A stretch of 64,000 nucleotides of DNA from Rickettsiales bacterium (lineage in GTDB: Bacteria > Pseudomonadota > Alphaproteobacteria > Rickettsiales > SXRF01). The notes below the pieces were generated by a model that worked only from the letters and a program-made list of their open reading frames with translations, was not told the DNA's origin and did not search any database. Made by a program: the position numbers and the translations under genes. Positions 1 through 64,000 of this stretch are shown in pieces (positions within the stretch are counted from its first letter, which is position 1; each line of letters starts with the position of its first letter). Location of the stretch: the NCBI GenBank assembly GCA_025464625.1, contig JAOAUZ010000001.1, positions 1 through 64,000 on the forward strand, written 5' to 3'.

Positions 1-2245
<2,245 letters not shown>

Positions 2246-3093
2246 TTATTTAACATACTAATTAATTATACTAATTATTGCTAATCAGTTACTTGAGTTT
2301 AGTTTGAACGATGTCTGAATTATGAACGTACAGAGCTAAAAAGCCTTCTAGCATTTCTCATTTTTATTTCTACTTCGTCAGCCTGCAACTCATGTATTAT
2401 TCATACACTTCGTTTTGGCTTTCTCGTATAAATTAAAAAGCAGAAACGCTATAAACTAATAATAGTCTATATTTTCAACAATCCAATATTACATCAACTC
2501 ATCAAATTGACACTAATCAGGTAGAATTGGCCCATATGTATTGCTACATGTGCGTGCCTTTTCCCGCGACCCTGACAAGTGTATATGATGTCAGAAAAAC
2601 CTATTCACAATATCAATCCGCATAAAGATTTTTGGATTACTCCGCTGAATCTTTAAATCCACTTCAACTCGTGAAGGGAGGGAATGTATAGCCACCCATT
2701 TCGAACCTGTCAACAGCGATAGTGCATTTTTTTTTATTTTTTTTACATGCACAAAAAAACCAGATTTTGTGCGAGTTTTGCGTGTATTGATTTTCAATAA
2801 CGGTGGATATGTTGTCGTTTGTTGAGTAATTTGTTTTGATAATTGTGAGGTAAATTTTGTGGCTAGTTTGGTTTGTAACAAAAACTATCACATAAATTGA
2901 ATGGATAGTTGTTGAGCAATATGGACATATATTTAGTGATAAATTTGCGATGAAGTAATCCGAATGCAATATTCAAAATTGCATTTTATTCTATAAAATC
3001 AACATTAATTTAAATAAAATGAAAATAATTACATATTTTTATTGATTATATTAAAAATATATGTATAAATATTAAGAATACGAGGAGCAAAAT
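2246..3093. other. AT-rich gene-free region upstream of 23S
   Basis: About 850 bp between the 23S 5' end and the DUF2089 gene. It holds one inverted-repeat element (2349-2451), T- and A-rich tracts near 2727-2745, and an 8-bp inverted repeat TAAAGATT/AATCTTTA around 2620-2655. I see no 16S, 5S or tRNA gene here. The rRNA promoter should lie in this region on the minus strand, but I cannot pick a convincing -35/-10 pair. Confidence 0.6.
2349..2451. repeat. Family D inverted-repeat element (variable arms, conserved core)
   Basis: Outer arms of about 21 nt starting TAGCATTTCT at 2349 and ending AGAAACGCTA at 2451 are imperfect inverted repeats. The centre (2389-2412) has a hairpin core, TGTAT/ATACA, followed by CTTCG. 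The same core occurs at 41847-41870 and in a compensated form at 21835-21859, with different outer arms. Confidence 0.6.
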
Positions 3094-3453
3094 ATGATAA
3101 ACTGCCCAGTCTGCCAATACAAATTAACTCTTGCCCGTCTTAAATGTAACGGCTGCGGGGTTGCTCTGGAAGGTAATTTCAATTTGCCTAGGCTTGCACG
3201 TTTATCTCCAGAATATATCACTCTTGCTGAACAGATGATTCTGTGTGGCGGAAATTTAAAGGATTTGGCAACTGAAGTTGGGGTGAGCTACCCAACTCTG
3301 CGTCGTCGCGTTGATGACTTAATTGAAAATTTGAAATCCATAAAAGATGCTGATGATAAGGTTATCTCATCGATTTTGGAAGGAATTGAAAAGGGGACTA
3401 TATCTGCCGAAGAAGGTGTTCGTAAAATAAAGGAGGTGAAAAGTGAAATTTGA
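3094..3453 (+). CDS. DUF2089-family zinc-ribbon protein
   Basis: 119 residues. An N-terminal zinc ribbon has CPVC at residues 4-7 and CNGCG near residue 18. It is followed by a helix-turn-helix-like segment (LATEVGVSYPTLRRRVDDL) and a C-terminal helix that resembles the N-terminal helix of the next protein. This is the DUF2089 pattern; the family is thought to regulate transcription, but no target is established. A good AGGAG site precedes the ATG. The 3' end overlaps the GTG start of the LemA gene by 11 nt, so the two are probably translationally coupled and co-transcribed with the TPM/PDZ gene. Confidence 0.85.
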   Translation: MINCPVCQYKLTLARLKCNGCGVALEGNFNLPRLARLSPEYITLAEQMILCGGNLKDLATEVGVSYPTLRRRVDDLIENLKSIKDADDKVISSILEGIEKGTISAEEGVRKIKEVKSEI

Positions 3454-4381
3454 TGAAAAAATAAGTGTAATGCTAGCTAACGGTAAAATATCGGCAGAAC
3501 AGGCCGAAACGTTAAAGCGTAGCTTAATGGGAGCTGGTTCTTCTGTAGCGGAAAATCTTAATCAGCATCGTTCAATATCTTATGGAGCTTTGTGCAGTGT
3601 GGCACTGATTACTGTAATCGGGTTTGCTCTATACACATCGGTTGGCGGGCATAGCGGTGCTAACCTGCCACAAGAAATACAAAATGTTGCAGAAACTTTT
3701 AATCAGCTAGGAAAGGTCGGAGAAATGAATAAATCATCATCTACAATTATGGGTACTATATTACTTGGGTTACCAGTTCTTTTATCGCTAATCTGGTTTG
3801 CACTTGGTTATAACAGCCTTGTTTCTAAAGAGGAAGATATTCTAGTTGCGTGGTCACAGGTGGAATCTAATTATCAGCGACGCACGGATCTTGTTCCTAA
3901 TCTTATACATGTTGTCCAGAATTTTACTGAACATGAAGGAAAAACTTTAACTGATATTGCAAAGCTTCGTTCGCGAGTTGAACAGATTGATGCTGAAAAA
4001 AACAAGGTTAAAGAGATTTCTGCAGGTTCTGTAACCAAATTAGGGGATGAAGCATATATGGAAAATCTGGCAAAAGCGCAGTCTGGTCTTGGTGAACAAC
4101 TGAAAGGGCTTATGGTTTCGGTAGAGGCGTATCCAGTTTTACGTTCATCTGACCAATATATGGCGCTGCAAGCAGAGCTAGAGGGTACAGAAAATCGTAT
4201 TAATGTTGCGCGCATGGCATTTAACGAAAAGGTTGGGGAATTTAATTCTGCAATTCGTAAATTACCCGGTAATTTGATGGCTGGTGCAGGTAATTTTCAG
4301 CGCAAGGCTTATTTCAAGTCTGATGAAGGTGCAAATAAAGGTATAAAGGCAAATTTATCTGCACCAAAAACAGCGGAGTAA
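3443..4381 (+). CDS. lemA: LemA family membrane protein with N-terminal SHOCT-like helix
   Basis: 312 residues, GTG start placed by an AGGAGGTGA site just upstream. Residues 1-30 form a short SHOCT-like helical motif (LANGKISAEQAETLKRSL). Hydrophobic segments lie near residues 47-67 and 103-126, followed by the typical LemA region (YNSLVSKEEDILVAWSQVES then RRTDLVPNLIHVV) and long helices to about residue 290. LemA proteins usually have one N-terminal membrane segment, so the extra N-terminal helix and first membrane span are additions. The role of LemA is not settled, but pairing with TPM-domain proteins, as here, is common and suggests envelope function. Confidence 0.9.
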   Translation: MKFDEKISVMLANGKISAEQAETLKRSLMGAGSSVAENLNQHRSISYGALCSVALITVIGFALYTSVGGHSGANLPQEIQNVAETFNQLGKVGEMNKSSSTIMGTILLGLPVLLSLIWFALGYNSLVSKEEDILVAWSQVESNYQRRTDLVPNLIHVVQNFTEHEGKTLTDIAKLRSRVEQIDAEKNKVKEISAGSVTKLGDEAYMENLAKAQSGLGEQLKGLMVSVEAYPVLRSSDQYMALQAELEGTENRINVARMAFNEKVGEFNSAIRKLPGNLMAGAGNFQRKAYFKSDEGANKGIKANLSAPKTAE

Positions 4382-4387
4382 GACTCA

Positions 4388-5686
4388 ATGCGTAAATTGA
4401 TTATTGGTTCTTCTGTTTTAGCAATTATAGCTGGAACATCGCTATATCTTATGCGAATGGGTGAGGGGGTGTCGTGTTATAATGAACTGGTGTGTGATGC
4501 AGAAAAGTTATTTACAGAGGAGCAAAGCAAACAACTAGAAGAATATCACAAGGCTCTATTAGAAAGATATGATATTGATCTTCATGTAGTGACAGGGCAG
4601 GCATCTCCAGAGCAAGCAGTGGCTATCTTCAAAGCAGGAAATGTTGGAGAGAATAGTAAAACCAGAAAAGGTATGTTGCTGCTTGTTGATTCAAAAAATG
4701 ATAATGTTCGGCTGGAAATTTCAGCTGGGCTTGATGCGGTTTATACAGATGGATTTGTTGCTTATATTGAGCAGCGACAAATGGTTCCATTTTTTCAAGC
4801 TAATCAGGTGGCAAATGGCATATTAGCTACAACAGAAATGCTGGTGACGCGCGCGCAGGAAGCAATAGCGGGAAAAGCTTTTGTACCACCAGAGCAGTTG
4901 CCACAGAATTTAGCGATTGGTGCTGGCGCGCAGACAAAAGCCTCAATTGGCACAGGTTATCAAGCTCCGCAAAGCTCTAAAACTACTGTTAAAACATCGG
5001 AAGAAATGAAACCTGAAGAAGTTGTCGCGCTCTATCATAAAACTTTGGCAGATGGAAATACAGCGTATGATTTACCAATTTACAGTATGGCTACACAACA
5101 GCTTCGACAAAAATGGGTGGTAACTCCTGCACAGATGAAGAATGAGCTAACTGCCTATCAGAAATGTGATTTGGATAAAGTAGTTATTTTAAGAGAGCGC
5201 AATTTGGCTGTTGTTCGTTACAAGATTGAGCAGCGCAAATGCGCCCCATATTTTTTGGTTATGGAAGGGCAGCAGTGGCGCATTGATTTTGTAACTATGA
5301 TGAATAATGTGCGTTTCAATGTTGATAATGATTGGCATATAGATATGCGTAAACCTTTGCCTTATGCCGATGCTTTCCTTGATTGGAGCTTTAATAAGGA
5401 TGGTTATCCTTTTCCTCATGTGAAAATGCGTTGGGGGATTACTGTTGAAACAAACTATCGAAATAATGTAACTTTTATAAAAAAAATACATCCTGATACA
5501 CCAGCTAAAAACATGACTTTACAAGAGAATGATATAATTCTGAGCTGGGATGGAATACAAAATGCCAATCATGAGCAAGTCAGAAATAGCATGGATTCTG
5601 TTGAGGCTGGCAAACATATGAAAGTTCAGGTTTTACGCGGTGGACAGCAACTGATACTAGACATAACAGCACCGCCAAAGATTTGA
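4388..5686 (+). CDS. TPM-domain protein with C-terminal PDZ domain
   Basis: 432 residues. The N-terminus has a signal anchor (about residues 3-22), so the rest is probably extracytoplasmic. A TPM (YgcG/DUF477) domain covers about residues 30-145. A linker rich in Ala, Gln and Thr follows, then a region of about 110 residues (195-305) of unknown family containing CDLDK and KCAPYF. A PDZ-like domain ends the protein (about 345-430; DTPAKNMTLQENDIILSWDG). TPM proteins usually end in a membrane helix and a Gly-rich tail, so the PDZ ending is unusual. It lies 6 bp after lemA in the same operon. The function is inferred only as an envelope-associated partner of LemA. Confidence 0.8.
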   Translation: MRKLIIGSSVLAIIAGTSLYLMRMGEGVSCYNELVCDAEKLFTEEQSKQLEEYHKALLERYDIDLHVVTGQASPEQAVAIFKAGNVGENSKTRKGMLLLVDSKNDNVRLEISAGLDAVYTDGFVAYIEQRQMVPFFQANQVANGILATTEMLVTRAQEAIAGKAFVPPEQLPQNLAIGAGAQTKASIGTGYQAPQSSKTTVKTSEEMKPEEVVALYHKTLADGNTAYDLPIYSMATQQLRQKWVVTPAQMKNELTAYQKCDLDKVVILRERNLAVVRYKIEQRKCAPYFLVMEGQQWRIDFVTMMNNVRFNVDNDWHIDMRKPLPYADAFLDWSFNKDGYPFPHVKMRWGITVETNYRNNVTFIKKIHPDTPAKNMTLQENDIILSWDGIQNANHEQVRNSMDSVEAGKHMKVQVLRGGQQLILDITAPPKI

Positions 5687-5766
5687 TGATAACTTTCTTC
5701 TTGCGGTAAGGCAGGGCAATACTTTAGAAGGTAGTCCATAATTAATCTATAGTTTGAGAGTGCTTC

Positions 5767-7101
5767 TTGTCTAAAAAACTTTATATAAAAACTTACGGCT
5801 GTCAGATGAATGTTTATGACACGGTGCGGATGCACGATGTTATGGCACCACTTGGCTATACTGCCAGTGACAGCTATGAAGATGCCGATATGGTTATCCT
5901 AAATACCTGCCATATCCGTGAAAAAGCTGATGAAAAGGTTTATTCCGATTTAGGGCGGATTCGCAAAGAAAAAGACAAGAAAAATGCTGGCGGTGAAAAA
6001 ATGCTGGTTGCTGTTGGTGGTTGCGTGGGGCAGGCGGAGGGTGCGGAAATCATCAAGCGCGCGCCTTATGTGGACATGGTGTTCGGCTCGCATAGCTATT
6101 ACCAACTTCCTGAAATGGTGACGCGGGCGATTCGTGATAATGGTGGGGTGGTAGAGCTGGATTTCCCACAAGTGCAGAAGTTTGATTTGCTGCCTGAAGT
6201 TACTTCGTCACAGGGAGTTTCAGCGTTCTTGTCGGTGCAGGAAGGGTGCGATAAATTCTGTAGTTTTTGCGTTGTGCCATATACTCGTGGTGCAGAATAT
6301 TCTCGTCCTTTTGCTTCTGTTGTTGAAGAAGCGCGTAAGCTGGTTGATTGCGGAACAAAAGAGATAACTCTGCTCGGTCAAAATGTGAACGCCTATCATG
6401 GAGTAGTGGAGGGGGGCAAAACCGCTTCCCTTGCTGATTTGATTGATGCTTTGGCACAGCTAAATGGCTTGGAGCGCATTCGTTACATTACTTCTCATCC
6501 GCGCGATATGTCGGATGATTTGATTGCGATTCACGGCAGTGAGAAAAAGCTGATGCCATATTTGCATCTTCCTGTGCAATCTGGAAGTGATGAAATTCTG
6601 AAGAAAATGAATCGTAAGCACAAAGCAGAATTATATTTTGATATTATTGACAGGTTGCGCAAAGCCCGTCCTGATATTGCTCTGTCATCAGATTTTATTG
6701 TTGGTTTTCCTAGCGAAACAGACGAAAATTTTGAAGATACTATGAGTTTGATCCGTAAAGTTGGCTATGCTTCAGTTTACAGTTTCAAATATAGCCCACG
6801 CCCTGGTACGCCAGCAGCAGTGGATGAAAATCAAGTTCCAGAGCTGGTAAAACAAGAGCGTCTGGCAAGGCTGCAAGCTCTGGTGCATGAGCAGCAAACA
6901 GCATTTAATCAGGCATCTGTTGGCAAAACTATGAAAGTCTTATTTGATAGAGATGGCAAATTTGACGGTCAGTTACTCGGCAAGAGCGAATATATGCAGT
7001 CGGTTTATGTCAAGGAAGCAGAAGGCTTACGAGGTGCAATCGCTGACGTTAAAATTACTGGCGGATTTCTAAATAGTGTTACGGGTGAGGTGGTTAGTTA
7101 G
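5767..7101 (+). CDS. miaB: tRNA-2-methylthio-N6-dimethylallyladenosine synthase
   Basis: 444 residues. This radical SAM methylthiotransferase modifies i6A37 of tRNAs reading UNN codons. The N-terminal UPF0004 domain has cluster cysteines C12, C48 and C86. The radical SAM motif is C161-x3-C165-x2-C168, and a TRAM domain lies at the C-terminus (about 375-440). The start is TTG, giving [14 protein letters not shown], the usual beginning of the family; no ATG upstream fits. It is followed by a toxin-antitoxin pair and then phoH, whereas miaB and phoH are normally adjacent in alphaproteobacteria. Confidence 0.96.
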
Positions 7102-7106
7102 TTCCC

Positions 7107-7135
7107 TTTACTTTGTAGCACGCCTGTGCTACAAT
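7107..7135 (+). promoter_or_regulatory. Predicted autoregulated promoter/operator of the dinJ-yafQ pair
   Basis: A perfect 9-bp inverted repeat, TTGTAGCAC-GCCT-GTGCTACAA, spans 7113-7134. It overlaps a TACAAT -10 box (7130-7135) and follows a weak -35 (TTTACT, 7107-7112) at 17-bp spacing. A palindrome filling the promoter spacer is the expected place for antitoxin binding. The boxes are read by eye. Confidence 0.6.
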
Positions 7136-7161
7136 AGCCTCATAATATGGAGGTTATGTAT

Positions 7162-7437
7162 ATGTTGCAAAATCACGATAGTGCGAAAACGGATTATGTG
7201 CGGGCGCGGATGTCACCTGATGTGAAGGAGGCGGCGGAAGCTGTTTTTAGCAAATTAGGATTAGGTCACACAGAAGCTATCAGGCTTTTTTACCAGCAGG
7301 TTGTTCTTAATCAGGGGCTACCCTTTGGTGTTAAAATTCCTAATGCAGAAACTGTGCGCGCTATGAAGCAGGTAAAGAGCAGGAAGGGACTTACGCGTTA
7401 TAAGGATGAGAAGCAATTATTTGATAAGTTTCGCTGA
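7162..7437 (+). CDS. RelB/DinJ-family antitoxin
   Basis: About 91 residues. The N-terminus (YVRARMSPDVKEAAEAVFSK, then LGLGHTEAIRLFYQQVV and GLPFGVKIPN) is the ribbon-helix-helix signature of DinJ/RelB antitoxins. The C-terminal part should wrap the toxin. The reading frame is open from 7147, but GGAGG at 7149-7153 is 8 nt ahead of the ATG at 7162, so I choose that start. Its stop overlaps the toxin start (TGATGA), giving coupled translation. It should repress its own promoter through the palindrome just upstream. Confidence 0.88.
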   Translation: MLQNHDSAKTDYVRARMSPDVKEAAEAVFSKLGLGHTEAIRLFYQQVVLNQGLPFGVKIPNAETVRAMKQVKSRKGLTRYKDEKQLFDKFR

Positions 7438-7703
7438 TGAGAAGGCTTGATACCTCTAATAAATTTGAAAAAGATTTATCACGTTTGAAAAGACGGGGCA
7501 AAAATCTTGGTAAGTTAGAAGTTATTGTTAGAAAATTACGCCTTGATGAATCTCTTGATACTCGTTGCCGTCCACATATTTTATCTGGTGATTGGGAGGG
7601 TTTTTGGGAGTTGCATATAGAGCCAGATTGGTTGCTGATTTATGAAATTTATGATGATATGATTTACCTAGTAAGAACTGGTACTCATTCAGATTTATTC
7701 TAA
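7437..7703 (+). CDS. YafQ-family mRNA interferase toxin
   Basis: 88 residues, the usual size. The C-terminal half keeps the YafQ layout: a His in RCRPHILSGDW, then ELHIEPDWLLIYE, and RTGTHSDLF at the end, supplying the conserved His, Asp, His and Phe residues of the RelE-fold ribonuclease. YafQ cleaves mRNA in the ribosomal A site. The gene overlaps the antitoxin stop. The pair is inserted between miaB and phoH, an accessory insertion in a conserved operon. Confidence 0.88.
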   Translation: MRRLDTSNKFEKDLSRLKRRGKNLGKLEVIVRKLRLDESLDTRCRPHILSGDWEGFWELHIEPDWLLIYEIYDDMIYLVRTGTHSDLF

Positions 7704-7721
7704 CCAAAAGAAAGGCAGAAA

Positions 7722-8732
7722 ATGAAAGACAGACGCGCGAAGGTTGGTGAATCGGTTAGTATTGCTTTTCAGGATAATTCATTGTTGCCCATGCTTTTTG
7801 GTGATGAGGATGTTCACCTCACCAAGCTCGAGAAAAAATTTAATGTGCAGGCGACAACGCGTGGGAACATGCTCTCTATTGCTGGCGAGAAAGCTGACGT
7901 TGATTCTTGTCGCGCGGTGGTTGAATCTCTTTATGCTGATTTAAAAAATGGTGCGGAGATTGGCTCTAAGGAAGTTGATGCGGCAATCCGCATGACGGCA
8001 TCAAATTCTGAACAACGTGCAGATAATAGAAGCTCGTTTGCCTCGCAGGATCTCATCGTAAAGACGATGAAAAAAAGCGTGAAGCCATATTCACCAGCGC
8101 AGGCAAAATACATAGAAGCTCTCAGCAAAAATGACGTGGTGTTTACGCTGGGGCCAGCGGGAACTGGTAAGACCTATATCGCTGTTGCTATGGCGGTTGC
8201 CATGTTTACTTCAGGCAAGGTGGAAAAAATTATTTTATCACGACCAGCGGTGGAAGCAGGCGAAAAATTGGGATTTTTACCAGGGGATTTGAAGGAGAAA
8301 ATTGATCCTTATCTGCGCCCGCTTTATGACGCGCTGCATGACATGATTCCTGCTGAAAAACTTACGCGCCACATGGAAGTTGGTGATATTGAGGTTGCGC
8401 CATTGGCATTTATGCGCGGTCGTACCCTTGCCAACGCTTTTGTTATTCTTGATGAAGCGCAAAATACCACGCCCACGCAAATGAAAATGTTCCTCACCCG
8501 TCTTGGTGAAAATTCGCGCATGGTTATCACTGGTGACTTAACGCAGACTGATTTACCGAAAGATGTTAAATCAGGTTTGGGTGATGTAATCCGCAAAGTA
8601 GAAAGCATTGATGGAATAGGCGTTGTTCGTTTTACTGATTCTGATGTGGTGCGCCATCCGCTTGCTGCCAAAATCGTCAAAGCCTATGACGAATGGGATA
8701 AAAAAAAGAAAAATAATCTGCCACTCGATTAG
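7722..8732 (+). CDS. phoH: PhoH-like ATPase
   Basis: 336 residues. An N-terminal KH-like segment is followed by the PhoH ATPase domain with Walker A GPAGTGKT (about 143-150) and Walker B VILDEAQN. The family are predicted NTPases or RNA helicases linked to YbeY and ribosome quality control, by genomic association. ybeY starts 2 bp after its stop, so the two are co-translated. Confidence 0.95.
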   Translation: MKDRRAKVGESVSIAFQDNSLLPMLFGDEDVHLTKLEKKFNVQATTRGNMLSIAGEKADVDSCRAVVESLYADLKNGAEIGSKEVDAAIRMTASNSEQRADNRSSFASQDLIVKTMKKSVKPYSPAQAKYIEALSKNDVVFTLGPAGTGKTYIAVAMAVAMFTSGKVEKIILSRPAVEAGEKLGFLPGDLKEKIDPYLRPLYDALHDMIPAEKLTRHMEVGDIEVAPLAFMRGRTLANAFVILDEAQNTTPTQMKMFLTRLGENSRMVITGDLTQTDLPKDVKSGLGDVIRKVESIDGIGVVRFTDSDVVRHPLAAKIVKAYDEWDKKKKNNLPLD

Positions 8733-8734
8733 TA

Positions 8735-9226
8735 ATGAAAAATAAACTCGATATTTCATTCCACGTTCAAAATCCATTATGGAAAACACGATTCAGACCA
8801 TATACTAAAATGGTACGGATGGTTCTGGAAGAGGCTTTTTTTGAAATTAAAAAAGAACTGGATACCGACTTTCGTCGGTATGACAAAAAGGCGGTTTTTG
8901 AAATTGCGATTGTTCTTGCCGATGATGAGTTTGTAAAAGATTTGAACAGTCAGTATCGTGGGAAGAATAAGCCTACCAATGTTCTATCATTTCCTGCATC
9001 ACCAATGACCCCTGAATTAGGCGATATAGTGCTGGCGATAGAAACTATTGAAAAAGAGGCGAGGGAACAGAAAAAAACTTTCCGAAATCACGCTACACAC
9101 CTGCTTGTACATGGTTTTTTACATCTTCTTGGATATGACCATATGGAGGAAAAACAGGCGGATATTATGGAGAAAATGGAAATAAAAATCCTTGAAAAAC
9201 TTGGTATTACGAATCCGTACTTGTAA
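8735..9226 (+). CDS. ybeY: Endoribonuclease YbeY
   Basis: 163 residues. The C-terminal zinc site HGFLHLLGYDH (about residues 126-136) has the three conserved His residues of the UPF0054 family. YbeY is a single-strand endoribonuclease in 16S rRNA 3' end maturation and late 70S quality control. It sits in the standard phoH-ybeY-corC order. Confidence 0.96.
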   Translation: MKNKLDISFHVQNPLWKTRFRPYTKMVRMVLEEAFFEIKKELDTDFRRYDKKAVFEIAIVLADDEFVKDLNSQYRGKNKPTNVLSFPASPMTPELGDIVLAIETIEKEAREQKKTFRNHATHLLVHGFLHLLGYDHMEEKQADIMEKMEIKILEKLGITNPYL

Positions 9227-9262
9227 TTTTATAAGTAATTGTGTAGAAGAATACGATACTAT

Positions 9263-10243
9263 ATGAAACCAAAGACGCATAATTTGAATAACTTATCTAT
9301 GGACGATCCCAAGCCCAGCCCTGCCAGTGTTGCTACATTGGTGGCAGATAATAAAAAATCTGACATAAAATCTGATTCTTCCCCGCAACGTGTTTCGTTG
9401 TTGAGTGCGGTGCGCAGTTGGGTGAAGCACGCGATGGGCATCAAACATGATGCTTCACTGAAAGAAACAATCGAAGAAATTATCGAAGAACATGATGGCG
9501 AAGCTGATGACAAGCTCGAGCCTGAAGAGCGCGTTATGCTGCATAATGTGCTTAGTTTTGGTGATACGAAAGTGAGTGATATTATGGTGCCGCGCACTGA
9601 TATTGCAGCAGTTCCTGTAGATATTACGCTTACGGAATTAAAAAAACACATCCTTGAACAACAGCACACGCGTGTTCCTGTGTATGATGATACACTTGAT
9701 AAGGTGCTGGGTTTTATTCATGTTAAAGATTTGATGCCGATGCTGGGCGGAGAAAAGAGCTTCGATTTGCGGCAGGTGATACGCGATATATTATTTGTTC
9801 CACCGTCAATGCGTATTATGGATTTGCTGGTAAAGATGCGCCACGCTGGCAGCCATATGGCGATTGTGGTTGATGAATATGGTGGCACGGACGGCTTGGT
9901 GACCATGGAAAATCTGTTTGAAGAAATCGTTGGCGATATTCAGGATGAGCATGATGAGGATGAAGAGCAGGAAGATAAAATCGTTCGTGTGAGTGAAAAT
10001 GTTTTTGAAGTTAATGCCCGTATCCGTATTGAAAAACTAGAAAAAGAACTCGGACTTAATCTGGTAACAGAAGAAAAAGAAGACGAGTTTGATACGTTGG
10101 GCGGACTAATTTTCTTCCAGCTTGGGCGCGTTCCAGTAAAAGGTGAAATTGTACAACATGTGTCAGGTTTGCGTTTTGAAGTTATTGAAGCAGACCCGCG
10201 CCGTATCAAAAAAGTGCGGATTGTTGTTTCCAGCACGACATGA
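9263..10243 (+). CDS. corC: CorC/HlyC-type CBS domain protein
   Basis: About 326 residues. Tandem CBS domains occupy roughly residues 110-230 (VSDIMVPRTDI, GFIHVKDL, IVVDEYGGTDGLVTMENL), and a transporter-associated C-terminal domain follows (VFEVNARIRIEKLEKEL). There are no transmembrane segments, so it is the soluble CorC/YbeX type, linked to Mg/Co homeostasis and to the ybeY locus. The frame is open from a TTG at 9239, but the ATG at 9263 begins the family-like sequence and has AGAAG upstream. The 3' end overlaps lnt as ATGA. Confidence 0.92.
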   Translation: MKPKTHNLNNLSMDDPKPSPASVATLVADNKKSDIKSDSSPQRVSLLSAVRSWVKHAMGIKHDASLKETIEEIIEEHDGEADDKLEPEERVMLHNVLSFGDTKVSDIMVPRTDIAAVPVDITLTELKKHILEQQHTRVPVYDDTLDKVLGFIHVKDLMPMLGGEKSFDLRQVIRDILFVPPSMRIMDLLVKMRHAGSHMAIVVDEYGGTDGLVTMENLFEEIVGDIQDEHDEDEEQEDKIVRVSENVFEVNARIRIEKLEKELGLNLVTEEKEDEFDTLGGLIFFQLGRVPVKGEIVQHVSGLRFEVIEADPRRIKKVRIVVSSTT

Positions 10244-11847
10244 TTAGCAACATAGCGATAGTTAAGGGTTGGCGACGCAACTTGCTCGCTTTTGTTTTGG
10301 GAATTTGTGCCACACTCACGCTTGCGCCTTTTTTTATTTTTCCTCTGATTATTCCAGCTTATGCAGGCCTATTTATTCTGGTGGAAAATTCAGGATCACG
10401 CAAACGTGCTTTTGCTGATGGTTGGTGGTGGGGCTGGGGATTTTACATTAGCGGATTATACTGGTTTTGCATTGCACTGCTTACTGATGCAGAAAAATTT
10501 GCGTGGGCAATTCCATTTGCCCTTTTTGGTTTGAATGCAGTCATTGCACTATATCCTGCTCTTGCGTGTTTGCTGTTTTATTTGTTTTGCGGTCAGAAAA
10601 AAGCTGTCATCCCGAGCGAAGCCGAGGGATCTTTGCATAAGAATAATGACAAGATCCTTCGACTTCGCTTACGCTTCGCTCAGGATGACAAATATCATTG
10701 CCTAGCTTTTTCTTCTATCTGGCTGATAGTTGAATATGCACGCGGGCATTTATTCTCTGGTTTTCCATGGAATCTTGCTGGTTATGCTTTTGGTTTTAGT
10801 AATATATCACTGCAGCTGGCATCGGTGCTTGGTGCTTATGGATTAACTTTTTTTACCGTATTATTAGGCTCTTCATTTGCACGAATAAACACAAAGCGCA
10901 GTTTTGTTTTTGGTGTTTGGGGATTGTTTGCAGCTTCATTAATTTGGGGTGGTTGGCGATTAAATAATGCTAGTGAGGAAGAGGCAAGTGGTGCGGTTCT
11001 GCGTTTGGTGCAGGCCAACATTTTGCAACCGCATAAATGGGATCCCAAATTGCAGCATAAAAATTTGGAAGAATATATAACGCTAACACAAAGCGCGGGA
11101 ATAGAAAAAGTTACCCATATTATCTGGCCAGAAACGGCAACACCATACGCGCTGATGTCTGGCACACCGCTTTCACAGCATTTATCTGAGGCATTGCCGA
11201 ATGGTGTAACGCTTATCACTGGCGCACTCAGGACGGAAGGGCAGGGGGATTATTTCCAATTTTATAATAGTATTATGGCACTTGATAATGATGGAAAAAT
11301 TATTGGTAATTATGACAAGCACGCGCTGGTGCCGTTTGGGGAATTTCTACCACTGCGTTTTCTTATTCCAAAATCTCTTGCGCTTCCCGTTGGCGATAAA
11401 GATTTTTCCACAGGTGTGGGAGCGCAAACTTTGAACTGGAAAGGACTTCCTCCAGTTAGCCCACTTATCTGTTACGAGGGAATTTTTCCTGAATTTGCGG
11501 TTGATAAAAATAATCGCCCAGAGTGGTTGCTCAATGTAACTAACGATGCATGGTTTGGGATGAGCAGTGGTCCATATCAACATTTTGAAATGGCAAGGAT
11601 GAGAGCCGTTGAACAAGGATTGCCATTGGTGCGGGTTGCAAATACTGGAATTACAGCCTATATAGATGAGTATGGGCGCATAAAACAGGAGCTTGCTCTT
11701 GGGGTGAAAGGTGTGCTGGATATTCCTTTGAATAAATCGCAGATTACCAGCACAACTTATACGCGATACGGTTGGTGGATAATTTTAATAGCCATGTGCT
11801 TTAGTATTATTTTAGCGTTATACCACCAAAGATTGCTTCGGAATTAA
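10240..11847 (+). CDS. lnt: Apolipoprotein N-acyltransferase with in-frame palindromic insertion
   Basis: 535 residues. An inner-membrane enzyme that adds the third acyl chain to lipoproteins. Hydrophobic helices lie in the first 215 residues, and a nitrilase-fold domain follows with Glu in WPETATPY, Lys in YDKHALVPFGE and Cys in PLICYEGIFPE; a last helix is at 510-530. Between membrane helices near residues 122-151 lies a polar stretch (IPSEAEGSL to RFAQDD) encoded by a repeat that is intergenic elsewhere in the window, so it is an in-frame insertion in a loop. The start overlaps the corC stop. Confidence 0.95.
   Translation: MISNIAIVKGWRRNLLAFVLGICATLTLAPFFIFPLIIPAYAGLFILVENSGSRKRAFADGWWWGWGFYISGLYWFCIALLTDAEKFAWAIPFALFGLNAVIALYPALACLLFYLFCGQKKAVIPSEAEGSLHKNNDKILRLRLRFAQDDKYHCLAFSSIWLIVEYARGHLFSGFPWNLAGYAFGFSNISLQLASVLGAYGLTFFTVLLGSSFARINTKRSFVFGVWGLFAASLIWGGWRLNNASEEEASGAVLRLVQANILQPHKWDPKLQHKNLEEYITLTQSAGIEKVTHIIWPETATPYALMSGTPLSQHLSEALPNGVTLITGALRTEGQGDYFQFYNSIMALDNDGKIIGNYDKHALVPFGEFLPLRFLIPKSLALPVGDKDFSTGVGAQTLNWKGLPPVSPLICYEGIFPEFAVDKNNRPEWLLNVTNDAWFGMSSGPYQHFEMARMRAVEQGLPLVRVANTGITAYIDEYGRIKQELALGVKGVLDIPLNKSQITSTTYTRYGWWIILIAMCFSIILALYHQRLLRN
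10605..10690. repeat. Family A palindromic element inside lnt
   Basis: Begins TGTCATCCCGAGC and ends GCTCAGGATGACA, the same termini as the intergenic elements of this family. It is read through in frame as part of lnt, adding about 29 residues in a loop between membrane helices. Confidence 0.85.
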
Positions 11848-11924
11848 TTGTTTTTGCTTGCAAAAGCTAATTTTTATGCGAAAAGAGTTCGTCTTAAACT
11901 AAAACAAACTATTATGAAAACTAT

Positions 11925-12341
11925 ATGACAAAACATGATATTGACGGATATGTGGGCAAGCGTTTGAAACAAAGACGTACCATAATGGGACTAAGTCAGG
12001 AGGCTGTAGCTAAAGCTGTTGGGATAACTTTTCAGCAGGTGCAGAAATATGAAAAGGGCAGTAATGCTATGAATGCTAGCCGCTTGTTTGAATTTTCTCG
12101 CTTCATGAATGTCCCTGTTGCCTACTTTTTTGAAGATATTGAACAGAGCTCCTCGCCTCATAAAATGTCTTCTGGTTTTGCTGAAGCTCCAGCATTGGAG
12201 TTTAATAATGATAATATGGCATCTGATCGTGAATCTCTGGAAATGATGAAATCATTTAAGCGCATCAAAAATCCAGTTGTTCGCAAGAGGATTGCTGATT
12301 TACTGCGTGCTATTTCCGATAATAAAACATTTTTGGATTAG
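11925..12341 (+). CDS. XRE-family transcriptional regulator
   Basis: 138 residues. A helix-turn-helix domain covers about residues 8-65 (RLKQRRTIMGLSQEAVAKAV, then FQQVQKYEKGSNAMNASRL), followed by an alphaproteobacteria-type tail (EMMKSFKRIKNPVVRKRIADLLRAI). The position between lnt and metK matches the conserved alphaproteobacterial order. The targets are unknown; regulation of metK is a guess from position only. Confidence 0.9.
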   Translation: MTKHDIDGYVGKRLKQRRTIMGLSQEAVAKAVGITFQQVQKYEKGSNAMNASRLFEFSRFMNVPVAYFFEDIEQSSSPHKMSSGFAEAPALEFNNDNMASDRESLEMMKSFKRIKNPVVRKRIADLLRAISDNKTFLD

Positions 12342-12357
12342 TAGATATTTAACTAAA

Positions 12358-12456
12358 AAATGCTTACAGCATTTACGCTGCCTACGGCGCGGAAAATCGC
12401 GCTTTCGGCTTGCGATTTTCATAGCTGATTAAATAATTGCACACTTAATCAGCTAT
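12358..12456. repeat. Family C three-hairpin element
   Basis: Three successive hairpins: AAATGCT/AGCATTT (12358-12374), GAAAATCGC/GCGATTTTC (about 12392-12420, loop containing CTTTCGG), and ATAGCTGATTAA/TTAATCAGCTAT (12421-12456). The element at 19197-19313 has the same order, linker and loop, but all stems differ in sequence. Confidence 0.65.
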
Positions 12457-12471
12457 ACAAATTTATCACGC

Positions 12472-12499
12472 TTGACTTATTATTTTTCGGTATTAGCCT
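12472..12499 (+). promoter_or_regulatory. Predicted metK promoter
   Basis: TTGACT (12472-12477), a 16-bp spacer, and TAGCCT (12494-12499). It would start transcription near 12506, just before the structured leader. The -10 box is a moderate match only. Confidence 0.4.
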
Positions 12500-12517
12500 A
12501 GTGTGCAGTTTATAGGT

Positions 12518-12608
12518 GGGGATTTGGGTTGCTTGACAACCACCTTTATAAAAAATGGACTAAGCTATCGGTTGTGTTTTTAGCACAATAGATATTTCTC
12601 AAATCCCC
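12518..12608 (+). ncRNA. Structured metK leader, riboswitch-like (class not recognised)
   Basis: GGGGATTTG (12518-12526) pairs perfectly with CAAATCCCC (12600-12608). Inside are GGTTG/CAACC (12527-12541) stacked directly on it and TTGTG/CACAA (12572-12588), which makes a three-way junction with a 30-nt joining strand. GGTGG (12515-12519) can alternatively pair with CCACC (12540-12544), which would break the first two helices. It does not match the SAM-I, SAM-II or SAM/SAH consensus as I know them. The position before metK suggests a metabolite-sensing leader; this is inference. Confidence 0.45.
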
Positions 12609-12612
12609 AGAC

Positions 12613-12709
12613 AGATGATAGGATAATTAGATGATAAGATGATAAGGAATAGCCTTAATCATCCAGTAATCTCGTCATCCTATAATCTAGTTATCTAATC
12701 ATCTTTTTT
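12613..12709 (+). terminator. Long imperfect hairpin with U-run before metK (attenuator-like)
   Basis: The arms 12613-12632 and 12685-12704 match as inverted repeats at about 17 of 20 positions, and the 3' arm runs into TTTTTT (12704-12709). The metK Shine-Dalgarno (GGGGG) begins three bases later. It is made of the GATGAT/ATCATC type repeat that also occurs near 55820-55880. It could act as a leader terminator or be only a repeat. Confidence 0.4.
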
Positions 12710-12720
12710 ACGGGGGTATT

Positions 12721-13908
12721 ATGTCCAGTCAGTTTGCTAATCGTAGCAGTTATGTATTCACTAGCGAATCAGTGGCGGAAGGTCATCCTGATAAAGTTTG
12801 CGATCAGATTTCTGATGCAGTGGTTGATGCCATGCTTACTATCAACCCAGAAGCACGGGTGGCGTGCGAAACTCTGGCAACCACCAATACCATAGTAATT
12901 GCTGGGGAAACTCGTGGTGCGGATTTAACTAAAGCTCAAGTGGAAAAAATCGCCCGTGATAAAGTTCGGGAAATTGGTTATTTGCAGGAAGGATTTCATG
13001 CGGACAATGTTGATGTTTATGTGCATCTGCATAGCCAGTCAGCAGACATTGCGATGGGTGTAGATTCTGGCGAAAATAAAGATGAAGGGGCAGGGGATCA
13101 GGGCATTATGTTTGGTTTCGCCTGCAATGAAACTGAAAATTTAATGCCAGCACCGATAGATTTATCACACCGTATTTTGAAAAATCTGGCGGATGTTCGC
13201 CATAGTGGCAAAGAAAAAGGTTTAGGGCCTGATGCAAAAAGTCAGGTGTCATTGCTTTATGAAAAAGGCAAGCCTGTAAAAGCAACTTCAATTGTGGTTT
13301 CCACTCAACACGCGGAAGGCTTATCACAAAAAGATGTGCGCGAGATTGTACGCCCATATGTACTCGCTGCTTTGCCAAAAGGCTGGATGTGTGATGAGAG
13401 CGAATTTTATGTAAACCCAACTGGGCAATTTATCATAGGTGGACCTGATGGTGATTGTGGTCTTACTGGCCGTAAAATTATTGTGGATACTTACGGCGGC
13501 GCTGCACCACATGGTGGTGGCGCATTTTCTGGTAAAGACCCAACAAAAGTTGATCGTAGTGCGGCTTACATGGCGCGCTATCTAGCTAAAAACGTTGTGG
13601 CTGCTGGAATAGCAGAACGTTGCACTATCCAGCTTTCTTATGCAATTGGTGTTTCCAAGCCACTTTCATTCTATGTTAGCACTGCTGGCACTGGTGACAA
13701 TGTGGATGATGGAAAACTAGAGCGTGTGCTGCAGGAATTGGTGGATTTGTCACCACGCGGAATCCGCACTCATCTTCAGCTCAACCGCCCAATCTATGCC
13801 CGCACTGCTGCTTACGGGCATTTTGGTCGTACACCTGATAAAGATGGCGGTTTCTCATGGGAAAAAACTGATCTAGTGGGTGCGCTGAAGGATTATTTTA
13901 AGAAGTAA
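12721..13908 (+). CDS. metK: S-adenosylmethionine synthase
   Basis: 395 residues, the usual length. It makes SAM from ATP and methionine in the cytoplasm. The family signatures [15 protein letters not shown] and [19 protein letters not shown] are intact, as is the N-terminal [20 protein letters not shown]-type start. The start has GGGGG upstream. The gene follows a 379-bp leader region with a predicted promoter, folded RNA and hairpin. trmB starts 2 bp downstream. Confidence 0.98.
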
Positions 13909-13910
13909 GA

Positions 13911-14606
13911 ATGAGCGAGGAAAAACCACTTCGTTCCTTCGGTCGGCGCAAGGGGCGCAATCTGCGCCCTACCAAGCAGGGTTTGTTTGATACGCTGCTT
14001 CCGAAGATAAGGCTTGAGGCTTATGGCTCAGGGCTTACGGTGGTTGATACTATTTTTTCTCAAGCCCTAAGCCCTAAGCCAAAAGCCCCTGTTTGGCTGG
14101 AAATAGGTTTTGGTGGTGGCGAGCATCTGGCGCATCAGGCAGGGCTTCACCCTGAAGTGCAGTTTATCGGCTGTGAGCCTTATGTAAACGGCATAGCTGG
14201 TCTGCTTTCGCACATCGAGGAACATAAGCTAGAAAACATCAGAATTTACAGCGATGATGCCCGCGATTTGATAAATTCTTTGCCTGATAATTCTCTTGAG
14301 CGAGTATTTATTTTATATCCTGATCCGTGGCCGAAAACTCGTCATCATAAACGGCGGATAATATCCACAGAATTTTTGGATTCTCTAGCGCGGGTTATGA
14401 AAGCTGGCGCGGAACTCCGCCTTGCAACTGACAGTGCGGATTATGCAACTTGGATGTTGGAACGCCTGCTTGCCCACAAATCTTTTAAGTGGACGGCAAA
14501 AACTTGTGATGACTGGCTAAAGCCACCAGCAGAATGGATCTCAACCCGCTATGAGCAGAAGGCTTTGGCGGGCATACCGACTTATTTGAATTTTAAGAAA
14601 ATTTGA
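13911..14606 (+). CDS. trmB: tRNA (guanine-N7-)-methyltransferase
   Basis: 231 residues. It forms m7G46 in tRNA. The SAM site WLEIGFGGGEHLA (about 63-75) and the signature ILYPDPWPKTRHHKRR are present. The N-terminal SFGRRKGRNLRPTKQGLFDTLLP is typical. Between it and the SAM site, residues about 34-60 are encoded by a palindromic GGCTTA/TAAGCC-rich segment that looks like an in-frame repeat insertion at a naturally variable loop. It is translated with metK. Confidence 0.96.
   Translation: MSEEKPLRSFGRRKGRNLRPTKQGLFDTLLPKIRLEAYGSGLTVVDTIFSQALSPKPKAPVWLEIGFGGGEHLAHQAGLHPEVQFIGCEPYVNGIAGLLSHIEEHKLENIRIYSDDARDLINSLPDNSLERVFILYPDPWPKTRHHKRRIISTEFLDSLARVMKAGAELRLATDSADYATWMLERLLAHKSFKWTAKTCDDWLKPPAEWISTRYEQKALAGIPTYLNFKKI
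14010..14090. repeat. Palindromic GGCTTAGGG-type repeat inside trmB
   Basis: The left part has GGCTTGAGGCTTATGGCTCA and the right part AAGCCCTAAGCCCTAAGCC, inverted copies of one another. It is read in frame in trmB between the RNA-binding N-terminus and the SAM site. Confidence 0.55.
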
Positions 14607-14609
14607 TTT

Positions 14610-14679
14610 TGTCATTCCGAGCATTGCGAGGAATCTCCTTGCGATGGGATGGAGATCCTTCACTGCGTTCAGGATGACA
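14610..14679. repeat. Family A palindromic element between trmB and rluD
   Basis: TGTCATTCCGAGC to TTCAGGATGACA. It separates two convergent genes and can form a long hairpin, so it may serve as a bidirectional terminator. The rluD stop codon (14669-14671) lies inside it. Confidence 0.8.
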
Positions 14680-15646
14680 GTGCCTCTAATAAACTCTGCA
14701 TATCCTGTGGCAATGGGCAGGAAAATTTCATTTCCTTTTTTGTGTGAGGATGAATGAGGCGCAGCTCGCGGGCGTGCAGAGCTTGGCGGTTAAAAGTCAG
14801 CAAAGCAGATCGGGTTTTTTCTGGTATATGTTTATAGATATTTTGGTTGAGACGGCTTGTGGTTGTCTGTCCATAAGTTGGGTCGCCAACCAGCGGGCTG
14901 CCAATTTGCAAAAAATGTACGCGGATTTGGTGAGTTCTTCCAGTTTCAAGGTTACATTCTACGAGCGTAGCTATCTCTAAGTTTTCCAGTGTTTTATAGT
15001 GAGTGACGGCTGGTTTTCCACCAGTTTTTACCACTGCCATTTTTTGTCTGTTCGTTGGGGAGCGACTAATATTTCCTGTGATTGTACCGTTTATTGGTTT
15101 TGGTGTACCCCAAACGATAGCGGTGTAAGTGCGTCCGAGCGTGTGGTCTGCCAGCTGTTTGGCGAGGAAATTATGGGCTATGTCATGCTTGGCAACCACT
15201 AGCAGCCCGCTAGTGTCTTTATCAATGCGGTGGACAATCCCCGGGCGGGCAACCCCGCCAACGCCAGAAAGTGAATCGCCACAATGGGCGAGCAGGGCGT
15301 TTACCAGTGTTTTATCACGGTTGCCAGCGGCGGGGTGGACAGTAAGACCAGCAGGTTTGTTAATTACAAGCAAATGCTCGTCTTCAAAGATAATATCCAA
15401 ATCCATTGCCTGTGGCAACATGTGCGATGGTTCTATATCTGGAATAATGATTTGATATTGCTGGTTTAATTTTGTTTTTGCGGAGGCGTTATCTATGGTT
15501 TTTCCATTTTCGGTGACGCAGCCTTGCTCGAGCAATGCCTGCACCCGCGCCCGTGATAGATTTGGCAAGCAGGATGTAAGGAATTTATCCAGTCGTAAGC
15601 CAGTGTCAGCCTCGCCAACCGTGAAAATATGCTGTGTTTTGTTCAT
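14669..15646 (-). CDS. rluD: 23S rRNA pseudouridine synthase, RluD type
   Basis: 325 residues. An N-terminal S4 domain (RLDKFLTSCLPNLSRARVQAL) is followed by the RluA-family catalytic domain with the active-site Asp in HRIDKDTSGLLVVAK. RluD modifies helix 69 of 23S rRNA; the exact target here is inferred from best family resemblance. The last two Ser codons and the TGA stop come from a palindromic element. Confidence 0.93.
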   Translation of the reverse strand: MNKTQHIFTVGEADTGLRLDKFLTSCLPNLSRARVQALLEQGCVTENGKTIDNASAKTKLNQQYQIIIPDIEPSHMLPQAMDLDIIFEDEHLLVINKPAGLTVHPAAGNRDKTLVNALLAHCGDSLSGVGGVARPGIVHRIDKDTSGLLVVAKHDIAHNFLAKQLADHTLGRTYTAIVWGTPKPINGTITGNISRSPTNRQKMAVVKTGGKPAVTHYKTLENLEIATLVECNLETGRTHQIRVHFLQIGSPLVGDPTYGQTTTSRLNQNIYKHIPEKTRSALLTFNRQALHARELRLIHPHTKKEMKFSCPLPQDMQSLLEALSS

Positions 15647-15661
15647 GTTATATACTTATCC

Positions 15662-15751
15662 TGTCATACCAGCGCAGGCTGGTATCCATGCCAAACAACG
15701 AACTTTTTCGTTTATGGTTGGGCATAGATACCGCCCTACGGCGGTATGACA
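15662..15751. repeat. Family A palindromic element (TGTCATACC subtype)
   Basis: Starts TGTCATACCAGCGCAGGC and ends GGCGGTATGACA, upstream of rluD. It can fold into one long hairpin. Confidence 0.75.
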
Positions 15752-15820
15752 AGCAAAAAAAGCAATGATTACCTAGAAAAACTAGATATTTCATGCAGTA
15801 TACCCATAGTTAACGCAATT

Positions 15821-15840
15821 GTCACAAAAACTTCATTTGC
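15821..15840 (+). promoter_or_regulatory. Shared upstream motif, copy 1
   Basis: GTCACAAAAACTTCATTTGC lies 69 bp before the ATG at 15909. It matches the copy at 17226 in 18 of 20 positions and a weaker copy at 17799. It probably contains or adjoins a -35 element (TTGTCA). Confidence 0.5.
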
Positions 15841-15908
15841 CGTCTAAACCCCGTTAACCTATAGTTAGGCTATGAAATTAGTGTGTTTTTATTTTGGGAG
15901 TGAATTTT

Positions 15909-16562
15909 ATGTCTGATGACAAGGTGGATGCTTTTGGTAGACCGATTAACGATGCACCTGTAGTTGATGCGCCAGCGCCAGTGGCTGCTCCTGTTGCGCC
16001 AACGGCTGAACAGCATTCGATCTCTCCTTCTGTTGCAGACGGTACTGGTGATGATAAATCAAAGCAGGATCTTTATAGAGAATATATAGCGTTAAAGGCA
16101 GAATTGGAAAACCGTTTTCCAGAAGCAGCGAAGAAACTGTCACCAGCAGGCATGGATATGAGTCCAAGTGCGCTGGCACAAGTCAGAGATGAAGCGATGA
16201 ATTTAAGAAACGCAGAAGAAGGAAAACAATTGCAACAGGCAATGATGGGTGGAGCTATGGGCTTGGTCGCTGGGGCGGCAGCGTTATCAGCTATGTCTGA
16301 CGGGCAAAATCCAGCGGGCTTAGGTGTTCTGGCTCCAGAAGTTCTTGCTAAACAGGATTCTAACAAACTTCCGATAAATAAAGAGCTTGACCAAATATTG
16401 GCGAAGGCGGGGCTTAATGAAAAGCCTTTGATGCTGGCGGGCGTAACAACTGATGGAAAAGATATTGCTACTGGAAATCTTGGTAATCTGGCAACTGAAA
16501 ATTCGCTGCCGAATTTGGTAGCTGCAACTGAAAAATCTGCTGGCGCGCGGGCTATGGCTTAG
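15909..16562 (+). CDS. Orphan protein, Ala/Pro-rich N-terminus
   Basis: 217 residues; I do not recognise a family. Residues 1-40 are rich in Ala, Pro and Val, and GDDKSKQ follows. A charged helical region spans about 50-110. A short small-residue hydrophobic stretch (MMGGAMGLVAGAAALSAM, about 113-130) and a polar C-terminus end the protein. The ATG at 15909 has GGGAGTGA upstream, better than an in-frame TTG at 15894. The helical region and DDKSKQ resemble the next gene, so the two may be distant paralogues. It is first in a run of orphan genes. Confidence 0.75.
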   Translation: MSDDKVDAFGRPINDAPVVDAPAPVAAPVAPTAEQHSISPSVADGTGDDKSKQDLYREYIALKAELENRFPEAAKKLSPAGMDMSPSALAQVRDEAMNLRNAEEGKQLQQAMMGGAMGLVAGAAALSAMSDGQNPAGLGVLAPEVLAKQDSNKLPINKELDQILAKAGLNEKPLMLAGVTTDGKDIATGNLGNLATENSLPNLVAATEKSAGARAMA

Positions 16563-16586
16563 GATTTAACTATTGATAGGTGTTTT

Positions 16587-17174
16587 ATGGCTAAACATAA
16601 TCAGAGTGATTTAGGTGAAGCAGATAAGAATAGCTTTGGGGAAATGATTTTCAAAGATGGCGGACTCAGAGGTTCTCCCCTCATTTTATCTGAAGAAAAC
16701 AATCATAAAGATGATAAAAGCAAGCAGTCAGACGCTGACAAAGTGAAGGGCGTACCACCTGAACGGTTGGAAGCAATCGCTCTTTTTCAGGCTCTACAGG
16801 CACATTTGCGCGATGATATTGCAAGGAATCCCAAATTAGCATCTCGTGTTGATAAGTCGCTCCTTTCCGTGAATCCAGCCAGTATGAGCGATGGAGAGAT
16901 GCAGGCGGCTTTGGCTGCGATGAGGGAAGATGCCCAACATATTGATTCCGACGAAGATAATCACGCTGTTGGGGGTGGCATTATTGAGGGGATTAAAAGA
17001 TTGTTTAGCAGGAAGGATTGCCATCATAATGAACGCCATGATAATCCTGTGATGAAAGTTGTAGCAGTTAGTATGAAAGAATTGGGTACTATTAGCTCAA
17101 TAGAATCCGCTCCAGCTGGGTTTGTTGCTGGCAAAAACACCAAGAAAGACATTGGTCATAGCAGTTGGGTGTAA
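16587..17174 (+). CDS. Orphan protein, possible paralogue of upstream gene
   Basis: 195 residues; no family recognised. It is mostly hydrophilic and helical, with KDDKSKQSDADKVKG near residue 45 and a segment (LQAHLRDDIARNPKLASRV to MREDAQH) that aligns loosely with residues 55-110 of the preceding protein. There is no clear membrane helix; a weak hydrophobic patch lies at VGGGIIEGIKRLF. It lies 24 bp after the upstream gene, probably in one transcript. Confidence 0.7.
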   Translation: MAKHNQSDLGEADKNSFGEMIFKDGGLRGSPLILSEENNHKDDKSKQSDADKVKGVPPERLEAIALFQALQAHLRDDIARNPKLASRVDKSLLSVNPASMSDGEMQAALAAMREDAQHIDSDEDNHAVGGGIIEGIKRLFSRKDCHHNERHDNPVMKVVAVSMKELGTISSIESAPAGFVAGKNTKKDIGHSSWV

Positions 17175-17225
17175 TATTTCAATTTAGTGACAGTTTTTAC
17201 GATATTTATCGTCAGTTTATGCTAT

Positions 17226-17251
17226 GTCACAAAAGCTTAATTTGCTATAAT
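17226..17251 (+). promoter_or_regulatory. Shared upstream motif, copy 2, with TATAAT
   Basis: GTCACAAAAGCTTAATTTGC (17226-17245) is followed at once by TATAAT (17246-17251). The motif therefore covers the -35 and spacer region of a predicted promoter for the 17304 gene. ATGTCA with a 16-bp spacer is a possible -35. Confidence 0.55.
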
Positions 17252-17303
17252 TCTGGAATATGTAATAATTTGCTCATTAGTAGGAAAACTTTAGGATAAT
17301 TAT

Positions 17304-17777
17304 ATGTCATCAGAACACCCAGCACTTAAAAACTTCAGCCCAACTTGGGAGGGCATCAAACATATCGGCGGAAAAGCCCTTAAATACGCTGCTATTGGGG
17401 CTTTGACTATTGGGGCTTTGGCGATGCTTCCAGGGGCTGCTATTGGTGCATTGTCTACTCTACCTCTCGGGATTGGTTCTGTGTTATCTGGAGTATTTAG
17501 CGTGACTGGGATAGGAAGTGGTAGCGCAATGATTGGCAGTGGCTTGCTTTTAGGTGCAACTGTAGGTGGTGTTGCTGGTGGACTTTTAGGTGCTGCGGAT
17601 GTTGGCAAGGCTGTTGATGAGCGCAAGCAAGATGCGGTGGCGGATTATGAACAGGCGATGGTTTCGCGCGAACGTGCGCATCTTATGGCGCAGCAGCGCG
17701 GGCAGGGTTATAGCGGCGGTGTTTCCCCTAGTTCTGGCTATGGTCGCGGTCGTGGTCAAGGTGCTGAATTGCAGTAA
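17304..17777 (+). CDS. Orphan Gly/Ala-rich membrane protein
   Basis: 157 residues; no family recognised. It has a short polar N-terminus and two or three Gly/Ala-rich hydrophobic segments between about residues 25 and 100, with glycine-zipper spacing (for example GSGLLLGATVGGVAGGLLGA). A charged helix and a Gly/Ser/Arg-rich tail (GYSGGVSPSSGYGRGRGQG) follow. It is probably an inner-membrane protein. It has its own promoter-like motif upstream. Confidence 0.75.
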   Translation: MSSEHPALKNFSPTWEGIKHIGGKALKYAAIGALTIGALAMLPGAAIGALSTLPLGIGSVLSGVFSVTGIGSGSAMIGSGLLLGATVGGVAGGLLGAADVGKAVDERKQDAVADYEQAMVSRERAHLMAQQRGQGYSGGVSPSSGYGRGRGQGAELQ

Positions 17778-17798
17778 TAATATCGCGGTAATATTATT

Positions 17799-17820
17799 GT
17801 CATAAAACCGTAACTTGTTG
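17799..17820 (+). promoter_or_regulatory. Degenerate copy of the shared upstream motif
   Basis: GTCATAAAACCGTAACTTG upstream of the 17882 gene aligns with the motif copies at 15821 and 17226 at about 14 of 20 positions. Weak evidence on its own. Confidence 0.3.
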
Positions 17821-17881
17821 TTGGTGAATTTTGTGGCATAGTGGGCGTGTAAAGAATAAACGGTAAAAATAGGGTATTTTT

Positions 17882-18466
17882 ATGGCTAAAGACATTAATC
17901 AAGTCTCTCCGACAACTGGTGTGGATGTGGTTGAAAAAACCGCCAAAGGCGCAGTTAAAGGTGCGGGGGCTACTCTCTTGGGAATGGTTGCTCTTGCTGG
18001 AGTTGCGGTTGCAGCGGTGGCGACGGCTTTTATGCTTCCAGCTCTTGCAGGGGCTGTGGCTGGTGGAGCTGTGGTTGGTGGAGCGTTTCTTTATGCTGCT
18101 GCGCCAGTGCTTGCGGTTGGTGCGGGTCTTGGTGCTGCATACGCTTTGACTAAAGGTATATCAAAAATGAAGAGCGAACAGAAAGAACTTGAGGCTCAGG
18201 CTAGAAATCGCGATGAGGCGATCGCAGGAACGATTCAGGCAGCGCAGCAACAGGCTTATTTGGCTGGTGCGCGTGATGGTCAGGTGCAGGTAATCAGCAA
18301 ACTACAGGAAATTCAGGCAGCGCAGACCGCACAGAAGCCAGAGCAGACCCAAGAGCAACAAACCAGTTTTGCTAGTAGAGTTGCTGATAAGAAAAATGGT
18401 ATTACGCCAGAAGCAATTATTCAACAGCGTGAAGCAGCTGCAAACACTTCACCACAAGTAGGTTAA
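17882..18466 (+). CDS. Orphan membrane protein with C-terminal coiled helix
   Basis: 194 residues; no family recognised. Residues about 27-90 hold two Ala/Gly/Val-rich hydrophobic segments (LLGMVALAGVAVAAVATAFM; then GGAVVGGAFLYAAAPVLAV). From about 98 there is a long charged, Gln/Ala-rich helix (KSEQKELEAQARNRDEAI). It looks like a membrane anchor with a cytoplasmic or periplasmic coiled rod. It is followed 10 bp later by another orphan gene, so the two are likely co-expressed. Confidence 0.75.
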   Translation: MAKDINQVSPTTGVDVVEKTAKGAVKGAGATLLGMVALAGVAVAAVATAFMLPALAGAVAGGAVVGGAFLYAAAPVLAVGAGLGAAYALTKGISKMKSEQKELEAQARNRDEAIAGTIQAAQQQAYLAGARDGQVQVISKLQEIQAAQTAQKPEQTQEQQTSFASRVADKKNGITPEAIIQQREAAANTSPQVG

Positions 18467-18476
18467 CAGGTAGGTT

Positions 18477-19112
18477 ATGGCAGGTGCTTTTTCTGGATTC
18501 AAGGAAGCGATAAGTCACCGTAGAGCTACAAATAACGCTCAGGATACGGTTAAGAATATTAACAAAATCGTTGAAAAATTGCCCGATGTTGCTGGCGGGG
18601 GCAAGTTTGTTGATGGCTTGAAAGAGCATTCAGAGAAATTATCCAGATACCACAACGCATATAAAGATGCCGTACTCAGTGGTGAAGGGGTTAAAAGCTC
18701 TAGGGACAGCTTGCGTGAAGTGCAGAAGCAGGCTTTTGCTGCATTCAAAGAAGCAAAGAAACATGTTGGCGACGCAAAGGCTTTTGCCCGCGGAAAATTT
18801 GTTGGGCGCGTGGTGAGCAGTAAGCCAGTTAAGATATTGGCGGGTGCTGGCGCGGTTGTTGGCGCAGTTTCTTGGTTGACTTCCAGACGCGCAAAACAAA
18901 ATAGAGAAGAAGTTGTCGAGGCGCGCAACCAGCAGATTAATGACATGCGTGCGGATGTTGCTGCCATGAAAGGTGCTAATACTATGATGGGGCTTGAGCC
19001 TGTCGCAGGGGATCATGCAGCGCGTGTTGCTGCAGGTCGTAATGGCGCATCAGCAGGTGTTAATACAAGTAATCCAGAGGTTTCTTTGCCGTACGACATC
19101 GTTCGTACATAA
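18477..19112 (+). CDS. Orphan helical protein with one membrane segment
   Basis: 211 residues; no family recognised. The N-terminal 115 residues are charged and helical (coiled-coil-like: NAQDTVKNINKIVEKL, SLREVQKQAFAAFKEAKKH). One hydrophobic segment (VKILAGAGAVVGAVSWL, about 119-136) and a further helix with NREEVVEARNQQINDMRADV follow. It is coupled to the 17882 gene by a 10-bp gap with GGTAGGTT just before the start. The architecture suggests partnership with the 17882 product. Confidence 0.75.
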   Translation: MAGAFSGFKEAISHRRATNNAQDTVKNINKIVEKLPDVAGGGKFVDGLKEHSEKLSRYHNAYKDAVLSGEGVKSSRDSLREVQKQAFAAFKEAKKHVGDAKAFARGKFVGRVVSSKPVKILAGAGAVVGAVSWLTSRRAKQNREEVVEARNQQINDMRADVAAMKGANTMMGLEPVAGDHAARVAAGRNGASAGVNTSNPEVSLPYDIVRT

Positions 19113-19148
19113 TTTTACAAAAATTGATTTCTAAAGGTTACCCCTAAA

Positions 19149-19170
19149 CCCTCCTCCGTAAGGAGGAGGG
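19149..19170. repeat. Perfect hairpin CCCTCCTCC-GTAA-GGAGGAGGG
   Basis: A 9-bp perfect stem with a GTAA loop, followed by TGCTACTTGG. The same GTAA loop occurs in the adjacent hairpin at 19197-19224, whose stem is unrelated in sequence. It may terminate the upstream transcript although no T-run follows. Confidence 0.5.
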
Positions 19171-19196
19171 TGCTACTTGGAAATATACTAATTATA

Positions 19197-19313
19197 TGAA
19201 TAAGAACTGTAAAGTTCTTATTCAAAGGTACGCCCACTTCGTGGCGGGAAATCTGTGCTTTCGGCACTAGATTTCCATACTCATTTTAGATAAAAATTAT
19301 CCAAAATGAGTAT
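19197..19313. repeat. Family C three-hairpin element
   Basis: Hairpin 1 TGAATAAGAACT-GTAA-AGTTCTTATTCA (19197-19224); linker ACGCCCACTTCGTGGCG; hairpin 2 GGAAATCT/AGATTTCC with an inner GTGC/GCAC and CTTTCGG loop (19247-19276); hairpin 3 ATACTCATTTT/AAAATGAGTAT (19277-19313). Its architecture is the same as the element at 12358-12456, with different stems. Confidence 0.65.
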
Positions 19314-19389
19314 AATTCTAAAAAAACCATAAATAACCGCCATTCTCCATTTGACAGCTAGAATTTTATTTGTATATTGCACCTCCCTA

Positions 19390-19463
19390 TAGAATTCTTA
19401 GGTAATTCCACTTTGGCTTCAAATCTGTTGTTTCTGCCAAAAGCGAATTTCCTAAGAATTCTA
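19390..19463. repeat. Inverted-repeat element with ACTTTGGCTTCAAATCTG core
   Basis: Outer arms TAGAATTCTTAGG / CCTAAGAATTCTA are perfect inverted repeats. The inner segment has ACTTTGGCTTCAAATCTG and a matching GCCAAA. The same inner segment occurs at about 32809 and 55637 with other flanks. It lies just upstream of rpsD. Confidence 0.6.
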
Positions 19464-19492
19464 ATTTTTAAAAAATATATTAAGGTAAACTC

Positions 19493-20113
19493 GTGACAAA
19501 ACGTATTGATTGCAAATATAAAATCAGCCGCCGCCTTGGTGTTAGCCTGTGGGGCAGTGCCAAAGATCCCTTCAATAAACGTGCTTATGCTCCTGGTCAG
19601 CATGGTGCTGCTGCAAAGCGCAAAAAGCCATCAGATTATGGCACGCAGCTGCGCGAAAAGCAGAAGCTTCGTGGTTATTATGGCAATATTACTGAACGTC
19701 AGTTCCGCAAAATTTATTTTGAAGCAGTGCGCCTGAAGGGTGATACTGGTGAAAACCTAATTGGTTTGCTCGAAAGCCGTCTTGACACCGTTGTGTACCG
19801 TATGGGCTTAGTTCCAACCCCGTTTGCTGCCCGTCAGCTTGTTAGCCATGGTCACATGCGCGTTAACGGTCGCAAAGTCAACGTTCCTAGCTATAAAGTG
19901 GAAGAAGGCGATGTGGTTGAAGTGCGTGAGAAATCTCGCCAGATGGCTGTGGTTCTTGAAATGCTGCAAAACCCAGAGCGTTCTGTTCCTGAATATATCG
20001 AGTTTAATAAAGAAGAGCTTAAAGCAAAATTTATCCGCGCGCCAAAGTTGGCGGAAGTTCCTTATCCAACCGTTATGGAGCCTAACTTCGTAATCGAATT
20101 CTACTCAAGGTAG
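19493..20113 (+). CDS. rpsD: 30S ribosomal protein S4
   Basis: 206 residues, GTG start. It binds 16S rRNA early in 30S assembly. The N-terminal domain carries [18 protein letters not shown] and APGQHG; the S4 RNA-binding domain covers about residues 95-160 ([32 protein letters not shown]). It stands alone rather than in the alpha operon, which is usual in alphaproteobacteria. A strong terminator follows. Confidence 0.98.
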
Positions 20114-20147
20114 AACTAAATTATATATGTTCTATGTTTATGAAAAT

Positions 20148-20170
20148 AGGTCGGCTTGTCCGACCTTTTT
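20148..20170 (+). terminator. Intrinsic terminator after rpsD
   Basis: AGGTCGG-CTTGT-CCGACCT followed by TTTTC; a 7-bp GC-rich stem with a T-run, 35 bp after the rpsD stop. Confidence 0.85.
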
Positions 20171-20182
20171 CTTTGGGTAAAT

Positions 20183-20256
20183 GCGGGTGTAGTTCAATGG
20201 TAGAACGGCAGCTTCCCAAGCTGCATACGAGGGTTCGATTCCCTTCACCCGCTCCA
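20183..20256 (+). tRNA. tRNA-Gly(CCC), CCA encoded
   Basis: 74 nt. Acceptor GCGGGTG pairs with CACCCGC; D arm GTTCAATGGTAGAAC; anticodon stem GCAGC with loop TTCCCAA gives anticodon CCC; T arm GAGGG-TTCGATT-CCCTT. The 3' CCA is encoded. Two partial copies of the 3' third of this gene lie just downstream, each interrupted in the T-loop. Confidence 0.95.
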
Positions 20257-20267
20257 AAAATATACTC

Positions 20268-20374
20268 GGGTTCGATTGACAGATGGTCTGCTGACCATCT
20301 GCCGTCAGGCGGTGGCTCGCTTCGCTGCGCCATCCAAATGTTCTTGCTGAACATTTGTCCCTTCACCCGCTCCA
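20268..20374 (+). repeat. Split copy of the tRNA-Gly 3' end with 81-nt insert
   Basis: GGGTTCGATT (20268-20277) and CCCTTCACCCGCTCCA (20359-20374) together repeat the T-arm and acceptor strand of tRNA-Gly (20231-20256) exactly. The 81-nt insert has hairpins AGATGGTC-TGCT-GACCATCT (20281-20300) and CAAATGTTC-TTGCT-GAACATTTG (20335-20357) around a GC-rich middle. Confidence 0.85.
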
Positions 20375-20412
20375 TTACTTATAAACACTTTAAGGTGTTT
20401 ATAAGTAATGGA
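20371..20412. repeat. 18-bp perfect hairpin beginning with the duplicated CCA end
   Basis: TCCATTACTTATAAACAC and its exact inverse, separated by TTTAAG. The 5' arm starts with the TCCA of the duplicated tRNA end. The hairpin after tRNA-Leu also starts with the tRNA CCA followed by TTA and has a similar CAC-TTA-GTG tip. Confidence 0.8.
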
Positions 20413-20436
20413 ACGAGAGAGTATAGAACCAGATTA

Positions 20437-20525
20437 GAGGGTTCGAAAATTTTTCAGTAGAAAAATTTGACGGGCGTAGCCCGCCCGAAGGGCGATGGTC
20501 AGTAGACCTGAGTCATTCCCTTCAC
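20437..20525 (+). repeat. Second split copy of the tRNA-Gly T-arm with 68-nt insert
   Basis: GAGGGTTCGA (20437-20446) and ATTCCCTTCAC (20515-20525) repeat the tRNA-Gly T-arm. The insert begins with AAATTTTTC-AGTA-GAAAAATTT (20447-20468), then a GGGCGTAGCCCGCCC segment, then GGTC-AGTA-GACC. The break is directly after TTCGA. Confidence 0.8.
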
Positions 20526-20702
20526 TAGCCAAATTTCGTGCTTTACCGCCAAAATCAGCTTATAAAAAGTTTGGTTTTGAATTGTTCTCTTTAGCTAGAA
20601 TTTGCAGGGTTTTATCAATGATTTAGCAGTATTATAGCAATATTTTGAATATTCACACAATTGTAACATGCTTTTTTATATTGATTTTGTTATATTTGTA
20701 GG

Positions 20703-21722
20703 ATGGACGATTCTGTAAAAAATATAGATAATGCAATAACATCTGCGGTTGCTACCAACACAGCCGTCGGTAAGGGTGCAAATTCTCAGGCGAATGAGGC
20801 AAATATTGCTGCGAATGTCGCCGCAAATGCTTCCGTTGAACCAGAGCAAAAAAAGCATCGTTCTGTAGGCAATAAAATCTATGATTTCGGTGTTTTTGGT
20901 TCAGTGGCTTGGGCTGGTGTTTCGGCTATGTCGGCGATAACTGGTCACGAAGCAATGTATGGCAAGAATAAAAACTTTAACTGGATGCGCACCATTAACG
21001 ATAAGGTGTTCAGTGGAGTTTCAAAGTTTTTATCTAAATCAGTAATGAAAAAATCTCCTGCGGAAAATGTCAATGGGATGGCTAAAAATATCACGATGGT
21101 TTTTACCCTTGGTATGGGTTCGCATATTCTGATGCCGTTGATTAAATGGATGGAAGACAACAGGCAAAAAAATGCCGCAAAAATTGATAAGGTTTTGGGT
21201 ACGACACCACCAGATAAAGGAACCGTAGAAAATGAAGTAAAACAAAGCTGGAAAAGCGTATTTCTGGGGAGGATGGCATCGTGGGGGACGGCTCTTGGTA
21301 CAGCGATTATTATGGGGCCAAAATTGCTTGATAAAGTCAGTGGTGCAGCTGGAGAAAAAGGTGCTGATTTATGGATGAGGCTTAAGCCGAAGTCTAACCC
21401 AGTAGATGTTAAGAGATGGTCTAATCTTATCGTGTTTGACGTGTTCTTTACCGCGGTGACTGCCACTGTGATGTTTATCAGCAGCCGTATATTCGCTAAA
21501 AGAGATGCCAAGAAACATGGTGACGGTGATGTTTTATATGAAACTAATATTACTGCGCCAAACCCTTTTGGTGATGAAGATCCTCCACAAAAAAGCAATT
21601 CTAACTTTGCTCAAAAAATTAAATCAGAAAATAAAGTTGCAAATATAGCAGCGGCAGATCCGAACCTAGCTTTTGTAGATAAAATAAAAAATGAAAGTAG
21701 TACAGGGCGCGTTCTGACTTAA
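20703..21722 (+). CDS. Orphan polytopic membrane protein
   Basis: 339 residues; no family recognised. A polar N-terminus of about 60 residues rich in Asn and Ala is followed by four likely membrane helices: near residues 64-84 (FGVFGSVAWAGVSAMSAI), 123-145 (ITMVFTLGMGSHILMPLI), 183-205 (FLGRMASWGTALGTAIIM) and 243-263 (LIVFDVFFTAVTATVMFI). A polar C-terminal tail of about 75 residues follows. It belongs by composition and position with the orphan genes of 15.9-19.1 kb. The ATG at 20703 follows GTAGG closely. A strong terminator ends the unit. Confidence 0.75.
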   Translation: MDDSVKNIDNAITSAVATNTAVGKGANSQANEANIAANVAANASVEPEQKKHRSVGNKIYDFGVFGSVAWAGVSAMSAITGHEAMYGKNKNFNWMRTINDKVFSGVSKFLSKSVMKKSPAENVNGMAKNITMVFTLGMGSHILMPLIKWMEDNRQKNAAKIDKVLGTTPPDKGTVENEVKQSWKSVFLGRMASWGTALGTAIIMGPKLLDKVSGAAGEKGADLWMRLKPKSNPVDVKRWSNLIVFDVFFTAVTATVMFISSRIFAKRDAKKHGDGDVLYETNITAPNPFGDEDPPQKSNSNFAQKIKSENKVANIAAADPNLAFVDKIKNESSTGRVLT

Positions 21723-21747
21723 TTTTCATATGGATATGGTTTTCAAG

Positions 21748-21773
21748 AGGGCGGTTTATCCGCCCTTTTTTAT
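21748..21773 (+). terminator. Intrinsic terminator
   Basis: AGGGCGG-TTTAT-CCGCCCT followed by TTTTTATT, 25 bp after the orphan membrane protein gene. Confidence 0.85.
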
Positions 21774-21920
21774 TAGATTTCTTTCATAACCCTACCTGCA
21801 GTTTGGCTCTGAAAGCCAATCTCCGTACTCAAAACTCATGTACTATGTGTACACTCAAGTTTTTCCGTGCGGAGCTTGACTTCCAGCCCCTAAACCGCAG
21901 CGTGTTCTGAAAGAAATCTA
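21774..21920. repeat. Family D element upstream of mraZ
   Basis: Perfect outer arms TAGATTTCTTTCA / TGAAAGAAATCTA. Internal stems include TGGCT/AGCCA, CTCCGTAC/GTGCGGAG and a core TGTAC/GTACA (21835-21859) which is a compensated version of the TGTAT/ATACA core in the elements at 2349 and 41805. Confidence 0.65.
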
Positions 21921-21942
21921 TTGGTCGAATTGACAAAATTTT

Positions 21943-22029
21943 CCCATGAAACTAGTTGACTGTCCCATAAAAGGAGTATAAATTCCCATGAAAGCCCATA
22001 AAAACCCATGAAATCCCATAAAAACCCTG
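21943..22029 (+). promoter_or_regulatory. MraZ operator array and dcw promoter
   Basis: CCCAT occurs at 21943, 21964, 21985, 21995, 22005 and 22015, with CCCTG at 22025. The spacings are 21, 21, 10, 10, 10 and 10 bp, so all lie on one helix face. On the other strand these read as ATGGG with TGGG cores, the known MraZ box. TTGACT (21956-21961) and TATAAA (about 21977-21982) form a possible promoter with a short 15-bp spacer, and one box lies between them. MraZ should repress its own operon here. Confidence 0.75.
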
Positions 22030-22056
22030 AAATTAACCCTAAATGCTTGTTTAATT

Positions 22057-22518
22057 ATGCTTTTTTTATCAACATTTCATAATCGGATAGACAAGAAAGG
22101 GCGGATTTCTGTGCCTGCTCAGTTCCGTGCGGTGTTGGCAGCAAAAGTTCTGGCTAATGATTTTCAGGGAATCGTGGCTTACCAATCGCCAATCAATAAT
22201 TGCATCGAGGCTTGCGGGATGAGCAGGATTATAAAACTCAATGAACGCATGGAGGCATTTGATCCATATTCGCAGGAGCGCGACGCTTTCGTAACCACCA
22301 TGTTTGGCGAATCAGTGCAGCTTTCGTTTGATGGGGATGGTCGCGTTCTGCTTCCTGAACATCTGATGGAAGCGGTCGGTTTAAAAGAGGAAGCAACCTT
22401 TGTGGGTAAGGGCGAAATTTTTGAAATATGGGAACCGAAAGCATTTAAAGATTACGCAAAACGCGCGCGCACTTTGGTGCAGGAAAAACGTTTCATGATG
22501 AAAGGGCAACCATCATGA
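22057..22518 (+). CDS. mraZ: Transcriptional regulator MraZ
   Basis: 153 residues with two MraZ/SpoVT-AbrB-like domains: the first has FHNRIDKKGRISVPAQFR and the second LSFDGDGRVLLPEHLME. MraZ forms ring-shaped oligomers that bind direct repeats upstream of the division and cell wall operon. Such repeats are present here from 21943 to 22029. Its stop overlaps the rsmH start (ATGA). Confidence 0.96.
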   Translation: MLFLSTFHNRIDKKGRISVPAQFRAVLAAKVLANDFQGIVAYQSPINNCIEACGMSRIIKLNERMEAFDPYSQERDAFVTTMFGESVQLSFDGDGRVLLPEHLMEAVGLKEEATFVGKGEIFEIWEPKAFKDYAKRARTLVQEKRFMMKGQPS

Positions 22519-23591
22519 AGAAGGATTTTGTGAATAATAAAAGCCCTCACCCTAACCCTCTCCCAGAGGGAGAGGGGATTAGGCGGGGTTCTCTCCCAGA
22601 GGGAGAGGGGATTAGGCGGGGTTCTCTCCCAGAGGGAGAGGGGAATCATAAGCCAGTAATGCTGAATGAAATGTTGGAGTGGCTTGCGCCTAAAGATGGT
22701 GGAATTTATGTCGATGGAACGTTCGGCGCAGGTGGTTATAGCCGTGCGATTTTGAAATCGGCTAACTGCCGTGTATATGCAATTGACCGCGATCCATCCA
22801 CTCGCCAATTTGCCGATTTACTAGAAAAAGAATTCCATGACCGTTTTGTTTGGATACTCGGAAACTTTGCCGATATGTGCGATTTGCTGGCGACGCACGG
22901 TGTAAAAACTGTTGACGGAATTGTGCTGGATTTAGGCGTTTCTTCGATGCAGCTTGACATTGCTGAACGTGGTTTTTCTTTCCGCAATGATGGCGATTTA
23001 GACATGCGGATGTCGGCAGAAGGAATGAATGCAGCGGATATTGTAAATAGTGCTGGCGTTGATGAGCTTGCTGATATTTTTTATTATTATGGCGAAGAAA
23101 AAGCAGCGCGACGTGTGGCGCGAGCGGTAGTTGCTGCGCGTGAAATTCAGCCGATTACCCGCACTGTGCAACTGGCGGAGATTATCCGTTCGGCGATACC
23201 TTCCAATCCCAGCAAAGCCCATCCTGCAACGCGCAGTTTTCAGGGGCTTCGTATTTATATCAACAAAGAATTTGACGCTATCGAGTCTGGACTCGCTGCC
23301 TCTGAGAAATTACTCGGAGAAGGTGGCAGGCTGGTGGTGGTGAGCTTCCATTCGCTGGAAGATCGCATTGTCAAACGTTTTACCCACTCCCGTTGTGGTA
23401 AACTTGGGGAGCATTCACGTCATGTACCAGAACTTAGAAATAAGTCTGGTATTGTGGTCGAAAATGCTCCCTCCTTTTTTTTACCAAAACCAGAGAAACA
23501 AAAAGCAAGTAGCAAAGAATTGGAAATTAACCCACGCGCACGCAGCGCGACTATGCGGATGATAACCCGCAGTGATGGAGGATTCCAATGA
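22515..23591 (+). CDS. rsmH: 16S rRNA m4C1402 methyltransferase with repeat-coded N-terminal extension
   Basis: 358 residues. The family core begins at HKPVMLNEMLEWLAPKDGG (about residue 44) with the SAM motif DGTFGAGGYSRAIL and ends normally. The first 44 residues are an extension encoded by palindromic [14 protein letters not shown] followed by two more LPEGEG units in an 11-residue period (33-bp tandem repeat, 22558-22643). The ATG at 22515 overlaps the mraZ stop and no usable start lies between the repeats and the core, so the repeat is translated. Confidence 0.95.
   Translation: MKKDFVNNKSPHPNPLPEGEGIRRGSLPEGEGIRRGSLPEGEGNHKPVMLNEMLEWLAPKDGGIYVDGTFGAGGYSRAILKSANCRVYAIDRDPSTRQFADLLEKEFHDRFVWILGNFADMCDLLATHGVKTVDGIVLDLGVSSMQLDIAERGFSFRNDGDLDMRMSAEGMNAADIVNSAGVDELADIFYYYGEEKAARRVARAVVAAREIQPITRTVQLAEIIRSAIPSNPSKAHPATRSFQGLRIYINKEFDAIESGLAASEKLLGEGGRLVVVSFHSLEDRIVKRFTHSRCGKLGEHSRHVPELRNKSGIVVENAPSFFLPKPEKQKASSKELEINPRARSATMRMITRSDGGFQ
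22544..22643. repeat. Family B repeat with 33-bp tandem units in the rsmH N-terminus
   Basis: Starts CCCTCACCCTAACCCTC; CTCTCCCAGAGGGAGAGGGG then occurs three times at exact 33-bp spacing (22558, 22591, 22624). In frame it encodes LPEGEGIRRGS units. A multiple of three keeps the frame whatever the copy number. Confidence 0.9.
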
Positions 23592-23962
23592 ACCGTCTGT
23601 CATTTATTGCTTTATGGATTACCGTTATTGTTGTTGCGTCCTTTATGCTTTACCGCGTGAAATATGAAGTGCAGGCAATTAAATCACAAATAGCCGAAAC
23701 ATCGCAGGAAATGGCGCAGGAAAGAGAATCATTGCATGTTGTTGCTGCTGAATGGGAATATTTAAACCGTCCTGAACGGCTGAAAAAACTTGCTGATAAA
23801 TATTTGAATGGCAAAAATGTGACTGTAGATCAGGTTGCTGAAATTGAAGCAATAGCCTTTCACAAACAATCTGTAGCTGCAGTTGATTCGGAGGTTGTGA
23901 GCATGGATACGGATGTACATTCGATTGTTGCATCTTACCGTAGTAATTCTGCGCAGCGTTGA
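23588..23962 (+). CDS. ftsL: Cell division protein FtsL-like
   Basis: 124 residues. One membrane helix (about 5-23, FIALWITVIVVASFMLY), then a coiled coil (EVQAIKSQIAETSQEMAQER) and the EWEYLNRPERLKKLADKYL segment typical of FtsL. It is an inner-membrane part of the FtsQBL complex. The position between rsmH and ftsI, overlapping both, supports the call more than sequence, which is poorly conserved in this family. Confidence 0.9.
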   Translation: MNRLSFIALWITVIVVASFMLYRVKYEVQAIKSQIAETSQEMAQERESLHVVAAEWEYLNRPERLKKLADKYLNGKNVTVDQVAEIEAIAFHKQSVAAVDSEVVSMDTDVHSIVASYRSNSAQR

Positions 23963-25767
23963 GTCCGACAGTGCAAAGAGCATCCACAAAAGTCATAATC
24001 AAAGAAAGCACTGGCAGAAGAATTATCGAACAAAGTCGCATGCGTATGCTATGTGTCGGGTTTTTCTTTGTGCTTTGTTTTTCCAGCATCAGCGTGCGTA
24101 TGATTGAAGTGGCGGTGATTAAAAATCCGAAGGCACTCACTGTTACGGTTTTTGATCCAGACAATGAAAATGAAAGCGAGCAGGTGGAGCTTAGAGGCAG
24201 TGAAGCATCTTTGCAGCGTGGTGATATAGTAGACAGAAACGGTGCGTTGGTCGCAACCAGCCTAACGACAGCATCGGTGTTTGTGAATCCTAAAGAAATG
24301 AAAAATATCAGCGATGCCACACGCCGTTTAGCGCAAACTTTAAGTATCGATGAAAAATTACTTTCTCAGCGTTTAAGAAGTGGAAAATCATTCGTTTGGA
24401 TAAAGCGCAATCTAACACCGAAAGAACAACATCAGGTTAATAGCCTAGGTATTCCCGGTCTGTATTTTAGGGAGGAGGAACGGCGCGTATATCCTTATGG
24501 AAATACATTGGCGCATGTGCTTGGTTATGTTGGTATGGATAATAAAGGGTTGGCTGGAATTGAACGGCAGTTTGACGGTCGTCTGCGTGAAAGCACATTG
24601 AACCGCGAGCCTATCGCGCTTTCCATAGATGTGCGTTTGCAATCAATGCTGCGCTCGGAAATGAGCAGTGCTGTTGAAGAATATAACGCGATTGGTGCGA
24701 CTGGGGTTATTCTTGATATAAAATCTGGTGAAGTTTTATCCATGGTTTCACTACCAGATTTTGACCCGCATAAACCAGCAAAAGGTGATGATGCAGCAAG
24801 GTTTAACCGTGCGACATTGGGAACTTATGAAATGGGTTCAACCTTTAAGAGCTTCACTATGGCAATGGGGCTGGATTATGGTGTAACCAGCATGAAAGGT
24901 GGCTATGATGCCACGAATTCCTTTAAGATTGCGACGTTCACCATCAGTGATGCACATGGAAAAAAACGCTGGTTATCAGTCCCAGAAATTTATGCCTTCT
25001 CGTCTAACATAGGCACAGCAAAAATGGCTCTGGATGTTGGTACAAAACGGCAGAAATCATTCTTGGATAAAGTTGGTATGTTCAAGCAAGTTGATATTGA
25101 ACTGCCTGAAAAAGCCAGCCCACAATTTCCAGAAGAGTGGAAAGAAATAAATACTGTTACTATTTCTTACGGGCATGGAATTTCTGTTACACCTCTGCAT
25201 CTGGTGCGTGGTATTGCAACGCTGATTAATGGCGGGACACAGGAACGTTTGACCTTGCTCAAAGATGGCAATAAAAACAAAGCTGAAGGCGAAAGAGTTA
25301 TAAGTGAGCAGACATCAAAGAATATCCGCAGGCTGATGCGTCTGGTGGTGGATCATGGAACTGGTGAAAAAGCCGATGTGGCTGGCTATCGTGTTGGTGG
25401 AAAAACAGGTACGGCAGAGAAGGTGCAGGCGGGCGGAAAATATAACCCCGACGCAAAAATGGCATCGTTTATTGCAACTTTTCCAGTTGATGAACCGAAA
25501 TATGTTGTGTTAGTGATGATTGACGAGCCGAAAGGTGATAAATCTACCTATGGTTATGCAACTGGCGGTTGGATTGCTGCACCAGTGGTGGGGCGCGTTG
25601 TCGCACGGATGGGACCAATGCTTGGCATTAAACCGCGTTATGATGTTCCTGAAGATGATGCTGAGAAATTTTGGGTGAGCAATGAAAAAAGTGAAAAGCC
25701 AAAACCACAGGCTGCAAGTATAAATCCGATGATGGATAAAAAATATTTGAGTGCCATTTCCTATTAG
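23959..25767 (+). CDS. ftsI: Peptidoglycan transpeptidase FtsI (PBP3)
   Basis: 602 residues. A septal DD-transpeptidase with an N-terminal membrane helix (about 31-50), a pedestal domain and the penicillin-binding domain. The catalytic motifs are S294-T-F-K297, S348-S-N350 and K482-T-G484. The start is TTG, overlapping the ftsL stop as TTGA. It is preceded by ftsL and followed by murE, as usual. Confidence 0.96.
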   Translation: MSPTVQRASTKVIIKESTGRRIIEQSRMRMLCVGFFFVLCFSSISVRMIEVAVIKNPKALTVTVFDPDNENESEQVELRGSEASLQRGDIVDRNGALVATSLTTASVFVNPKEMKNISDATRRLAQTLSIDEKLLSQRLRSGKSFVWIKRNLTPKEQHQVNSLGIPGLYFREEERRVYPYGNTLAHVLGYVGMDNKGLAGIERQFDGRLRESTLNREPIALSIDVRLQSMLRSEMSSAVEEYNAIGATGVILDIKSGEVLSMVSLPDFDPHKPAKGDDAARFNRATLGTYEMGSTFKSFTMAMGLDYGVTSMKGGYDATNSFKIATFTISDAHGKKRWLSVPEIYAFSSNIGTAKMALDVGTKRQKSFLDKVGMFKQVDIELPEKASPQFPEEWKEINTVTISYGHGISVTPLHLVRGIATLINGGTQERLTLLKDGNKNKAEGERVISEQTSKNIRRLMRLVVDHGTGEKADVAGYRVGGKTGTAEKVQAGGKYNPDAKMASFIATFPVDEPKYVVLVMIDEPKGDKSTYGYATGGWIAAPVVGRVVARMGPMLGIKPRYDVPEDDAEKFWVSNEKSEKPKPQAASINPMMDKKYLSAISY

Positions 25768-25783
25768 AGATTTTGGGTTTGTT

Positions 25784-27289
25784 ATGAAATTAAGAGAATT
25801 ATTGCAAGCTGTTCCCGAAGCTGTGCAATTGCCAGATTCGCTGAAAAATGCTGAGATTACGGGCATCACTGCCGATTCTTCCAAAGTGAAATCTGGGTTT
25901 GTATTTGTCGCGCTTAAAGGCGAAAAAACTGATGGCGCGAAATTCATTCCGCAAGCGGAACAAAATGGTGCTGCCGTGATTGTTAGTTGCCCTCACCCCG
26001 CGACATATATGTCGCGCCTCGTCCCAGAGGGAGAGGGGATTTTTTACGTTTATGTGCAAAATCCGCGTCTTGCGCTGGCGAAAATGGCAGCATGTTTTTA
26101 TGGAAAGCAACCAGAAAATATCGTGGCGGTTACGGGCACTGACGGCAAAACTTCTAGTGCTGATTTTTTCCGCCAGCTTATGTTTTTATCGGGTGAAAAA
26201 TCAGCTTCTATGGGAACTATCGGAGTTATTTCTGGTGATGGAAGAAATCTTTTCGAAGGAACTCTTACCACGCCAGATTCTGTTGCGTTGCACAAGATGT
26301 TGGCGGAGATTGCAGAAGGCGGAGTACGCTATCTGGCTATGGAGGCTTCTAGTCATGGGCTTTCGCAATATCGCTTGGATGGCGTGACGCTTAAAGCAGC
26401 AGCTTTTACCAATATCGCCCGCGACCATCTTGATTATCACAAAACGGAGGAGGCATATTTCATTGCTAAATCGCGCCTGTTCAGCGAGCTGTTGCCAGAT
26501 GGTGCGACTGCTGTTCTTAATCAGGATGATAAAAGATTTACTGAGCTGAAGGCGATATGTGAAAAACGAGGGCATAAAATTATTGGCTTTGGTAGAAACG
26601 GCACGGAATTTACCATAAATTCTATAACTCCAGATCAACATGGACAGAAAGTTTCCCTTACTTTGTTTGGTAAAAAATATGAGGTGGAAGTTCCGCTGGT
26701 TGGTGAATTTCAGGTGATGAATATTCTGGCTGCCCTTGGGCTTGCTGTTGGTTGTGGATCTGATTTGGAAAAAACGTTGGCGAATGTTGGAAAATTAAAA
26801 GGTGTTTCTGGGCGGTTGGAGCAGGTGGTGCGGACAAAAAATGGTGCAGCAGTGTTCATTGATTACGCGCACACGCCAATGGCACTCGCTAATATCTTAA
26901 GCACATTGCGCGCGCATACGCTTAATAAGCTGCATGTGGTGTTTGGTTGCGGTGGTGACAGGGACGCGGGAAAACGCCCGCAGATGGGCAAAATTGCTAG
27001 TGAACTTGCTGATCACGTTATTGTGACTGACGATAATCCGCGTAGTGAAAAACCTGAAATTATTCGCTCGGCGATTGTGGCTGCTATTCCTAAAGAAAAA
27101 AATTGCAAAGAGGTTGCAGATAGGGCGCAGGCGATTTATCTTGCCATAGAACAGTTGGGCGCGGGAGATATTCTCGTTATCGCTGGCAAAGGACATGAAA
27201 AAATGCAGATTATCGGTGATAAAAATATTCCGTTTGATGATGCAGAAGTGGCACGCAGTGCAGCGCGTGATTTAGGAATGGCAGCATGA
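25784..27289 (+). CDS. murE: UDP-MurNAc-tripeptide synthetase (meso-DAP adding) with in-frame insertion
   Basis: About 501 residues. It adds meso-diaminopimelate to UDP-MurNAc-L-Ala-D-Glu. The ATP site is TGTDGKTSSADFF, and DNPR (in DDNPRSEKPE) indicates meso-DAP rather than Lys. Near residues 70-85 a stretch CPHPATYMSRLVPEGEG is encoded by a Family B repeat and sits in the small N-terminal domain, where other MurE have a short loop. The frame is open from a GTG at 25751 inside ftsI; the ATG at 25784 is the likelier start, though neither has a strong Shine-Dalgarno. Confidence 0.95.
   Translation: MKLRELLQAVPEAVQLPDSLKNAEITGITADSSKVKSGFVFVALKGEKTDGAKFIPQAEQNGAAVIVSCPHPATYMSRLVPEGEGIFYVYVQNPRLALAKMAACFYGKQPENIVAVTGTDGKTSSADFFRQLMFLSGEKSASMGTIGVISGDGRNLFEGTLTTPDSVALHKMLAEIAEGGVRYLAMEASSHGLSQYRLDGVTLKAAAFTNIARDHLDYHKTEEAYFIAKSRLFSELLPDGATAVLNQDDKRFTELKAICEKRGHKIIGFGRNGTEFTINSITPDQHGQKVSLTLFGKKYEVEVPLVGEFQVMNILAALGLAVGCGSDLEKTLANVGKLKGVSGRLEQVVRTKNGAAVFIDYAHTPMALANILSTLRAHTLNKLHVVFGCGGDRDAGKRPQMGKIASELADHVIVTDDNPRSEKPEIIRSAIVAAIPKEKNCKEVADRAQAIYLAIEQLGAGDILVIAGKGHEKMQIIGDKNIPFDDAEVARSAARDLGMAA
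25990..26038. repeat. Family B repeat inside murE
   Basis: CCCTCACCCC, then the perfect 16-bp palindrome GCGACATATATGTCGC, then GTCCCAGAGGGAGAGGGG. Read in frame, it encodes PHPATYMSRLVPEGEG. Confidence 0.8.
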
Positions 27290-28647
27290 GCGCGCTATGG
27301 TCAGTTGCCGACCAGATAAAGGCAACAGGTGGAATAGCGAATGGCGAGTGGTGTGCGTGGCGAGTGGAAATTGACAGCCGTAAGGTGCAGGCTGGTGATT
27401 TATTTGTTGCCATAAAAGGTGAGCGGGTTGATGGACATGATTATGTGGCGCAGGCTTTTGCAAATGGCGCAATTGCAGCGGTTGTAAGCAGAAAACTGGA
27501 TTGTGGCGGAAACCAGTTGCTTGTTTCTGATACGCTGAAAGCCTTGGAAGATTTGGGAAAATATAACCGCGCGCGCAGCAAAGCAAAAGTTGTTGGCGTT
27601 ACAGGTAGTGTCGGCAAAACCAGCACCAAGGAAATGTTAAAGCTCGCTCTTTCTGTGCATGGAAAAACTTATGCTACTAGTGGCAATTATAACAACCATA
27701 TCGGTACACCGCTTAACCTTGCTAATCTGCCGCTGGACACGCAGTTTGCAGTGTTTGAAATGGGAATGAATCATGTGGGTGAAATTGCGCATTTAACGCA
27801 CATGGTGCGCCCGCATATCGCGCTGATTACTGGCGTTGAAGCGGTGCATCTGGAATTTTTCAAAGATGTAGAAGAAATTGCCAAAGCCAAAGCAGAAATT
27901 TTTGAGGGGCTGGAAAAAGACGGTATTGCCGTTATCAATGCTGACCAGCCGTATTTTACGAATTTGCCAGCGCGCAAAATAACTTTTGGTGTGAATGAAA
28001 AAGCTAATTCGCGCCTGATTTATTATGAGGCTACTGCTTCTGGCTGTAATGTTTCTGCAAATATTGGCGGAAAGAAATTTAATTATAAACTTGCGGCAAC
28101 GGGCAAGCACTGGGCAACAATTTCTCTATCGGTTCTGGCAGTTATAGATGCGCTTGGTCTTTCTGTACAAAAATCTGCTGCTGCGCTTTCCGAATTTGCG
28201 GAAGTCGATGGGCGCGGTCGGGTGATTAAAACCAGCATTAATGGTACGGATATTTTGTTTATCAATGATAGCTATAACGCAAGTCCAGCCAGCATGGCAG
28301 CAGCATTCGTAAAAACAAATGAAGTGTGGCAGGCGCACGGAAAAAAAGGACGAAAAATCGCATTGCTCGGGGATATGCTGGAGCTGGGAGAAACTTCCGC
28401 AGCATTACACGCAAAATTAGCAGCAAATTTGCAAGCAACAGGGTTTGACAAAGTCTATACGGTAGGTAATTTGATGAAGAATTTATATGATGCACTGCCT
28501 GTGAATCTGCGCGCTGGTCACACAGAAAATTCAGCCTTGTTGTTGCCGATGCTGGCTGGTGTTTTCAAGGCTGGTGACGTGTTACTTATCAAAGGTTCGC
28601 ATGGTAGCAAAATGTATGAGGTTGCAAATAGAATAATGTCATATTGA
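27286..28647 (+). CDS. murF: UDP-MurNAc-tripeptide:D-Ala-D-Ala ligase
   Basis: 453 residues. The ATP site is GVTGSVGKTSTKEM; the Mur ligase middle and C-terminal domains follow (FEMGMNHVGEI, NDSYNASPASM, LLGDMLELG). It completes the UDP-MurNAc-pentapeptide. The start overlaps murE as ATGA. The last codons (Met-Ser-Tyr) and the TGA stop lie inside a Family A palindromic element. Confidence 0.97.
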   Translation: MSALWSVADQIKATGGIANGEWCAWRVEIDSRKVQAGDLFVAIKGERVDGHDYVAQAFANGAIAAVVSRKLDCGGNQLLVSDTLKALEDLGKYNRARSKAKVVGVTGSVGKTSTKEMLKLALSVHGKTYATSGNYNNHIGTPLNLANLPLDTQFAVFEMGMNHVGEIAHLTHMVRPHIALITGVEAVHLEFFKDVEEIAKAKAEIFEGLEKDGIAVINADQPYFTNLPARKITFGVNEKANSRLIYYEATASGCNVSANIGGKKFNYKLAATGKHWATISLSVLAVIDALGLSVQKSAAALSEFAEVDGRGRVIKTSINGTDILFINDSYNASPASMAAAFVKTNEVWQAHGKKGRKIALLGDMLELGETSAALHAKLAANLQATGFDKVYTVGNLMKNLYDALPVNLRAGHTENSALLLPMLAGVFKAGDVLLIKGSHGSKMYEVANRIMSY

Positions 28648-28706
28648 GCGAAGCGAAATATCTCAATCAAGTGGCAAGGAGATTCTTCGCTACGCTCAGA
28701 ATGACA
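28637..28706. repeat. Family A palindromic element ending murF
   Basis: TGTCATATTGAGCGAAGCG to GCTCAGAATGACA. It supplies the murF stop codon (28645-28647) and fills the murF-mraY gap. Confidence 0.85.
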
Positions 28707-28725
28707 ATTGTAAGGAAGGAAAAAA

Positions 28726-29805
28726 ATGCTGTATAATTTGCTCGCGGAGCATAACACTTTATTCAATATTCTGCGCTACATCACTTTTCGCAGTGGTGGA
28801 GCGGTGTTTACTGCTTTGTTTCTCACGCTTTATATTGGTCCAAAAGTTATACGCTGGCTGAAATCCAAACAGGCTGAGGGGCAGCCGATTCGCCTTGATG
28901 GCCCTGAGAGCCATCTCGTTACCAAAAAAGGCACACCGACTATGGGTGGGCTGATGATTCTTATTTCGGTTACTATCTCAACCTTGTTGTGGTCGGATCT
29001 GAAAAATCCCTATATGTGGATTGTGCTATTTGTGACGCTGAGTTTTGGGATGATTGGGTTTTTTGATGACTATCTGAAACTCACCAAACGCAACAGCAAA
29101 GGGCTTTCTTCGCGCAAAAAAATGTTAGGGCAGGCGGTGTTTTCACTTGTTGCTGTGTTGCTGATACAAATGGTTGCAGCACCGACTCTTGCTAGCCATA
29201 TCTCTGTTCCGTTTTTCAAAAATGTTCTGATTGATGCGGGGATATTTTATATTCCTTTTGTGATGATTGTGCTGATTGGCGCATCGAATGCGGTGAATCT
29301 CACTGATGGTCTTGATGGTCTTGCTATCGTTCCGATTATGATTGTGGCGGGTTGTTTTGCACTGATTTCATACCTGATTGGGCGCACTGATTTTTCCAGC
29401 TATCTGCAACTTAATTTTGTGGCGGGTGCGGGTGAACTTGCGGTGTTCTGTGCTGCTCTTGTGGGCGCGAGTCTTGGCTTTTTATGGTTTAACGCGCAAC
29501 CTGCGGAAGTTTTTATGGGCGATACGGGCAGCCTTTCGCTTGGTGGCGCGCTTGGTGCAATCAGCGTGATTACCAAACATGAATTTGTGCTGGCGATTAT
29601 TGGTGGTTTATTTGTGGCAGAAGCACTATCGGTGATTATCCAAGTTGTATCGTTCAAAACTCGTGGTAAACGCGTGTTCAAAATGGCACCAATTCACCAT
29701 CATTTCGAAAAATCTGGCTGGTCGGAATCTAAGGTGGTGATTCGTTTTTGGATTATTGCCTGTGTGTTCGCGCTGTTGGGATTGGCAACGCTGAAGATAA
29801 GATAG
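28726..29805 (+). CDS. mraY: Phospho-MurNAc-pentapeptide transferase
   Basis: 359 residues, polytopic (about ten helices). It makes lipid I from UDP-MurNAc-pentapeptide and undecaprenyl phosphate. The signatures [30 protein letters not shown] and [12 protein letters not shown], and APIHHHFE near the C-terminus, are intact. The start has AAGGAAGG upstream. Confidence 0.98.
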
Positions 29806-29806
29806 G

Positions 29807-29836
29807 CAAGAGGCATTAGGCATTAGGGATTAGGGG
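29807..29836 (+). repeat. ATTAGGCATTAGGGATTAGGGG repeat
   Basis: Short tandem AGGCATT/AGGGATT units between mraY and murD, ending in GGGG two bases ahead of the murD ATG, so it serves as the ribosome binding region. A related copy lies at 37031-37051 before ddl. Confidence 0.6.
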
Positions 29837-31201
29837 ATGATTACGGTAACGGAATATAAAAATAAAAAAGTTGGTGTGTTTGGTTTGGGCAAGGCGGGGG
29901 AGGCTGCTGTTGCTGCACTTGTTGCTGGCGGGGCGGAGGTTTTTTCGTGGGATGATAATCAGGATTCAGGATTCGGGCTTCGGGATTCAGGAATTAGAAA
30001 AGATTATAAAAACTGGGATTGGGCGCAGTTAAAAGCTTTGGTTTTAAGCCCCGGCGTGCCACTTACTCACCCGAAACCACATGCGGTGGTGGAGCTTGCA
30101 CATAGATACAATGTGCCGATTATTGGGGAGGTGGAATTATTATTCCGCACTTGCCCTGAGGCAACCTATATCGGCATCACAGGCACAAATGGAAAATCCA
30201 CCACTACCACTTTAATCGGGCATATTTTGAAAGAATCTGGCGTGCGCTGCGAAGTTGGTGGTAATCTGGGAACACCAGCTCTTGCGCTTGAACCGCTGGG
30301 CAGTGACGGGGTGTATGTTATTGAGATGTCATCCTATCAACTGGACTTGCTAAAAACTGTGCGTTTTAATGTGGCGGTGCTGCTGAATATTACGCCTGAC
30401 CATCTCGATAGGCATGGTGACATGGCGGGATATGTTGCAGCGAAGAAGCATATTTTTGATCGGCAGACGGCTGGTGATGTGGCGGTGGTAGAATCAGAGG
30501 TCAGAGGTCAGTGGTCAGAGGTCAGTGAAGCAAAGCTGGTGAATATTTCGGCAGATAAGGAACTTGTAGATGGTGTCTTTGTAAAAGATGGTATTTTACA
30601 TGATGGTGATGCACAATTTGATATTTCTGCAATTCCATCATTAATAGGCAAGCATAACTGGCAGAATGCAGCGGCGGCTTATGCTGCTTGTCGCGCGGTT
30701 GGTGTTCACCCAGAAAAAATTTATGCAGCTATGCAGAATTTTGCAGGGCTGCGTCACCGCTTGCAATTGGTCGCTACAATTAATGGCGTACGCTTTATCA
30801 ATGACAGCAAGGCAACTAATGCTGATGCCACGCAGAACGCGCTTGCGCCATACAAAAATATTTATTGGATAGCAGGTGGTAAACCAAAGGCTGGTGGCAT
30901 AGCTAGTTTAGAACCATATTTTTCGCATATTGCCCATGCGTTTTTAATTGGTGAAGCAGAAGCCGATTTTGCCAAAACTTTAGAAGGAAAAGTGGCATAT
31001 ACGCGCTGCGGAACGCTTGATGTGGCTGTTACCAAAGCGGCAGAGATGGCATTATGCCCTCACCCTAACCCTCTCCCAAAGGGAGAGGGAGTTGACGGCG
31101 GAGTGGTTTTGCTCTCGCCAGCTTGTGCATCATTTGATCAATTTAAGAGCTTTGAACATCGTGGTGATGTATTTTGTGAATTGGTAGAAAAAATTGTATG
31201 A
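29837..31201 (+). CDS. murD: UDP-MurNAc-L-Ala:D-Glu ligase with three in-frame insertions
   Basis: 454 residues. N-terminal Rossmann region GVFGLGKAGEAAVAAL, ATP site GITGTNGKSTTTTLIGHIL, then the middle domain (NITPDHLDRHG) and C-terminal domain (INDSKATNADAT, AGGKPKAGG). Three segments look foreign: DSGFGLRDSGI (about residues 42-53), SEVRGQWSEVSEA (about 220-232) and PHPNPLPKGEGVDGG (about 408-422). Each is encoded by repetitive DNA of a different type and keeps the frame. The catalytic motifs are not touched. Confidence 0.95.
   Translation: MITVTEYKNKKVGVFGLGKAGEAAVAALVAGGAEVFSWDDNQDSGFGLRDSGIRKDYKNWDWAQLKALVLSPGVPLTHPKPHAVVELAHRYNVPIIGEVELLFRTCPEATYIGITGTNGKSTTTTLIGHILKESGVRCEVGGNLGTPALALEPLGSDGVYVIEMSSYQLDLLKTVRFNVAVLLNITPDHLDRHGDMAGYVAAKKHIFDRQTAGDVAVVESEVRGQWSEVSEAKLVNISADKELVDGVFVKDGILHDGDAQFDISAIPSLIGKHNWQNAAAAYAACRAVGVHPEKIYAAMQNFAGLRHRLQLVATINGVRFINDSKATNADATQNALAPYKNIYWIAGGKPKAGGIASLEPYFSHIAHAFLIGEAEADFAKTLEGKVAYTRCGTLDVAVTKAAEMALCPHPNPLPKGEGVDGGVVLLSPACASFDQFKSFEHRGDVFCELVEKIV
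29961..29997 (+). repeat. ATTCAGGATTCGGG repeat inside murD
   Basis: Tandem ATTCAGG/ATTCGGG units, read in frame as about 11 residues directly after the first Rossmann strands. Confidence 0.6.
30495..30527 (+). repeat. AGAGGTCAG tandem repeat inside murD
   Basis: CAGAGGTCAGAGGTCAGTGG then AGAGGTCAGTG: four close copies of a 7-9 nt unit, read in frame in the middle domain of MurD. Confidence 0.65.
31057..31089. repeat. Family B repeat inside murD
   Basis: CCCTCACCCTAACCCTCTCC followed by CAAAGGGAGAGGG, read in frame as PHPNPLPKGEG near the MurD C-terminus. Confidence 0.85.
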
Positions 31202-31237
31202 AGAATTTTAAGAATATAATTTTTCTTATATTAAAAT

Positions 31238-31323
31238 TGTCATCCCCGCGTAGGCGGGGATCTAGGGTTGCAACCTCAGTCACTGGTTGTTGCTCTAGAT
31301 CCCGCATCAAGTGCGGGATGACA
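31238..31323. repeat. Family A palindromic element upstream of ftsW
   Basis: TGTCATCCCCGCGTAGGCGG to CAAGTGCGGGATGACA, between murD and ftsW. Confidence 0.85.
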
Positions 31324-31336
31324 GAAAGATTATATT

Positions 31337-32449
31337 ATGCGTCTTGACCGTACCAATACCAGCATTATCGGGCGGTGGTGGTGGACGATTGATAAGGTAA
31401 ATTTGTTTGCTCTGTTGTTGATTATTGCTGTTGGCTCAGTGCTAGTGGCAGCGGGCAGCCCGCCTGTAGCAAAGCGGCTTGATTTGCCAGCGTTTTATTT
31501 TGTGCATCGTCATCATATTTTTCTTTTTCTTGGTACTGTGGTGATGATTATTGTTTCGATGTTCCCGCCAGTGATGATTCGTCGCCTCGCTGTGCTTGGC
31601 TTGGCGGGAAGTATTTTCCTGATGATGCTCGTGCCTATTATTGGCGATCACACAAAAGGCGCAAGCCGTTGGATAAGTCTTATGGGAGTTTCGGTGCAGC
31701 CATCGGAATTTATGAAGCCGTTTTTTGCGGTGGTGATGGCGTGGATTTGCTCGGAAAGCCAGAGACGTGTTGATTTCCCCGGCTATCGGGTTGCAATTGG
31801 GCTTTATGCGTTGGTGGTGGTTTTGCTGTTGATTCAGCCAGATTTAGGTATGACTATAACGGTGACAGTTATGTGGGCGTTCCAGCTTTTCCTTGCGGGG
31901 CTTCCGATGTTATGGGTGATTGTTCTCGGTGTGCTGGCAATGATTGGTGCAGTTGGTGCATATCATTTATTTCCGCATGTGGCGAAGCGTATCAACAGCT
32001 TTCTTGACCCTGCTGCGGGTGATAATTACCAGATTGCAAAATCGCTGGAGGCTTGCCGTAATGGTGGAGTTTTCGGGCGTGGACCAGGGGAAGGCGAGGT
32101 GAAGCAGTTTTTGCCTGATTCGCATACGGATTTTATTTTTGCAGTAGCGTGTGAAGAATTCGGAGTTCTGGTTTGCCTAATTATTCTCTGTTTATTTGCC
32201 TTTGTGGTGCTGCGCGGGATTCGCCGTGTGTGGGGCGAAAGTGATTTATTTATCGTGCTGGCGGTGGTGGGGATCGTTACGCAATTCGGGATGCAGGCGG
32301 TGATTAATATGGGGGTGGCGGTGAATCTGTTTCCTGCTAAAGGAATGACATTGCCGTTTCTTAGTTATGGTGGTTCATCAGTGGTTGCTATTGCGCTGGG
32401 AATGGGGATGATGCTGGCACTGACTAGAAAGAAATTTGGAAAAAAATAA
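31337..32449 (+). CDS. ftsW: Lipid II polymerase FtsW
   Basis: 370 residues, SEDS family, about ten membrane helices. A septal glycosyltransferase that works with FtsI. Family landmarks are GASRWISLMGVSVQPSEFMK, LLIQPDLGMTITV, YQIAKSLEA, LPDSHTDFIFAVACEEFG and the C-terminal LPFLSYGGSS. The start is 14 bp after a palindromic element, in the usual position between murD and murG. Confidence 0.97.
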   Translation: MRLDRTNTSIIGRWWWTIDKVNLFALLLIIAVGSVLVAAGSPPVAKRLDLPAFYFVHRHHIFLFLGTVVMIIVSMFPPVMIRRLAVLGLAGSIFLMMLVPIIGDHTKGASRWISLMGVSVQPSEFMKPFFAVVMAWICSESQRRVDFPGYRVAIGLYALVVVLLLIQPDLGMTITVTVMWAFQLFLAGLPMLWVIVLGVLAMIGAVGAYHLFPHVAKRINSFLDPAAGDNYQIAKSLEACRNGGVFGRGPGEGEVKQFLPDSHTDFIFAVACEEFGVLVCLIILCLFAFVVLRGIRRVWGESDLFIVLAVVGIVTQFGMQAVINMGVAVNLFPAKGMTLPFLSYGGSSVVAIALGMGMMLALTRKKFGKK

Positions 32450-32483
32450 ATCCTGTGTCATCCTGTGGGCGACGCAAAATGTT

Positions 32484-32557
32484 TGTCATGACTTAAGCGT
32501 AGCGAAGTATCTTAAATAAACCACAAAGAGATTCTTCGGCTGTGCCTCAGAATGACA
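32484..32557. repeat. Family A palindromic element
   Basis: TGTCATGACTTAAGCGTAGC to TGCCTCAGAATGACA. A second half-site TGTCATCCTG lies just upstream at about 32457. Confidence 0.8.
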
Positions 32558-32567
32558 TGGAGAGTTT

Positions 32568-32804
32568 ATGGAATTACTGGCAGATATTATTGGGAATATA
32601 GGTGTTGTGTGCTTTCTGCTTGCCTATTTTCTACTACAAAAAGGAAAAATTTTGCATACGCAATTAAGTTATTTGCTACTTAATTTAGCTGGCGCATTGC
32701 TACTTATTTTTTCATTACTTATTAATTGGAATCTATCGGCATTTTTGCTTGAAGTAGCGTGGGCTTTGATTAGTATCTATGGCATAATTAAACTTTATAG
32801 ATAA
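32568..32804 (+). CDS. CBU_0592-like small membrane protein
   Basis: 78 residues with three hydrophobic segments (about 6-22, 32-52 and 56-75) and the GNIGVVCFLLAYFLLQKGKI start characteristic of the CBU_0592-like family of small integral membrane proteins. The function is unknown. It has GAGAGTTT upstream of its ATG and lies between ftsW and murG, where it is not usually found. Confidence 0.75.
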   Translation: MELLADIIGNIGVVCFLLAYFLLQKGKILHTQLSYLLLNLAGALLLIFSLLINWNLSAFLLEVAWALISIYGIIKLYR

Positions 32805-32805
32805 C

Positions 32806-32831
32806 TCTACTTTGGCTTCAAATCTGCTTGC
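32806..32831 (+). repeat. ACTTTGGCTTCAAATCTGC repeat before murG
   Basis: Copy of the inner segment of the inverted-repeat elements at 19390 and 55631. It overlaps an in-frame TTG codon upstream of murG, which makes that TTG an unlikely start. Confidence 0.6.
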
Positions 32832-32838
32832 TAAAATT

Positions 32839-33936
32839 ATGACAAAAAATGATACAAAAAAACTTATAGTTCTTGCCACTGGCGGGACTGGCGGACATGT
32901 GTTCCCTGCGGAGGCTTTGGCAGAAGTGTTGCTGGCGCGCGGGCAGCGTGTTGTGCTGGTTACTGACAAGCGTTTTGCCAATTTCAAAACTGGCGCGCTT
33001 TCACGGGTGGAAACCCGCACTATCCGCACAGGGACAGTTGCAGGTTCGCCGATAAAGAAAATATTAGGTGTGCTGGGTTTGGTTGTTGGCATGGCGCAGG
33101 CTTGGTTGCTGCTCAAAAAACTGAAACCTGATGTGGTGGTTGGTTTTGGTGGTTATCCATCATTTCCAACCTTATTTGCAGCAACAAAACTTTCGATTCC
33201 TACCATAATCCATGAACAGAATTCAGTGTTGGGGCGGGCTAATAGATTGCTCGCTGGGCGCGTGCAACATATTGCCACTTCTTTTCCGAACACGCTGATG
33301 ATGGAAGATAAAGACAAAGGAAAAATAGTGGTGATTGGCAACCCTGTGCGCGCAAGCATAAAATCTCTGCGGAACCTGCTATATTCAACGATTACGCAAG
33401 ATGGCAAAGTGAATATTCTGGTTACTGGCGGAAGCCAAGGAGCAACTATTTTTAGCAAAATTGTGCCTGCAGCTATTGCTGCGCTACCTGCTAGTTTGCG
33501 CAGCCGTATCCGTGTGGATCAGCAGTGTCGTGAGGTTGATGTTGAGGCAACGCGTGCAGCTTACGGTGAGCTTAATATCAACGCTGATATTGCTTCCTTC
33601 TTTGCCGATTTGCCCGCACGCTTGGCTGGCGCGCATCTGGTTATTGCCCGTTCTGGTGCATCCACAATTTTTGAACTGGCGGTGGCGGGCAGACCTGCGA
33701 TTTTAGTGCCACTTCCAACCTCTATGGACAATCATCAATATTATAATGCCAATGCTTTTGAAGAAGTCGGCGGTGGCTGGCTGATGAACCAAGATGGCTT
33801 TACCGCAGAATCACTTGCTGCCCGCCTAGAAGCCTTTATCACTGCGCCTGAAACACTCGCTATCGCCGCCGAAAATGCTAAAAAACTTGATTCAGGAAAC
33901 GCTGCCGAGAGTTTGGCTGATATTATTTTGGAATAA
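32839..33936 (+). CDS. murG: UDP-GlcNAc:lipid I N-acetylglucosaminyltransferase
   Basis: About 365 residues. It makes lipid II at the inner face of the membrane. The glycine-rich loop TGGTGGHVFPAEALAE, HEQNSVLGRANR, TGGSQGA and the C-terminal RSGASTIFELAVAGRPAILV are all present. The frame is open from TTG 32812, but that segment is repeat DNA, so I use the ATG at 32839. Confidence 0.96.
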   Translation: MTKNDTKKLIVLATGGTGGHVFPAEALAEVLLARGQRVVLVTDKRFANFKTGALSRVETRTIRTGTVAGSPIKKILGVLGLVVGMAQAWLLLKKLKPDVVVGFGGYPSFPTLFAATKLSIPTIIHEQNSVLGRANRLLAGRVQHIATSFPNTLMMEDKDKGKIVVIGNPVRASIKSLRNLLYSTITQDGKVNILVTGGSQGATIFSKIVPAAIAALPASLRSRIRVDQQCREVDVEATRAAYGELNINADIASFFADLPARLAGAHLVIARSGASTIFELAVAGRPAILVPLPTSMDNHQYYNANAFEEVGGGWLMNQDGFTAESLAARLEAFITAPETLAIAAENAKKLDSGNAAESLADIILE

Positions 33937-33941
33937 GCCCT

Positions 33942-34029
33942 TGTCATTGCGAGAAGGCGTAGCCTTCGTGGCAATCCAGATAAATTACGTTTGTAAAGAC
34001 TGGATTGCTTCGTTACACTCGCAATGACA
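33942..34029. repeat. Family A palindromic element between murG and murC
   Basis: TGTCATTGCGAGAAGGCG to TTACACTCGCAATGACA. Confidence 0.85.
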
Positions 34030-34051
34030 AATATATCTTTATAGAGAATAA

Positions 34052-35485
34052 ATGACCATGAAATCGCTACCTATTTCCCATAAAATGCCACTTTCTGTTG
34101 GTGTTATTCATTTCGTCGGTATCGGTGGTATCGGTATGAGCGGAATTGCTGAGGTTTTGCATAATCTTGGCTATAAAGTTCAAGGTTCAGATTCGGCTGC
34201 CAGCTATAACACTGACAGGCTAATTGGCTATGGTATCCCTGTGTTTATCGGGCATTCATCGGAGCATGTTCTGGGTGCTTCTGTGGTGGTGGTTTCTTCG
34301 GCGATTAAGGCGGATAATCCTGAATTGGTGGCTGCGCGCGCTGCCCGCCTGCCTGTGGTAAAACGGGCAGAGATGCTTGCCGAACTCATGCGCCTCAAAA
34401 TTGCTATTGCCGTGGCAGGTACACACGGAAAAACCACAACTACAGCACTAACCGCAGCGATTTTGGAAGCAGCGGAAATGCAGCCAACTGTTATTAATGG
34501 TGGCATCATCAACGCGCGCGGGACAAATGCTTATTTGGGCGCAGGTGAATGGATGGTGGTGGAAGCTGATGAATCGGACGGCAGCTTTACCAAACTTCCA
34601 GCAACCATTGCTATTGTCACCAATATTGACCCTGAACATCTCGATCATTACGGCTCGTTCGATGCTGCCAAAGCTGCTTATCAATCATTCCTCACCAACC
34701 TGCCGTTTTACGGTTTTGCGGTGCTTTGTACCGACCATCCAGAAGTGCAGGCTCTTGCTTCCCGCGTGCATGACAGGCGTTTCATAACTTACGGAACAAA
34801 TCCGCAGGCAGACATTCGTGCAAGCAATATTCGCTCAACCGCTGATGGTGAAATATTTGATATAGAAATTGCAGCACGGGCAGGGGAAAAAGCACGAGTG
34901 ATAAAGAATTTACTACTTTCTATGCACGGCTTGCATAATGTGCGTAATTCTCTGGCTGCAATCGCCATTGCACAGGAATTGAAACTTAAAGATGAAACGC
35001 TCATTAAAGCACTGGGAAATTTTGAAGGAGTAAAACGCCGTTTCACCAAAACTGGTGTGGCGAACGGCATCACGGTGATTGATGATTACGGGCATCACCC
35101 TGTGGAAATTGCTGCAACGCTTAAAGCTGCGCGTGACGCGCAATCTCATTCTGGTGGGAAAGTTATTGCCGTGGTGCAGCCACATCGCTACACCCGCGTG
35201 CATGATTTGTTCGCCGATTTCTGTACCTGTTTTAATGATGCTAATACGGTGATTGTTGCTGATATTTATTCGGCAGGTGAAGAACCAATAGAAGGAATTT
35301 CCGCCGATAGTTTGGCAGAAGGTTTGCGCAGCGCTGGGCATCGCCATGTTCTGCGCTTGCCATCGCATGAAGAGCTTGCAAAGATAGTGGCGAGTGTGGC
35401 GCAGTCGGGCGATATGGTGGTGTGTCTTGGGGCTGGCTCAATCAGCAAGTGGGCTTATGCACTTCCTAAAGAGCTTAAGGCATGA
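34052..35485 (+). CDS. murC: UDP-MurNAc:L-Ala ligase
   Basis: 477 residues. N-terminal [23 protein letters not shown] site [27 protein letters not shown], then [14 protein letters not shown] in the C-terminal domain. It starts the peptide branch on UDP-MurNAc. There are two close ATG codons (34052 and 34058); the first has AGAGAATAA upstream. The stop overlaps the murB ATG. Confidence 0.97.
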
Positions 35486-36381
35486 TAGTCGAGGAACTCG
35501 TCAAGAAGTTTCGTCTACGCCGAGATGCTGACCTCTCAAAAACCAATTGGCTGCGGGTGGGGGGGTGCGCGGAGTATTTATTCAAGCCAGAAAACACGCA
35601 GGATTTATCAGATTTTTTAAAAGAATTACCGAGTGAAATTCCTGTGACTGTGCTGGGTGTTGGCTCGAATATTATCGTGCGTGATGGCGGGATAGATGGG
35701 GTGGTGGTGCGGCTGGGGCGCGGGTTTGCTCAGTGCCGATTGTTGCCAGATGAATATTATGTTGAAACTGGGGCAGGGATGCTTGACATCAATGTTTCGC
35801 TGTATGCAGCTGAAAATGATGTGGCAGGGTTGGAGTTTTTAAGCGGGATTCCCGGAACTATCGGCGGTGCAGTGCGGATGAATGCGGGTGCTTATGGGTA
35901 TGATATTTCGCAGGTGTTGGTGGAAGCTGAAATTGTAGAGCGGGATGGAACTATACGCCTTCTGAGCAATGCCGAGCTTGGTTTTGTCTATCGTAATAGC
36001 AGCTTGCCAGCAGGCGCAATTGTGACTAGTGCAGTGCTGCGTGGTGAAGCTGGAAAGATGGACGAAATTTCTAAAAAAATCGAAGATATAAGCCGTAAGC
36101 GCGAGGAAACACAGCCGATTCGCACGCGCACAGGGGGCAGCACTTTCAAAAATCCTGAAGGACATAAGGCGTGGGAACTGATTGATAAGGCTGGCTGTAG
36201 GGGACTCACTGTCGGCGGGGCGCAAATGTCAGAGAAGCATTGCAATTTTATGATAAACACAGGAAATGCCACCGCTGCTGGCCTTGAAAATCTTGGTGAA
36301 GAAGTGATAAAACGAGTGTTTGAAAAAACAGGAATTATGCTAGAGTGGGAAATTAAGAGGATAGGGAAGCCCTCACCCTAA
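35482..36381 (+). CDS. murB: UDP-N-acetylenolpyruvoylglucosamine reductase
   Basis: 299 residues, type I MurB. FAD-binding region ([53 protein letters not shown]), then [12 protein letters not shown] and the second-domain [20 protein letters not shown]. It reduces the enolpyruvyl ether to UDP-MurNAc. The last residues (Pro-Ser-Pro) and the TAA stop come from a Family B repeat, so the natural C-terminus may have been replaced. Confidence 0.97.
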
Positions 36382-36402
36382 CCCTCTCCCAGAGGGAGAG
36401 GG
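36370..36402. repeat. Family B repeat ending murB
   Basis: CCCTCACCCTAACCCTCTCC followed by CAGAGGGAGAGGG. It supplies the last codons and the stop of murB. Confidence 0.9.
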
Positions 36403-36414
36403 AATAAATAGGCA

Positions 36415-36443
36415 TTGAAACAAGCATCAAATGATGCTATTAT
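36415..36443 (+). promoter_or_regulatory. Predicted vapBC promoter with operator in the spacer
   Basis: TTGAAA (36415-36420), 17-bp spacer, TATTAT (36438-36443). The perfect palindrome AGCATCA-AA-TGATGCT (36423-36438) fills the spacer, fitting autoregulation by the VapB-VapC complex. Confidence 0.65.
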
Positions 36444-36469
36444 AGTGCCTGTATAAGGAGATGTGTATT

Positions 36470-36661
36470 ATGAGAACAACTATTGCATTAAGTGATGAAT
36501 TAGTAGCAAAAGCTCAGGCTTTTACAGGAATTAAAGAGAAGTCTTCGTTGGTTGAGGAAGCTCTTATTGCCTTAATAGAGCGTGAGTCAGCTGCGCGCCT
36601 TGCAACGCTTGGTGGAAGTGAGCCAGACTTGCAGCCTATTCCTCGTCGTCCTATAAAATAA
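36470..36661 (+). CDS. vapB: VapB-family antitoxin
   Basis: About 63 residues. RTTIALSDELVAKAQAFTG is the strand-helix DNA-binding start of this VapB group, EKSSLVEEALIALIERE the second helix, and GGSEPDLQPIPRR the toxin-binding tail. The frame opens at 36461, but AAGGAG occupies 36455-36460 right before that, so the ATG at 36470 with 9-nt spacing is the start. The toxin gene follows 15 bp later. Confidence 0.88.
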   Translation: MRTTIALSDELVAKAQAFTGIKEKSSLVEEALIALIERESAARLATLGGSEPDLQPIPRRPIK

Positions 36662-36676
36662 TCCTATAAAAACAAT

Positions 36677-37042
36677 ATGATTTTAGTTGATACATCAATA
36701 TGGATAGAGCATTTCCGAAAAGGAAGTGATGAACTAAAAGAAATACTCGGTGTTGGGCAGGTTTTAATCCATCCTTTTATCATTGGCGAGCTTTCTCTTG
36801 GCAGTTTTCGTAATCGTAAAATTGTTCTGCAAATGCTTGGTGATTTACCAAAATCTGTTATTGCATTGGATGATGAAGTTGCTTCTTTTATTGAAAAACA
36901 CCGTTTGTATGGTTTGGGAATCGGGTATGTGGACGTACATCTTCTAGCATCAGCGATTTTAACAAATGTTCGCATTTGGACAAGAGATAAGAAGTTAAAA
37001 GAAGTGGCAGTAAAGTTGGGATGCTCGTATATTAGGCATTAG
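36677..37042 (+). CDS. vapC: VapC-family PIN-domain ribonuclease toxin
   Basis: 121 residues. The PIN-domain acidic residues are in place: Asp5 in ILVDTSIWIEHF, Glu in IGELSLG, Asp in GYVDVHLLASA and Asp in WTRDKKL. VapC toxins cut tRNA or rRNA; the substrate here is unknown. The final Ile-Arg-His and stop are encoded by an ATTAGGCATTAG repeat that continues to the ddl start. The pair sits between murB and ddl, which are normally adjacent. Confidence 0.9.
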   Translation: MILVDTSIWIEHFRKGSDELKEILGVGQVLIHPFIIGELSLGSFRNRKIVLQMLGDLPKSVIALDDEVASFIEKHRLYGLGIGYVDVHLLASAILTNVRIWTRDKKLKEVAVKLGCSYIRH

Positions 37043-37051
37043 GGATTAGGT
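37031..37051 (+). repeat. ATTAGGCATTAGGGATTAGG repeat before ddl
   Basis: Supplies the vapC stop codon and lies just upstream of TAGGAAATG at the ddl start. Same unit as at 29807-29836. Confidence 0.6.
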
Positions 37052-37056
37052 AGGAA

Positions 37057-37938
37057 ATGACAAAACATGTGGCAGTTCTAAAAGGTGGATGGTCGGCGGA
37101 GCGAGAAGTTTCGCTGAATAGTGGTGCTGCTTGTGCTAAGGCTTTGCGTGAGCTGGGCTATAAGGTGACGGAAATTGACGTGCAGCCAGACATTGCGGAT
37201 GTTTTGAAACAAACAAAACCAGATGTGGTTTTTAACGCGCTGCATGGGCGCTTTGGTGAGGATGGCTGCGTGCAGGGCTTGCTGGAAATTCTGAAAGTCC
37301 CCTACACCCATTCTGGCGTTTTGGCATCATCAGTGGCGATGGATAAGCCGATGGCGAAAGTGGTTTTTGCGGCTGCTGGGCTTAAAGTTCCATTTGGTAA
37401 AATAGTAACTAGCGAAGAATTGCAAAAAGGTGACCCGATGCCTCGCCCTTATGTGGTGAAGCCTGCTAATGAAGGTTCTAGTGTTGGGGTTTATATTATT
37501 AAAGAGGGCAGCAATAATGCTCCGTTTACGCCAAAGCAAAGCTGGTTGGTTGAAGAATATATTGCGGGCAGGGAAATAACCGTTGCTGTGCTGAATGATG
37601 TGCCTCTTGGTGTGACTGAAATCCGCCCAATTTCTGGGTTTTATGATTACGAAAATAAATATACTGATGGTAAAACCGAGCATCTCTGCCCTGCGCCACT
37701 TAGCAAAAATGAATATGAGGCTGTGATGCAGATGGCACTCACGGCTCATCGCGCGCTGGGCTGTCGCGGCTTATCACGCTCGGATTTTCGCTATGACGGC
37801 AAGAATTTTTATATATTGGAGCTTAATACCCAACCCGGTATGACATCACTTTCTCTGTCGCCAGAGATTGCTGCACATGCTGGAATTTCCTTTAATCAAT
37901 TGGTTCAAAAACTAGTTGAGGCAGCGCAGATTGGGTAA
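37057..37938 (+). CDS. ddl: D-alanine-D-alanine ligase
   Basis: 293 residues. VLKGGWSAEREVSLNSG at the N-terminus, HGRFGEDGCVQGLLE, KPANEGSSVGV, the ATP-grasp segment SWLVEEYIAGREITVAVL, and NTQPGMTSLSL with the metal site. It makes the D-Ala-D-Ala used by MurF. It lies between murB (separated by vapBC) and ftsQ, the alphaproteobacterial order. Confidence 0.97.
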   Translation: MTKHVAVLKGGWSAEREVSLNSGAACAKALRELGYKVTEIDVQPDIADVLKQTKPDVVFNALHGRFGEDGCVQGLLEILKVPYTHSGVLASSVAMDKPMAKVVFAAAGLKVPFGKIVTSEELQKGDPMPRPYVVKPANEGSSVGVYIIKEGSNNAPFTPKQSWLVEEYIAGREITVAVLNDVPLGVTEIRPISGFYDYENKYTDGKTEHLCPAPLSKNEYEAVMQMALTAHRALGCRGLSRSDFRYDGKNFYILELNTQPGMTSLSLSPEIAAHAGISFNQLVQKLVEAAQIG

Positions 37939-37945
37939 TGTCTGT

Positions 37946-38024
37946 TGTCATTTCGAGTGACACGAGAAATCTTTGCAGTATATTAAAAACAGTGCAAAGA
38001 TCCCTCGACAAGCTCGGGATGACA
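37946..38024. repeat. Family A palindromic element between ddl and ftsQ
   Basis: TGTCATTTCGAGTGACACG to CAAGCTCGGGATGACA. Confidence 0.85.
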
Positions 38025-38039
38025 AGGATGGTTTAATTT

Positions 38040-38945
38040 ATGGCTAGGAAAAAAGAGGAAAAGTTATCACCGCGCCAGAGGCAATCCAAGAAGTTCATGC
38101 GCGAAAAGGAATTGCAGATAAAGCGTCAGAATTTGCTGCAGAAATTACGAATTTTCGGTGTTGTTTTTCTTCTTATAGTAATAGTTGGTGTTGGGATTTG
38201 GTCTTGGAAAACCAATGCTTTCAGTCGTTTTATGCAGGCTACATCTGATAAAATGTATGGTTTGACTGTGAAGGCTGGATATTCAGTAGAGAATCTATAT
38301 TTAGAGGGGCGCAACCGCACGCCGATGGATGAGATTAATCAAGCTCTTGATATTGATAAAAACTATCCTATTTTGCGTTTAAAATTAGAGGAAGTTCGCG
38401 CTCGACTGGAAAAAATAGAAAGTATAAAATACGCAGCGGTGGAGCGCGCTTTGCCTAATACACTTTATGTGCGGGTGGTGGAGCGTGAACCAGTGGCATT
38501 GTGGCAGCATCAGGGAAAACTCGCTCTGGTTGATGATAATGGTGTGGTGATGAACGGGCTGGATCTTGCCCCTTATAAGTCGCTGCCGTTGATTGTTGGT
38601 GAGGATGCACCAAAACATGTTGTGGAATTGCTGACGCTTCTTGCTGACCAGCCAGACCTTGCCAAGCGTTTTACGGCTGCGGTGTGGGTTGGTGAAAGGC
38701 GGTGGAATATAAAGATGCGCCCTGCCAATGCTGGCGGTGCAGAGGACGGGGCAGAGGATATAGAGGTGCGTTTGCCTGAAAAAGATTCGCTTGGAGCGTG
38801 GAAACAGCTTGCTGAAATGCAAAAAAAACAACAAGTATTGGATCGTGATGTAAAAGTGATTGACTTGCGTATTGACGGAAGGTTGTTTATTAAGTTACCA
38901 GCGAATGAAACAAATAGTAAATCTAGCAACGCGAAAGAAACATAG
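38040..38945 (+). CDS. ftsQ: Cell division protein FtsQ
   Basis: 301 residues. A basic cytoplasmic start, one membrane helix (about 37-57, FGVVFLLIVIVGVGIWSW), then a POTRA domain (VENLYLEGRNRTPMDEINQA; VERALPNTLYVRVVEREP) and the FtsQ beta domain. It is a periplasmic scaffold of the divisome. The ATAG/GTG overlap with ftsA indicates coupling. Confidence 0.95.
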   Translation: MARKKEEKLSPRQRQSKKFMREKELQIKRQNLLQKLRIFGVVFLLIVIVGVGIWSWKTNAFSRFMQATSDKMYGLTVKAGYSVENLYLEGRNRTPMDEINQALDIDKNYPILRLKLEEVRARLEKIESIKYAAVERALPNTLYVRVVEREPVALWQHQGKLALVDDNGVVMNGLDLAPYKSLPLIVGEDAPKHVVELLTLLADQPDLAKRFTAAVWVGERRWNIKMRPANAGGAEDGAEDIEVRLPEKDSLGAWKQLAEMQKKQQVLDRDVKVIDLRIDGRLFIKLPANETNSKSSNAKET

Positions 38946-40219
38946 TGAAACGTAAAAAATCACAGACTCCGCTCAATAAAAGTGGCAATGGTAGCATAGC
39001 TGTTTTGGATATTGGAACAGCTAAGGTTGCTTGCTTCATAGCCTATATTGATTCCGCAGGCGAAATAAAAATAGTCGGCATCGGGCATCAATTGTCCAAG
39101 GGAATCCGTGCTGGCGTGATAACCGATTTTTCTGAGGCAGAAACCTCGATTACCAATGCGGTTCATGCTGCCGAGCAAATGGCGGGTGGCACTGTGGAGA
39201 ATGTTATAGTCAGCCTGTCAGGCGGTAATATGAACTCACGCAATGTGACGGTTGAAATGTCGCTGTTTGGTGAAGAAGTTACCGACCGTGATATTATGGA
39301 TATTATCGAGCAGGCGCGCGCCAGCATTACCCATAACGAACATGAAATTCTACACTCTATTCCTGTGTCATATTATCTTGACGGGGCGAGGGGAATTGTT
39401 GATCCGCGCAAAATGTTTGGTAAAAAACTCGGTGCTGATGTGCATATGATAACGGGGACTGCTGGCGTTATGCATAATCTTTCGCATTGTGTTGGTCGCT
39501 GCCATCTTAATGTTGATGATTATATCGCTGCGCCTTATGCCTCTGCGCTTTCCTGCCTTGAGGAAGATGAAAAACAGCTTGGTGTCACGCTTATTGATAT
39601 GGGCGCGGGAAGCACTAGTTTTTGCATCGTTGCAGGCGGAAAAAATATTTACACGGACTGTGTTCCTATCGGCGGGATGCATGTTACCAATGATATTGCG
39701 CGCGGGCTTTCTACTAGTCTTTCCCATGCAGAACGTTTGAAAACTCTGCATGGCAGCGCGATTGCAACTGCCAGCGATGATCAGGTGATGGTTGATGTTC
39801 CGCCGCTTGGTGAAGAAGATTCTGATGAAACCAACACCATGCCGCGCTCAATGCTGGTTGGGGTGATTCGTCCGCGCATCGAGGAGATTTTTGAGATGAT
39901 TCGCAGCAAAATTGAAATGAGTAATGTGGCTGGCTATGCTGGTAAGCGCGTGGTGCTGACTGGCGGTGCGAGCCAGCTGCTTGGTGTGCGCGAAATGGCA
40001 GCCAATATTCTTGGAAAACAGGTTAGGCTCGGGCGGCCACACGCTCTGCCAGGTCTTGCTGAGTCAGTCAGTGGTCCTGCTTTTGCCACAGCTCTTGGGA
40101 TGTTGGAATATAAAGTTCGTAAACCTCGTGAAGAACAGATGTTCGATGCCCACCGTCATCGTGGCGGGTTGATGGCTGGCTTTGAAAAAATCGTCCACTG
40201 GTTTAAGGATAATTTTTAA
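38945..40219 (+). CDS. ftsA: Cell division protein FtsA
   Basis: 424 residues, GTG start. An actin-like membrane tether for FtsZ: phosphate-1 AVLDIGTAKVACFIA, SHS2 insertion (about 95-175), phosphate-2 LIDMGAGSTSFCIV, VVLTGGASQLLGV, and a C-terminal amphipathic helix GFEKIVHWFKDNF. ftsZ does not follow within 20 kb, which departs from the common ftsQ-ftsA-ftsZ order. Confidence 0.97.
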   Translation: MKRKKSQTPLNKSGNGSIAVLDIGTAKVACFIAYIDSAGEIKIVGIGHQLSKGIRAGVITDFSEAETSITNAVHAAEQMAGGTVENVIVSLSGGNMNSRNVTVEMSLFGEEVTDRDIMDIIEQARASITHNEHEILHSIPVSYYLDGARGIVDPRKMFGKKLGADVHMITGTAGVMHNLSHCVGRCHLNVDDYIAAPYASALSCLEEDEKQLGVTLIDMGAGSTSFCIVAGGKNIYTDCVPIGGMHVTNDIARGLSTSLSHAERLKTLHGSAIATASDDQVMVDVPPLGEEDSDETNTMPRSMLVGVIRPRIEEIFEMIRSKIEMSNVAGYAGKRVVLTGGASQLLGVREMAANILGKQVRLGRPHALPGLAESVSGPAFATALGMLEYKVRKPREEQMFDAHRHRGGLMAGFEKIVHWFKDNF

Positions 40220-40236
40220 TATTCACAGGGAAAGCT

Positions 40237-41427
40237 ATGATTTCCAAAAAATTTTTTGGTGAAAGTACAGTGGATAATAGTCAACGTGTTTTTGACTTGG
40301 TGATGCGCCTGACCTGTATATCGATGTTATTTGTTTTTGCCTATGGTTGGCGCAGATACGCACCTAATTATCAGATAATGGATCAGGCACCTCTTATTGA
40401 ATCGCTAACTCACCTGCCAGATTTGTTGAATTGGTTGGTTTTATTTTTGTGTTCTGCGAGCTTTGTATTTTTATTATTCATTCCCCAAAACCGTATTGCT
40501 GCCCAGATTATCTTGCCTTGCATGATATTTTTTGTATTGCAGGATTTTAATCGGCTGCAGCCATTCGTGTTTATGTATATGTTCCCAATCGTCATTGTCG
40601 CCTTGTTTAAGGAGGTGGGAGAACGTGGGGTAAATGCTTTACGCTTTATGGTCTGCGGGATTTATTTTTGGGCTGGATTTCATAAACTGAATATGTCTTT
40701 TTATATGGGAACTTTCCCTTGGTTCGTTTCTCCTATCTATAAATTATTTGCCAATTACCCATCGCCTGTCATTGATGTTTTATTTGCGGTTATGACCTTT
40801 ATCACCCCTTTCTTTGAAGCATTGATAGGGATATTGCTAATGTTTCCTAAATGGAGGCGTGTGGCAACGTTTATGGCATCTATCATGCTTGCCACTGTGC
40901 TTTTTTGTCTTGGACCATTTGGGCATAATTGGGGGCAGATAGTGTGGCCGTGGAATGTTTATTTATTTTCGCTGGAGTATTTGTTATTTTTTAGTTTTGC
41001 TGGTGATAAAGAAAAGTCACTTCTTTCTGTGCCGATGACGAGGGTTAGTATATTGAGCATTGCCGTTTATGTAGTGGCTCCTGTGCTGGCGATTTTTACA
41101 CATTGGTACGCATATACTGGTTATAAGCTTTATTCTGCCAATATTGTAACTGGTAAAATAATACTTGGCTCCAATGAAACACTGAAAGACGCACCAGATT
41201 ATATTAAGAAAATGGTGAAGCAAAATAATACGATTGGCGTAATTGAATTATTTGGTGCGGAAAGAAGCGGTGCGCCGTATCCTGTGCCGTATGTGTTAAA
41301 AACATCTATAAAGGGATTATGTAAATTTCTGGATAATCCTAAAGATGCGGTGCTTCGTATTAATTATCCACCACCATTTTATAAAATAAAAGGGACGGAT
41401 GAGGATTTGGAACTTTGTCATGACTAG
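40237..41427 (+). CDS. HTTM-like polytopic membrane protein
   Basis: 396 residues with about seven to eight hydrophobic helices between residues 20 and 300 (for example WLVLFLCSASFVFLLFI and YFWAGFHKLNMSFY). The C-terminal 90 residues are soluble. The FWAGFHKLN segment and the adjoining DCC-family gene fit the HTTM/vitamin K-dependent carboxylase-like superfamily, whose bacterial members often pair with DCC thiol oxidoreductases. Enzymatic activity cannot be inferred. It occupies the place after ftsA where ftsZ is expected. Confidence 0.65.
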   Translation: MISKKFFGESTVDNSQRVFDLVMRLTCISMLFVFAYGWRRYAPNYQIMDQAPLIESLTHLPDLLNWLVLFLCSASFVFLLFIPQNRIAAQIILPCMIFFVLQDFNRLQPFVFMYMFPIVIVALFKEVGERGVNALRFMVCGIYFWAGFHKLNMSFYMGTFPWFVSPIYKLFANYPSPVIDVLFAVMTFITPFFEALIGILLMFPKWRRVATFMASIMLATVLFCLGPFGHNWGQIVWPWNVYLFSLEYLLFFSFAGDKEKSLLSVPMTRVSILSIAVYVVAPVLAIFTHWYAYTGYKLYSANIVTGKIILGSNETLKDAPDYIKKMVKQNNTIGVIELFGAERSGAPYPVPYVLKTSIKGLCKFLDNPKDAVLRINYPPPFYKIKGTDEDLELCHD

Positions 41428-41803
41428 CAGCAATTTATCAGGAAATTTTCTTATTTATGATGAGGAGTGTTTTTTCTGCTCAAATTATGTGAGGCTAGTG
41501 AATTTGAAGGAATCTATCGGTGATATAACCCTTGTAAATGCCCGTGATGCAGGAGTTGCCGAGAAGTTTAATATTGACCTGAAATATCTTAATGAAGGTA
41601 TGCTGCTTATCATTAACGGCAATAGATATTATGGTGCGGAAGCAGTTCACCATATAGCTTTGCTATCAACTGCAAGTGGCGTGTTTAATAAAATCAATGC
41701 GACTGTTTTTAAATACCGCTTCCTGTCGCATTTATTTTATCCGCTGCTAAAACTTGGCAGAAAAACCTACCTATTTCTCGCAGGAAAAAAAGAGATCGGT
41801 TAG
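41420..41803 (+). CDS. DCC-family (DUF393) thiol oxidoreductase-like protein
   Basis: About 127 residues. FLIYDEECFFCSNYVRLVN is a variant of the family DxxCxxC start (here E-C-F-F-C). The GAEAVHHIALLS segment and the C-terminal YPLLKLGRKTYLFLAG fit DUF393. The ATG at 41420 overlaps the end of the HTTM-like gene by 8 nt, so the two are coupled. Probably a disulfide-active partner of that membrane protein. Confidence 0.8.
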   Translation: MTSSNLSGNFLIYDEECFFCSNYVRLVNLKESIGDITLVNARDAGVAEKFNIDLKYLNEGMLLIINGNRYYGAEAVHHIALLSTASGVFNKINATVFKYRFLSHLFYPLLKLGRKTYLFLAGKKEIG

Positions 41804-41804
41804 G

Positions 41805-41910
41805 CATACTCGTTTGATTTAAGTTTTCCCCTACGTCATGCTTCGGCTCGTGTATTAGTTATACACTTCGCCTCGCCTTCCTTGGGTAATTCCTTTCTCA
41901 AACAAGTATG
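41805..41910. repeat. Family D inverted-repeat element
   Basis: Arms CATACTCGTTTGA / TCAAACAAGTATG (one mismatch). The core at 41847-41870 matches that at 2389-2412 in 21 of 24 positions, while the arms are unrelated. Confidence 0.65.
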
Positions 41911-42041
41911 GTTATTTGTAACTGTCATATTATTGGAGTTAATTCATTATTTCTTGACAGAGGGTTATTCAAAATATATCAATAATTCTCGATGAGAAAA
42001 TTCATCAAAAATTGTCAACTTAATCCAAGAAGGAGTTACTT

Positions 42042-42284
42042 ATGTTCAATAAATTTTTATTCTCTGCAGCGTTAATCGCTTCAATGTCTGTTTCATCACT
42101 TTCTTTTGCAGCAGAATGCAAAGAAGATAAAGATTGCAAAGACGGCACAGTTTGCATTATGGCTGTTACTCCGCATGAATGTAAAGCTCCACAAGCTGCT
42201 GGTGCTGCTTGTAAGCGCGATGCAGTTTGTGCTTCTAAAAAATGCGATATACCAGCTGGTAAAGATGCAGGTGTTTGCAAATAA
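42042..42284 (+). CDS. Small secreted cysteine-rich protein
   Basis: 80 residues. A signal peptide (residues 1-23, cleavage probably after SFAA) is followed by 57 residues with eight Cys in a CxxxxxC-xxxxxC-like spacing (ECKEDKDCKDGTVC; HECK; ACKRDAVCASKKC; GVCK). The spacing recalls Dickkopf N-terminal-type cysteine-rich domains seen in some secreted bacterial proteins. It should form four disulfides in the periplasm or outside. AAGGAG precedes the ATG; TTGACA at about 41954 is a possible promoter. A terminator follows, so it is a single-gene unit. Confidence 0.8.
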   Translation: MFNKFLFSAALIASMSVSSLSFAAECKEDKDCKDGTVCIMAVTPHECKAPQAAGAACKRDAVCASKKCDIPAGKDAGVCK

Positions 42285-42316
42285 TTTACAGTAATCTGTA
42301 ATTTATAATGTGATAG

Positions 42317-42350
42317 GGCGGGACGGGCTAAGGCTCTCCCGCCTTATTTA
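42317..42350 (+). terminator. Intrinsic terminator after the Cys-rich gene
   Basis: GGCGGGA / TCCCGCC with a 13-nt loop, followed by TTATTTATT. Confidence 0.8.
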
Positions 42351-42386
42351 TTGTGAATATACTCCATCCATAATGCTTGATACAAG

Positions 42387-42470
42387 CCCTCATCTCGGCT
42401 TGCGCCACTCTTCCCCCAGAGGGGGAAGACGCTCATTCCCTCTCCCTCTGGGAGAGGGTTAGGGTGAGGG
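42387..42470. repeat. Composite Family B repeat
   Basis: Starts CCCTCATCTCGGC with CTTCCCCCAGAGGGGGAAG, then the reverse form CCCTCTCCCTCTGGGAGAGG and GGTTAGGGTGAGGG. Located between the Cys-rich gene and tRNA-Leu. Confidence 0.8.
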
Positions 42471-42550
42471 CTAAAGAATTATTGAATTGTTTATAGAAAA
42501 AACACTGGATAAACCAGCTATTCCGCTATATATCCTACACTTCACAATAT

Positions 42551-42637
42551 GCTCGCGTGGCGGAATAGGTAGACGCAAGGGACTTAAAATCCCTCGATCG
42601 CAAGGTTGTGCCGGTTCGAGTCCGGCCGCGAGCACCA
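42551..42637 (+). tRNA. tRNA-Leu(TAA), CCA encoded
   Basis: 87 nt. Acceptor GCTCGCG/CGCGAGC; anticodon stem AGGGA/TCCCT with loop CTTAAAA gives anticodon TAA; a long variable arm (class II) and T arm CCGG-TTCGAGT-CCGG. The 3' ACCA is encoded. A partial split copy of its T-arm lies 58 bp downstream. Confidence 0.95.
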
Positions 42638-42675
42638 TTAGCATAGCCCACTTAGGTGGACTATGCTAATGGTGC
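42632..42675. repeat. Hairpin including the tRNA-Leu 3' end
   Basis: GCACCATTAGCATAG (42632-42646) and CTATGCTAATGGTGC (42661-42675) are exact inverse copies; an inner CCAC-TTAG-GTGG stem continues after one mismatch. The 5' arm starts inside the tRNA (last six bases). Confidence 0.8.
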
Positions 42676-42694
42676 TTTGCAGTGGCGAGAACCG

Positions 42695-42781
42695 CGGTTC
42701 GACAATTTCGTTAGCGTGCTTGCACACATAAGAAATTGCGACGCAGCAAGCTGCAAGCGCAGCGAGTACGTCCGGCCGCGA
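42695..42781 (+). repeat. Split copy of the tRNA-Leu T-arm with 67-nt insert
   Basis: CGGTTCGA (42695-42702) and GTCCGGCCGCGA (42770-42781) repeat the T-arm and acceptor start of tRNA-Leu. The 67-nt insert has CAATTTC/GAAATTG with an inner GTGC-TT-GCAC stem, then a GC-rich GCAGCAAGCTGC palindrome. The break is directly after TTCGA, as in one of the tRNA-Gly copies. Confidence 0.8.
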
Positions 42782-42889
42782 TAAAGAGTTGCAGCTGGTT
42801 CTAAATTTCCAAAGTTAATTGACACAAATTTTTGAGACTTGATAGCAAATGTTTAACTGTTACATTGAGATGAATGGTTCTAGCTATTA

Positions 42890-43744
42890 ATGGCTATTCC
42901 ACAGAAATCTAAATTGATTATGACAGCACGCAAAAAAACACCTACTTCGACTGAAACAGCAGTTTTAACAAAAAGTGCTCGGAGATGTCCTGTCTGTTAT
43001 CATCTTCATGGTGATCTTGAAGTGAAGCTTGGTCAAATTGCCCATCTCGATCAGAATCCTGTAAATACGCAGGAAGAAAATCTTGCATTCATGTGTATGC
43101 CACATCATAGCGAGTACGATTCAAAAACTAGCCAGCATAAAAACTATACGCATGCTGAAATTGTAGAATTACGCCGCAAATTATATGTTGCAATCAATAC
43201 AGGGCAACATCATCAAGTCAAAATTTCTACTGAAAAATCTACATTAGAACCGATAAATGTGGTGACGCAGCTAATAGCGGAATCCAATGATAACGATGTG
43301 CCACTATCGACGCTGCTGCGAAAGGCAAAAAGCATAGCAAAAAAGCGCAACGACAAAAAAATGCTTGAATGGATAGATAAGGAACTGAACGGTTATGATG
43401 GTGTTTTGGCAAAAGATTTACCAAACTATCGCAAAGCATATGGAGAAGCATACGCCCATAACCCCTATCGAGGGTGGATGCCAGTCATGTTTCACAGCGC
43501 AAAACAGAAAGAATCTTACACATACATAACAAATGGTCAAGCGGTTGGCGTAATCGAAGATATGCTCAAAAAGATGAAATCTTCAGGAGTCTTTATATCA
43601 TCTTCAGCAGAAGCGGTACAAAGCATACAGAAAGCATTAAATTATGACGCAGCTGTTCAAATCAGAGTATCATCAACCACTCTTAGAACTATTATAGAAG
43701 CCGTAAGAAATGCTATTCACGAATGGGCTATAAAATTAGAATAG
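42890..43744 (+). CDS. HNH-like zinc finger fused to AbiTii domain, putative defence protein
   Basis: 284 residues. Residues 33-73 form an HNH-type finger: C33-P-V-C36, His52 in IAHLDQ, Asn64 in EENLAFMC, Cys69 and His72/73 in CMPHH. Residues about 118-205 match the AbiTii domain: an N-terminal VPLSTLLRKAKSIAKKRNDK, then MLEWIDKELNGYDG and YRKAYGEAYAHN. The C-terminal 70 residues are helical. AbiTii is a presumed toxin-type domain of phage abortive infection; joining it to a nuclease-like finger suggests a defence role, by inference. It lies just after tRNA-Leu. Confidence 0.7.
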   Translation: MAIPQKSKLIMTARKKTPTSTETAVLTKSARRCPVCYHLHGDLEVKLGQIAHLDQNPVNTQEENLAFMCMPHHSEYDSKTSQHKNYTHAEIVELRRKLYVAINTGQHHQVKISTEKSTLEPINVVTQLIAESNDNDVPLSTLLRKAKSIAKKRNDKKMLEWIDKELNGYDGVLAKDLPNYRKAYGEAYAHNPYRGWMPVMFHSAKQKESYTYITNGQAVGVIEDMLKKMKSSGVFISSSAEAVQSIQKALNYDAAVQIRVSSTTLRTIIEAVRNAIHEWAIKLE

Positions 43745-43874
43745 CCTTTCCAGTTCTTGTAAAACTCCTGCAAATTCTCAAATCCAGTTCGAAGGTTTCT
43801 CCGCGCTGCTGCGTCATTGCTTTATTTGTTTATATGGATAATATCATAATCCATAACAATCAGAGATTATACCA

Positions 43875-44576
43875 ATGTCAGAAATAGAGAAAATTTTAGT
43901 GCGGTTTCCTAAGCAGCGTCCGCCTTTGCCAGAGGCGCAGCAGAAGATTTACGAGCAGGAATATCTCGCTAACCGCGAAGGAAAAAACCTTGCATCGTCA
44001 CTGGCGCAGAAACTGGAAGCGTGGATGCACAGGAAAGTGGCGCAAAATGTGGTGGGCAGCAGGTTTTTAGAAGTGGGCGCGGGGACGCTTAATCACGCGC
44101 CATACATGGAAAATAAAAAAATCGAATATTATGATGCGGTTGAGCCTGCAAAATTTCTATATCAGGATTCTGTTTTTAAGCCACGCATCAGGAATTTTTA
44201 TGGCGATATTTCTGAGTGTGATTCGCAGTATGATTCCATATTTTCTATTGCAGCGTTGGAGCATGTAACCAACTTGCCAGAGGTTCTAGAAAAAATGGGG
44301 GCGTTGCTCGCGGATGGTGGTGTGTGCGTTAATGCCATTCCTTGTGAAGGTGGATTTTTGTGGGGACTTAGCTGGCGGCTTTCAACAGGGCTTTCCTATA
44401 AATTACGCACGGGATTTTCCTATAAAACATTGATGCGACATGAGCATATTAACGGGCATGATGAAATTATAGCTCTGCACAAGCATTTTTTTGAAAAAGT
44501 GAAGCTGGTTTATTTTCCCGTGCCGTGCAAACATCTGTCGCTTTATTGTTGTATCGTAGCGAGTAAGCCTAGATAA
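43875..44576 (+). CDS. Class I SAM-dependent methyltransferase
   Basis: 233 residues. The SAM-binding motif is FLEVGAGTLNHAPYM (about 57-71), with the acidic residue after strand 2 in AVEPAKF and SIFSIAALEHVTNLPEVLEK as the post-motif II region. The substrate is not evident. A helical N-terminus of about 55 residues and a C-terminal part without membrane segments complete it. It stands alone, convergent with mlaC across a palindromic element. Confidence 0.85.
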   Translation: MSEIEKILVRFPKQRPPLPEAQQKIYEQEYLANREGKNLASSLAQKLEAWMHRKVAQNVVGSRFLEVGAGTLNHAPYMENKKIEYYDAVEPAKFLYQDSVFKPRIRNFYGDISECDSQYDSIFSIAALEHVTNLPEVLEKMGALLADGGVCVNAIPCEGGFLWGLSWRLSTGLSYKLRTGFSYKTLMRHEHINGHDEIIALHKHFFEKVKLVYFPVPCKHLSLYCCIVASKPR

Positions 44577-44589
44577 TGTGAGTTATGAT

Positions 44590-44660
44590 TGTCATATTGA
44601 GTGAAGCGAAATATCTCCATAAAATCCAAGGAGATTCTTCGGCTGTGCCTCAGAATGACA
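44590..44660. repeat. Family A palindromic element between convergent genes
   Basis: TGTCATATTGAGTGAAGCG to TGCCTCAGAATGACA. It may act as a two-way terminator for the methyltransferase and mlaC-like genes. Confidence 0.85.
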
Positions 44661-44672
44661 AGTGAGTGACGG

Positions 44673-45335
44673 CTACTTCATCGACAGAGTGATTGTAGGT
44701 TTTTCACCAACTAGTTGGGTGAGCTTTGCAATCACCCCATCCACTCCACGAGCTGTGGCGAGGGTGGTGAATTCAGCACGGTGAGTGTTAATCAGGCTCA
44801 CATTTTCTATGGCTATATCCAGAACTTTGTAACGCCCTTCCTTTTCGCGAACCAGATAATTGACGTTCAATTTATCCTGATTGGTTAGCTGGATTTGAGT
44901 GGCAACATTGAAATCACTGTCATTTGAACCATTAACGCCTAGAATTTTTATAGCACTAATACGTTTGTCAGGATTTTCAGCAAAATTTTCGACATAGGTT
45001 TTGGTCAGAAATTCGCGGTATAGCTCGGTGTATTTTTCGCGCTGCTCATCGCTTGCTTTATTCCAGTTCCTGCCGATTACAAATTTGGCAATCCAATCAA
45101 TATCAACTGATTTGCTAAAAGCCTGCCTTAAATTTTCTTTGCGCTGCTCATAGGATTTTTTCTGATCGCTGATGACGGCAAGAACGATGTTCGCAAAATT
45201 ATTGGCGAAAGATACACGTTCACCATGTTTTTCAGAAGTTGCTACCTCAGAGGCGTAGGCAGCTCTGTCAGAGATGGTGATCTGGCAGAGAAAGAACAAT
45301 AAAAATAAAGAAAAATAACATATAAGGCGGTTCAT
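44673..45335 (-). CDS. MlaC/Ttg2D-family periplasmic lipid-binding protein
   Basis: 220 residues. A signal peptide (about 1-28, LICYFSLFLLFFLCQITI) precedes an MlaC fold with IDWIAKFVIGRNWNKASDEQ, YREFLTKTYVENF and NYLVREKEGRYKVLDIAIENVSLI, typical of the family. MlaC shuttles phospholipids between the outer and inner membranes. No mlaDEF genes are next to it in this window. It is divergent in position from the flagellar genes and follows the degP gene on the same strand. Confidence 0.9.
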   Translation of the reverse strand: MNRLICYFSLFLLFFLCQITISDRAAYASEVATSEKHGERVSFANNFANIVLAVISDQKKSYEQRKENLRQAFSKSVDIDWIAKFVIGRNWNKASDEQREKYTELYREFLTKTYVENFAENPDKRISAIKILGVNGSNDSDFNVATQIQLTNQDKLNVNYLVREKEGRYKVLDIAIENVSLINTHRAEFTTLATARGVDGVIAKLTQLVGEKPTITLSMK

Positions 45336-45457
45336 AAATTTCCCCGAAATATTAGCGATAATAACTAATATAACTAATAATAATTAACTTATAATGAATT
45401 TACAATAAATTTCTATTAATTGCAAAATAGCTGCTCCTATAGTTAAAGTTCTGTATT

Positions 45458-46939
45458 TTATTGTTTTTTATTCTCGTCAAGCGGTAGCGTCACAAACGCT
45501 TCCTCGTTTTTACGAGAAATTTTAACCAGAGCAAATTTGCGACCAGATTTGCGCGCTTTGTCAAATACAGCCTTTAAATCAGCAACAGATTTTACTGTCT
45601 CGTTGTTCACATCAACGATTAAATCCCCGCGTCGCAAACCACGTTTTGCCGCTTCCGAACCAAATTTAACGCCAAGAACGACTAGACCATTTTTCTTCTC
45701 GTCTAGACGCATCCTTGCGCGAAGTTGCGGAGTTAGCGGAGAGACATCCATGCCGAGCAGTGCGCCGCCACCATCCGCATTGCCATCTTCTGAATCGCCA
45801 TCTTTACCGTTATCTTCACCATCCTGCGCTTTTTCGGTTTTTTCATCAAGTTCTTTAACCGTTATCTGCCCAGTCTTAGAAGCGTTTTTATGCCAATAAG
45901 TGACGGAAACAGTCTTGCCACCTTTGGTTTCGGCAACTATGCGCGGAAGATGGCGCATCTCGGTTATTTCCTTGCCGTCAAAATTGGTGATGATGTCGCC
46001 CGCAACGATTCCCGCTTTATCCGCTGGGCTGTCCTTGGCAACTTCCAAAACCAAAGCACCCATTGGTTTTGCAAGACCAACGCTGTCGGCTATTTCTTCC
46101 GATACTTCTTGAATTTTTACTCCTAGCCAGCCACGATGTGCGCGTCCGAATTCTTTTAGTTGAGCGATAATTGGTTTGGCAAGAGAGGTGGGAATAGCAA
46201 AGCCAATGCCAACCGAACCACCACCCATGCTTGGTGAAAAGATCGCACTATTAATGCCGATTACTTCACCTTTGGTGTTGAATAAAGGTCCACCAGAATT
46301 CCCACGATTTATAGACGCGTCTGTTTGCAGAAAATCATCAAAAGGCCCTGAATTTATGCTACGTTGACGGGCAGAAATAATCCCCTGTGTCACTGAACCA
46401 CCAAGCCCAAATGGGTTGCCGATGGCTATCACCCAATCGCCAACGCGCATCGCATCGGAATCACCAAGTGGAACAAATGGAAGATCTTTTTTAGCATCAA
46501 CTTTGAGCAGTGCTAGGTCGGTTTTCTTGTCACGACCAACTATTTTTGCCTTGTATTTGCCGTTGTCAGGCAGGGTAACGGTTATCTCTTCCGCACCATC
46601 AACAACGTGATTATTGGTAATGATAAAACCATTTGCTTCGATAATAAAACCTGAGCCGAGCGATTGCACATCTTGCTCTTGTTGTCCCATTCCATTAGAA
46701 CCACCAAAACGTTCAAAAAATTCACGGAATGGTTCAAATTCAGGATCGTCAGGAAGCTGCGAAAACGGCATGCCCATAAGACCACGCCCAGTTTTTATTT
46801 TTTGCGTGGTGGAGATATTGACCACGGCAGGGGAAAGTTTTTCTACTAAATCGGCAAAGCTGGCTGGGCGATCTTGTGCTGAAGCTGGAGCAATAAAAGA
46901 AATTAGCAAAACAGTGACGATTAGGCGGAATTTTAACAT
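45458..46939 (-). CDS. degP: DegP/DegQ-family periplasmic serine protease
   Basis: 493 residues. Signal peptide (1-21, ending APASA). The trypsin-like domain has the triad H111 (TNNHVVD), D141 (KKTDLALLKVD) and S215 (NRGNSGGPLF). Two PDZ domains follow (about 255-345 and 400-480), separated by an acidic Asp/Gly/Glu-rich linker. A housekeeping protease and chaperone of the envelope. The length fits DegP/Do. The next gene downstream is mlaC-like. Confidence 0.95.
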   Translation of the reverse strand: MLKFRLIVTVLLISFIAPASAQDRPASFADLVEKLSPAVVNISTTQKIKTGRGLMGMPFSQLPDDPEFEPFREFFERFGGSNGMGQQEQDVQSLGSGFIIEANGFIITNNHVVDGAEEITVTLPDNGKYKAKIVGRDKKTDLALLKVDAKKDLPFVPLGDSDAMRVGDWVIAIGNPFGLGGSVTQGIISARQRSINSGPFDDFLQTDASINRGNSGGPLFNTKGEVIGINSAIFSPSMGGGSVGIGFAIPTSLAKPIIAQLKEFGRAHRGWLGVKIQEVSEEIADSVGLAKPMGALVLEVAKDSPADKAGIVAGDIITNFDGKEITEMRHLPRIVAETKGGKTVSVTYWHKNASKTGQITVKELDEKTEKAQDGEDNGKDGDSEDGNADGGGALLGMDVSPLTPQLRARMRLDEKKNGLVVLGVKFGSEAAKRGLRRGDLIVDVNNETVKSVADLKAVFDKARKSGRKFALVKISRKNEEAFVTLPLDENKKQ

Positions 46940-47004
46940 AAATTATGCTCTCCAAAGTCTAGGTTAGTTACATCAAAAATCATATAATACAGATTTTTTT
47001 AATC

Positions 47005-48786
47005 TCAAGGGGAGGGGTAAATTTTTTCTTGGGATGGTGTGGATTTTAATCGTTTAACCCACTTAATATCCTCAGATTTTTCCGCTTCCGCGGGTTTTTT
47101 GGGCTTTAATAATTCTTTCCTGACAAAGCTATTTGGCGTTTCTTTTCTGTCATCATCTTGATTGAGGTAACCTAACAATTTATCCATTATTACTGGTTTT
47201 GGAGATGATATATTTTTTGTAGAGGGAATTTCCCCGCCATTATTATGTTTCTCGAGGGCAGCTGCAAGAGTACGACTTTTTATATTATCTGTTGAGTTAG
47301 TTAATATAGTCGGTGCAGTGGTTAGATAATTGAATAATGGGGAAAGATCATTGGGGACTGGTTTTTCTGGTTTGAAGTCATTTGGTCTTGTTCCTTTTGG
47401 ATAGAAAGCTAATAACTCTTTCTGATACATATCGATTATTAATTCCATATGTTCGATGATGGTTTTCGGCTTTTGATAGAATAGGGTAGGTTGAATTACG
47501 GCAGCCTTTAGGTAATCTTCAAGTTTAAGCCCTCTATCTTTGAAGTGATTATGAACACCCTCAATATTAGCAATGATTGTTTTTGGTTTATGGCAAAACA
47601 ATTCTGGTCTCGCTACCGCAGCTTTTAGATAATCTTCTAGCTTCAACCCTTTATCTTTAAAGTGATTATAAACACCCTCAATATTAGCAATTATTTTTTC
47701 TGGTTTATTATAAAAAAGTTGCCCTGCTCCCGTTGCGGCTTTTAGATAATTTTCCCGCGTTAAACCGTATTTAGCAAAATGTTCTATCACTGGAGCGCAA
47801 TGCTCATAAAATTTTTCTTTTACAATTTCTTTGTATTCTTTGTAAGAATCAGCGATGAGTTTTTTGTCTTCTTTTGTAAGGTCGAACTGCTTGAATATTT
47901 TATCATTTATGCCATCTTTTTCTATGGCAACACCACTTTCCAGTCTTTCTATTCTTAAGAGTTGTATGCCAGTGGATTTTGAAAACTCGGTCTGCTTCAT
48001 TCCAGCGCTTTGGCGCAGATAGCTGACTATTCGAGAATAGGCGGGTGCTTCTTTATCTGTTTTTGTGCCTGACCATGCACTGGTTGCTTTTTCGACTGCA
48101 ACATCGAAATCTTTTTCTCCGTGCATGAATAAACCAGCTAATTTTTCAGCCTTTTCATGCATGACATTAGGAGGGATTTTATCGATGCCTTTTAACTGAT
48201 TAACCGATACATCGAGAACGGCAGCGATCCCAGCTATACTTTTTTCAACATCAACTGGTTTTTTATAGCGAATGGCGACATCATTTATATTTTCTGTAAG
48301 CCATTCTACAAAGCCATTATCTTCTTTTACTGAGGGGTTTGATACAATTTCCCTAATTTTCTGGGTTCTTGATTGTCGCATTGATTTATCAGAAATGGTG
48401 ACTTGTTCCGCATCTGACTTTGCTATCGCTTTTCCTCTGTTTATAAGCTTGAGCCAACTACAAACATCACTGGGAACTTTTACTGATAAGTAGTTGGTGA
48501 GTTCTTTGCTGGGAGTTTTTGTGCCTGCAATTAAATCTGACAAATCCTTTTTCTTTATCTCGCCAGATAAACCAATGTCTTTTATGAAATCATCAGCGTT
48601 CTTATATTTACCTATCCATTCAGAGAGGACATCGGAAAAGGTTCTTTCGTCAAAAGATAGCCAGCCAAAATTATAACCGCTAATGGTTCCGTCATCATTC
48701 TGACTGTCCCTAAGCTCTCCCTTAAACTCTGTAATTGAAGGTAGTTTATTGCGCACGAAATGTCCCCGATATATAGCTGATTCCAA
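47005..48786 (-). CDS. XRE-type protein with three 39-residue helical repeats
   Basis: 593 residues; overall family not recognised. An XRE-like helix-turn-helix lies at about 253-284 (SYLRQSAGMKQTEFSKSTG). Earlier segments near 70-100 and 180-202 also look like degenerate HTH units (VEKSIAGIAAVLDVSVNQL). Residues 336-452 are three tandem 39-residue repeats with consensus HFKDKGLKLEDYLKAA then LF-x-KPKTIIANIE-type sequence; they recall mTERF-like or other alpha-solenoid repeats. The C-terminal 140 residues are polar, Pro- and Lys-rich. No signal peptide or membrane helix. It may be a nucleic-acid or protein-binding regulator or effector; the function is unknown. Confidence 0.75.
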   Translation of the reverse strand: MESAIYRGHFVRNKLPSITEFKGELRDSQNDDGTISGYNFGWLSFDERTFSDVLSEWIGKYKNADDFIKDIGLSGEIKKKDLSDLIAGTKTPSKELTNYLSVKVPSDVCSWLKLINRGKAIAKSDAEQVTISDKSMRQSRTQKIREIVSNPSVKEDNGFVEWLTENINDVAIRYKKPVDVEKSIAGIAAVLDVSVNQLKGIDKIPPNVMHEKAEKLAGLFMHGEKDFDVAVEKATSAWSGTKTDKEAPAYSRIVSYLRQSAGMKQTEFSKSTGIQLLRIERLESGVAIEKDGINDKIFKQFDLTKEDKKLIADSYKEYKEIVKEKFYEHCAPVIEHFAKYGLTRENYLKAATGAGQLFYNKPEKIIANIEGVYNHFKDKGLKLEDYLKAAVARPELFCHKPKTIIANIEGVHNHFKDRGLKLEDYLKAAVIQPTLFYQKPKTIIEHMELIIDMYQKELLAFYPKGTRPNDFKPEKPVPNDLSPLFNYLTTAPTILTNSTDNIKSRTLAAALEKHNNGGEIPSTKNISSPKPVIMDKLLGYLNQDDDRKETPNSFVRKELLKPKKPAEAEKSEDIKWVKRLKSTPSQEKIYPSP

Positions 48787-48827
48787 ACGTTGGAAATTAG
48801 CTATAAATATTAATTATTTTTAACAGT

Positions 48828-49277
48828 TTAGTAGATTTCGGACTTACTTGCAATCGCCATTTCCAACTTGGCTAACTCCACTGCGGTGCGCAATTCTATT
48901 TCATCCATGATTGCTATCAGGCGTGGGTCGGCAACTTCTTGTCTTTGAAGGGAAAGTTGCTTATTAATATCTTGCAGAACCTGCATTGGCAGCGTGCCGA
49001 GCAACAGTCTGCGGCGCAATTGCTCCAGCGAGTCGAGCATGTCATCACCTTGTTTTACAAGCTTTTTACGACGAATTTCCTCATCGGAAATCTCCTGTAA
49101 AGCCAACATTCCCGAAAGTGAGGAGGGAGCAGCAACGTTGGTGAGGCTGCCAGCATGGCTTGCCCCATCGGTTTCGAAAGCGTCGAGTATGCTGGAAAAA
49201 TCCCCAGCCTGCGACACTCCAGAACGCTTTTTCGTGGTGCTGGTTGCCTTTATATTGCCGTATGCATCAACCTTCAT
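48828..49277 (-). CDS. fliX: Flagellar class II regulator FliX
   Basis: 149 residues. The C-terminal two-thirds match FliX: LALQEISDEEIRRKKLVKQG, DMLDSLEQLRRRLLLGTLP and DPRLIAIMDEIELRTAVELAKLE. In Caulobacter FliX acts with FlbD to couple flagellar assembly to sigma-54 transcription. It is divergent from flgI here as in other alphaproteobacteria, and a sigma-54 promoter is present in the gap. Confidence 0.9.
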   Translation of the reverse strand: MKVDAYGNIKATSTTKKRSGVSQAGDFSSILDAFETDGASHAGSLTNVAAPSSLSGMLALQEISDEEIRRKKLVKQGDDMLDSLEQLRRRLLLGTLPMQVLQDINKQLSLQRQEVADPRLIAIMDEIELRTAVELAKLEMAIASKSEIY

Positions 49278-49388
49278 ATCATATTGCGCCTTTTAGAAGT
49301 GTCATCGTTATTGTGATGACCATGACACAGCGAATTATATAGTAAATATACCGCCTTAGTAAAGAGTTATACGCTGAAAAAATCGGCG

Positions 49389-49404
49389 TGGCACGCAAAT
49401 TGCT
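49389..49404 (+). promoter_or_regulatory. Sigma-54 promoter of the flgI operon
   Basis: TGGCACGCAAATTGCT is an exact match to the -24/-12 consensus TGGCACG-N4-TTGCT. It lies 47 bp ahead of the flgI ATG at 49451, in the fliX-flgI divergent gap. Confidence 0.88.
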
Positions 49405-49450
49405 TTGAATTACATATAATAATTCCATGTAACAATTGAGGAATTTGCGT

Positions 49451-50656
49451 ATGACACAACAGTATTATTCTGAACATGATGATAACGAGCATGGTGTTTC
49501 ACCACGTTTAGATATGGAAACGGTGGTTTATAGATTTGTATTCCTGCCGATTATGTTTCTAATAATTTTGTGGAGCTATTTGATCGCTATGTCGTCTATG
49601 GCGCATGCTGAATCACGGGTAAAAGATATTGTTACTTTTGAAGGTGTGCGTGAAAACATGCTGATGGGTTATGGGCTGGTGGTGGGTCTTAATGGCACTG
49701 GTGATAAACTGAAAAACAGTGCGTTTACCGAACAGAGTTTAATCGCATTTCTGGAACGTCAGGGTGTGAATACTCGTGGCACTGAACTAAAAACGCAAAA
49801 TGTGGCAGCGGTTACAGTTACTGCATCTTTGCCGCCATTTGCTCGCACTGGCAGCAAAGTTGATGTGTCAGTCAGTGCTATGGGTGATGCTAAAAATCTT
49901 GCTGGTGGCGTTTTGCTTGCTACACCGCTTTATGGTGCGGATGGTGAAGTTTATGCAGTGGCGCAGGGCTCTATTTCTATCGGCGGGTTCAAGGCACAGG
50001 GTGAAGCAACAACTATCACTAAAGGTGTGCCAACATCGGGATTTATTGCCAGTGGTGCAATCGTTGAACGTGAAACAGAATTTGTTCTGAATAAATTGCA
50101 GGAAATGAAGCTGTCGCTGCGTAATCCAGATATTTCTACGGCACAGCGTATATCAGACGTTATCAATGAACATATCGGACCGAGTATCGCCAATGTTTCT
50201 GACCCCGGTACGGTTGTTCTGTCTGTGCCAGATATTTACCGCAATAATGTGACACTGCTTCTTGCCGACATCGAAAAATTACCAGTGGAGACCGATCAAG
50301 TGGCAAAAATTGTTGTTGATGAAGCATCAGGCACGATTGTTATGGGCGAAAATGTGAGCATTGATACAGTGGCGGTGGCGCAGGGTAATTTGGTGGTTAA
50401 AATTGAAGAAAAGCCGAACGTATCGCAGCCTAACCCGCTGGCACCAGAGGGCGCGCAAACTGTCGTGACTCCGCAAACAGAAATTGCTGTGAATGAAAAA
50501 CCCGGAAGTAGGATGGCAGTACTAAAACGTGGTGCGAGTTTGAAAGAACTGGTCGCTGGGCTTAATGCGCTTGGTGTTAGTCCGCGTGATTTAATTACGA
50601 TTTTGCAAACAATAAAATCTGCTGGCGCGTTGCAGGCAGAAATTAGAACGAGGTAG
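49451..50656 (+). CDS. flgI: Flagellar P-ring protein FlgI
   Basis: About 401 residues from the ATG at 49451, which has GAGGAA seven bases upstream; an in-frame TTG at 49436 is less likely, and the ATG at 49514 would give a more typical signal peptide. A hydrophobic segment (FVFLPIMFLIILWSYLIAM) ends in AHA, then RVKDIVTFEGVRENMLMGYG, GLNGTGDKL and the C-terminal RGASLKELVAGLNALGVSPR of FlgI. The periplasmic ring surrounds the rod in the peptidoglycan layer. Confidence 0.95.
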   Translation: MTQQYYSEHDDNEHGVSPRLDMETVVYRFVFLPIMFLIILWSYLIAMSSMAHAESRVKDIVTFEGVRENMLMGYGLVVGLNGTGDKLKNSAFTEQSLIAFLERQGVNTRGTELKTQNVAAVTVTASLPPFARTGSKVDVSVSAMGDAKNLAGGVLLATPLYGADGEVYAVAQGSISIGGFKAQGEATTITKGVPTSGFIASGAIVERETEFVLNKLQEMKLSLRNPDISTAQRISDVINEHIGPSIANVSDPGTVVLSVPDIYRNNVTLLLADIEKLPVETDQVAKIVVDEASGTIVMGENVSIDTVAVAQGNLVVKIEEKPNVSQPNPLAPEGAQTVVTPQTEIAVNEKPGSRMAVLKRGASLKELVAGLNALGVSPRDLITILQTIKSAGALQAEIRTR

Positions 50657-50661
50657 GTAAA

Positions 50662-50970
50662 ATGGGAATTGGAGAATTGGGGAGCTTTGGAATTGAAGCA
50701 GCAAAGATAGGTGTTCTTGGCGGGGCAAAAAAAATGGATCCGCAGAAAGCGGAGGCTACGGCTAAAGATTTCGAGGCGCTCTTTATCAGCCAGATGGTGG
50801 AACAAATGTTTGGAGAATCAAGCGGTTCTGAGGCGTTTGGCACTAGTGATACAGACGAGGTTTATAAAGGATTAATGGTTCAGGAATATGGAAAAGTGAT
50901 TACCCAGTCTGGTGGCATAGGAATTGCACAGAACATAAAGAGAGAACTTCTTAAACAACAGGAGATATAG
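50662..50970 (+). CDS. flgJ: Rod-binding FlgJ-like protein
   Basis: 102 residues. The rod-binding domain is KAEATAKDFEALFISQMVEQ, then YKGLMVQEYGKVITQSGGIG. The muramidase domain of enterobacterial FlgJ is absent, as usual in alphaproteobacteria. It starts 5 bp after flgI. Confidence 0.9.
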   Translation: MGIGELGSFGIEAAKIGVLGGAKKMDPQKAEATAKDFEALFISQMVEQMFGESSGSEAFGTSDTDEVYKGLMVQEYGKVITQSGGIGIAQNIKRELLKQQEI

Positions 50971-50972
50971 TT

Positions 50973-51446
50973 ATGAGTGGTGAACCTAGAATAGCAGGTA
51001 AGTCTGGAAATACAGAAACGCCAGATTTTAGAGCGCAGGATGTGGTGATGCTTACCGCACGTCTTGCACAACTGCTTGCCGAAGAGGTGGATTTGCTCGG
51101 TGAAATGAAAGTTAAACAAATTGAAGCTCTACAAAAGGAAAAGATATTTCTAACCAACGCGCTGGAAGCACAGCGTAAACTTATCGACCGCCATCCCTAT
51201 ATAATTGATACAATTCCTTCGCGCGATAAAAAGGATTTAGAGGAAGTTGCAGCAGTTTTTCAGGGAATATTAGACGAGAACCACCGCAAATTATTACTGG
51301 CAAAAGAAATTAATCACAAAATCGTGCAGGCTATCACAGAAGTGGTAAAAGAAACCACCCAAAGCCGCACCTATAACGGGAGTGGTTATACTGGAATGGC
51401 AGCAGCGTTTAATACTATGTCGGTGACTTTGAACAAAACAATCTAG
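50973..51446 (+). CDS. flgN: FlgN-like flagellar chaperone
   Basis: 157 residues, strongly helical (LTARLAQLLAEEVDLLGEMK; EKIFLTNALEAQRKLIDRHP). It resembles FlgN, the chaperone for hook-junction proteins FlgK and FlgL, and lies directly before flgK. The sequence match is modest; position carries weight. Confidence 0.75.
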   Translation: MSGEPRIAGKSGNTETPDFRAQDVVMLTARLAQLLAEEVDLLGEMKVKQIEALQKEKIFLTNALEAQRKLIDRHPYIIDTIPSRDKKDLEEVAAVFQGILDENHRKLLLAKEINHKIVQAITEVVKETTQSRTYNGSGYTGMAAAFNTMSVTLNKTI

Positions 51447-51453
51447 GTGATTT

Positions 51454-54165
51454 ATGAGTCTTTCGCTCGCGCTGAATAATTCGCTTTCTGGACTGAATAT
51501 AAACAGGCAATCGCTTGCTGTTTTGTCACAGAATATAGCCAATGCCAACACGCAGGGCTATACTAGAAAAATTATTGAGCAGGAATCTCTCTATCTCGAT
51601 GGACACGGTTCTGGTGTAAGCATCAAAGACATAAGTCGTAAGGTTGATGACTATTTGATAAAATCAATTCGTCTGCAAACTTCGGCAGTAGGACAGGGTG
51701 AAACGATTAATGACTATTCTGATAGAATTCAGATTTTGCTCGGCAAACCTGGAAATAAAGATAGCATTGATTCTAATATTGGCAGTTTCTTTAATGCCGT
51801 GCAATCACTGGCTCAGACCCCTGAAAGTTCATCACTAAGGGTTAATGCGATTAATCTAGGTAAAACACTGGCTGGGCGGATAAATGATTTATCATTGGGG
51901 CTTAATGATCTTCGTTTTCAGGCGGATCAGGATATACGCTTAATGACCAGTGCCGTTAATTCCGACATAGCAGAAATAAATAAATTGAATAAGACTATAA
52001 GCAATGAGAGTGCGCTGGGAAAACCAGTTGGAGAATTGCTCGATAAAAGAGATGGGTTGATTAAGGATTTATCCAGCTACATAGACATTCAGGTTTATAC
52101 AAAATCATCTGGAGAAATTAATATATCAACCAATAGCGGTTTGAGTTTGCTTGATGATAGCGTTTATGAATTGTCGTATAATTCGGCTGGTTCTGTCGAT
52201 AGTTTTATTAATGACGCTTCGCTTGGACCAGTTGAAGTATATCGTTTGGATGAAGAAGGAAATCGGCTAGGCACAGCAAAAATCTTGGTAACTGCTGGCA
52301 CAAGTGATACCATTACAAGTTTTGCAGGAAGTGGCAAACTGGCAGGTTTTGTTGAGATGCGTGATAAGCAACTGCCTGCGATTCTTAAGCAACTTGATAA
52401 TCTGGCAATGGTTTTGCGCGATCAAATGAATATAATTCATAACACTGGAACTGGTTACCCCGGTGCTGCGAGTCTTACCAGCACCCATGCGATGGTTGCC
52501 GATGATTACAGCCAATGGGGTGGTAAGGTTCGCATCGCTGTTTTGGGGGCGGACGGCAGACCAGTTGCATCGCGTTATGCTGATGAATCGGTGACGCGAC
52601 CGCTGACACTTGACTTATCAACACTGGATACTGGGACTGGAGCAGGGCAACCAAGTGTGCAGGGTATCATTGATGAAATTAATAGAACCTTTGGTATCCC
52701 GCAAAATAAAATTGAACTTGGTAATATAAATAACATCAGTTTGGTATCGAATAGCACTTCTCTTCCTGGTGCGCCTCCGCAGTTTAATTTTGATTTTAAC
52801 ATGGAAAATATTTCGGCAACAAACGCCAATGTATTTGTTACTGGCGTTCAGGTGTTGGATAGTGGCGGAGTTGCACTCACTACACCTACTTCTACCTTGC
52901 CAACACTCCCTCTTGCTGGAACTTATACCACTGTTGCAGGCAGCAGGACGATAACTATCAACACCACAAGCGCAAGTGGTTTGATTGATGGAGATAAGAT
53001 TTATTTAACAGCTCCAGCAGGGGCTATTGACGGAATACCAACAACAGATTTTGATCAGTTTTTTACAGTTAGTAACGTTCAGGCAGGTAGCTTTGACGTT
53101 ACTGTTTCCACCGCCGCTTCTGCTGGCGGTGGATTTACAGTTGCAGGTCAGACTGGTTTGCCAAAATATGCACAAATTGCGGCTGGCGATTCAGTGCGTA
53201 CGAAAAGTAGCGGAACGATTACGGCAGATCTCAGCGGTAATACCACCTCTCCGTATTACACGGTCAACATGAGTTTTTCAGTAGATGACGGAACGGGTAA
53301 TATCGTCAGCTCTGTCGTTAGCTACCGCGTTAATAACAGCGACAGCAATTTGCTCAATGCTCGCTATGCAGCACTTTCAGCAACTGGCTCTGGAACTATT
53401 GTGTATCCTAATTCACTCAAGCCAGTTGCGGTTGCTTCGCTGGTTGATGCCGATGGTTTAGAGCTGGCAAAAACTAACGGTTTATATACCACGACTCAGG
53501 CTGGTTATTTGAAGATTGCAAGCGGTGACAGTATTAGCTATCTCGCTATTGATTCTCTTGATAGTAATGAGCAGGGAAGACCAAACGATACTCCGAGAAC
53601 AGCAGCTACAAACCGTAGTTTCTCACATTATTTTGGGCTTAATAACTTCTTCGTTGATGATGGTGACGCGCGTACAATTAAAAATGCGGGCAGTGCTGCC
53701 TCTCTTAAAGTAGAGAGTAGGATGAGCAGTAATCCCAACCTTATATCTTTGGGAAAACTTTCACCAAGCCCGCTGCCTAATGATCCTAACCTGCCACCTC
53801 TATATACTTATGAACGTAATGTTGGTGATAACAGCATTATACAGGCACTTGCCAAACTTGGTATTCAAGGTGTGGATTTTGCGGCTGCTGGTGGTTTGGG
53901 GCAAACAAAAATACCGTTTAACTCTTATGCTGGGCAGATTATTGGTGCTGCGGCAACTAATGCAGTTGCTTCACAAACTCAAAAGGCTAACGCGCAGACT
54001 CTGCTTGACGGTTATAATCAACGCTCGGATTCTGTTAGCGGCGTGAATCTGGATGAAGAATTAGCAAATACTATAATTTATCAAAACTCTTATAGTGCAT
54101 CGGCGCGAATTATTACGGTAGTCAGTACATTGTTTGATACGCTGATTCAGGCGGTTGGTAATTAG
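51454..54165 (+). CDS. flgK: Flagellar hook-associated protein 1 FlgK, extra long
   Basis: 903 residues against about 500-700 for most FlgK. The N-terminus is typical (SLALNNSLSGLNINRQSLAV, LSQNIANANTQGYTRK) and the C-terminus has the heptad region SGVNLDEELANTIIYQNSYSASARII. The central region (about 330-800), rich in Thr, Ser and Gly (TTSASGLIDGDKIYLTAPAG), carries the extra length and probably forms surface-exposed domains. It joins hook and filament. Confidence 0.93.
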   Translation: MSLSLALNNSLSGLNINRQSLAVLSQNIANANTQGYTRKIIEQESLYLDGHGSGVSIKDISRKVDDYLIKSIRLQTSAVGQGETINDYSDRIQILLGKPGNKDSIDSNIGSFFNAVQSLAQTPESSSLRVNAINLGKTLAGRINDLSLGLNDLRFQADQDIRLMTSAVNSDIAEINKLNKTISNESALGKPVGELLDKRDGLIKDLSSYIDIQVYTKSSGEINISTNSGLSLLDDSVYELSYNSAGSVDSFINDASLGPVEVYRLDEEGNRLGTAKILVTAGTSDTITSFAGSGKLAGFVEMRDKQLPAILKQLDNLAMVLRDQMNIIHNTGTGYPGAASLTSTHAMVADDYSQWGGKVRIAVLGADGRPVASRYADESVTRPLTLDLSTLDTGTGAGQPSVQGIIDEINRTFGIPQNKIELGNINNISLVSNSTSLPGAPPQFNFDFNMENISATNANVFVTGVQVLDSGGVALTTPTSTLPTLPLAGTYTTVAGSRTITINTTSASGLIDGDKIYLTAPAGAIDGIPTTDFDQFFTVSNVQAGSFDVTVSTAASAGGGFTVAGQTGLPKYAQIAAGDSVRTKSSGTITADLSGNTTSPYYTVNMSFSVDDGTGNIVSSVVSYRVNNSDSNLLNARYAALSATGSGTIVYPNSLKPVAVASLVDADGLELAKTNGLYTTTQAGYLKIASGDSISYLAIDSLDSNEQGRPNDTPRTAATNRSFSHYFGLNNFFVDDGDARTIKNAGSAASLKVESRMSSNPNLISLGKLSPSPLPNDPNLPPLYTYERNVGDNSIIQALAKLGIQGVDFAAAGGLGQTKIPFNSYAGQIIGAAATNAVASQTQKANAQTLLDGYNQRSDSVSGVNLDEELANTIIYQNSYSASARIITVVSTLFDTLIQAVGN

Positions 54166-54182
54166 GAAATGGAGAAAATATT

Positions 54183-55094
54183 ATGTCAGTAGGACGCATT
54201 AGTACATTCGCACTACATCAAACGACACTGCGTGATTCCAGCAAGGTGCAGGTTAATCTGGCGGATTTGCAGCAGCAACTATCCAGCGGTTTTAAATCAC
54301 AGGATTTTGCAGGGCTTGGTGGCAGTGAATCAGAACAATTTTTATTGCTGGAAAATAAAATTGCCAAAACTGATATTTATTTGAACAACAATAAAATCGC
54401 AACCACACGCATTAATAGCACAGATAATATTCTAGATCAGGTTATTGATACGGCAGCTAATTTGAAAAGTTTGATTTCACAACGGCGTAATGCGGCATCG
54501 AATAGCGGTGCTTTTCCAGAAACACTTAGGGGGGCTTGGCAATCACTTGTAAGCCAACTCAACACCAGCCTTGAGGGGCGTTTTTTATTTGGGGGAACTC
54601 GTACCGATGTTGCGCCAGTAAATCCAGACACATTTCCTACCCTTGAGGTTGATGGTGTTCCTGATGATAACTATTATAATGGCAGCACAGAGGATGTGCT
54701 TTTACGAGCCGATGATAATACGGAAATTAATTATAATGTCCGTGCTGATGATATGGGTATCCAGCAGATTTTTGCAGGACTTGCCATGGCACAAAAGGGG
54801 CATGATGCTAACTCCGATGAAGATTTAGTTAAGGCTTATGATTTGGTGACGCAAGGGTTAGATGGAGTTATCGCCACCCGTTCTATTGTGAACCAAAATA
54901 AAGTGGCGATTGATAATATTAATAACCGCCATGATTCATTTAAACTTTATTTTCAAGGGGTAAAAGAGGAGATAGGTAATGCAGATTTAGTCTCAGTTTC
55001 AACGCAGGTGGCAATAAACCAAGGAATATTGCAAGCTGCTTTTCAAGCTTTTGCGAAAATTAATTCCTTGAAATTATCAGATTTTTTACGTTAA
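54183..55094 (+). CDS. flgL: Flagellar hook-associated protein 3 FlgL
   Basis: 303 residues. A flagellin-like N-terminus (GRISTFALHQTTLRDSSKVQ; QQQLSSGFKSQDFAGL), LEGRFLFGGTRTDVAPV in the centre, and a helical C-terminus. It joins FlgK to the flagellin filament. 17 bp after flgK. Confidence 0.93.
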   Translation: MSVGRISTFALHQTTLRDSSKVQVNLADLQQQLSSGFKSQDFAGLGGSESEQFLLLENKIAKTDIYLNNNKIATTRINSTDNILDQVIDTAANLKSLISQRRNAASNSGAFPETLRGAWQSLVSQLNTSLEGRFLFGGTRTDVAPVNPDTFPTLEVDGVPDDNYYNGSTEDVLLRADDNTEINYNVRADDMGIQQIFAGLAMAQKGHDANSDEDLVKAYDLVTQGLDGVIATRSIVNQNKVAIDNINNRHDSFKLYFQGVKEEIGNADLVSVSTQVAINQGILQAAFQAFAKINSLKLSDFLR

Positions 55095-55150
55095 AATAAC
55101 CAAGTCGTGTTATAACAGAAAGCACGGCAACAATAAAAGGGGTACACTCT

Positions 55151-55630
55151 ATGCTAGGGCAGTCAGCATTTTCAATCGGTTCAGCTACTCCGCACGTCTC
55201 TTTTCCTGAGACAATCAAGTCTCGCTTTGGCGAGATTTCAGTTGATATTTCAAAGGCTATTTCGTTTCCGCGTGGCTTGCTGGGGATGCCAGATAAATCT
55301 AATTTCGTGCTGACCAATTTTAACAGCCAAAAAATGGAACAGTTTAAGCTCTTGCAATCTCTTGATGAATTGCAGCTTTCCTTTATTACCCTTCCTGTTG
55401 CGGTTAATAATAATATTGTTGCGGTTGAGGATATTCGCGGTGCTGCTGATGATTTGGGTATAACTTATGATGATTTGGTGGTGCTGTTTATAGTTTCTGT
55501 TCACCGTAGCCCAGACAGTGTTAAATTATCGGTAAATGCCCGTGCGCCACTATTTCTTGATGTAAAACAGAAGTTTGGCATACAGTATGTATTCCAAAAT
55601 GATGCTTACAAGGTGCAGCACTACCTTTAA
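55151..55630 (+). CDS. fliW: Flagellar assembly factor FliW
   Basis: 159 residues. FliW core: SRFGEISVDISKAISFPRGLLGMPD, EQFKLLQSLDELQLSFITLP, and the C-terminal VKLSVNARAPLFLDVKQK. FliW binds flagellin and antagonises CsrA in species that have both. No csrA is seen nearby. It is the last gene of the flagellar group. Confidence 0.93.
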   Translation: MLGQSAFSIGSATPHVSFPETIKSRFGEISVDISKAISFPRGLLGMPDKSNFVLTNFNSQKMEQFKLLQSLDELQLSFITLPVAVNNNIVAVEDIRGAADDLGITYDDLVVLFIVSVHRSPDSVKLSVNARAPLFLDVKQKFGIQYVFQNDAYKVQHYL

Positions 55631-55750
55631 AAACTCACTTTAGCTTCAAATCTGCTTGGAATAGATCCTCCTCGAAACACGTCACGTATAAAGCATACGC
55701 TCATGTTTCTCGGTGTCCATTCCTGCGCGCTTTTTTGCCAAAGTGAGTTT
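55631..55750. repeat. Inverted-repeat element with TTTAGCTTCAAATCTGC segment
   Basis: Outer arms AAACTCACTTTAGC / GCCAAAGTGAGTTT. The inner segment after the left arm matches those at 19390 and 32806. Contains CGTAT-AAAGC-ATACG. Directly follows the fliW stop and may terminate transcription. Confidence 0.65.
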
Positions 55751-55891
55751 TATGTGGCTTAATTTGTCATTTCGTCGGCAAGCTCTGGGTGACAGAAGAA
55801 TGGGGATGGCTTTGATTTTGATTGCAATATTCAAATAATCCAATAATCTCATCGCCCAAACAATCCAATCATCTAACTTAAGGGCAAAGAA

Positions 55892-56944
55892 ATGAAACCA
55901 GCTGCTAAAAAGAAACCATCACTCAAACAACAAATGCTTTCTAAACCAGTGAAGCATATTGACATTACCTCGTTTGATGCACGTCCGATAATCTCGCAGA
56001 TGGCGAACATGTCGTTCACCTCGCGCGATCTGGCAAAAGCTGCTGAGATTTATAATATGATGCTCGCGGATAAAAAATGTTCAATCATTCTCACCATTGC
56101 TGGTTCAACTTCGGCAGGTGGCTGCATGAAATTATATGCTGATTTAGTCAAAAATAATATGGTGGATGCGATTGTGGCAACAGGTGCTGCGATTGTGGAT
56201 ATGGACTTTTTTGAAGCACTCGGTTTCAAACATTATCAGGGCAGCCCGTTCGTTGATGATAAACATCTACGCGATAATTATATCGATCGTATCTATGACA
56301 CTTACATTGATGAAGAAGAATTGCAGAACTGCGATCATACCATCAGAAAAATTGCTGATTCTCTGCCTGCTGGGGCATATTCTTCCCGCGCGTTTATTCG
56401 TGAGATGGGAAAATGGCTCACCAAAAATGCGAAGAAAAAAGATTCTTTGGTGCAGCTTGCTTATGAGCATAATGTGCCGATTTTCTGCCCTGCATTTACC
56501 GATTCTTCGGCTGGTTTCGGTTTGGTGGTGCATCAGGCAGAGCGCAAGAAAGCTAAAAAATCTTATATCACGATTGATTCTATCGCCGATTTCCACGAAC
56601 TCACCGATATTAAAATTAAAGCGGGAACGACTGGTTTGCTGATGATTGGTGGCGGTGTGCCGAAAAATTTTGTGCAAGACACGGTTGTCTGCGCGGAAAT
56701 TCTGGGTGTTGAAGCTGATATGCACAAATACGCTGTGCAGATTACGGTTGCTGATTCACGCGATGGCGCGTGCAGCTCTAGCACTCTGAAAGAGGCTTGC
56801 TCTTGGGGGAAAGTTGATACTGCTTATGAGCAGATGGTATATGCCGAGGCTGGCAGCGTTCTGCCACTCCTTGCTTCTGACGCATATCACCGCGCGCACT
56901 GGAAAAAACGTACTAAACGTAATTTCGCCAAGATGTTTGCGTAG
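55892..56944 (+). CDS. Deoxyhypusine synthase-family enzyme
   Basis: 350 residues, full length. NAD-binding and active regions: TIAGSTSAGGCMKLYADL, MVDAIVATGAAIVDMDFFEA, IFCPAFTDSSAGFG, and the SWGK motif with Lys307 aligned to the catalytic Lys of eukaryotic deoxyhypusine synthase, followed by VYAEAGSVLPLL. Bacteria lack eIF5A, so a polyamine role (homospermidine synthase-like or related) is more likely; the exact substrate is not determinable here. Confidence 0.9.
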   Translation: MKPAAKKKPSLKQQMLSKPVKHIDITSFDARPIISQMANMSFTSRDLAKAAEIYNMMLADKKCSIILTIAGSTSAGGCMKLYADLVKNNMVDAIVATGAAIVDMDFFEALGFKHYQGSPFVDDKHLRDNYIDRIYDTYIDEEELQNCDHTIRKIADSLPAGAYSSRAFIREMGKWLTKNAKKKDSLVQLAYEHNVPIFCPAFTDSSAGFGLVVHQAERKKAKKSYITIDSIADFHELTDIKIKAGTTGLLMIGGGVPKNFVQDTVVCAEILGVEADMHKYAVQITVADSRDGACSSSTLKEACSWGKVDTAYEQMVYAEAGSVLPLLASDAYHRAHWKKRTKRNFAKMFA

Positions 56945-56964
56945 GCAAACTGTGTGTAATTAAC

Positions 56965-56993
56965 TTGCATTTGTACATACAATGTCATAACAT
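56965..56993 (+). promoter_or_regulatory. Predicted promoter/operator of the BrnT-CopG pair
   Basis: TTGCAT (56965-56970), 17-bp spacer, TAACAT (56988-56993). The spacer begins with the palindrome TTGTA-CA-TACAA (56971-56982). Transcription would start about at the toxin ATG (57000), which implies a leaderless or nearly leaderless mRNA. Confidence 0.5.
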
Positions 56994-56999
56994 GGCTCT

Positions 57000-57284
57000 A
57001 TGTCTGATAATATAACTTATAACTTTTCTGCTGAAAAGAATGCACTTCTTAAAGCAGATAGGGGAGTTGGGTTTGATGACGTGATTTACTGCATTGAAAA
57101 TGGGTATATTCTTGATATTATAAGTAATAATGTAACAAAATATACTCATCAAAAAATGTATATAGTTGAAATTAACAATTACGCTTTTGTTGTTCCATTC
57201 GTAAAAAATAATGACGAGATATTTTTGAAAACAATTTATCCAAGTCGGAATATGACTGCAAAATATCTAAGGTATAGGAGATAG
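57000..57284 (+). CDS. BrnT-like toxin
   Basis: 94 residues. YNFSAEKNALLKADRGVGFDDVIYCIENG, HQKMYIVEINNYAFVVPF and FLKTIYPSRNMTAKYL follow the pattern of BrnT/DUF4258-type RelE-fold ribonuclease toxins. The toxin-first order and the CopG-type partner 2 bp downstream support this. No Shine-Dalgarno precedes the ATG. Confidence 0.85.
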   Translation: MSDNITYNFSAEKNALLKADRGVGFDDVIYCIENGYILDIISNNVTKYTHQKMYIVEINNYAFVVPFVKNNDEIFLKTIYPSRNMTAKYLRYRR

Positions 57285-57286
57285 AA

Positions 57287-57592
57287 ATGGCAAAAAAAAC
57301 TAAAACTACGAAACCATCCAAAGAAATAGATGGAGATAGTTATGATATGTTGGTGGCATTAGAAAGTGGCGAAGAGTTCGAGCAAATCCCTGATTATAAG
57401 GAATTTGTCAAAATTTCTAGAAAGGCAGCTCAAAATTATTTCAAAAAAGATGCTCGGGTTAGCTTTCGTATTTCGCCAACTGATTTAGATAACATTAAAC
57501 GTATGGCTGCTTCGGAAGGATTGCCATATCAAACTTACTTAACATCAATGATCCACAAACTTACAACTGGTCAGCTGGTTGTTAGAAATTAG
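57287..57592 (+). CDS. CopG/BrnA-like antitoxin
   Basis: 101 residues. The C-terminal half is a CopG-type DNA-binding unit: KDARVSFRISPTDLDNIKRM and GLPYQTYLTSMIHKL. The basic N-terminus and acidic middle should bind the toxin. AGGAGA lies upstream of the ATG. The pair is followed 6 bp later by the Mrr gene. Confidence 0.87.
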   Translation: MAKKTKTTKPSKEIDGDSYDMLVALESGEEFEQIPDYKEFVKISRKAAQNYFKKDARVSFRISPTDLDNIKRMAASEGLPYQTYLTSMIHKLTTGQLVVRN

Positions 57593-57598
57593 GTTTTT

Positions 57599-58516
57599 AT
57601 GGCAATACCTGATTATCAGACGTTGATGCGCCCAGTATTGGAGTATATTTCGGAGCATAGTTCTACACCTGTTTCGCCTATAGTTGAGTCTTTGTCTGAT
57701 AAGTTTAATTTGTCTGAAGAAGAAAAAGAGCAAAAAGTAAAAAGTGGCTCAAAAAGCATAATTTATGATCGTATTACATGGGCTTTGACCTTCCTGTATA
57801 AGGCTGGATTGTTGGAAAAACCTAGCAGAGGTGTTTATTCGTTGTCAGAGATAGGCAATGAAGCATTAAAAAAATATAAAAACATTGATGTAAAAGTTCT
57901 CAAGCAATATCCAAAATTCATTGAATGGTTTAGCAAAGAAAAAAAGCAAAAAGGAAATTCAGGTGATAGCGTTGAAATAGATATTGAAAGCAAGCAAACA
58001 CCTCAAGAAATAATTGAAAAAGGTTATAGGCAGTTGGTGTCAGTAGCCAAACAAGAATTGCTTGATAAAATTATTAGTTCAACACCAGATTTTTTTGAGC
58101 AAGTAATTTTGGATTTGCTGATTTCTATGGGTTATGGTGGCGCAAGAAAAGACGCATCACAAAGACTTGGTAAAACTGGCGATGGCGGTATAGATGGAGT
58201 TATAAAAGAAGATGCTCTAGGGCTTGATGTGGTTTATGTTCAGGCAAAGCGTTATAAAGAAAACAATGCTGTGCCTGCCGCTCATGTGCGGGATTTTATA
58301 GGAAGTTTGGCAATTAAACAAGCTAACAAAGGTGTTTTTGTTACTACTTCGTATTTTTCAAAAGATGCTTATGCTGCTGTTGCAAAAATACAGTCACGCA
58401 TTATTTTAATTGATGGCGATGAATTAGCGAATTTGCTATATGAGCACAATGTAGGTGTTCGCTTGGAAGTGCGTTTTGATGTAAAGAAAATAGACGAAGG
58501 TTATTTTAGTGATTAG
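57599..58516 (+). CDS. mrr: Mrr-type restriction endonuclease
   Basis: 305 residues. N-terminal Mrr_N winged-helix (about 5-95; DRITWALTFLYKAGLLEKPS, GVYSLSEIG) and C-terminal Mrr_cat PD-(D/E)xK domain (about 160-285) with GKTGDGGIDGVI and YVQAKRY as the catalytic Asp and QxK. It cleaves methylated foreign DNA in known members (type IV restriction). It forms a small defence island with the toxin-antitoxin pair between housekeeping genes. Confidence 0.92.
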   Translation: MAIPDYQTLMRPVLEYISEHSSTPVSPIVESLSDKFNLSEEEKEQKVKSGSKSIIYDRITWALTFLYKAGLLEKPSRGVYSLSEIGNEALKKYKNIDVKVLKQYPKFIEWFSKEKKQKGNSGDSVEIDIESKQTPQEIIEKGYRQLVSVAKQELLDKIISSTPDFFEQVILDLLISMGYGGARKDASQRLGKTGDGGIDGVIKEDALGLDVVYVQAKRYKENNAVPAAHVRDFIGSLAIKQANKGVFVTTSYFSKDAYAAVAKIQSRIILIDGDELANLLYEHNVGVRLEVRFDVKKIDEGYFSD

Positions 58517-58525
58517 GGGAATTTT

Positions 58526-59770
58526 ATGAAAAAAAAACCAGTAACAACAAAAACAAAAGATTTACTCGCTAAGGGCAAGAAATATTATTCGCTGGCGTAT
58601 AAACCGCGCGAGATAATTGTTGCAAAAGGTGTTGGTGCAAAAATATGGGATGCTGACGGCAATGATTATATCGATTTTGGCGCAGGTATTTCTGTTACCA
58701 GTCTTGGGCATAATAACAAAAAACTTATTGCAGCGATGACCGCGCAAGCAAAAAATATTTGCCACACTAGCAATGTGTTTTTTACCGAGCCGACTGTGTT
58801 GCTTGCGGAAGAACTGGTGAAAGCATCAAAATTTGCCAAGCGGGTTTTCCTTACAAATTCAGGCGGTGAAGCCAATGAAGCTGCGATTAAACTAGCGCGG
58901 AAATATGCCGCGGATAAAGGTTGTCCGCCAGAAAAACGTGAGATTATAACTTTTATCGGTTCGTTCCATGGGCGCACGATTGCAACAATTACTGCAACCG
59001 CCCAACCGAAATATCAGGCGGGGTTTGAACCACTGCCCGCTGGCTTTACCTATGTTCCGTTTAATGATTTTGCAGCGATTGAAAAAGCAATCAGCGATAA
59101 AACCTGTGCGGTGATGTTGGAAGTGGTGCAGGGTGAGGGCGGTGTCACGCCAGTTGCCAAAGGATTCCTGAAACATATTCAGGATTTGTGTCATAAGCAT
59201 GATGCGCTGCTCATGCTTGATCAAGTGCAGGATGGAATGATGCGAACTGGAAAACTATTTTCGCATTTTGCAGAAGATGGTGTGAAGCCAGATGTTGTAA
59301 CACTGGCTAAAGCTCTTGGTGGCGGGCTGCCAATTGGTGCGATGCTTTATGGTGAGAAAGTGGAAAACACTTTCCAATTTGGTAGCCATGGCTCGACGTT
59401 TGGTGGCAATCCTGTTGCTTGTGCGGTGGCGCGGGTGGTGCTTAAAACTATGCAATCAAAAGAATTGGCAAACAATGTCAGCGCGCGTGGCAAACAGCTT
59501 GTTTCCGCACTTAAAAATCTCAATAAAAAATATTCGTTATTTTCTGAAATTCGTGGGCGCGGGTTGATGATTGGTGTGGAACTTAAACCTGAATTTCATG
59601 GTAAGTCTGGTGATATTTCTGATCTTGCGCGCAAGCATGGGGTTATTGTGTTGCAGGCTGGCCCGAATGTGCTGCGCTTCCTACCTCCTCTTATCATCAA
59701 AGAGGCAGAGATGGCTAAGGGGCTTTCTCGCCTTGAAGATGCCATTGCCGAGTTTGTAGCAAAAAAATAA
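58526..59770 (+). CDS. argD: Acetylornithine/succinylornithine aminotransferase
   Basis: 414 residues, class III PLP aminotransferase. DGNDYIDFGAGISVTSLGH near the N-terminus, TNSGGEANEAAIKLARKYA, the Asp in LMLDQVQDGMMRTG and PLP Lys262 in LAKALGGGLPIGAML. The adjoining arginine succinyltransferase suggests the AstC role in arginine degradation, but sequence alone does not separate AstC from ArgD. Confidence 0.9.
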   Translation: MKKKPVTTKTKDLLAKGKKYYSLAYKPREIIVAKGVGAKIWDADGNDYIDFGAGISVTSLGHNNKKLIAAMTAQAKNICHTSNVFFTEPTVLLAEELVKASKFAKRVFLTNSGGEANEAAIKLARKYAADKGCPPEKREIITFIGSFHGRTIATITATAQPKYQAGFEPLPAGFTYVPFNDFAAIEKAISDKTCAVMLEVVQGEGGVTPVAKGFLKHIQDLCHKHDALLMLDQVQDGMMRTGKLFSHFAEDGVKPDVVTLAKALGGGLPIGAMLYGEKVENTFQFGSHGSTFGGNPVACAVARVVLKTMQSKELANNVSARGKQLVSALKNLNKKYSLFSEIRGRGLMIGVELKPEFHGKSGDISDLARKHGVIVLQAGPNVLRFLPPLIIKEAEMAKGLSRLEDAIAEFVAKK

Positions 59771-59785
59771 AATAGGAACTAGCCT

Positions 59786-60799
59786 ATGATGCTTGTGCGG
59801 CCTGTTGCTATGTCTGACCACGGTGAGATTCTGTCACTCGCGCATGAGGCTGGTATTGGCATGACTTCGCTGCCAGAAGATGCTGGCGTTCTTAAATCTA
59901 AAATTGCCAATGCTGTTGCTAGTTTTTCTGGTGCAGAAGGGATGAAAGGTGATGAACGCTTTTTATTTGCTCTGGAAGACACGGATACAAAAAAACTGGT
60001 GGGAACAACAGGTGTAGTGGCGCATGTGGGAATTAAAAATCCGTTTTATTCTTATAAACTTTCCACCATTGTGCAGGCATCGGATGTTGTAAAAGTTTAT
60101 TCTTTGCAGCGTGTTTTACATATGGTGAATGATTATACAGGAGCTAGTGAAATCGGTTCTCTGTTTTTGCTTCCGAGCTATAGGCGTGATGGAATTGGCA
60201 AGTTTCTTTCGCGCTCTCGTTATCTGCTGATGGCAGAATTTCCGCGTTTGTTTTCTGATACAGTTATCTCAGAAATTCGTGGTGTGCAGGATGAAAACGG
60301 CGATTCTCCTTTTTATCGTAACCTTGAAGAAAAATTCTTTAAGATGAGTTTTAAGAAGGCTGATTTTATTAATGCCACATGTGGTGGGCAGTTTATCAGC
60401 GATCTGATGCCAAAATATCCGATTTATGTGAGTCTGCTCGATGAAAAAGCGCAGGAAGTTATCGGTGTTCCTCTGGAAGCATCGAAACCAGCTTTGCATT
60501 TGTTGGAAAATGAAGGATTCCGTTTTCAGGGCTATATTGATGTGTTTGACGCAGGTCCTACGATGCAGGCTGACAGGGGGCAGATTCGTACTATACGCAA
60601 AAGTAAACGTGCGGAAATAAGTGAAATAAAACCATTGGCGGGTGCTAAGAGATATATGATTGCCACTACTAAACTTTCCAATTTTTGTGTTGGTCTTGCC
60701 GAGTTGGAAGAAAACAAAAATGGCGTTTGTATTTCTCCTGATGTGGCAGGGGCTATGCGCTTACAAGTTGGTGATGTTGTGAGGTTTATAGAATTATAA
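59786..60799 (+). CDS. astA: Arginine N-succinyltransferase
   Basis: 337 residues. LVRPVAMSDHGEILSLAHEA, GMTSLPEDAGVLKSKI, GTTGVVAHVGIKNPFYSYKL, GSLFLLPSYRRDGIGKFLSR and EIRGVQDENGDSPFYRNLEE match AstA. It catalyses the first step of the arginine succinyltransferase pathway. Only this gene and a possible astC are here; astB, astD and astE are not in the window. 15 bp after the aminotransferase, one operon. Confidence 0.93.
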   Translation: MMLVRPVAMSDHGEILSLAHEAGIGMTSLPEDAGVLKSKIANAVASFSGAEGMKGDERFLFALEDTDTKKLVGTTGVVAHVGIKNPFYSYKLSTIVQASDVVKVYSLQRVLHMVNDYTGASEIGSLFLLPSYRRDGIGKFLSRSRYLLMAEFPRLFSDTVISEIRGVQDENGDSPFYRNLEEKFFKMSFKKADFINATCGGQFISDLMPKYPIYVSLLDEKAQEVIGVPLEASKPALHLLENEGFRFQGYIDVFDAGPTMQADRGQIRTIRKSKRAEISEIKPLAGAKRYMIATTKLSNFCVGLAELEENKNGVCISPDVAGAMRLQVGDVVRFIEL

Positions 60800-60804
60800 A
60801 GGTA

Positions 60805-60887
60805 TGTCATTTCGAGTGAAACGAGAAATCTTTTCTTTATAAACCAATCTATTTTATAAAGATCCCTCGACTACGCTCGGGATGACA
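60805..60887. repeat. Family A palindromic element
   Basis: TGTCATTTCGAGTGAAACG to TACGCTCGGGATGACA, just after the astA stop; probably also acts as a terminator. Confidence 0.85.
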
Positions 60888-60960
60888 TAAATATTTTTCG
60901 AATAAAGCTAGACCGCCTGCAATAGTGGTAGTAAAACTGTTGCTACAATATTCGTTTTAT

Positions 60961-61045
60961 TGTCATCTCGAATGAGCAAAGCGATATGAGAGATCCTTGC
61001 AGTTGATTTATAATGCAAAGATCCCTCGGCAAGCTCGGGATGACA
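60961..61045. repeat. Family A palindromic element
   Basis: TGTCATCTCGAATGAGCAA to CAAGCTCGGGATGACA, 35 bp before exbB. Second element in the 280-bp astA-exbB gap. Confidence 0.85.
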
Positions 61046-61079
61046 GATATTGCTACACACGGTTTAGGCGGAGAAGATT

Positions 61080-61886
61080 ATGCAGGATTTTTCTATTTTT
61101 AATAAAGGTGGTTTTGTTATGTACGCACTGGCGATGTTGTCGGTGTATGCTATTGCTGTGATTGCTTTCAAAATATGGCAGTTCAGGAAATCAAATGTTT
61201 TTGACCGCAAATTTATCGAGCCAGTTCTGCGCGATATTAAACAGGGGGATCGCTCGCAGGCAACCAAAACCCTAGAAACAATTAGAGGGCCTGTGGCGCG
61301 GATTATGCGCGTGACATTTGAATGTGTGGCTAATCGTGAAATGTCGCAAAAAAGCAAAGAGGCGGAAATAACCCGTGTTGGCTCGGCTGATATACGCTAT
61401 TTGGAGGCGCATCTGCGTGGCTTAGAAATGACAGCGATGATTGCTCCGCTTATGGGCTTGCTTGGCACTGTTATAGGGATGATAAACTCGTTTTCCAAAT
61501 TAAGTTCGGCAGGTACACATGTTGACCCAACCATTCTGGCGGGCGGTATCTGGGAGGCGTTGCTTACTACTGCTGGCGGTCTTGCGGTTGCTATACCTGC
61601 TCTTGCTGCCCATTATATTTTGGACGGTGTAATTGAAAAAGTGCGGGCAACGATGAAGGATGTAACAGTTCAGATTCTTGCGCTTGAGGATGAATTCCGT
61701 CGTAATGAACGCTTGCTTGCTATTGAACAAGCAAAAAAAGCTGAAGAAGAACGGCGCAAGCTTGAAGAGGAAATGAAAAAACAAAATGCTAAAGCCGAAG
61801 CAGAGGTTGCAGAGGTTAGAAATAATGCACCGAAGAAAATGTCGACGTTGCATTTGTTGAGTCCTAAATATTCGGGTGGGAGTTAG
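61080..61886 (+). CDS. exbB: ExbB/TolQ-family proton channel protein
   Basis: 268 residues. Three membrane helices (about 11-30, 125-150 and 160-185) with MIAPLMGLLGTVIGMINSF and LTTAGGLAVAIPALAAHYI of the MotA/TolQ/ExbB family. The C-terminal 60 residues are a charged coiled coil rich in Glu, Lys and Ala. Forms the proton-driven motor for TonB or Tol. The following exbD-exbD-tonB genes favour a TonB system. Confidence 0.9.
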   Translation: MQDFSIFNKGGFVMYALAMLSVYAIAVIAFKIWQFRKSNVFDRKFIEPVLRDIKQGDRSQATKTLETIRGPVARIMRVTFECVANREMSQKSKEAEITRVGSADIRYLEAHLRGLEMTAMIAPLMGLLGTVIGMINSFSKLSSAGTHVDPTILAGGIWEALLTTAGGLAVAIPALAAHYILDGVIEKVRATMKDVTVQILALEDEFRRNERLLAIEQAKKAEEERRKLEEEMKKQNAKAEAEVAEVRNNAPKKMSTLHLLSPKYSGGS

Positions 61887-61890
61887 TTGT

Positions 61891-61980
61891 TGTCATCCTG
61901 AACGCAGCCGAAGGCGAAGTGAAGGATCTGGTCATTATTTGTACGAGATCCTTCAGTCGCTACGCTCCTTCAGGATGACA
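61891..61980. repeat. Family A palindromic element between exbB and exbD
   Basis: TGTCATCCTGAACGCAGCCG to CTCCTTCAGGATGACA. It lies inside the operon, so it is either read through or lowers downstream expression. Confidence 0.85.
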
Positions 61981-62002
61981 ATGTTAATGTTAATAGGAAA
62001 AT

Positions 62003-62446
62003 ATGGAATTTGAACGTACACCGCGCCGTAGTTTGAATCTGCCACTCACGCCACTTATTGACGTGGTGTTTATCCTTATTATCTTTTTCATGTTGACCAC
62101 TTCGTTTTTGAATATTGAATCGCTGGAATTGATGCTGCCATCTGCTGGGAAAGTGTCAGACAAAAAAGAGGTGACGCATATATTCATTCGTGAAAATGGG
62201 GATATGATTCTCGGTAAGCGTGATGTTAATCCTGAAGAATTGAGCGAAACACTGGTGCGCCTTTTTTCGCAGGATCCGTCTTCTCCTGTGATGCTACTCA
62301 CGGCTGAAGGTGTGACTATGCAGCAGCTAGTTGCGGTTATGGATAGGGTGAAGGGTGCTGGTGGCAGAAGTTTATTGGTGCGGAAATGGGTTGCCGCCGT
62401 TGAGCATGAGGCAGATTCTTCCACACCGTCCGAAACAAGCCAATAG
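62003..62446 (+). CDS. exbD: ExbD/TolR-family protein 1
   Basis: 147 residues. RRSLNLPLTPLIDVVFILII with the membrane Asp of ExbD/TolR at LIDVVF, one membrane helix (about 17-36), then a periplasmic domain (HIFIRENGDMILG, SPVMLLTAEGVTMQQLVAVM). Confidence 0.9.
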   Translation: MEFERTPRRSLNLPLTPLIDVVFILIIFFMLTTSFLNIESLELMLPSAGKVSDKKEVTHIFIRENGDMILGKRDVNPEELSETLVRLFSQDPSSPVMLLTAEGVTMQQLVAVMDRVKGAGGRSLLVRKWVAAVEHEADSSTPSETSQ

Positions 62447-62462
62447 ATAGGATAGAAGGGAT

Positions 62463-62885
62463 ATGGATTTTCAACGCACGCGCAGAAAAAAACTGGAAAT
62501 CAGCCTGATACCACTGATTGACGTATCAATGTTTCTGTTGATTTTTTTCATGGTTACGGGAACTGTTGAAAAATTTGATTTGATACCAATTGATCCGCCA
62601 GTTTCACGGCATGGGAACATGATGGATGAAGGGCATATATTGGTTCTTCTCGGCAGCCATGATGAGATTATTTTAGGTGATGAAATTGTGACAATGGAAG
62701 AAATGAAAGAAAAACTCCGACCAGAATTAACCGCCAATCCGCTTAAGGTTGTTACTGTTAAGGCAGATGCTGTTGCACCCGCCAACCGCATGATAGAGGT
62801 GATGGACGCGATTAAAGCTGCTGGTGGTCGCCATCTTTCGGTGCTTACGCAGTCTGTTGCGAAGGTGGGGAAGGATAACCAGTAG
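62463..62885 (+). CDS. ExbD/TolR-family protein 2
   Basis: 140 residues. RKKLEISLIPLIDVSMFLLI with the same membrane Asp, one helix, and a periplasmic domain ending in VTVKADAVAPANRMIEVMDA. Paralogue of the preceding gene; two different ExbD proteins may form the dimer in the ExbB pore. Confidence 0.9.
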   Translation: MDFQRTRRKKLEISLIPLIDVSMFLLIFFMVTGTVEKFDLIPIDPPVSRHGNMMDEGHILVLLGSHDEIILGDEIVTMEEMKEKLRPELTANPLKVVTVKADAVAPANRMIEVMDAIKAAGGRHLSVLTQSVAKVGKDNQ

Positions 62886-62887
62886 TT

Positions 62888-63673
62888 ATGGCTGTTATTT
62901 CAAAAGCATCATCATTGGAATATCTTGGTCGCCAGCATTTCATGGCGATGTTTGTTATGGCTATTATTCTGCATATTCTGGCATTGTTGGGAATAAGCGC
63001 CATACCGCGAGTGCGGATTATTGATATTCCAATTCATGCTATGAATATCAGGCTTGGCGATAGTGATGTACAGATTGTGCAGGAAGATGAATCAGCTTAT
63101 CCGCAGCCAACAGTAGATAATGCTAATTCCGCGCAATTGGAATCTGCTATGACAAAAATGATCCGCAAACCAGTTAAAGAAAAGGTCGAAAAACCACCGA
63201 CTCCAGCTCCGCGTGTGAATAAAATTGTTGCTCCGACCATTGAAAAAACTGCTCCACAAAATCAGGTATCACCAGAAAAGTCTGACTCTCCACGCCAGTT
63301 TGTGCGTTACATGCCTGCTGAAAAAACAGCCGAAAAGAAAGATGGTACTGGGATTGGAAATAGTGTTGCTAGTAGTGCTGCAATTAAATCACGTTATGAG
63401 CAAACTATTTCACTGTGGATTCAGAAGTTTAAATTATATCCTGAAAGTGCGCGGGCGCAAGGAATGGAAGGCAGCACCGTTGTTCGCATCAGAATTGATA
63501 GGCGTGGCAACATTCGTTATAGCGGATTAGAAGGCAACACAGGGTATGAAGAGTTGGATCGCGCTGCCCTTGACATGGTGCGTCGCGCTAATCCTGTTCC
63601 CGCTGTGCCTGATGGATATCCAGAAGGGGAAATGTTTGAGTTTCTTATACCTGTGAATTTTGAAATTAAGTAA
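62888..63673 (+). CDS. tonB: TonB-family energy transducer
   Basis: 261 residues. One membrane helix near residues 19-38 (HFMAMFVMAIILHILALLGI), a Pro/Lys-rich linker (KEKVEKPPTPAPRV) and a C-terminal TonB domain (YPESARAQGMEGSTVVRIRI; YEELDRAALDMVRRANPVPA). It spans the periplasm to power outer-membrane uptake. Starts 2 bp after the second exbD; TolA is less likely since the TonB fold is clear. Confidence 0.88.
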   Translation: MAVISKASSLEYLGRQHFMAMFVMAIILHILALLGISAIPRVRIIDIPIHAMNIRLGDSDVQIVQEDESAYPQPTVDNANSAQLESAMTKMIRKPVKEKVEKPPTPAPRVNKIVAPTIEKTAPQNQVSPEKSDSPRQFVRYMPAEKTAEKKDGTGIGNSVASSAAIKSRYEQTISLWIQKFKLYPESARAQGMEGSTVVRIRIDRRGNIRYSGLEGNTGYEELDRAALDMVRRANPVPAVPDGYPEGEMFEFLIPVNFEIK

Positions 63674-63705
63674 GTGAATCTTGCTGGATACGAATTTTCA
63701 GATTT

Positions 63706-63806
63706 TGTCATACTGAGCGTAGCGAAGTATCTCATCTATCCACAAGGAGATTCTTCGGCTTCCTCCTACGCCAAGGCTTCGGAGGACAGGTTGCCTCAGA
63801 ATGACA
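63706..63806. repeat. Family A palindromic element
   Basis: TGTCATACTGAGCGTAGCG to GCCTCAGAATGACA, with an extra inner palindrome (CTTCCTCCTACGCC to GGCTTCGGAGGACAGG) that lengthens it to 101 bp. Confidence 0.85.
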
Positions 63807-63838
63807 ATACATAGGATGTGTAATAATTAGAAAGCTTG

Positions 63839-64000
63839 ATGATGCAGCAACCTATTATTGTTTTGGGAAAAAATGGACAGCTTGGACGTGCGCTGACAGA
63901 ACAACTCGGCGACGTTGCATTGGCTTTTGGCAGGCAGGAGGTTAATCTCGCTGCGCCAGATTTTATCCAGAAACTTTCAATCTGTGTTGGTGACAGGAAA
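63839..64000 (+). CDS. rmlD: dTDP-4-dehydrorhamnose reductase, N-terminal part
   Basis: 54 codons before the window ends. IIVLGKNGQLGRALTEQLGD is the Rossmann start of RmlD, followed by EVNLAAPDF. It reduces the last intermediate to dTDP-L-rhamnose. Two adjacent ATG codons (63839 and 63842) can start it. No other rhamnose genes are visible because the window stops here. Confidence 0.8.
   Translation, partial: MMQQPIIVLGKNGQLGRALTEQLGDVALAFGRQEVNLAAPDFIQKLSICVGDRK

Follow-up and report, generated by a model that had tools for sequence, protein, structure and literature searches.

Introduction

The RtT repeats of Escherichia coli, represented in Rfam by the family RF00391, are annotated behind the genes for tRNA-Tyr, tRNA-Ser and tRNA-Lys. 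Like the units presented here, these repeats, e.g., the 178-bp repeats of tyrT, lie behind tRNA genes, end in a tRNA 3' end and contain a core of the form GGATGAGAACC..GGTTCGAC..CCCGAAGGGC. REP and BIME sequences are comparable as arrays of short hairpins, but the present units are bound to tRNA copies, possess a recurrent insertion point and, in the family of the genome studied here, occur in genomes devoid of Y1 transposase. The short tandem inversion duplications of enteric bacteria show a sense-antisense-sense order at palindromes, whereas the units contain a common insert with recurrent ends. Finally, integrative elements located at tRNA 3' ends are likewise associated with a direct repeat running from the T-loop to the tRNA end; in contrast, the units have an antisense arm, repeats separated by about 100 nt and no room for an integrase.

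With respect to transcripts, two RtT-family RNAs located near tRNA-Asn and tRNA-Lys give Northern signals in Actinobacillus, and RtT RNA is reported to be expressed in E. coli and released from tyrT (PMC4986893). In 2010, rtT was likened to the BIME-type attenuator candidates (PMC2965389). The antisense-sense layout considered below is not described in the accessible parts of these two papers, and neither the layout, nor its wide occurrence, nor any sign that inserts change between tRNA genes was met with in a literature search; older descriptions may exist.

The window analysed here, i.e., the whole 64,000-nucleotide stretch from a Rickettsiales bacterium (contig JAOAUZ010000001.1), is part of a genome of 1.9 Mb in 7 contigs with 41 tRNAs, hereafter G000. 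It contains a tRNA-Gly(CCC) locus which is best explained as a tRNA followed by two units of a widespread tRNA-adjacent repeat, with the RtT repeats of E. coli as the known relative.

The tRNA-Gly and tRNA-Leu loci of the window

An earlier note on this DNA had read the locus as a tRNA-Gly followed by two split copies of its own 3' end. This reading stands: the coordinates are right, the tail repeats are exact (Table 1), and the folds of the two split copies beat 200 of 200 dinucleotide shuffles (z -4.3 and -3.4). The hairpin inserts separating the T-arm halves measure 81 nt in unit 1 and 69 nt in unit 2, and the direct repeat comparison gives 75% agreement with the tRNA over 20433-20448 for the T-arm 5' half of unit 2. 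Beyond the earlier description, the locus revealed an antisense arm and an inverted first insert, and a second element occurs in the window behind tRNA-Leu (42638-42780).

Both units were recognized by R2, an RNA model built from 12 training units, four of which come from the same genome and none from the window or from E. coli. Unit 2 is matched at 20413-20523 (36.8 bits, E 8.3e-7) and unit 1 on the minus strand at 20264-20380 (32.1 bits, E 1.6e-5). The segment 20409-20430 looks like a degenerate antisense version of the tRNA-Gly 3' end, a likeness read from the whole group of units; in the window itself, the arm is a poor partner of its own tail, 46 of the 48 other tails pairing equally well or better. 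In the part searched with Rfam, no family apart from tRNA reached its cut-off, the microRNA matches being far below theirs.

Table 1. Features of the tRNA-Gly(CCC) and tRNA-Leu(TAA) loci in the window.
Feature	Positions	Strand	Basis
tRNA-Gly(CCC), CCA-ended	20183..20256	+	ARAGORN; Rfam RF00005, 72.9 bits
Unit 1, T-arm 5' half, sense copy, ATAC..GGGTTCGAT	20262..20276	+	Direct repeat D2, 88% over 16 nt (20262-20277)
Unit 1, inverted hairpin insert, minus-strand reading CAAA..GTCA	20277..20357	-	R2 match and alignment with other inserts
Unit 1, tail copy TCCCTTCACCCGCTCCA, identical to tRNA	20358..20374	+	Direct repeat D1, 100% over 17 nt
CCA-anchored hairpin, 18 Watson-Crick pairs and one U-G	20371..20412	+	Fold, z -10.4
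Unit 2, apparent degenerate antisense copy of tRNA 3' end, TGGA...GAACC	20409..20430	+	By eye, against reverse complement of tail
Unit 2, T-arm 5' half, sense, GAGGGTTCGA	20437..20446	+	Direct repeat D2
Unit 2, hairpin insert, standard orientation	20447..20515	+	R3, 53.8 bits (within R3 training set)
Unit 2, tail copy ATTCCCTTCAC, 11 nt from A58	20515..20525	+	Repeat of tRNA tail
tRNA-Leu(TAA), host of second window element	42551..42637	+	ARAGORN
Hairpin 3' of tRNA-Leu, pairing with CCA	42638..42672	+	Fold score, locus comparison
Leu element, antisense arm GGTGCT...GAGAACC	42671..42693	+	By eye
Leu element, T-arm 5' half, sense	42694..42702	+	Locus comparison
Leu element, insert of a type different from Gly, no R2 or R3 match	42703..42769	+	Model searches
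Leu element, tRNA-Leu tail copy GTCCGGCCGCG	42770..42780	+	Repeat of tRNA tail

Seven genomes of the family were examined at tRNA-Gly(ccc): a unit was seen behind this tRNA in G000, G003 and G008, and not in G001, G007, G010 and G011. The flanks behind tRNA-Gly in the sister genomes are too diverged to be aligned by eye. As a separate feature of the window, the open reading frame 22515-23591 opens with repeated LPEGEG-type peptides (22515-22640), apparently a repeat expanded within coding sequence.

Units at other tRNAs of the same genome

The suggestion of the earlier note that a small non-coding element is tied to the tRNA T-loop was borne out by a search of the whole genome for split copies at other tRNAs: units occur at nine further tRNAs, i.e., at 10 of the 41 tRNAs including Gly, and the own tail is repeated in 9 of these 10. 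A copy of the own tail (at least 10 nt of the last 20 nt) starting 100-160 nt downstream was detected for 7 of the 41 tRNAs, namely Gly-ccc, Pro-tgg, Leu-taa, Asn, Trp, Arg-ccg and Gln-ctg. The three further unit-bearing tRNAs are Lys-ttt and Arg-acg, both with a worn tail, and Ser-tga, whose unit is truncated with no visible tail copy.

Many of these loci also contain a long hairpin anchored at the CCA end. Among 40 tRNAs tested for this hairpin, the six best scores (12 or more) all belong to unit-bearing tRNAs, and the seventh place is shared by Lys-ttt, which has a unit, and Ser-gga, for which no unit was found. Low scores despite a unit were obtained for Arg-acg, Arg-ccg and Gly-ccc; in the latter, the hairpin sits 3' of unit 1. 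A second, shorter insert type with GTAGCC before the tail was observed in two Arg elements (L041, L035), with a similar one in L067; within the order, this type is associated with Arg as well as with further tRNAs.

Structural organization of the unit

The standard unit follows a tRNA tail with its hairpin or terminator, and its parts are, in order, an antisense arm corresponding to the tRNA 3' end, a sense T-arm GGTTCGA, an insert of mostly 50-100 nt, and the tail again. Its borders are formed by direct repeats of this tail, which start in the T-loop and extend through the tRNA end, the fresh copies also including the terminator (about 60 bp). In aligned units, the antisense arm is followed by GGATGAGAACC, a loop, GGTTCGAC, hairpins, CCCGNAGGGC, a last hairpin and then GTC or GARTC, directly joined to AATCC and the tail. 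The stretch located 5' of GAGAACC approximates an antisense copy of the 3' end of the unit's own tRNA, usually with a TC to GA change in the antisense T-loop. Structural covariation is strong: in 12 units, 83% of the positions are paired, versus 46-53% when the partners are slid one column as a control.

The relation between arm and tRNA was measured in 49 units. The duplex of the arm with its own tail has a mean of -8.8 kcal/mol, versus -6.1 for permuted partners and -7.4 for the best of 10,000 permutations; similarly, the similarity of the arm to the reverse complement of its own tRNA reaches 12.6, versus 9.5 for permuted partners and 10.8 for the highest permutation. Single units vary: the own tail ranks first among the partners in only 4 of the 49, and within the best tenth in 20. 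As a group, over units, the antisense arms match tRNA identity. This evidence for tRNA specificity is restricted to the outer arms; letters of the P2 loop were also considered as specific for Arg and Lys, and were dropped, Lys contradicting the rule (GAACGTAGTTC with a GGGTTCG T-arm).

Relationship with the RtT repeats

According to Rfam, the window unit is not a member of RF00391 as defined: the RtT model gives 17.5 bits on the window copy versus a gathering cut-off of 45. The same model exceeds its cut-off in none of 55 genomes of the order, with weaker matches in 4, and among 14 control genomes in E. coli alone. R2, however, finds three RtT units of E. coli tyrT with 38.8-53.2 bits and a best E of 2.8e-11, in the same 674-kb search as the window copy. 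We conclude that the window unit and the E. coli RtT form one superfamily, because a model trained without E. coli or the window finds both. The remark in the earlier note that no described element has this exact layout does not hold, since the E. coli RtT repeats, found by R2 at this E value, have it.

With regard to RtT, the inserts of the window's family are distinguished by AT-rich stems and CAGNAG loops, often by a long CCA-anchored hairpin, and by inverted or anticodon-loop inserts. The E. coli Lys unit represents an exception to the usual organization: the T-loop letters are kept in its antisense copy (GATTCGAACC), so that the TC to GA change is missing, and the unit has no outer antisense arm.

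Distribution beyond the genome

The exact core pattern occurs in 5 of the 55 genomes of the order, the window's own included, at six places, each of them downstream of a tRNA whose own tail is repeated there, and the reversed pattern, used as a control, gave no match in the 55 genomes. Among the matches listed from species genomes and from the order which have a T-arm-like word upstream, the tail is repeated (at least 11 of 15 letters) at 44 of 61 places, a count from which contig-edge places and those lacking the word had been removed, and in which one of the 44 was matched to the wrong tail (L120), one is doubtful with 11 of 15 (L123) and one is counted twice (L121). The places with a repeated tail include alpha-, beta- and gammaproteobacteria, Bacteroidota and Verrucomicrobiota. 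A Saccharibacteria locus (L138) shows, by eye, the same layout with a shorter tail. Outside the Pseudomonadota, the records are single contigs, and may be due to contamination because most of them are metagenome bins. Three of six viral contigs are tRNA-related (L057, L060, L061).

At E 0.001, R2 detects units in at least 74 of the 397 Pseudomonadota genomes searched; this number is a minimum, since scoring was limited to 8 candidates in each genome. Of the best-scoring 29 R2 loci, 27 are located within 450 nt behind a tRNA and the other two beside an apparent tRNA tail. In the family of the window's genome, 10 of 16 genomes have R2 matches, and 23 of the 30 family loci lie directly behind a tRNA; L202 is located upstream of a tRNA and L215 is truncated at the 5' side. 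Five family loci (L189, L193, L200, L201, L206) adjoin apparent cut-off tRNA tails; by eye, L189, L193, L201 and L206 look as after the integration of a larger element. Weak matches at L141, L058, L059, L062 and G000:C5:425691 were taken as chance.

The hairpin insert and its contexts

In 16 aligned inserts of the family, which are clear cases picked by hand, the left end reads GA/C (the slash marking the junction) in 12 of 16 and the right end GTCA in 15 of 16. Depending on the locus, the insert occurs in three contexts, i.e., in the T-loop in standard orientation, in the T-loop inverted, as in window unit 1, and in the anticodon loop of a degenerate tRNA-Ser copy (L202, genome G007). At this last locus (L202:1457-1830), copies of the tRNA-Ser 5' half ending at the anticodon loop lie upstream of an intact gene; one of them bears the hairpin insert within the anticodon loop, together with a further insertion in the D-loop region. 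Two tandem inserts were seen by eye in L086, L106, L108 and L113.

Among 16 units, inserts at the same tRNA in different genomes are on average 66% alike, with a best value of 73%, and unrelated pairs equally reach 66%; pairs within a genome average 70%, a small, nominal excess over 66%. The most alike inserts adjoin different tRNAs, e.g., Trp and Pro of G000 (90%), Gln and Lys (85%), and Pro of G000 and Asn of the sister genome G001 (87%), and the upstream arms of the Trp/Pro and Gln/Lys pairs are only 58% and 61% alike. Judged from these values, the inserts do not follow their tRNA, and the insert appears as a separable module.

A Y1/IS200-type movement in the window's family is not supported: Y1 transposase genes (PF01797) occur in only 2 of the 16 family genomes (G002, G009), neither of which has an R2 or R3 match, and are absent from the element-bearing genomes, the E. 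coli control having Y1 genes; no candidate enzyme for a movement was found. In G010, the insert model R3 gave 15 matches, and ten of those inspected (L325-L334) are weak (E 0.002 to 0.1), with no tRNA there; they correspond to CAGNAG-loop hairpins within dispersed, quite different palindromic repeats of the form GTCATCCCGGA...TCCGGGATCCAG.

RNA or DNA as the active form

In the 16 inserts, the first and the last hairpin together comprise 281 cells, of which 257 are Watson-Crick, 9 G-U, 2 A-C and 13 other; seven of the nine G-U fall at one common position. The acceptor stems of the genome's own tRNAs, taken as a control, have 8 G-U and 1 A-C, and the 9 to 2 of the insert hairpins is similar. 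In the looser stems of 49 units the numbers are 10 G-T and 9 A-C, and in P1, 47 G-U and 54 A-C. A former view that the insert contains hardly any G-U (1 in about 205 cells) fails once two omitted column pairs are counted. The hairpin loops belong to the GNA/GGA/AGNA class in 53 of 88 cases as read, versus 1 of 88 on the other strand; because this loop class is strand-specific, one strand would count, either as RNA or as single-stranded DNA. GNA and GNNA loops are able to form very stable DNA minihairpins (PMC4686876), and the likeness of the present loops to them is suggestive only. A hammerhead ribozyme (P1 - GAUGA - stem II - GAC - stem III - GUC) was also considered, and was rejected by inspection, because GGAU pairs with AUCC and core letters 3, 4 and 14 deviate from the hammerhead consensus.

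These data bear on a functional reading, according to which the units would be RtT-type small RNAs processed from tRNA transcripts and conserved for their RNA, the helix of arm and tail mimicking the host tRNA and regulating tRNA processing or the stringent response. It would account for the core GGATGAGAACC..GGTTCGAC and CCCGNAGGGC being conserved across distant groups, for arm pairing matched to tRNA identity, for the strand-specific loops and for the 9 G-U versus 2 A-C of the insert hairpins, and RtT RNAs give Northern signals in Actinobacillus and are reported to be released from tyrT (PMC4986893). It fits less well with the patchy presence behind tRNA-Gly(ccc) and the E. coli strains without a unit at Lys or Ser, with the lack of G-U excess in P1 cells, with the inverted insert of window unit 1, and with the location of the present units behind a terminator-like hairpin. 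Taken together, such a function is conceivable and rather unlikely to be the main reason for the units.

Gain and loss of units in E. coli strains

The E. coli strains examined possess 0, 1 or 2 units at the Lys locus, and likewise at the Ser locus. At Lys, UTAK-1 and 08-3914 differ by 153 bp between identical flanks, the junctions sharing a 61-bp repeat which spans from the T-loop to about 12 bases beyond the T-run of the terminator. BW25113 and JX21CE35 differ at the same locus by 156 bp, their repeat having a single mismatch and an exact overlap of 49, and a pair of strains differs at Ser by 177 bp, with mismatches in the repeat and an exact overlap of 6. Such whole-unit differences with empty sites are as expected of recombination between direct repeats, and represent loss or multiplication rather than first insertion; loss alone can explain the presence and absence in E. 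coli. The idea of the earlier note that the element carries or regenerates tRNA ends is thereby only partly retained: the duplicated end is real, while the filled and empty sites of E. coli speak of the gain or loss of a unit and not of its first insertion. The presence of a unit at the Lys locus of BW25113, and its absence from some natural E. coli strains, make tests easy.

Possible origin and movement of the units

The evidence is evenly poised on an RtT-like unit whose small hairpin insert passes from one tRNA copy to another, by movement or by gene conversion, and which is multiplied or deleted by recombination of the tails. Comparison of the loci suggests that the insert is a separable module, with ends GA/CAAA...GTCA/A in the window's family, which may enter, in one orientation or the other, the loops of stem-loops derived from a tRNA, most often the T-loop. 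It may also pass from one tRNA locus to another, by transposition or, alternatively, by gene conversion between units, which could equally spread the inserts. Recombination between tail repeats, or slippage, would then multiply the units in tandem or delete them and leave the tRNA intact, a mechanism drawn from the copy-number differences in E. coli. The antisense-sense pair could have the tRNA itself as its source, if replication switches template at folded single strands (the terminator and the T-arm hairpins). Any function of the transcript would be secondary.

In a more specific form, doubtful at present, the insert of about 60-100 nt would be gene-free mobile DNA, i.e., a hairpin array with the ends C AAA...GTCA that enters at GA/A of tRNA loops; its entry, or a linked replication switch, would copy the tRNA end as antisense and sense while the tRNA survives, and it would have spread through the Pseudomonadota and some other phyla, RtT being the part known so far.

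An RtT-like unit with an exchangeable insert has also to be compared with site-specific integration, by which the tail repeats would be the attL and attR of small tyrosine-recombinase elements whose interior was lost. The repeats do run from the T-loop to the tRNA end, as tRNA integrators leave them (PMC9897764), and L189, L193, L201 and L206 adjoin, by eye, apparent tRNA tails cut by other integrations. Nevertheless, the units contain no integrase gene, because their 100-200 nt leave no room for one, the core is alike over distant groups, the antisense-sense arm and hairpin insert do not look like random remains, and alike inserts occur behind tRNAs with different tails, all of which makes integration scars improbable.

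Template switching alone, which would do without a mobile part, tRNA ends being turned at palindromes into short tandem inversion triplications and the similar inserts arising through gene conversion, fits the sense-antisense-sense order with turn-points at hairpins and the many tRNA types affected, each with tRNA-specific arms, but is very unlikely to suffice, as it leaves unexplained the common insert with recurrent ends, the inverted and anticodon-loop copies and the usual TC to GA change, and as window unit 1 looks like the same insert in a tRNA copy without an antisense arm.

Conclusions

The Gly locus of the window belongs to a real, widespread, tRNA-bound repeat related to the known RtT, with hints of a gene-free mobile hairpin. 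An enterobacterial curiosity, the tyrT repeats or RtT, becomes in this way a broad family with a clear anatomy, and offers a view, open to tests, of how a tRNA end can be copied, inverted and interrupted while the tRNA itself is kept. For genome annotation, it should be kept in mind that the tail copies may resemble genomic-island att sites. Should the insert indeed move, it would represent a gene-free mobile hairpin, far below the usual size of insertion sequences, with the loops of tRNAs as its target.
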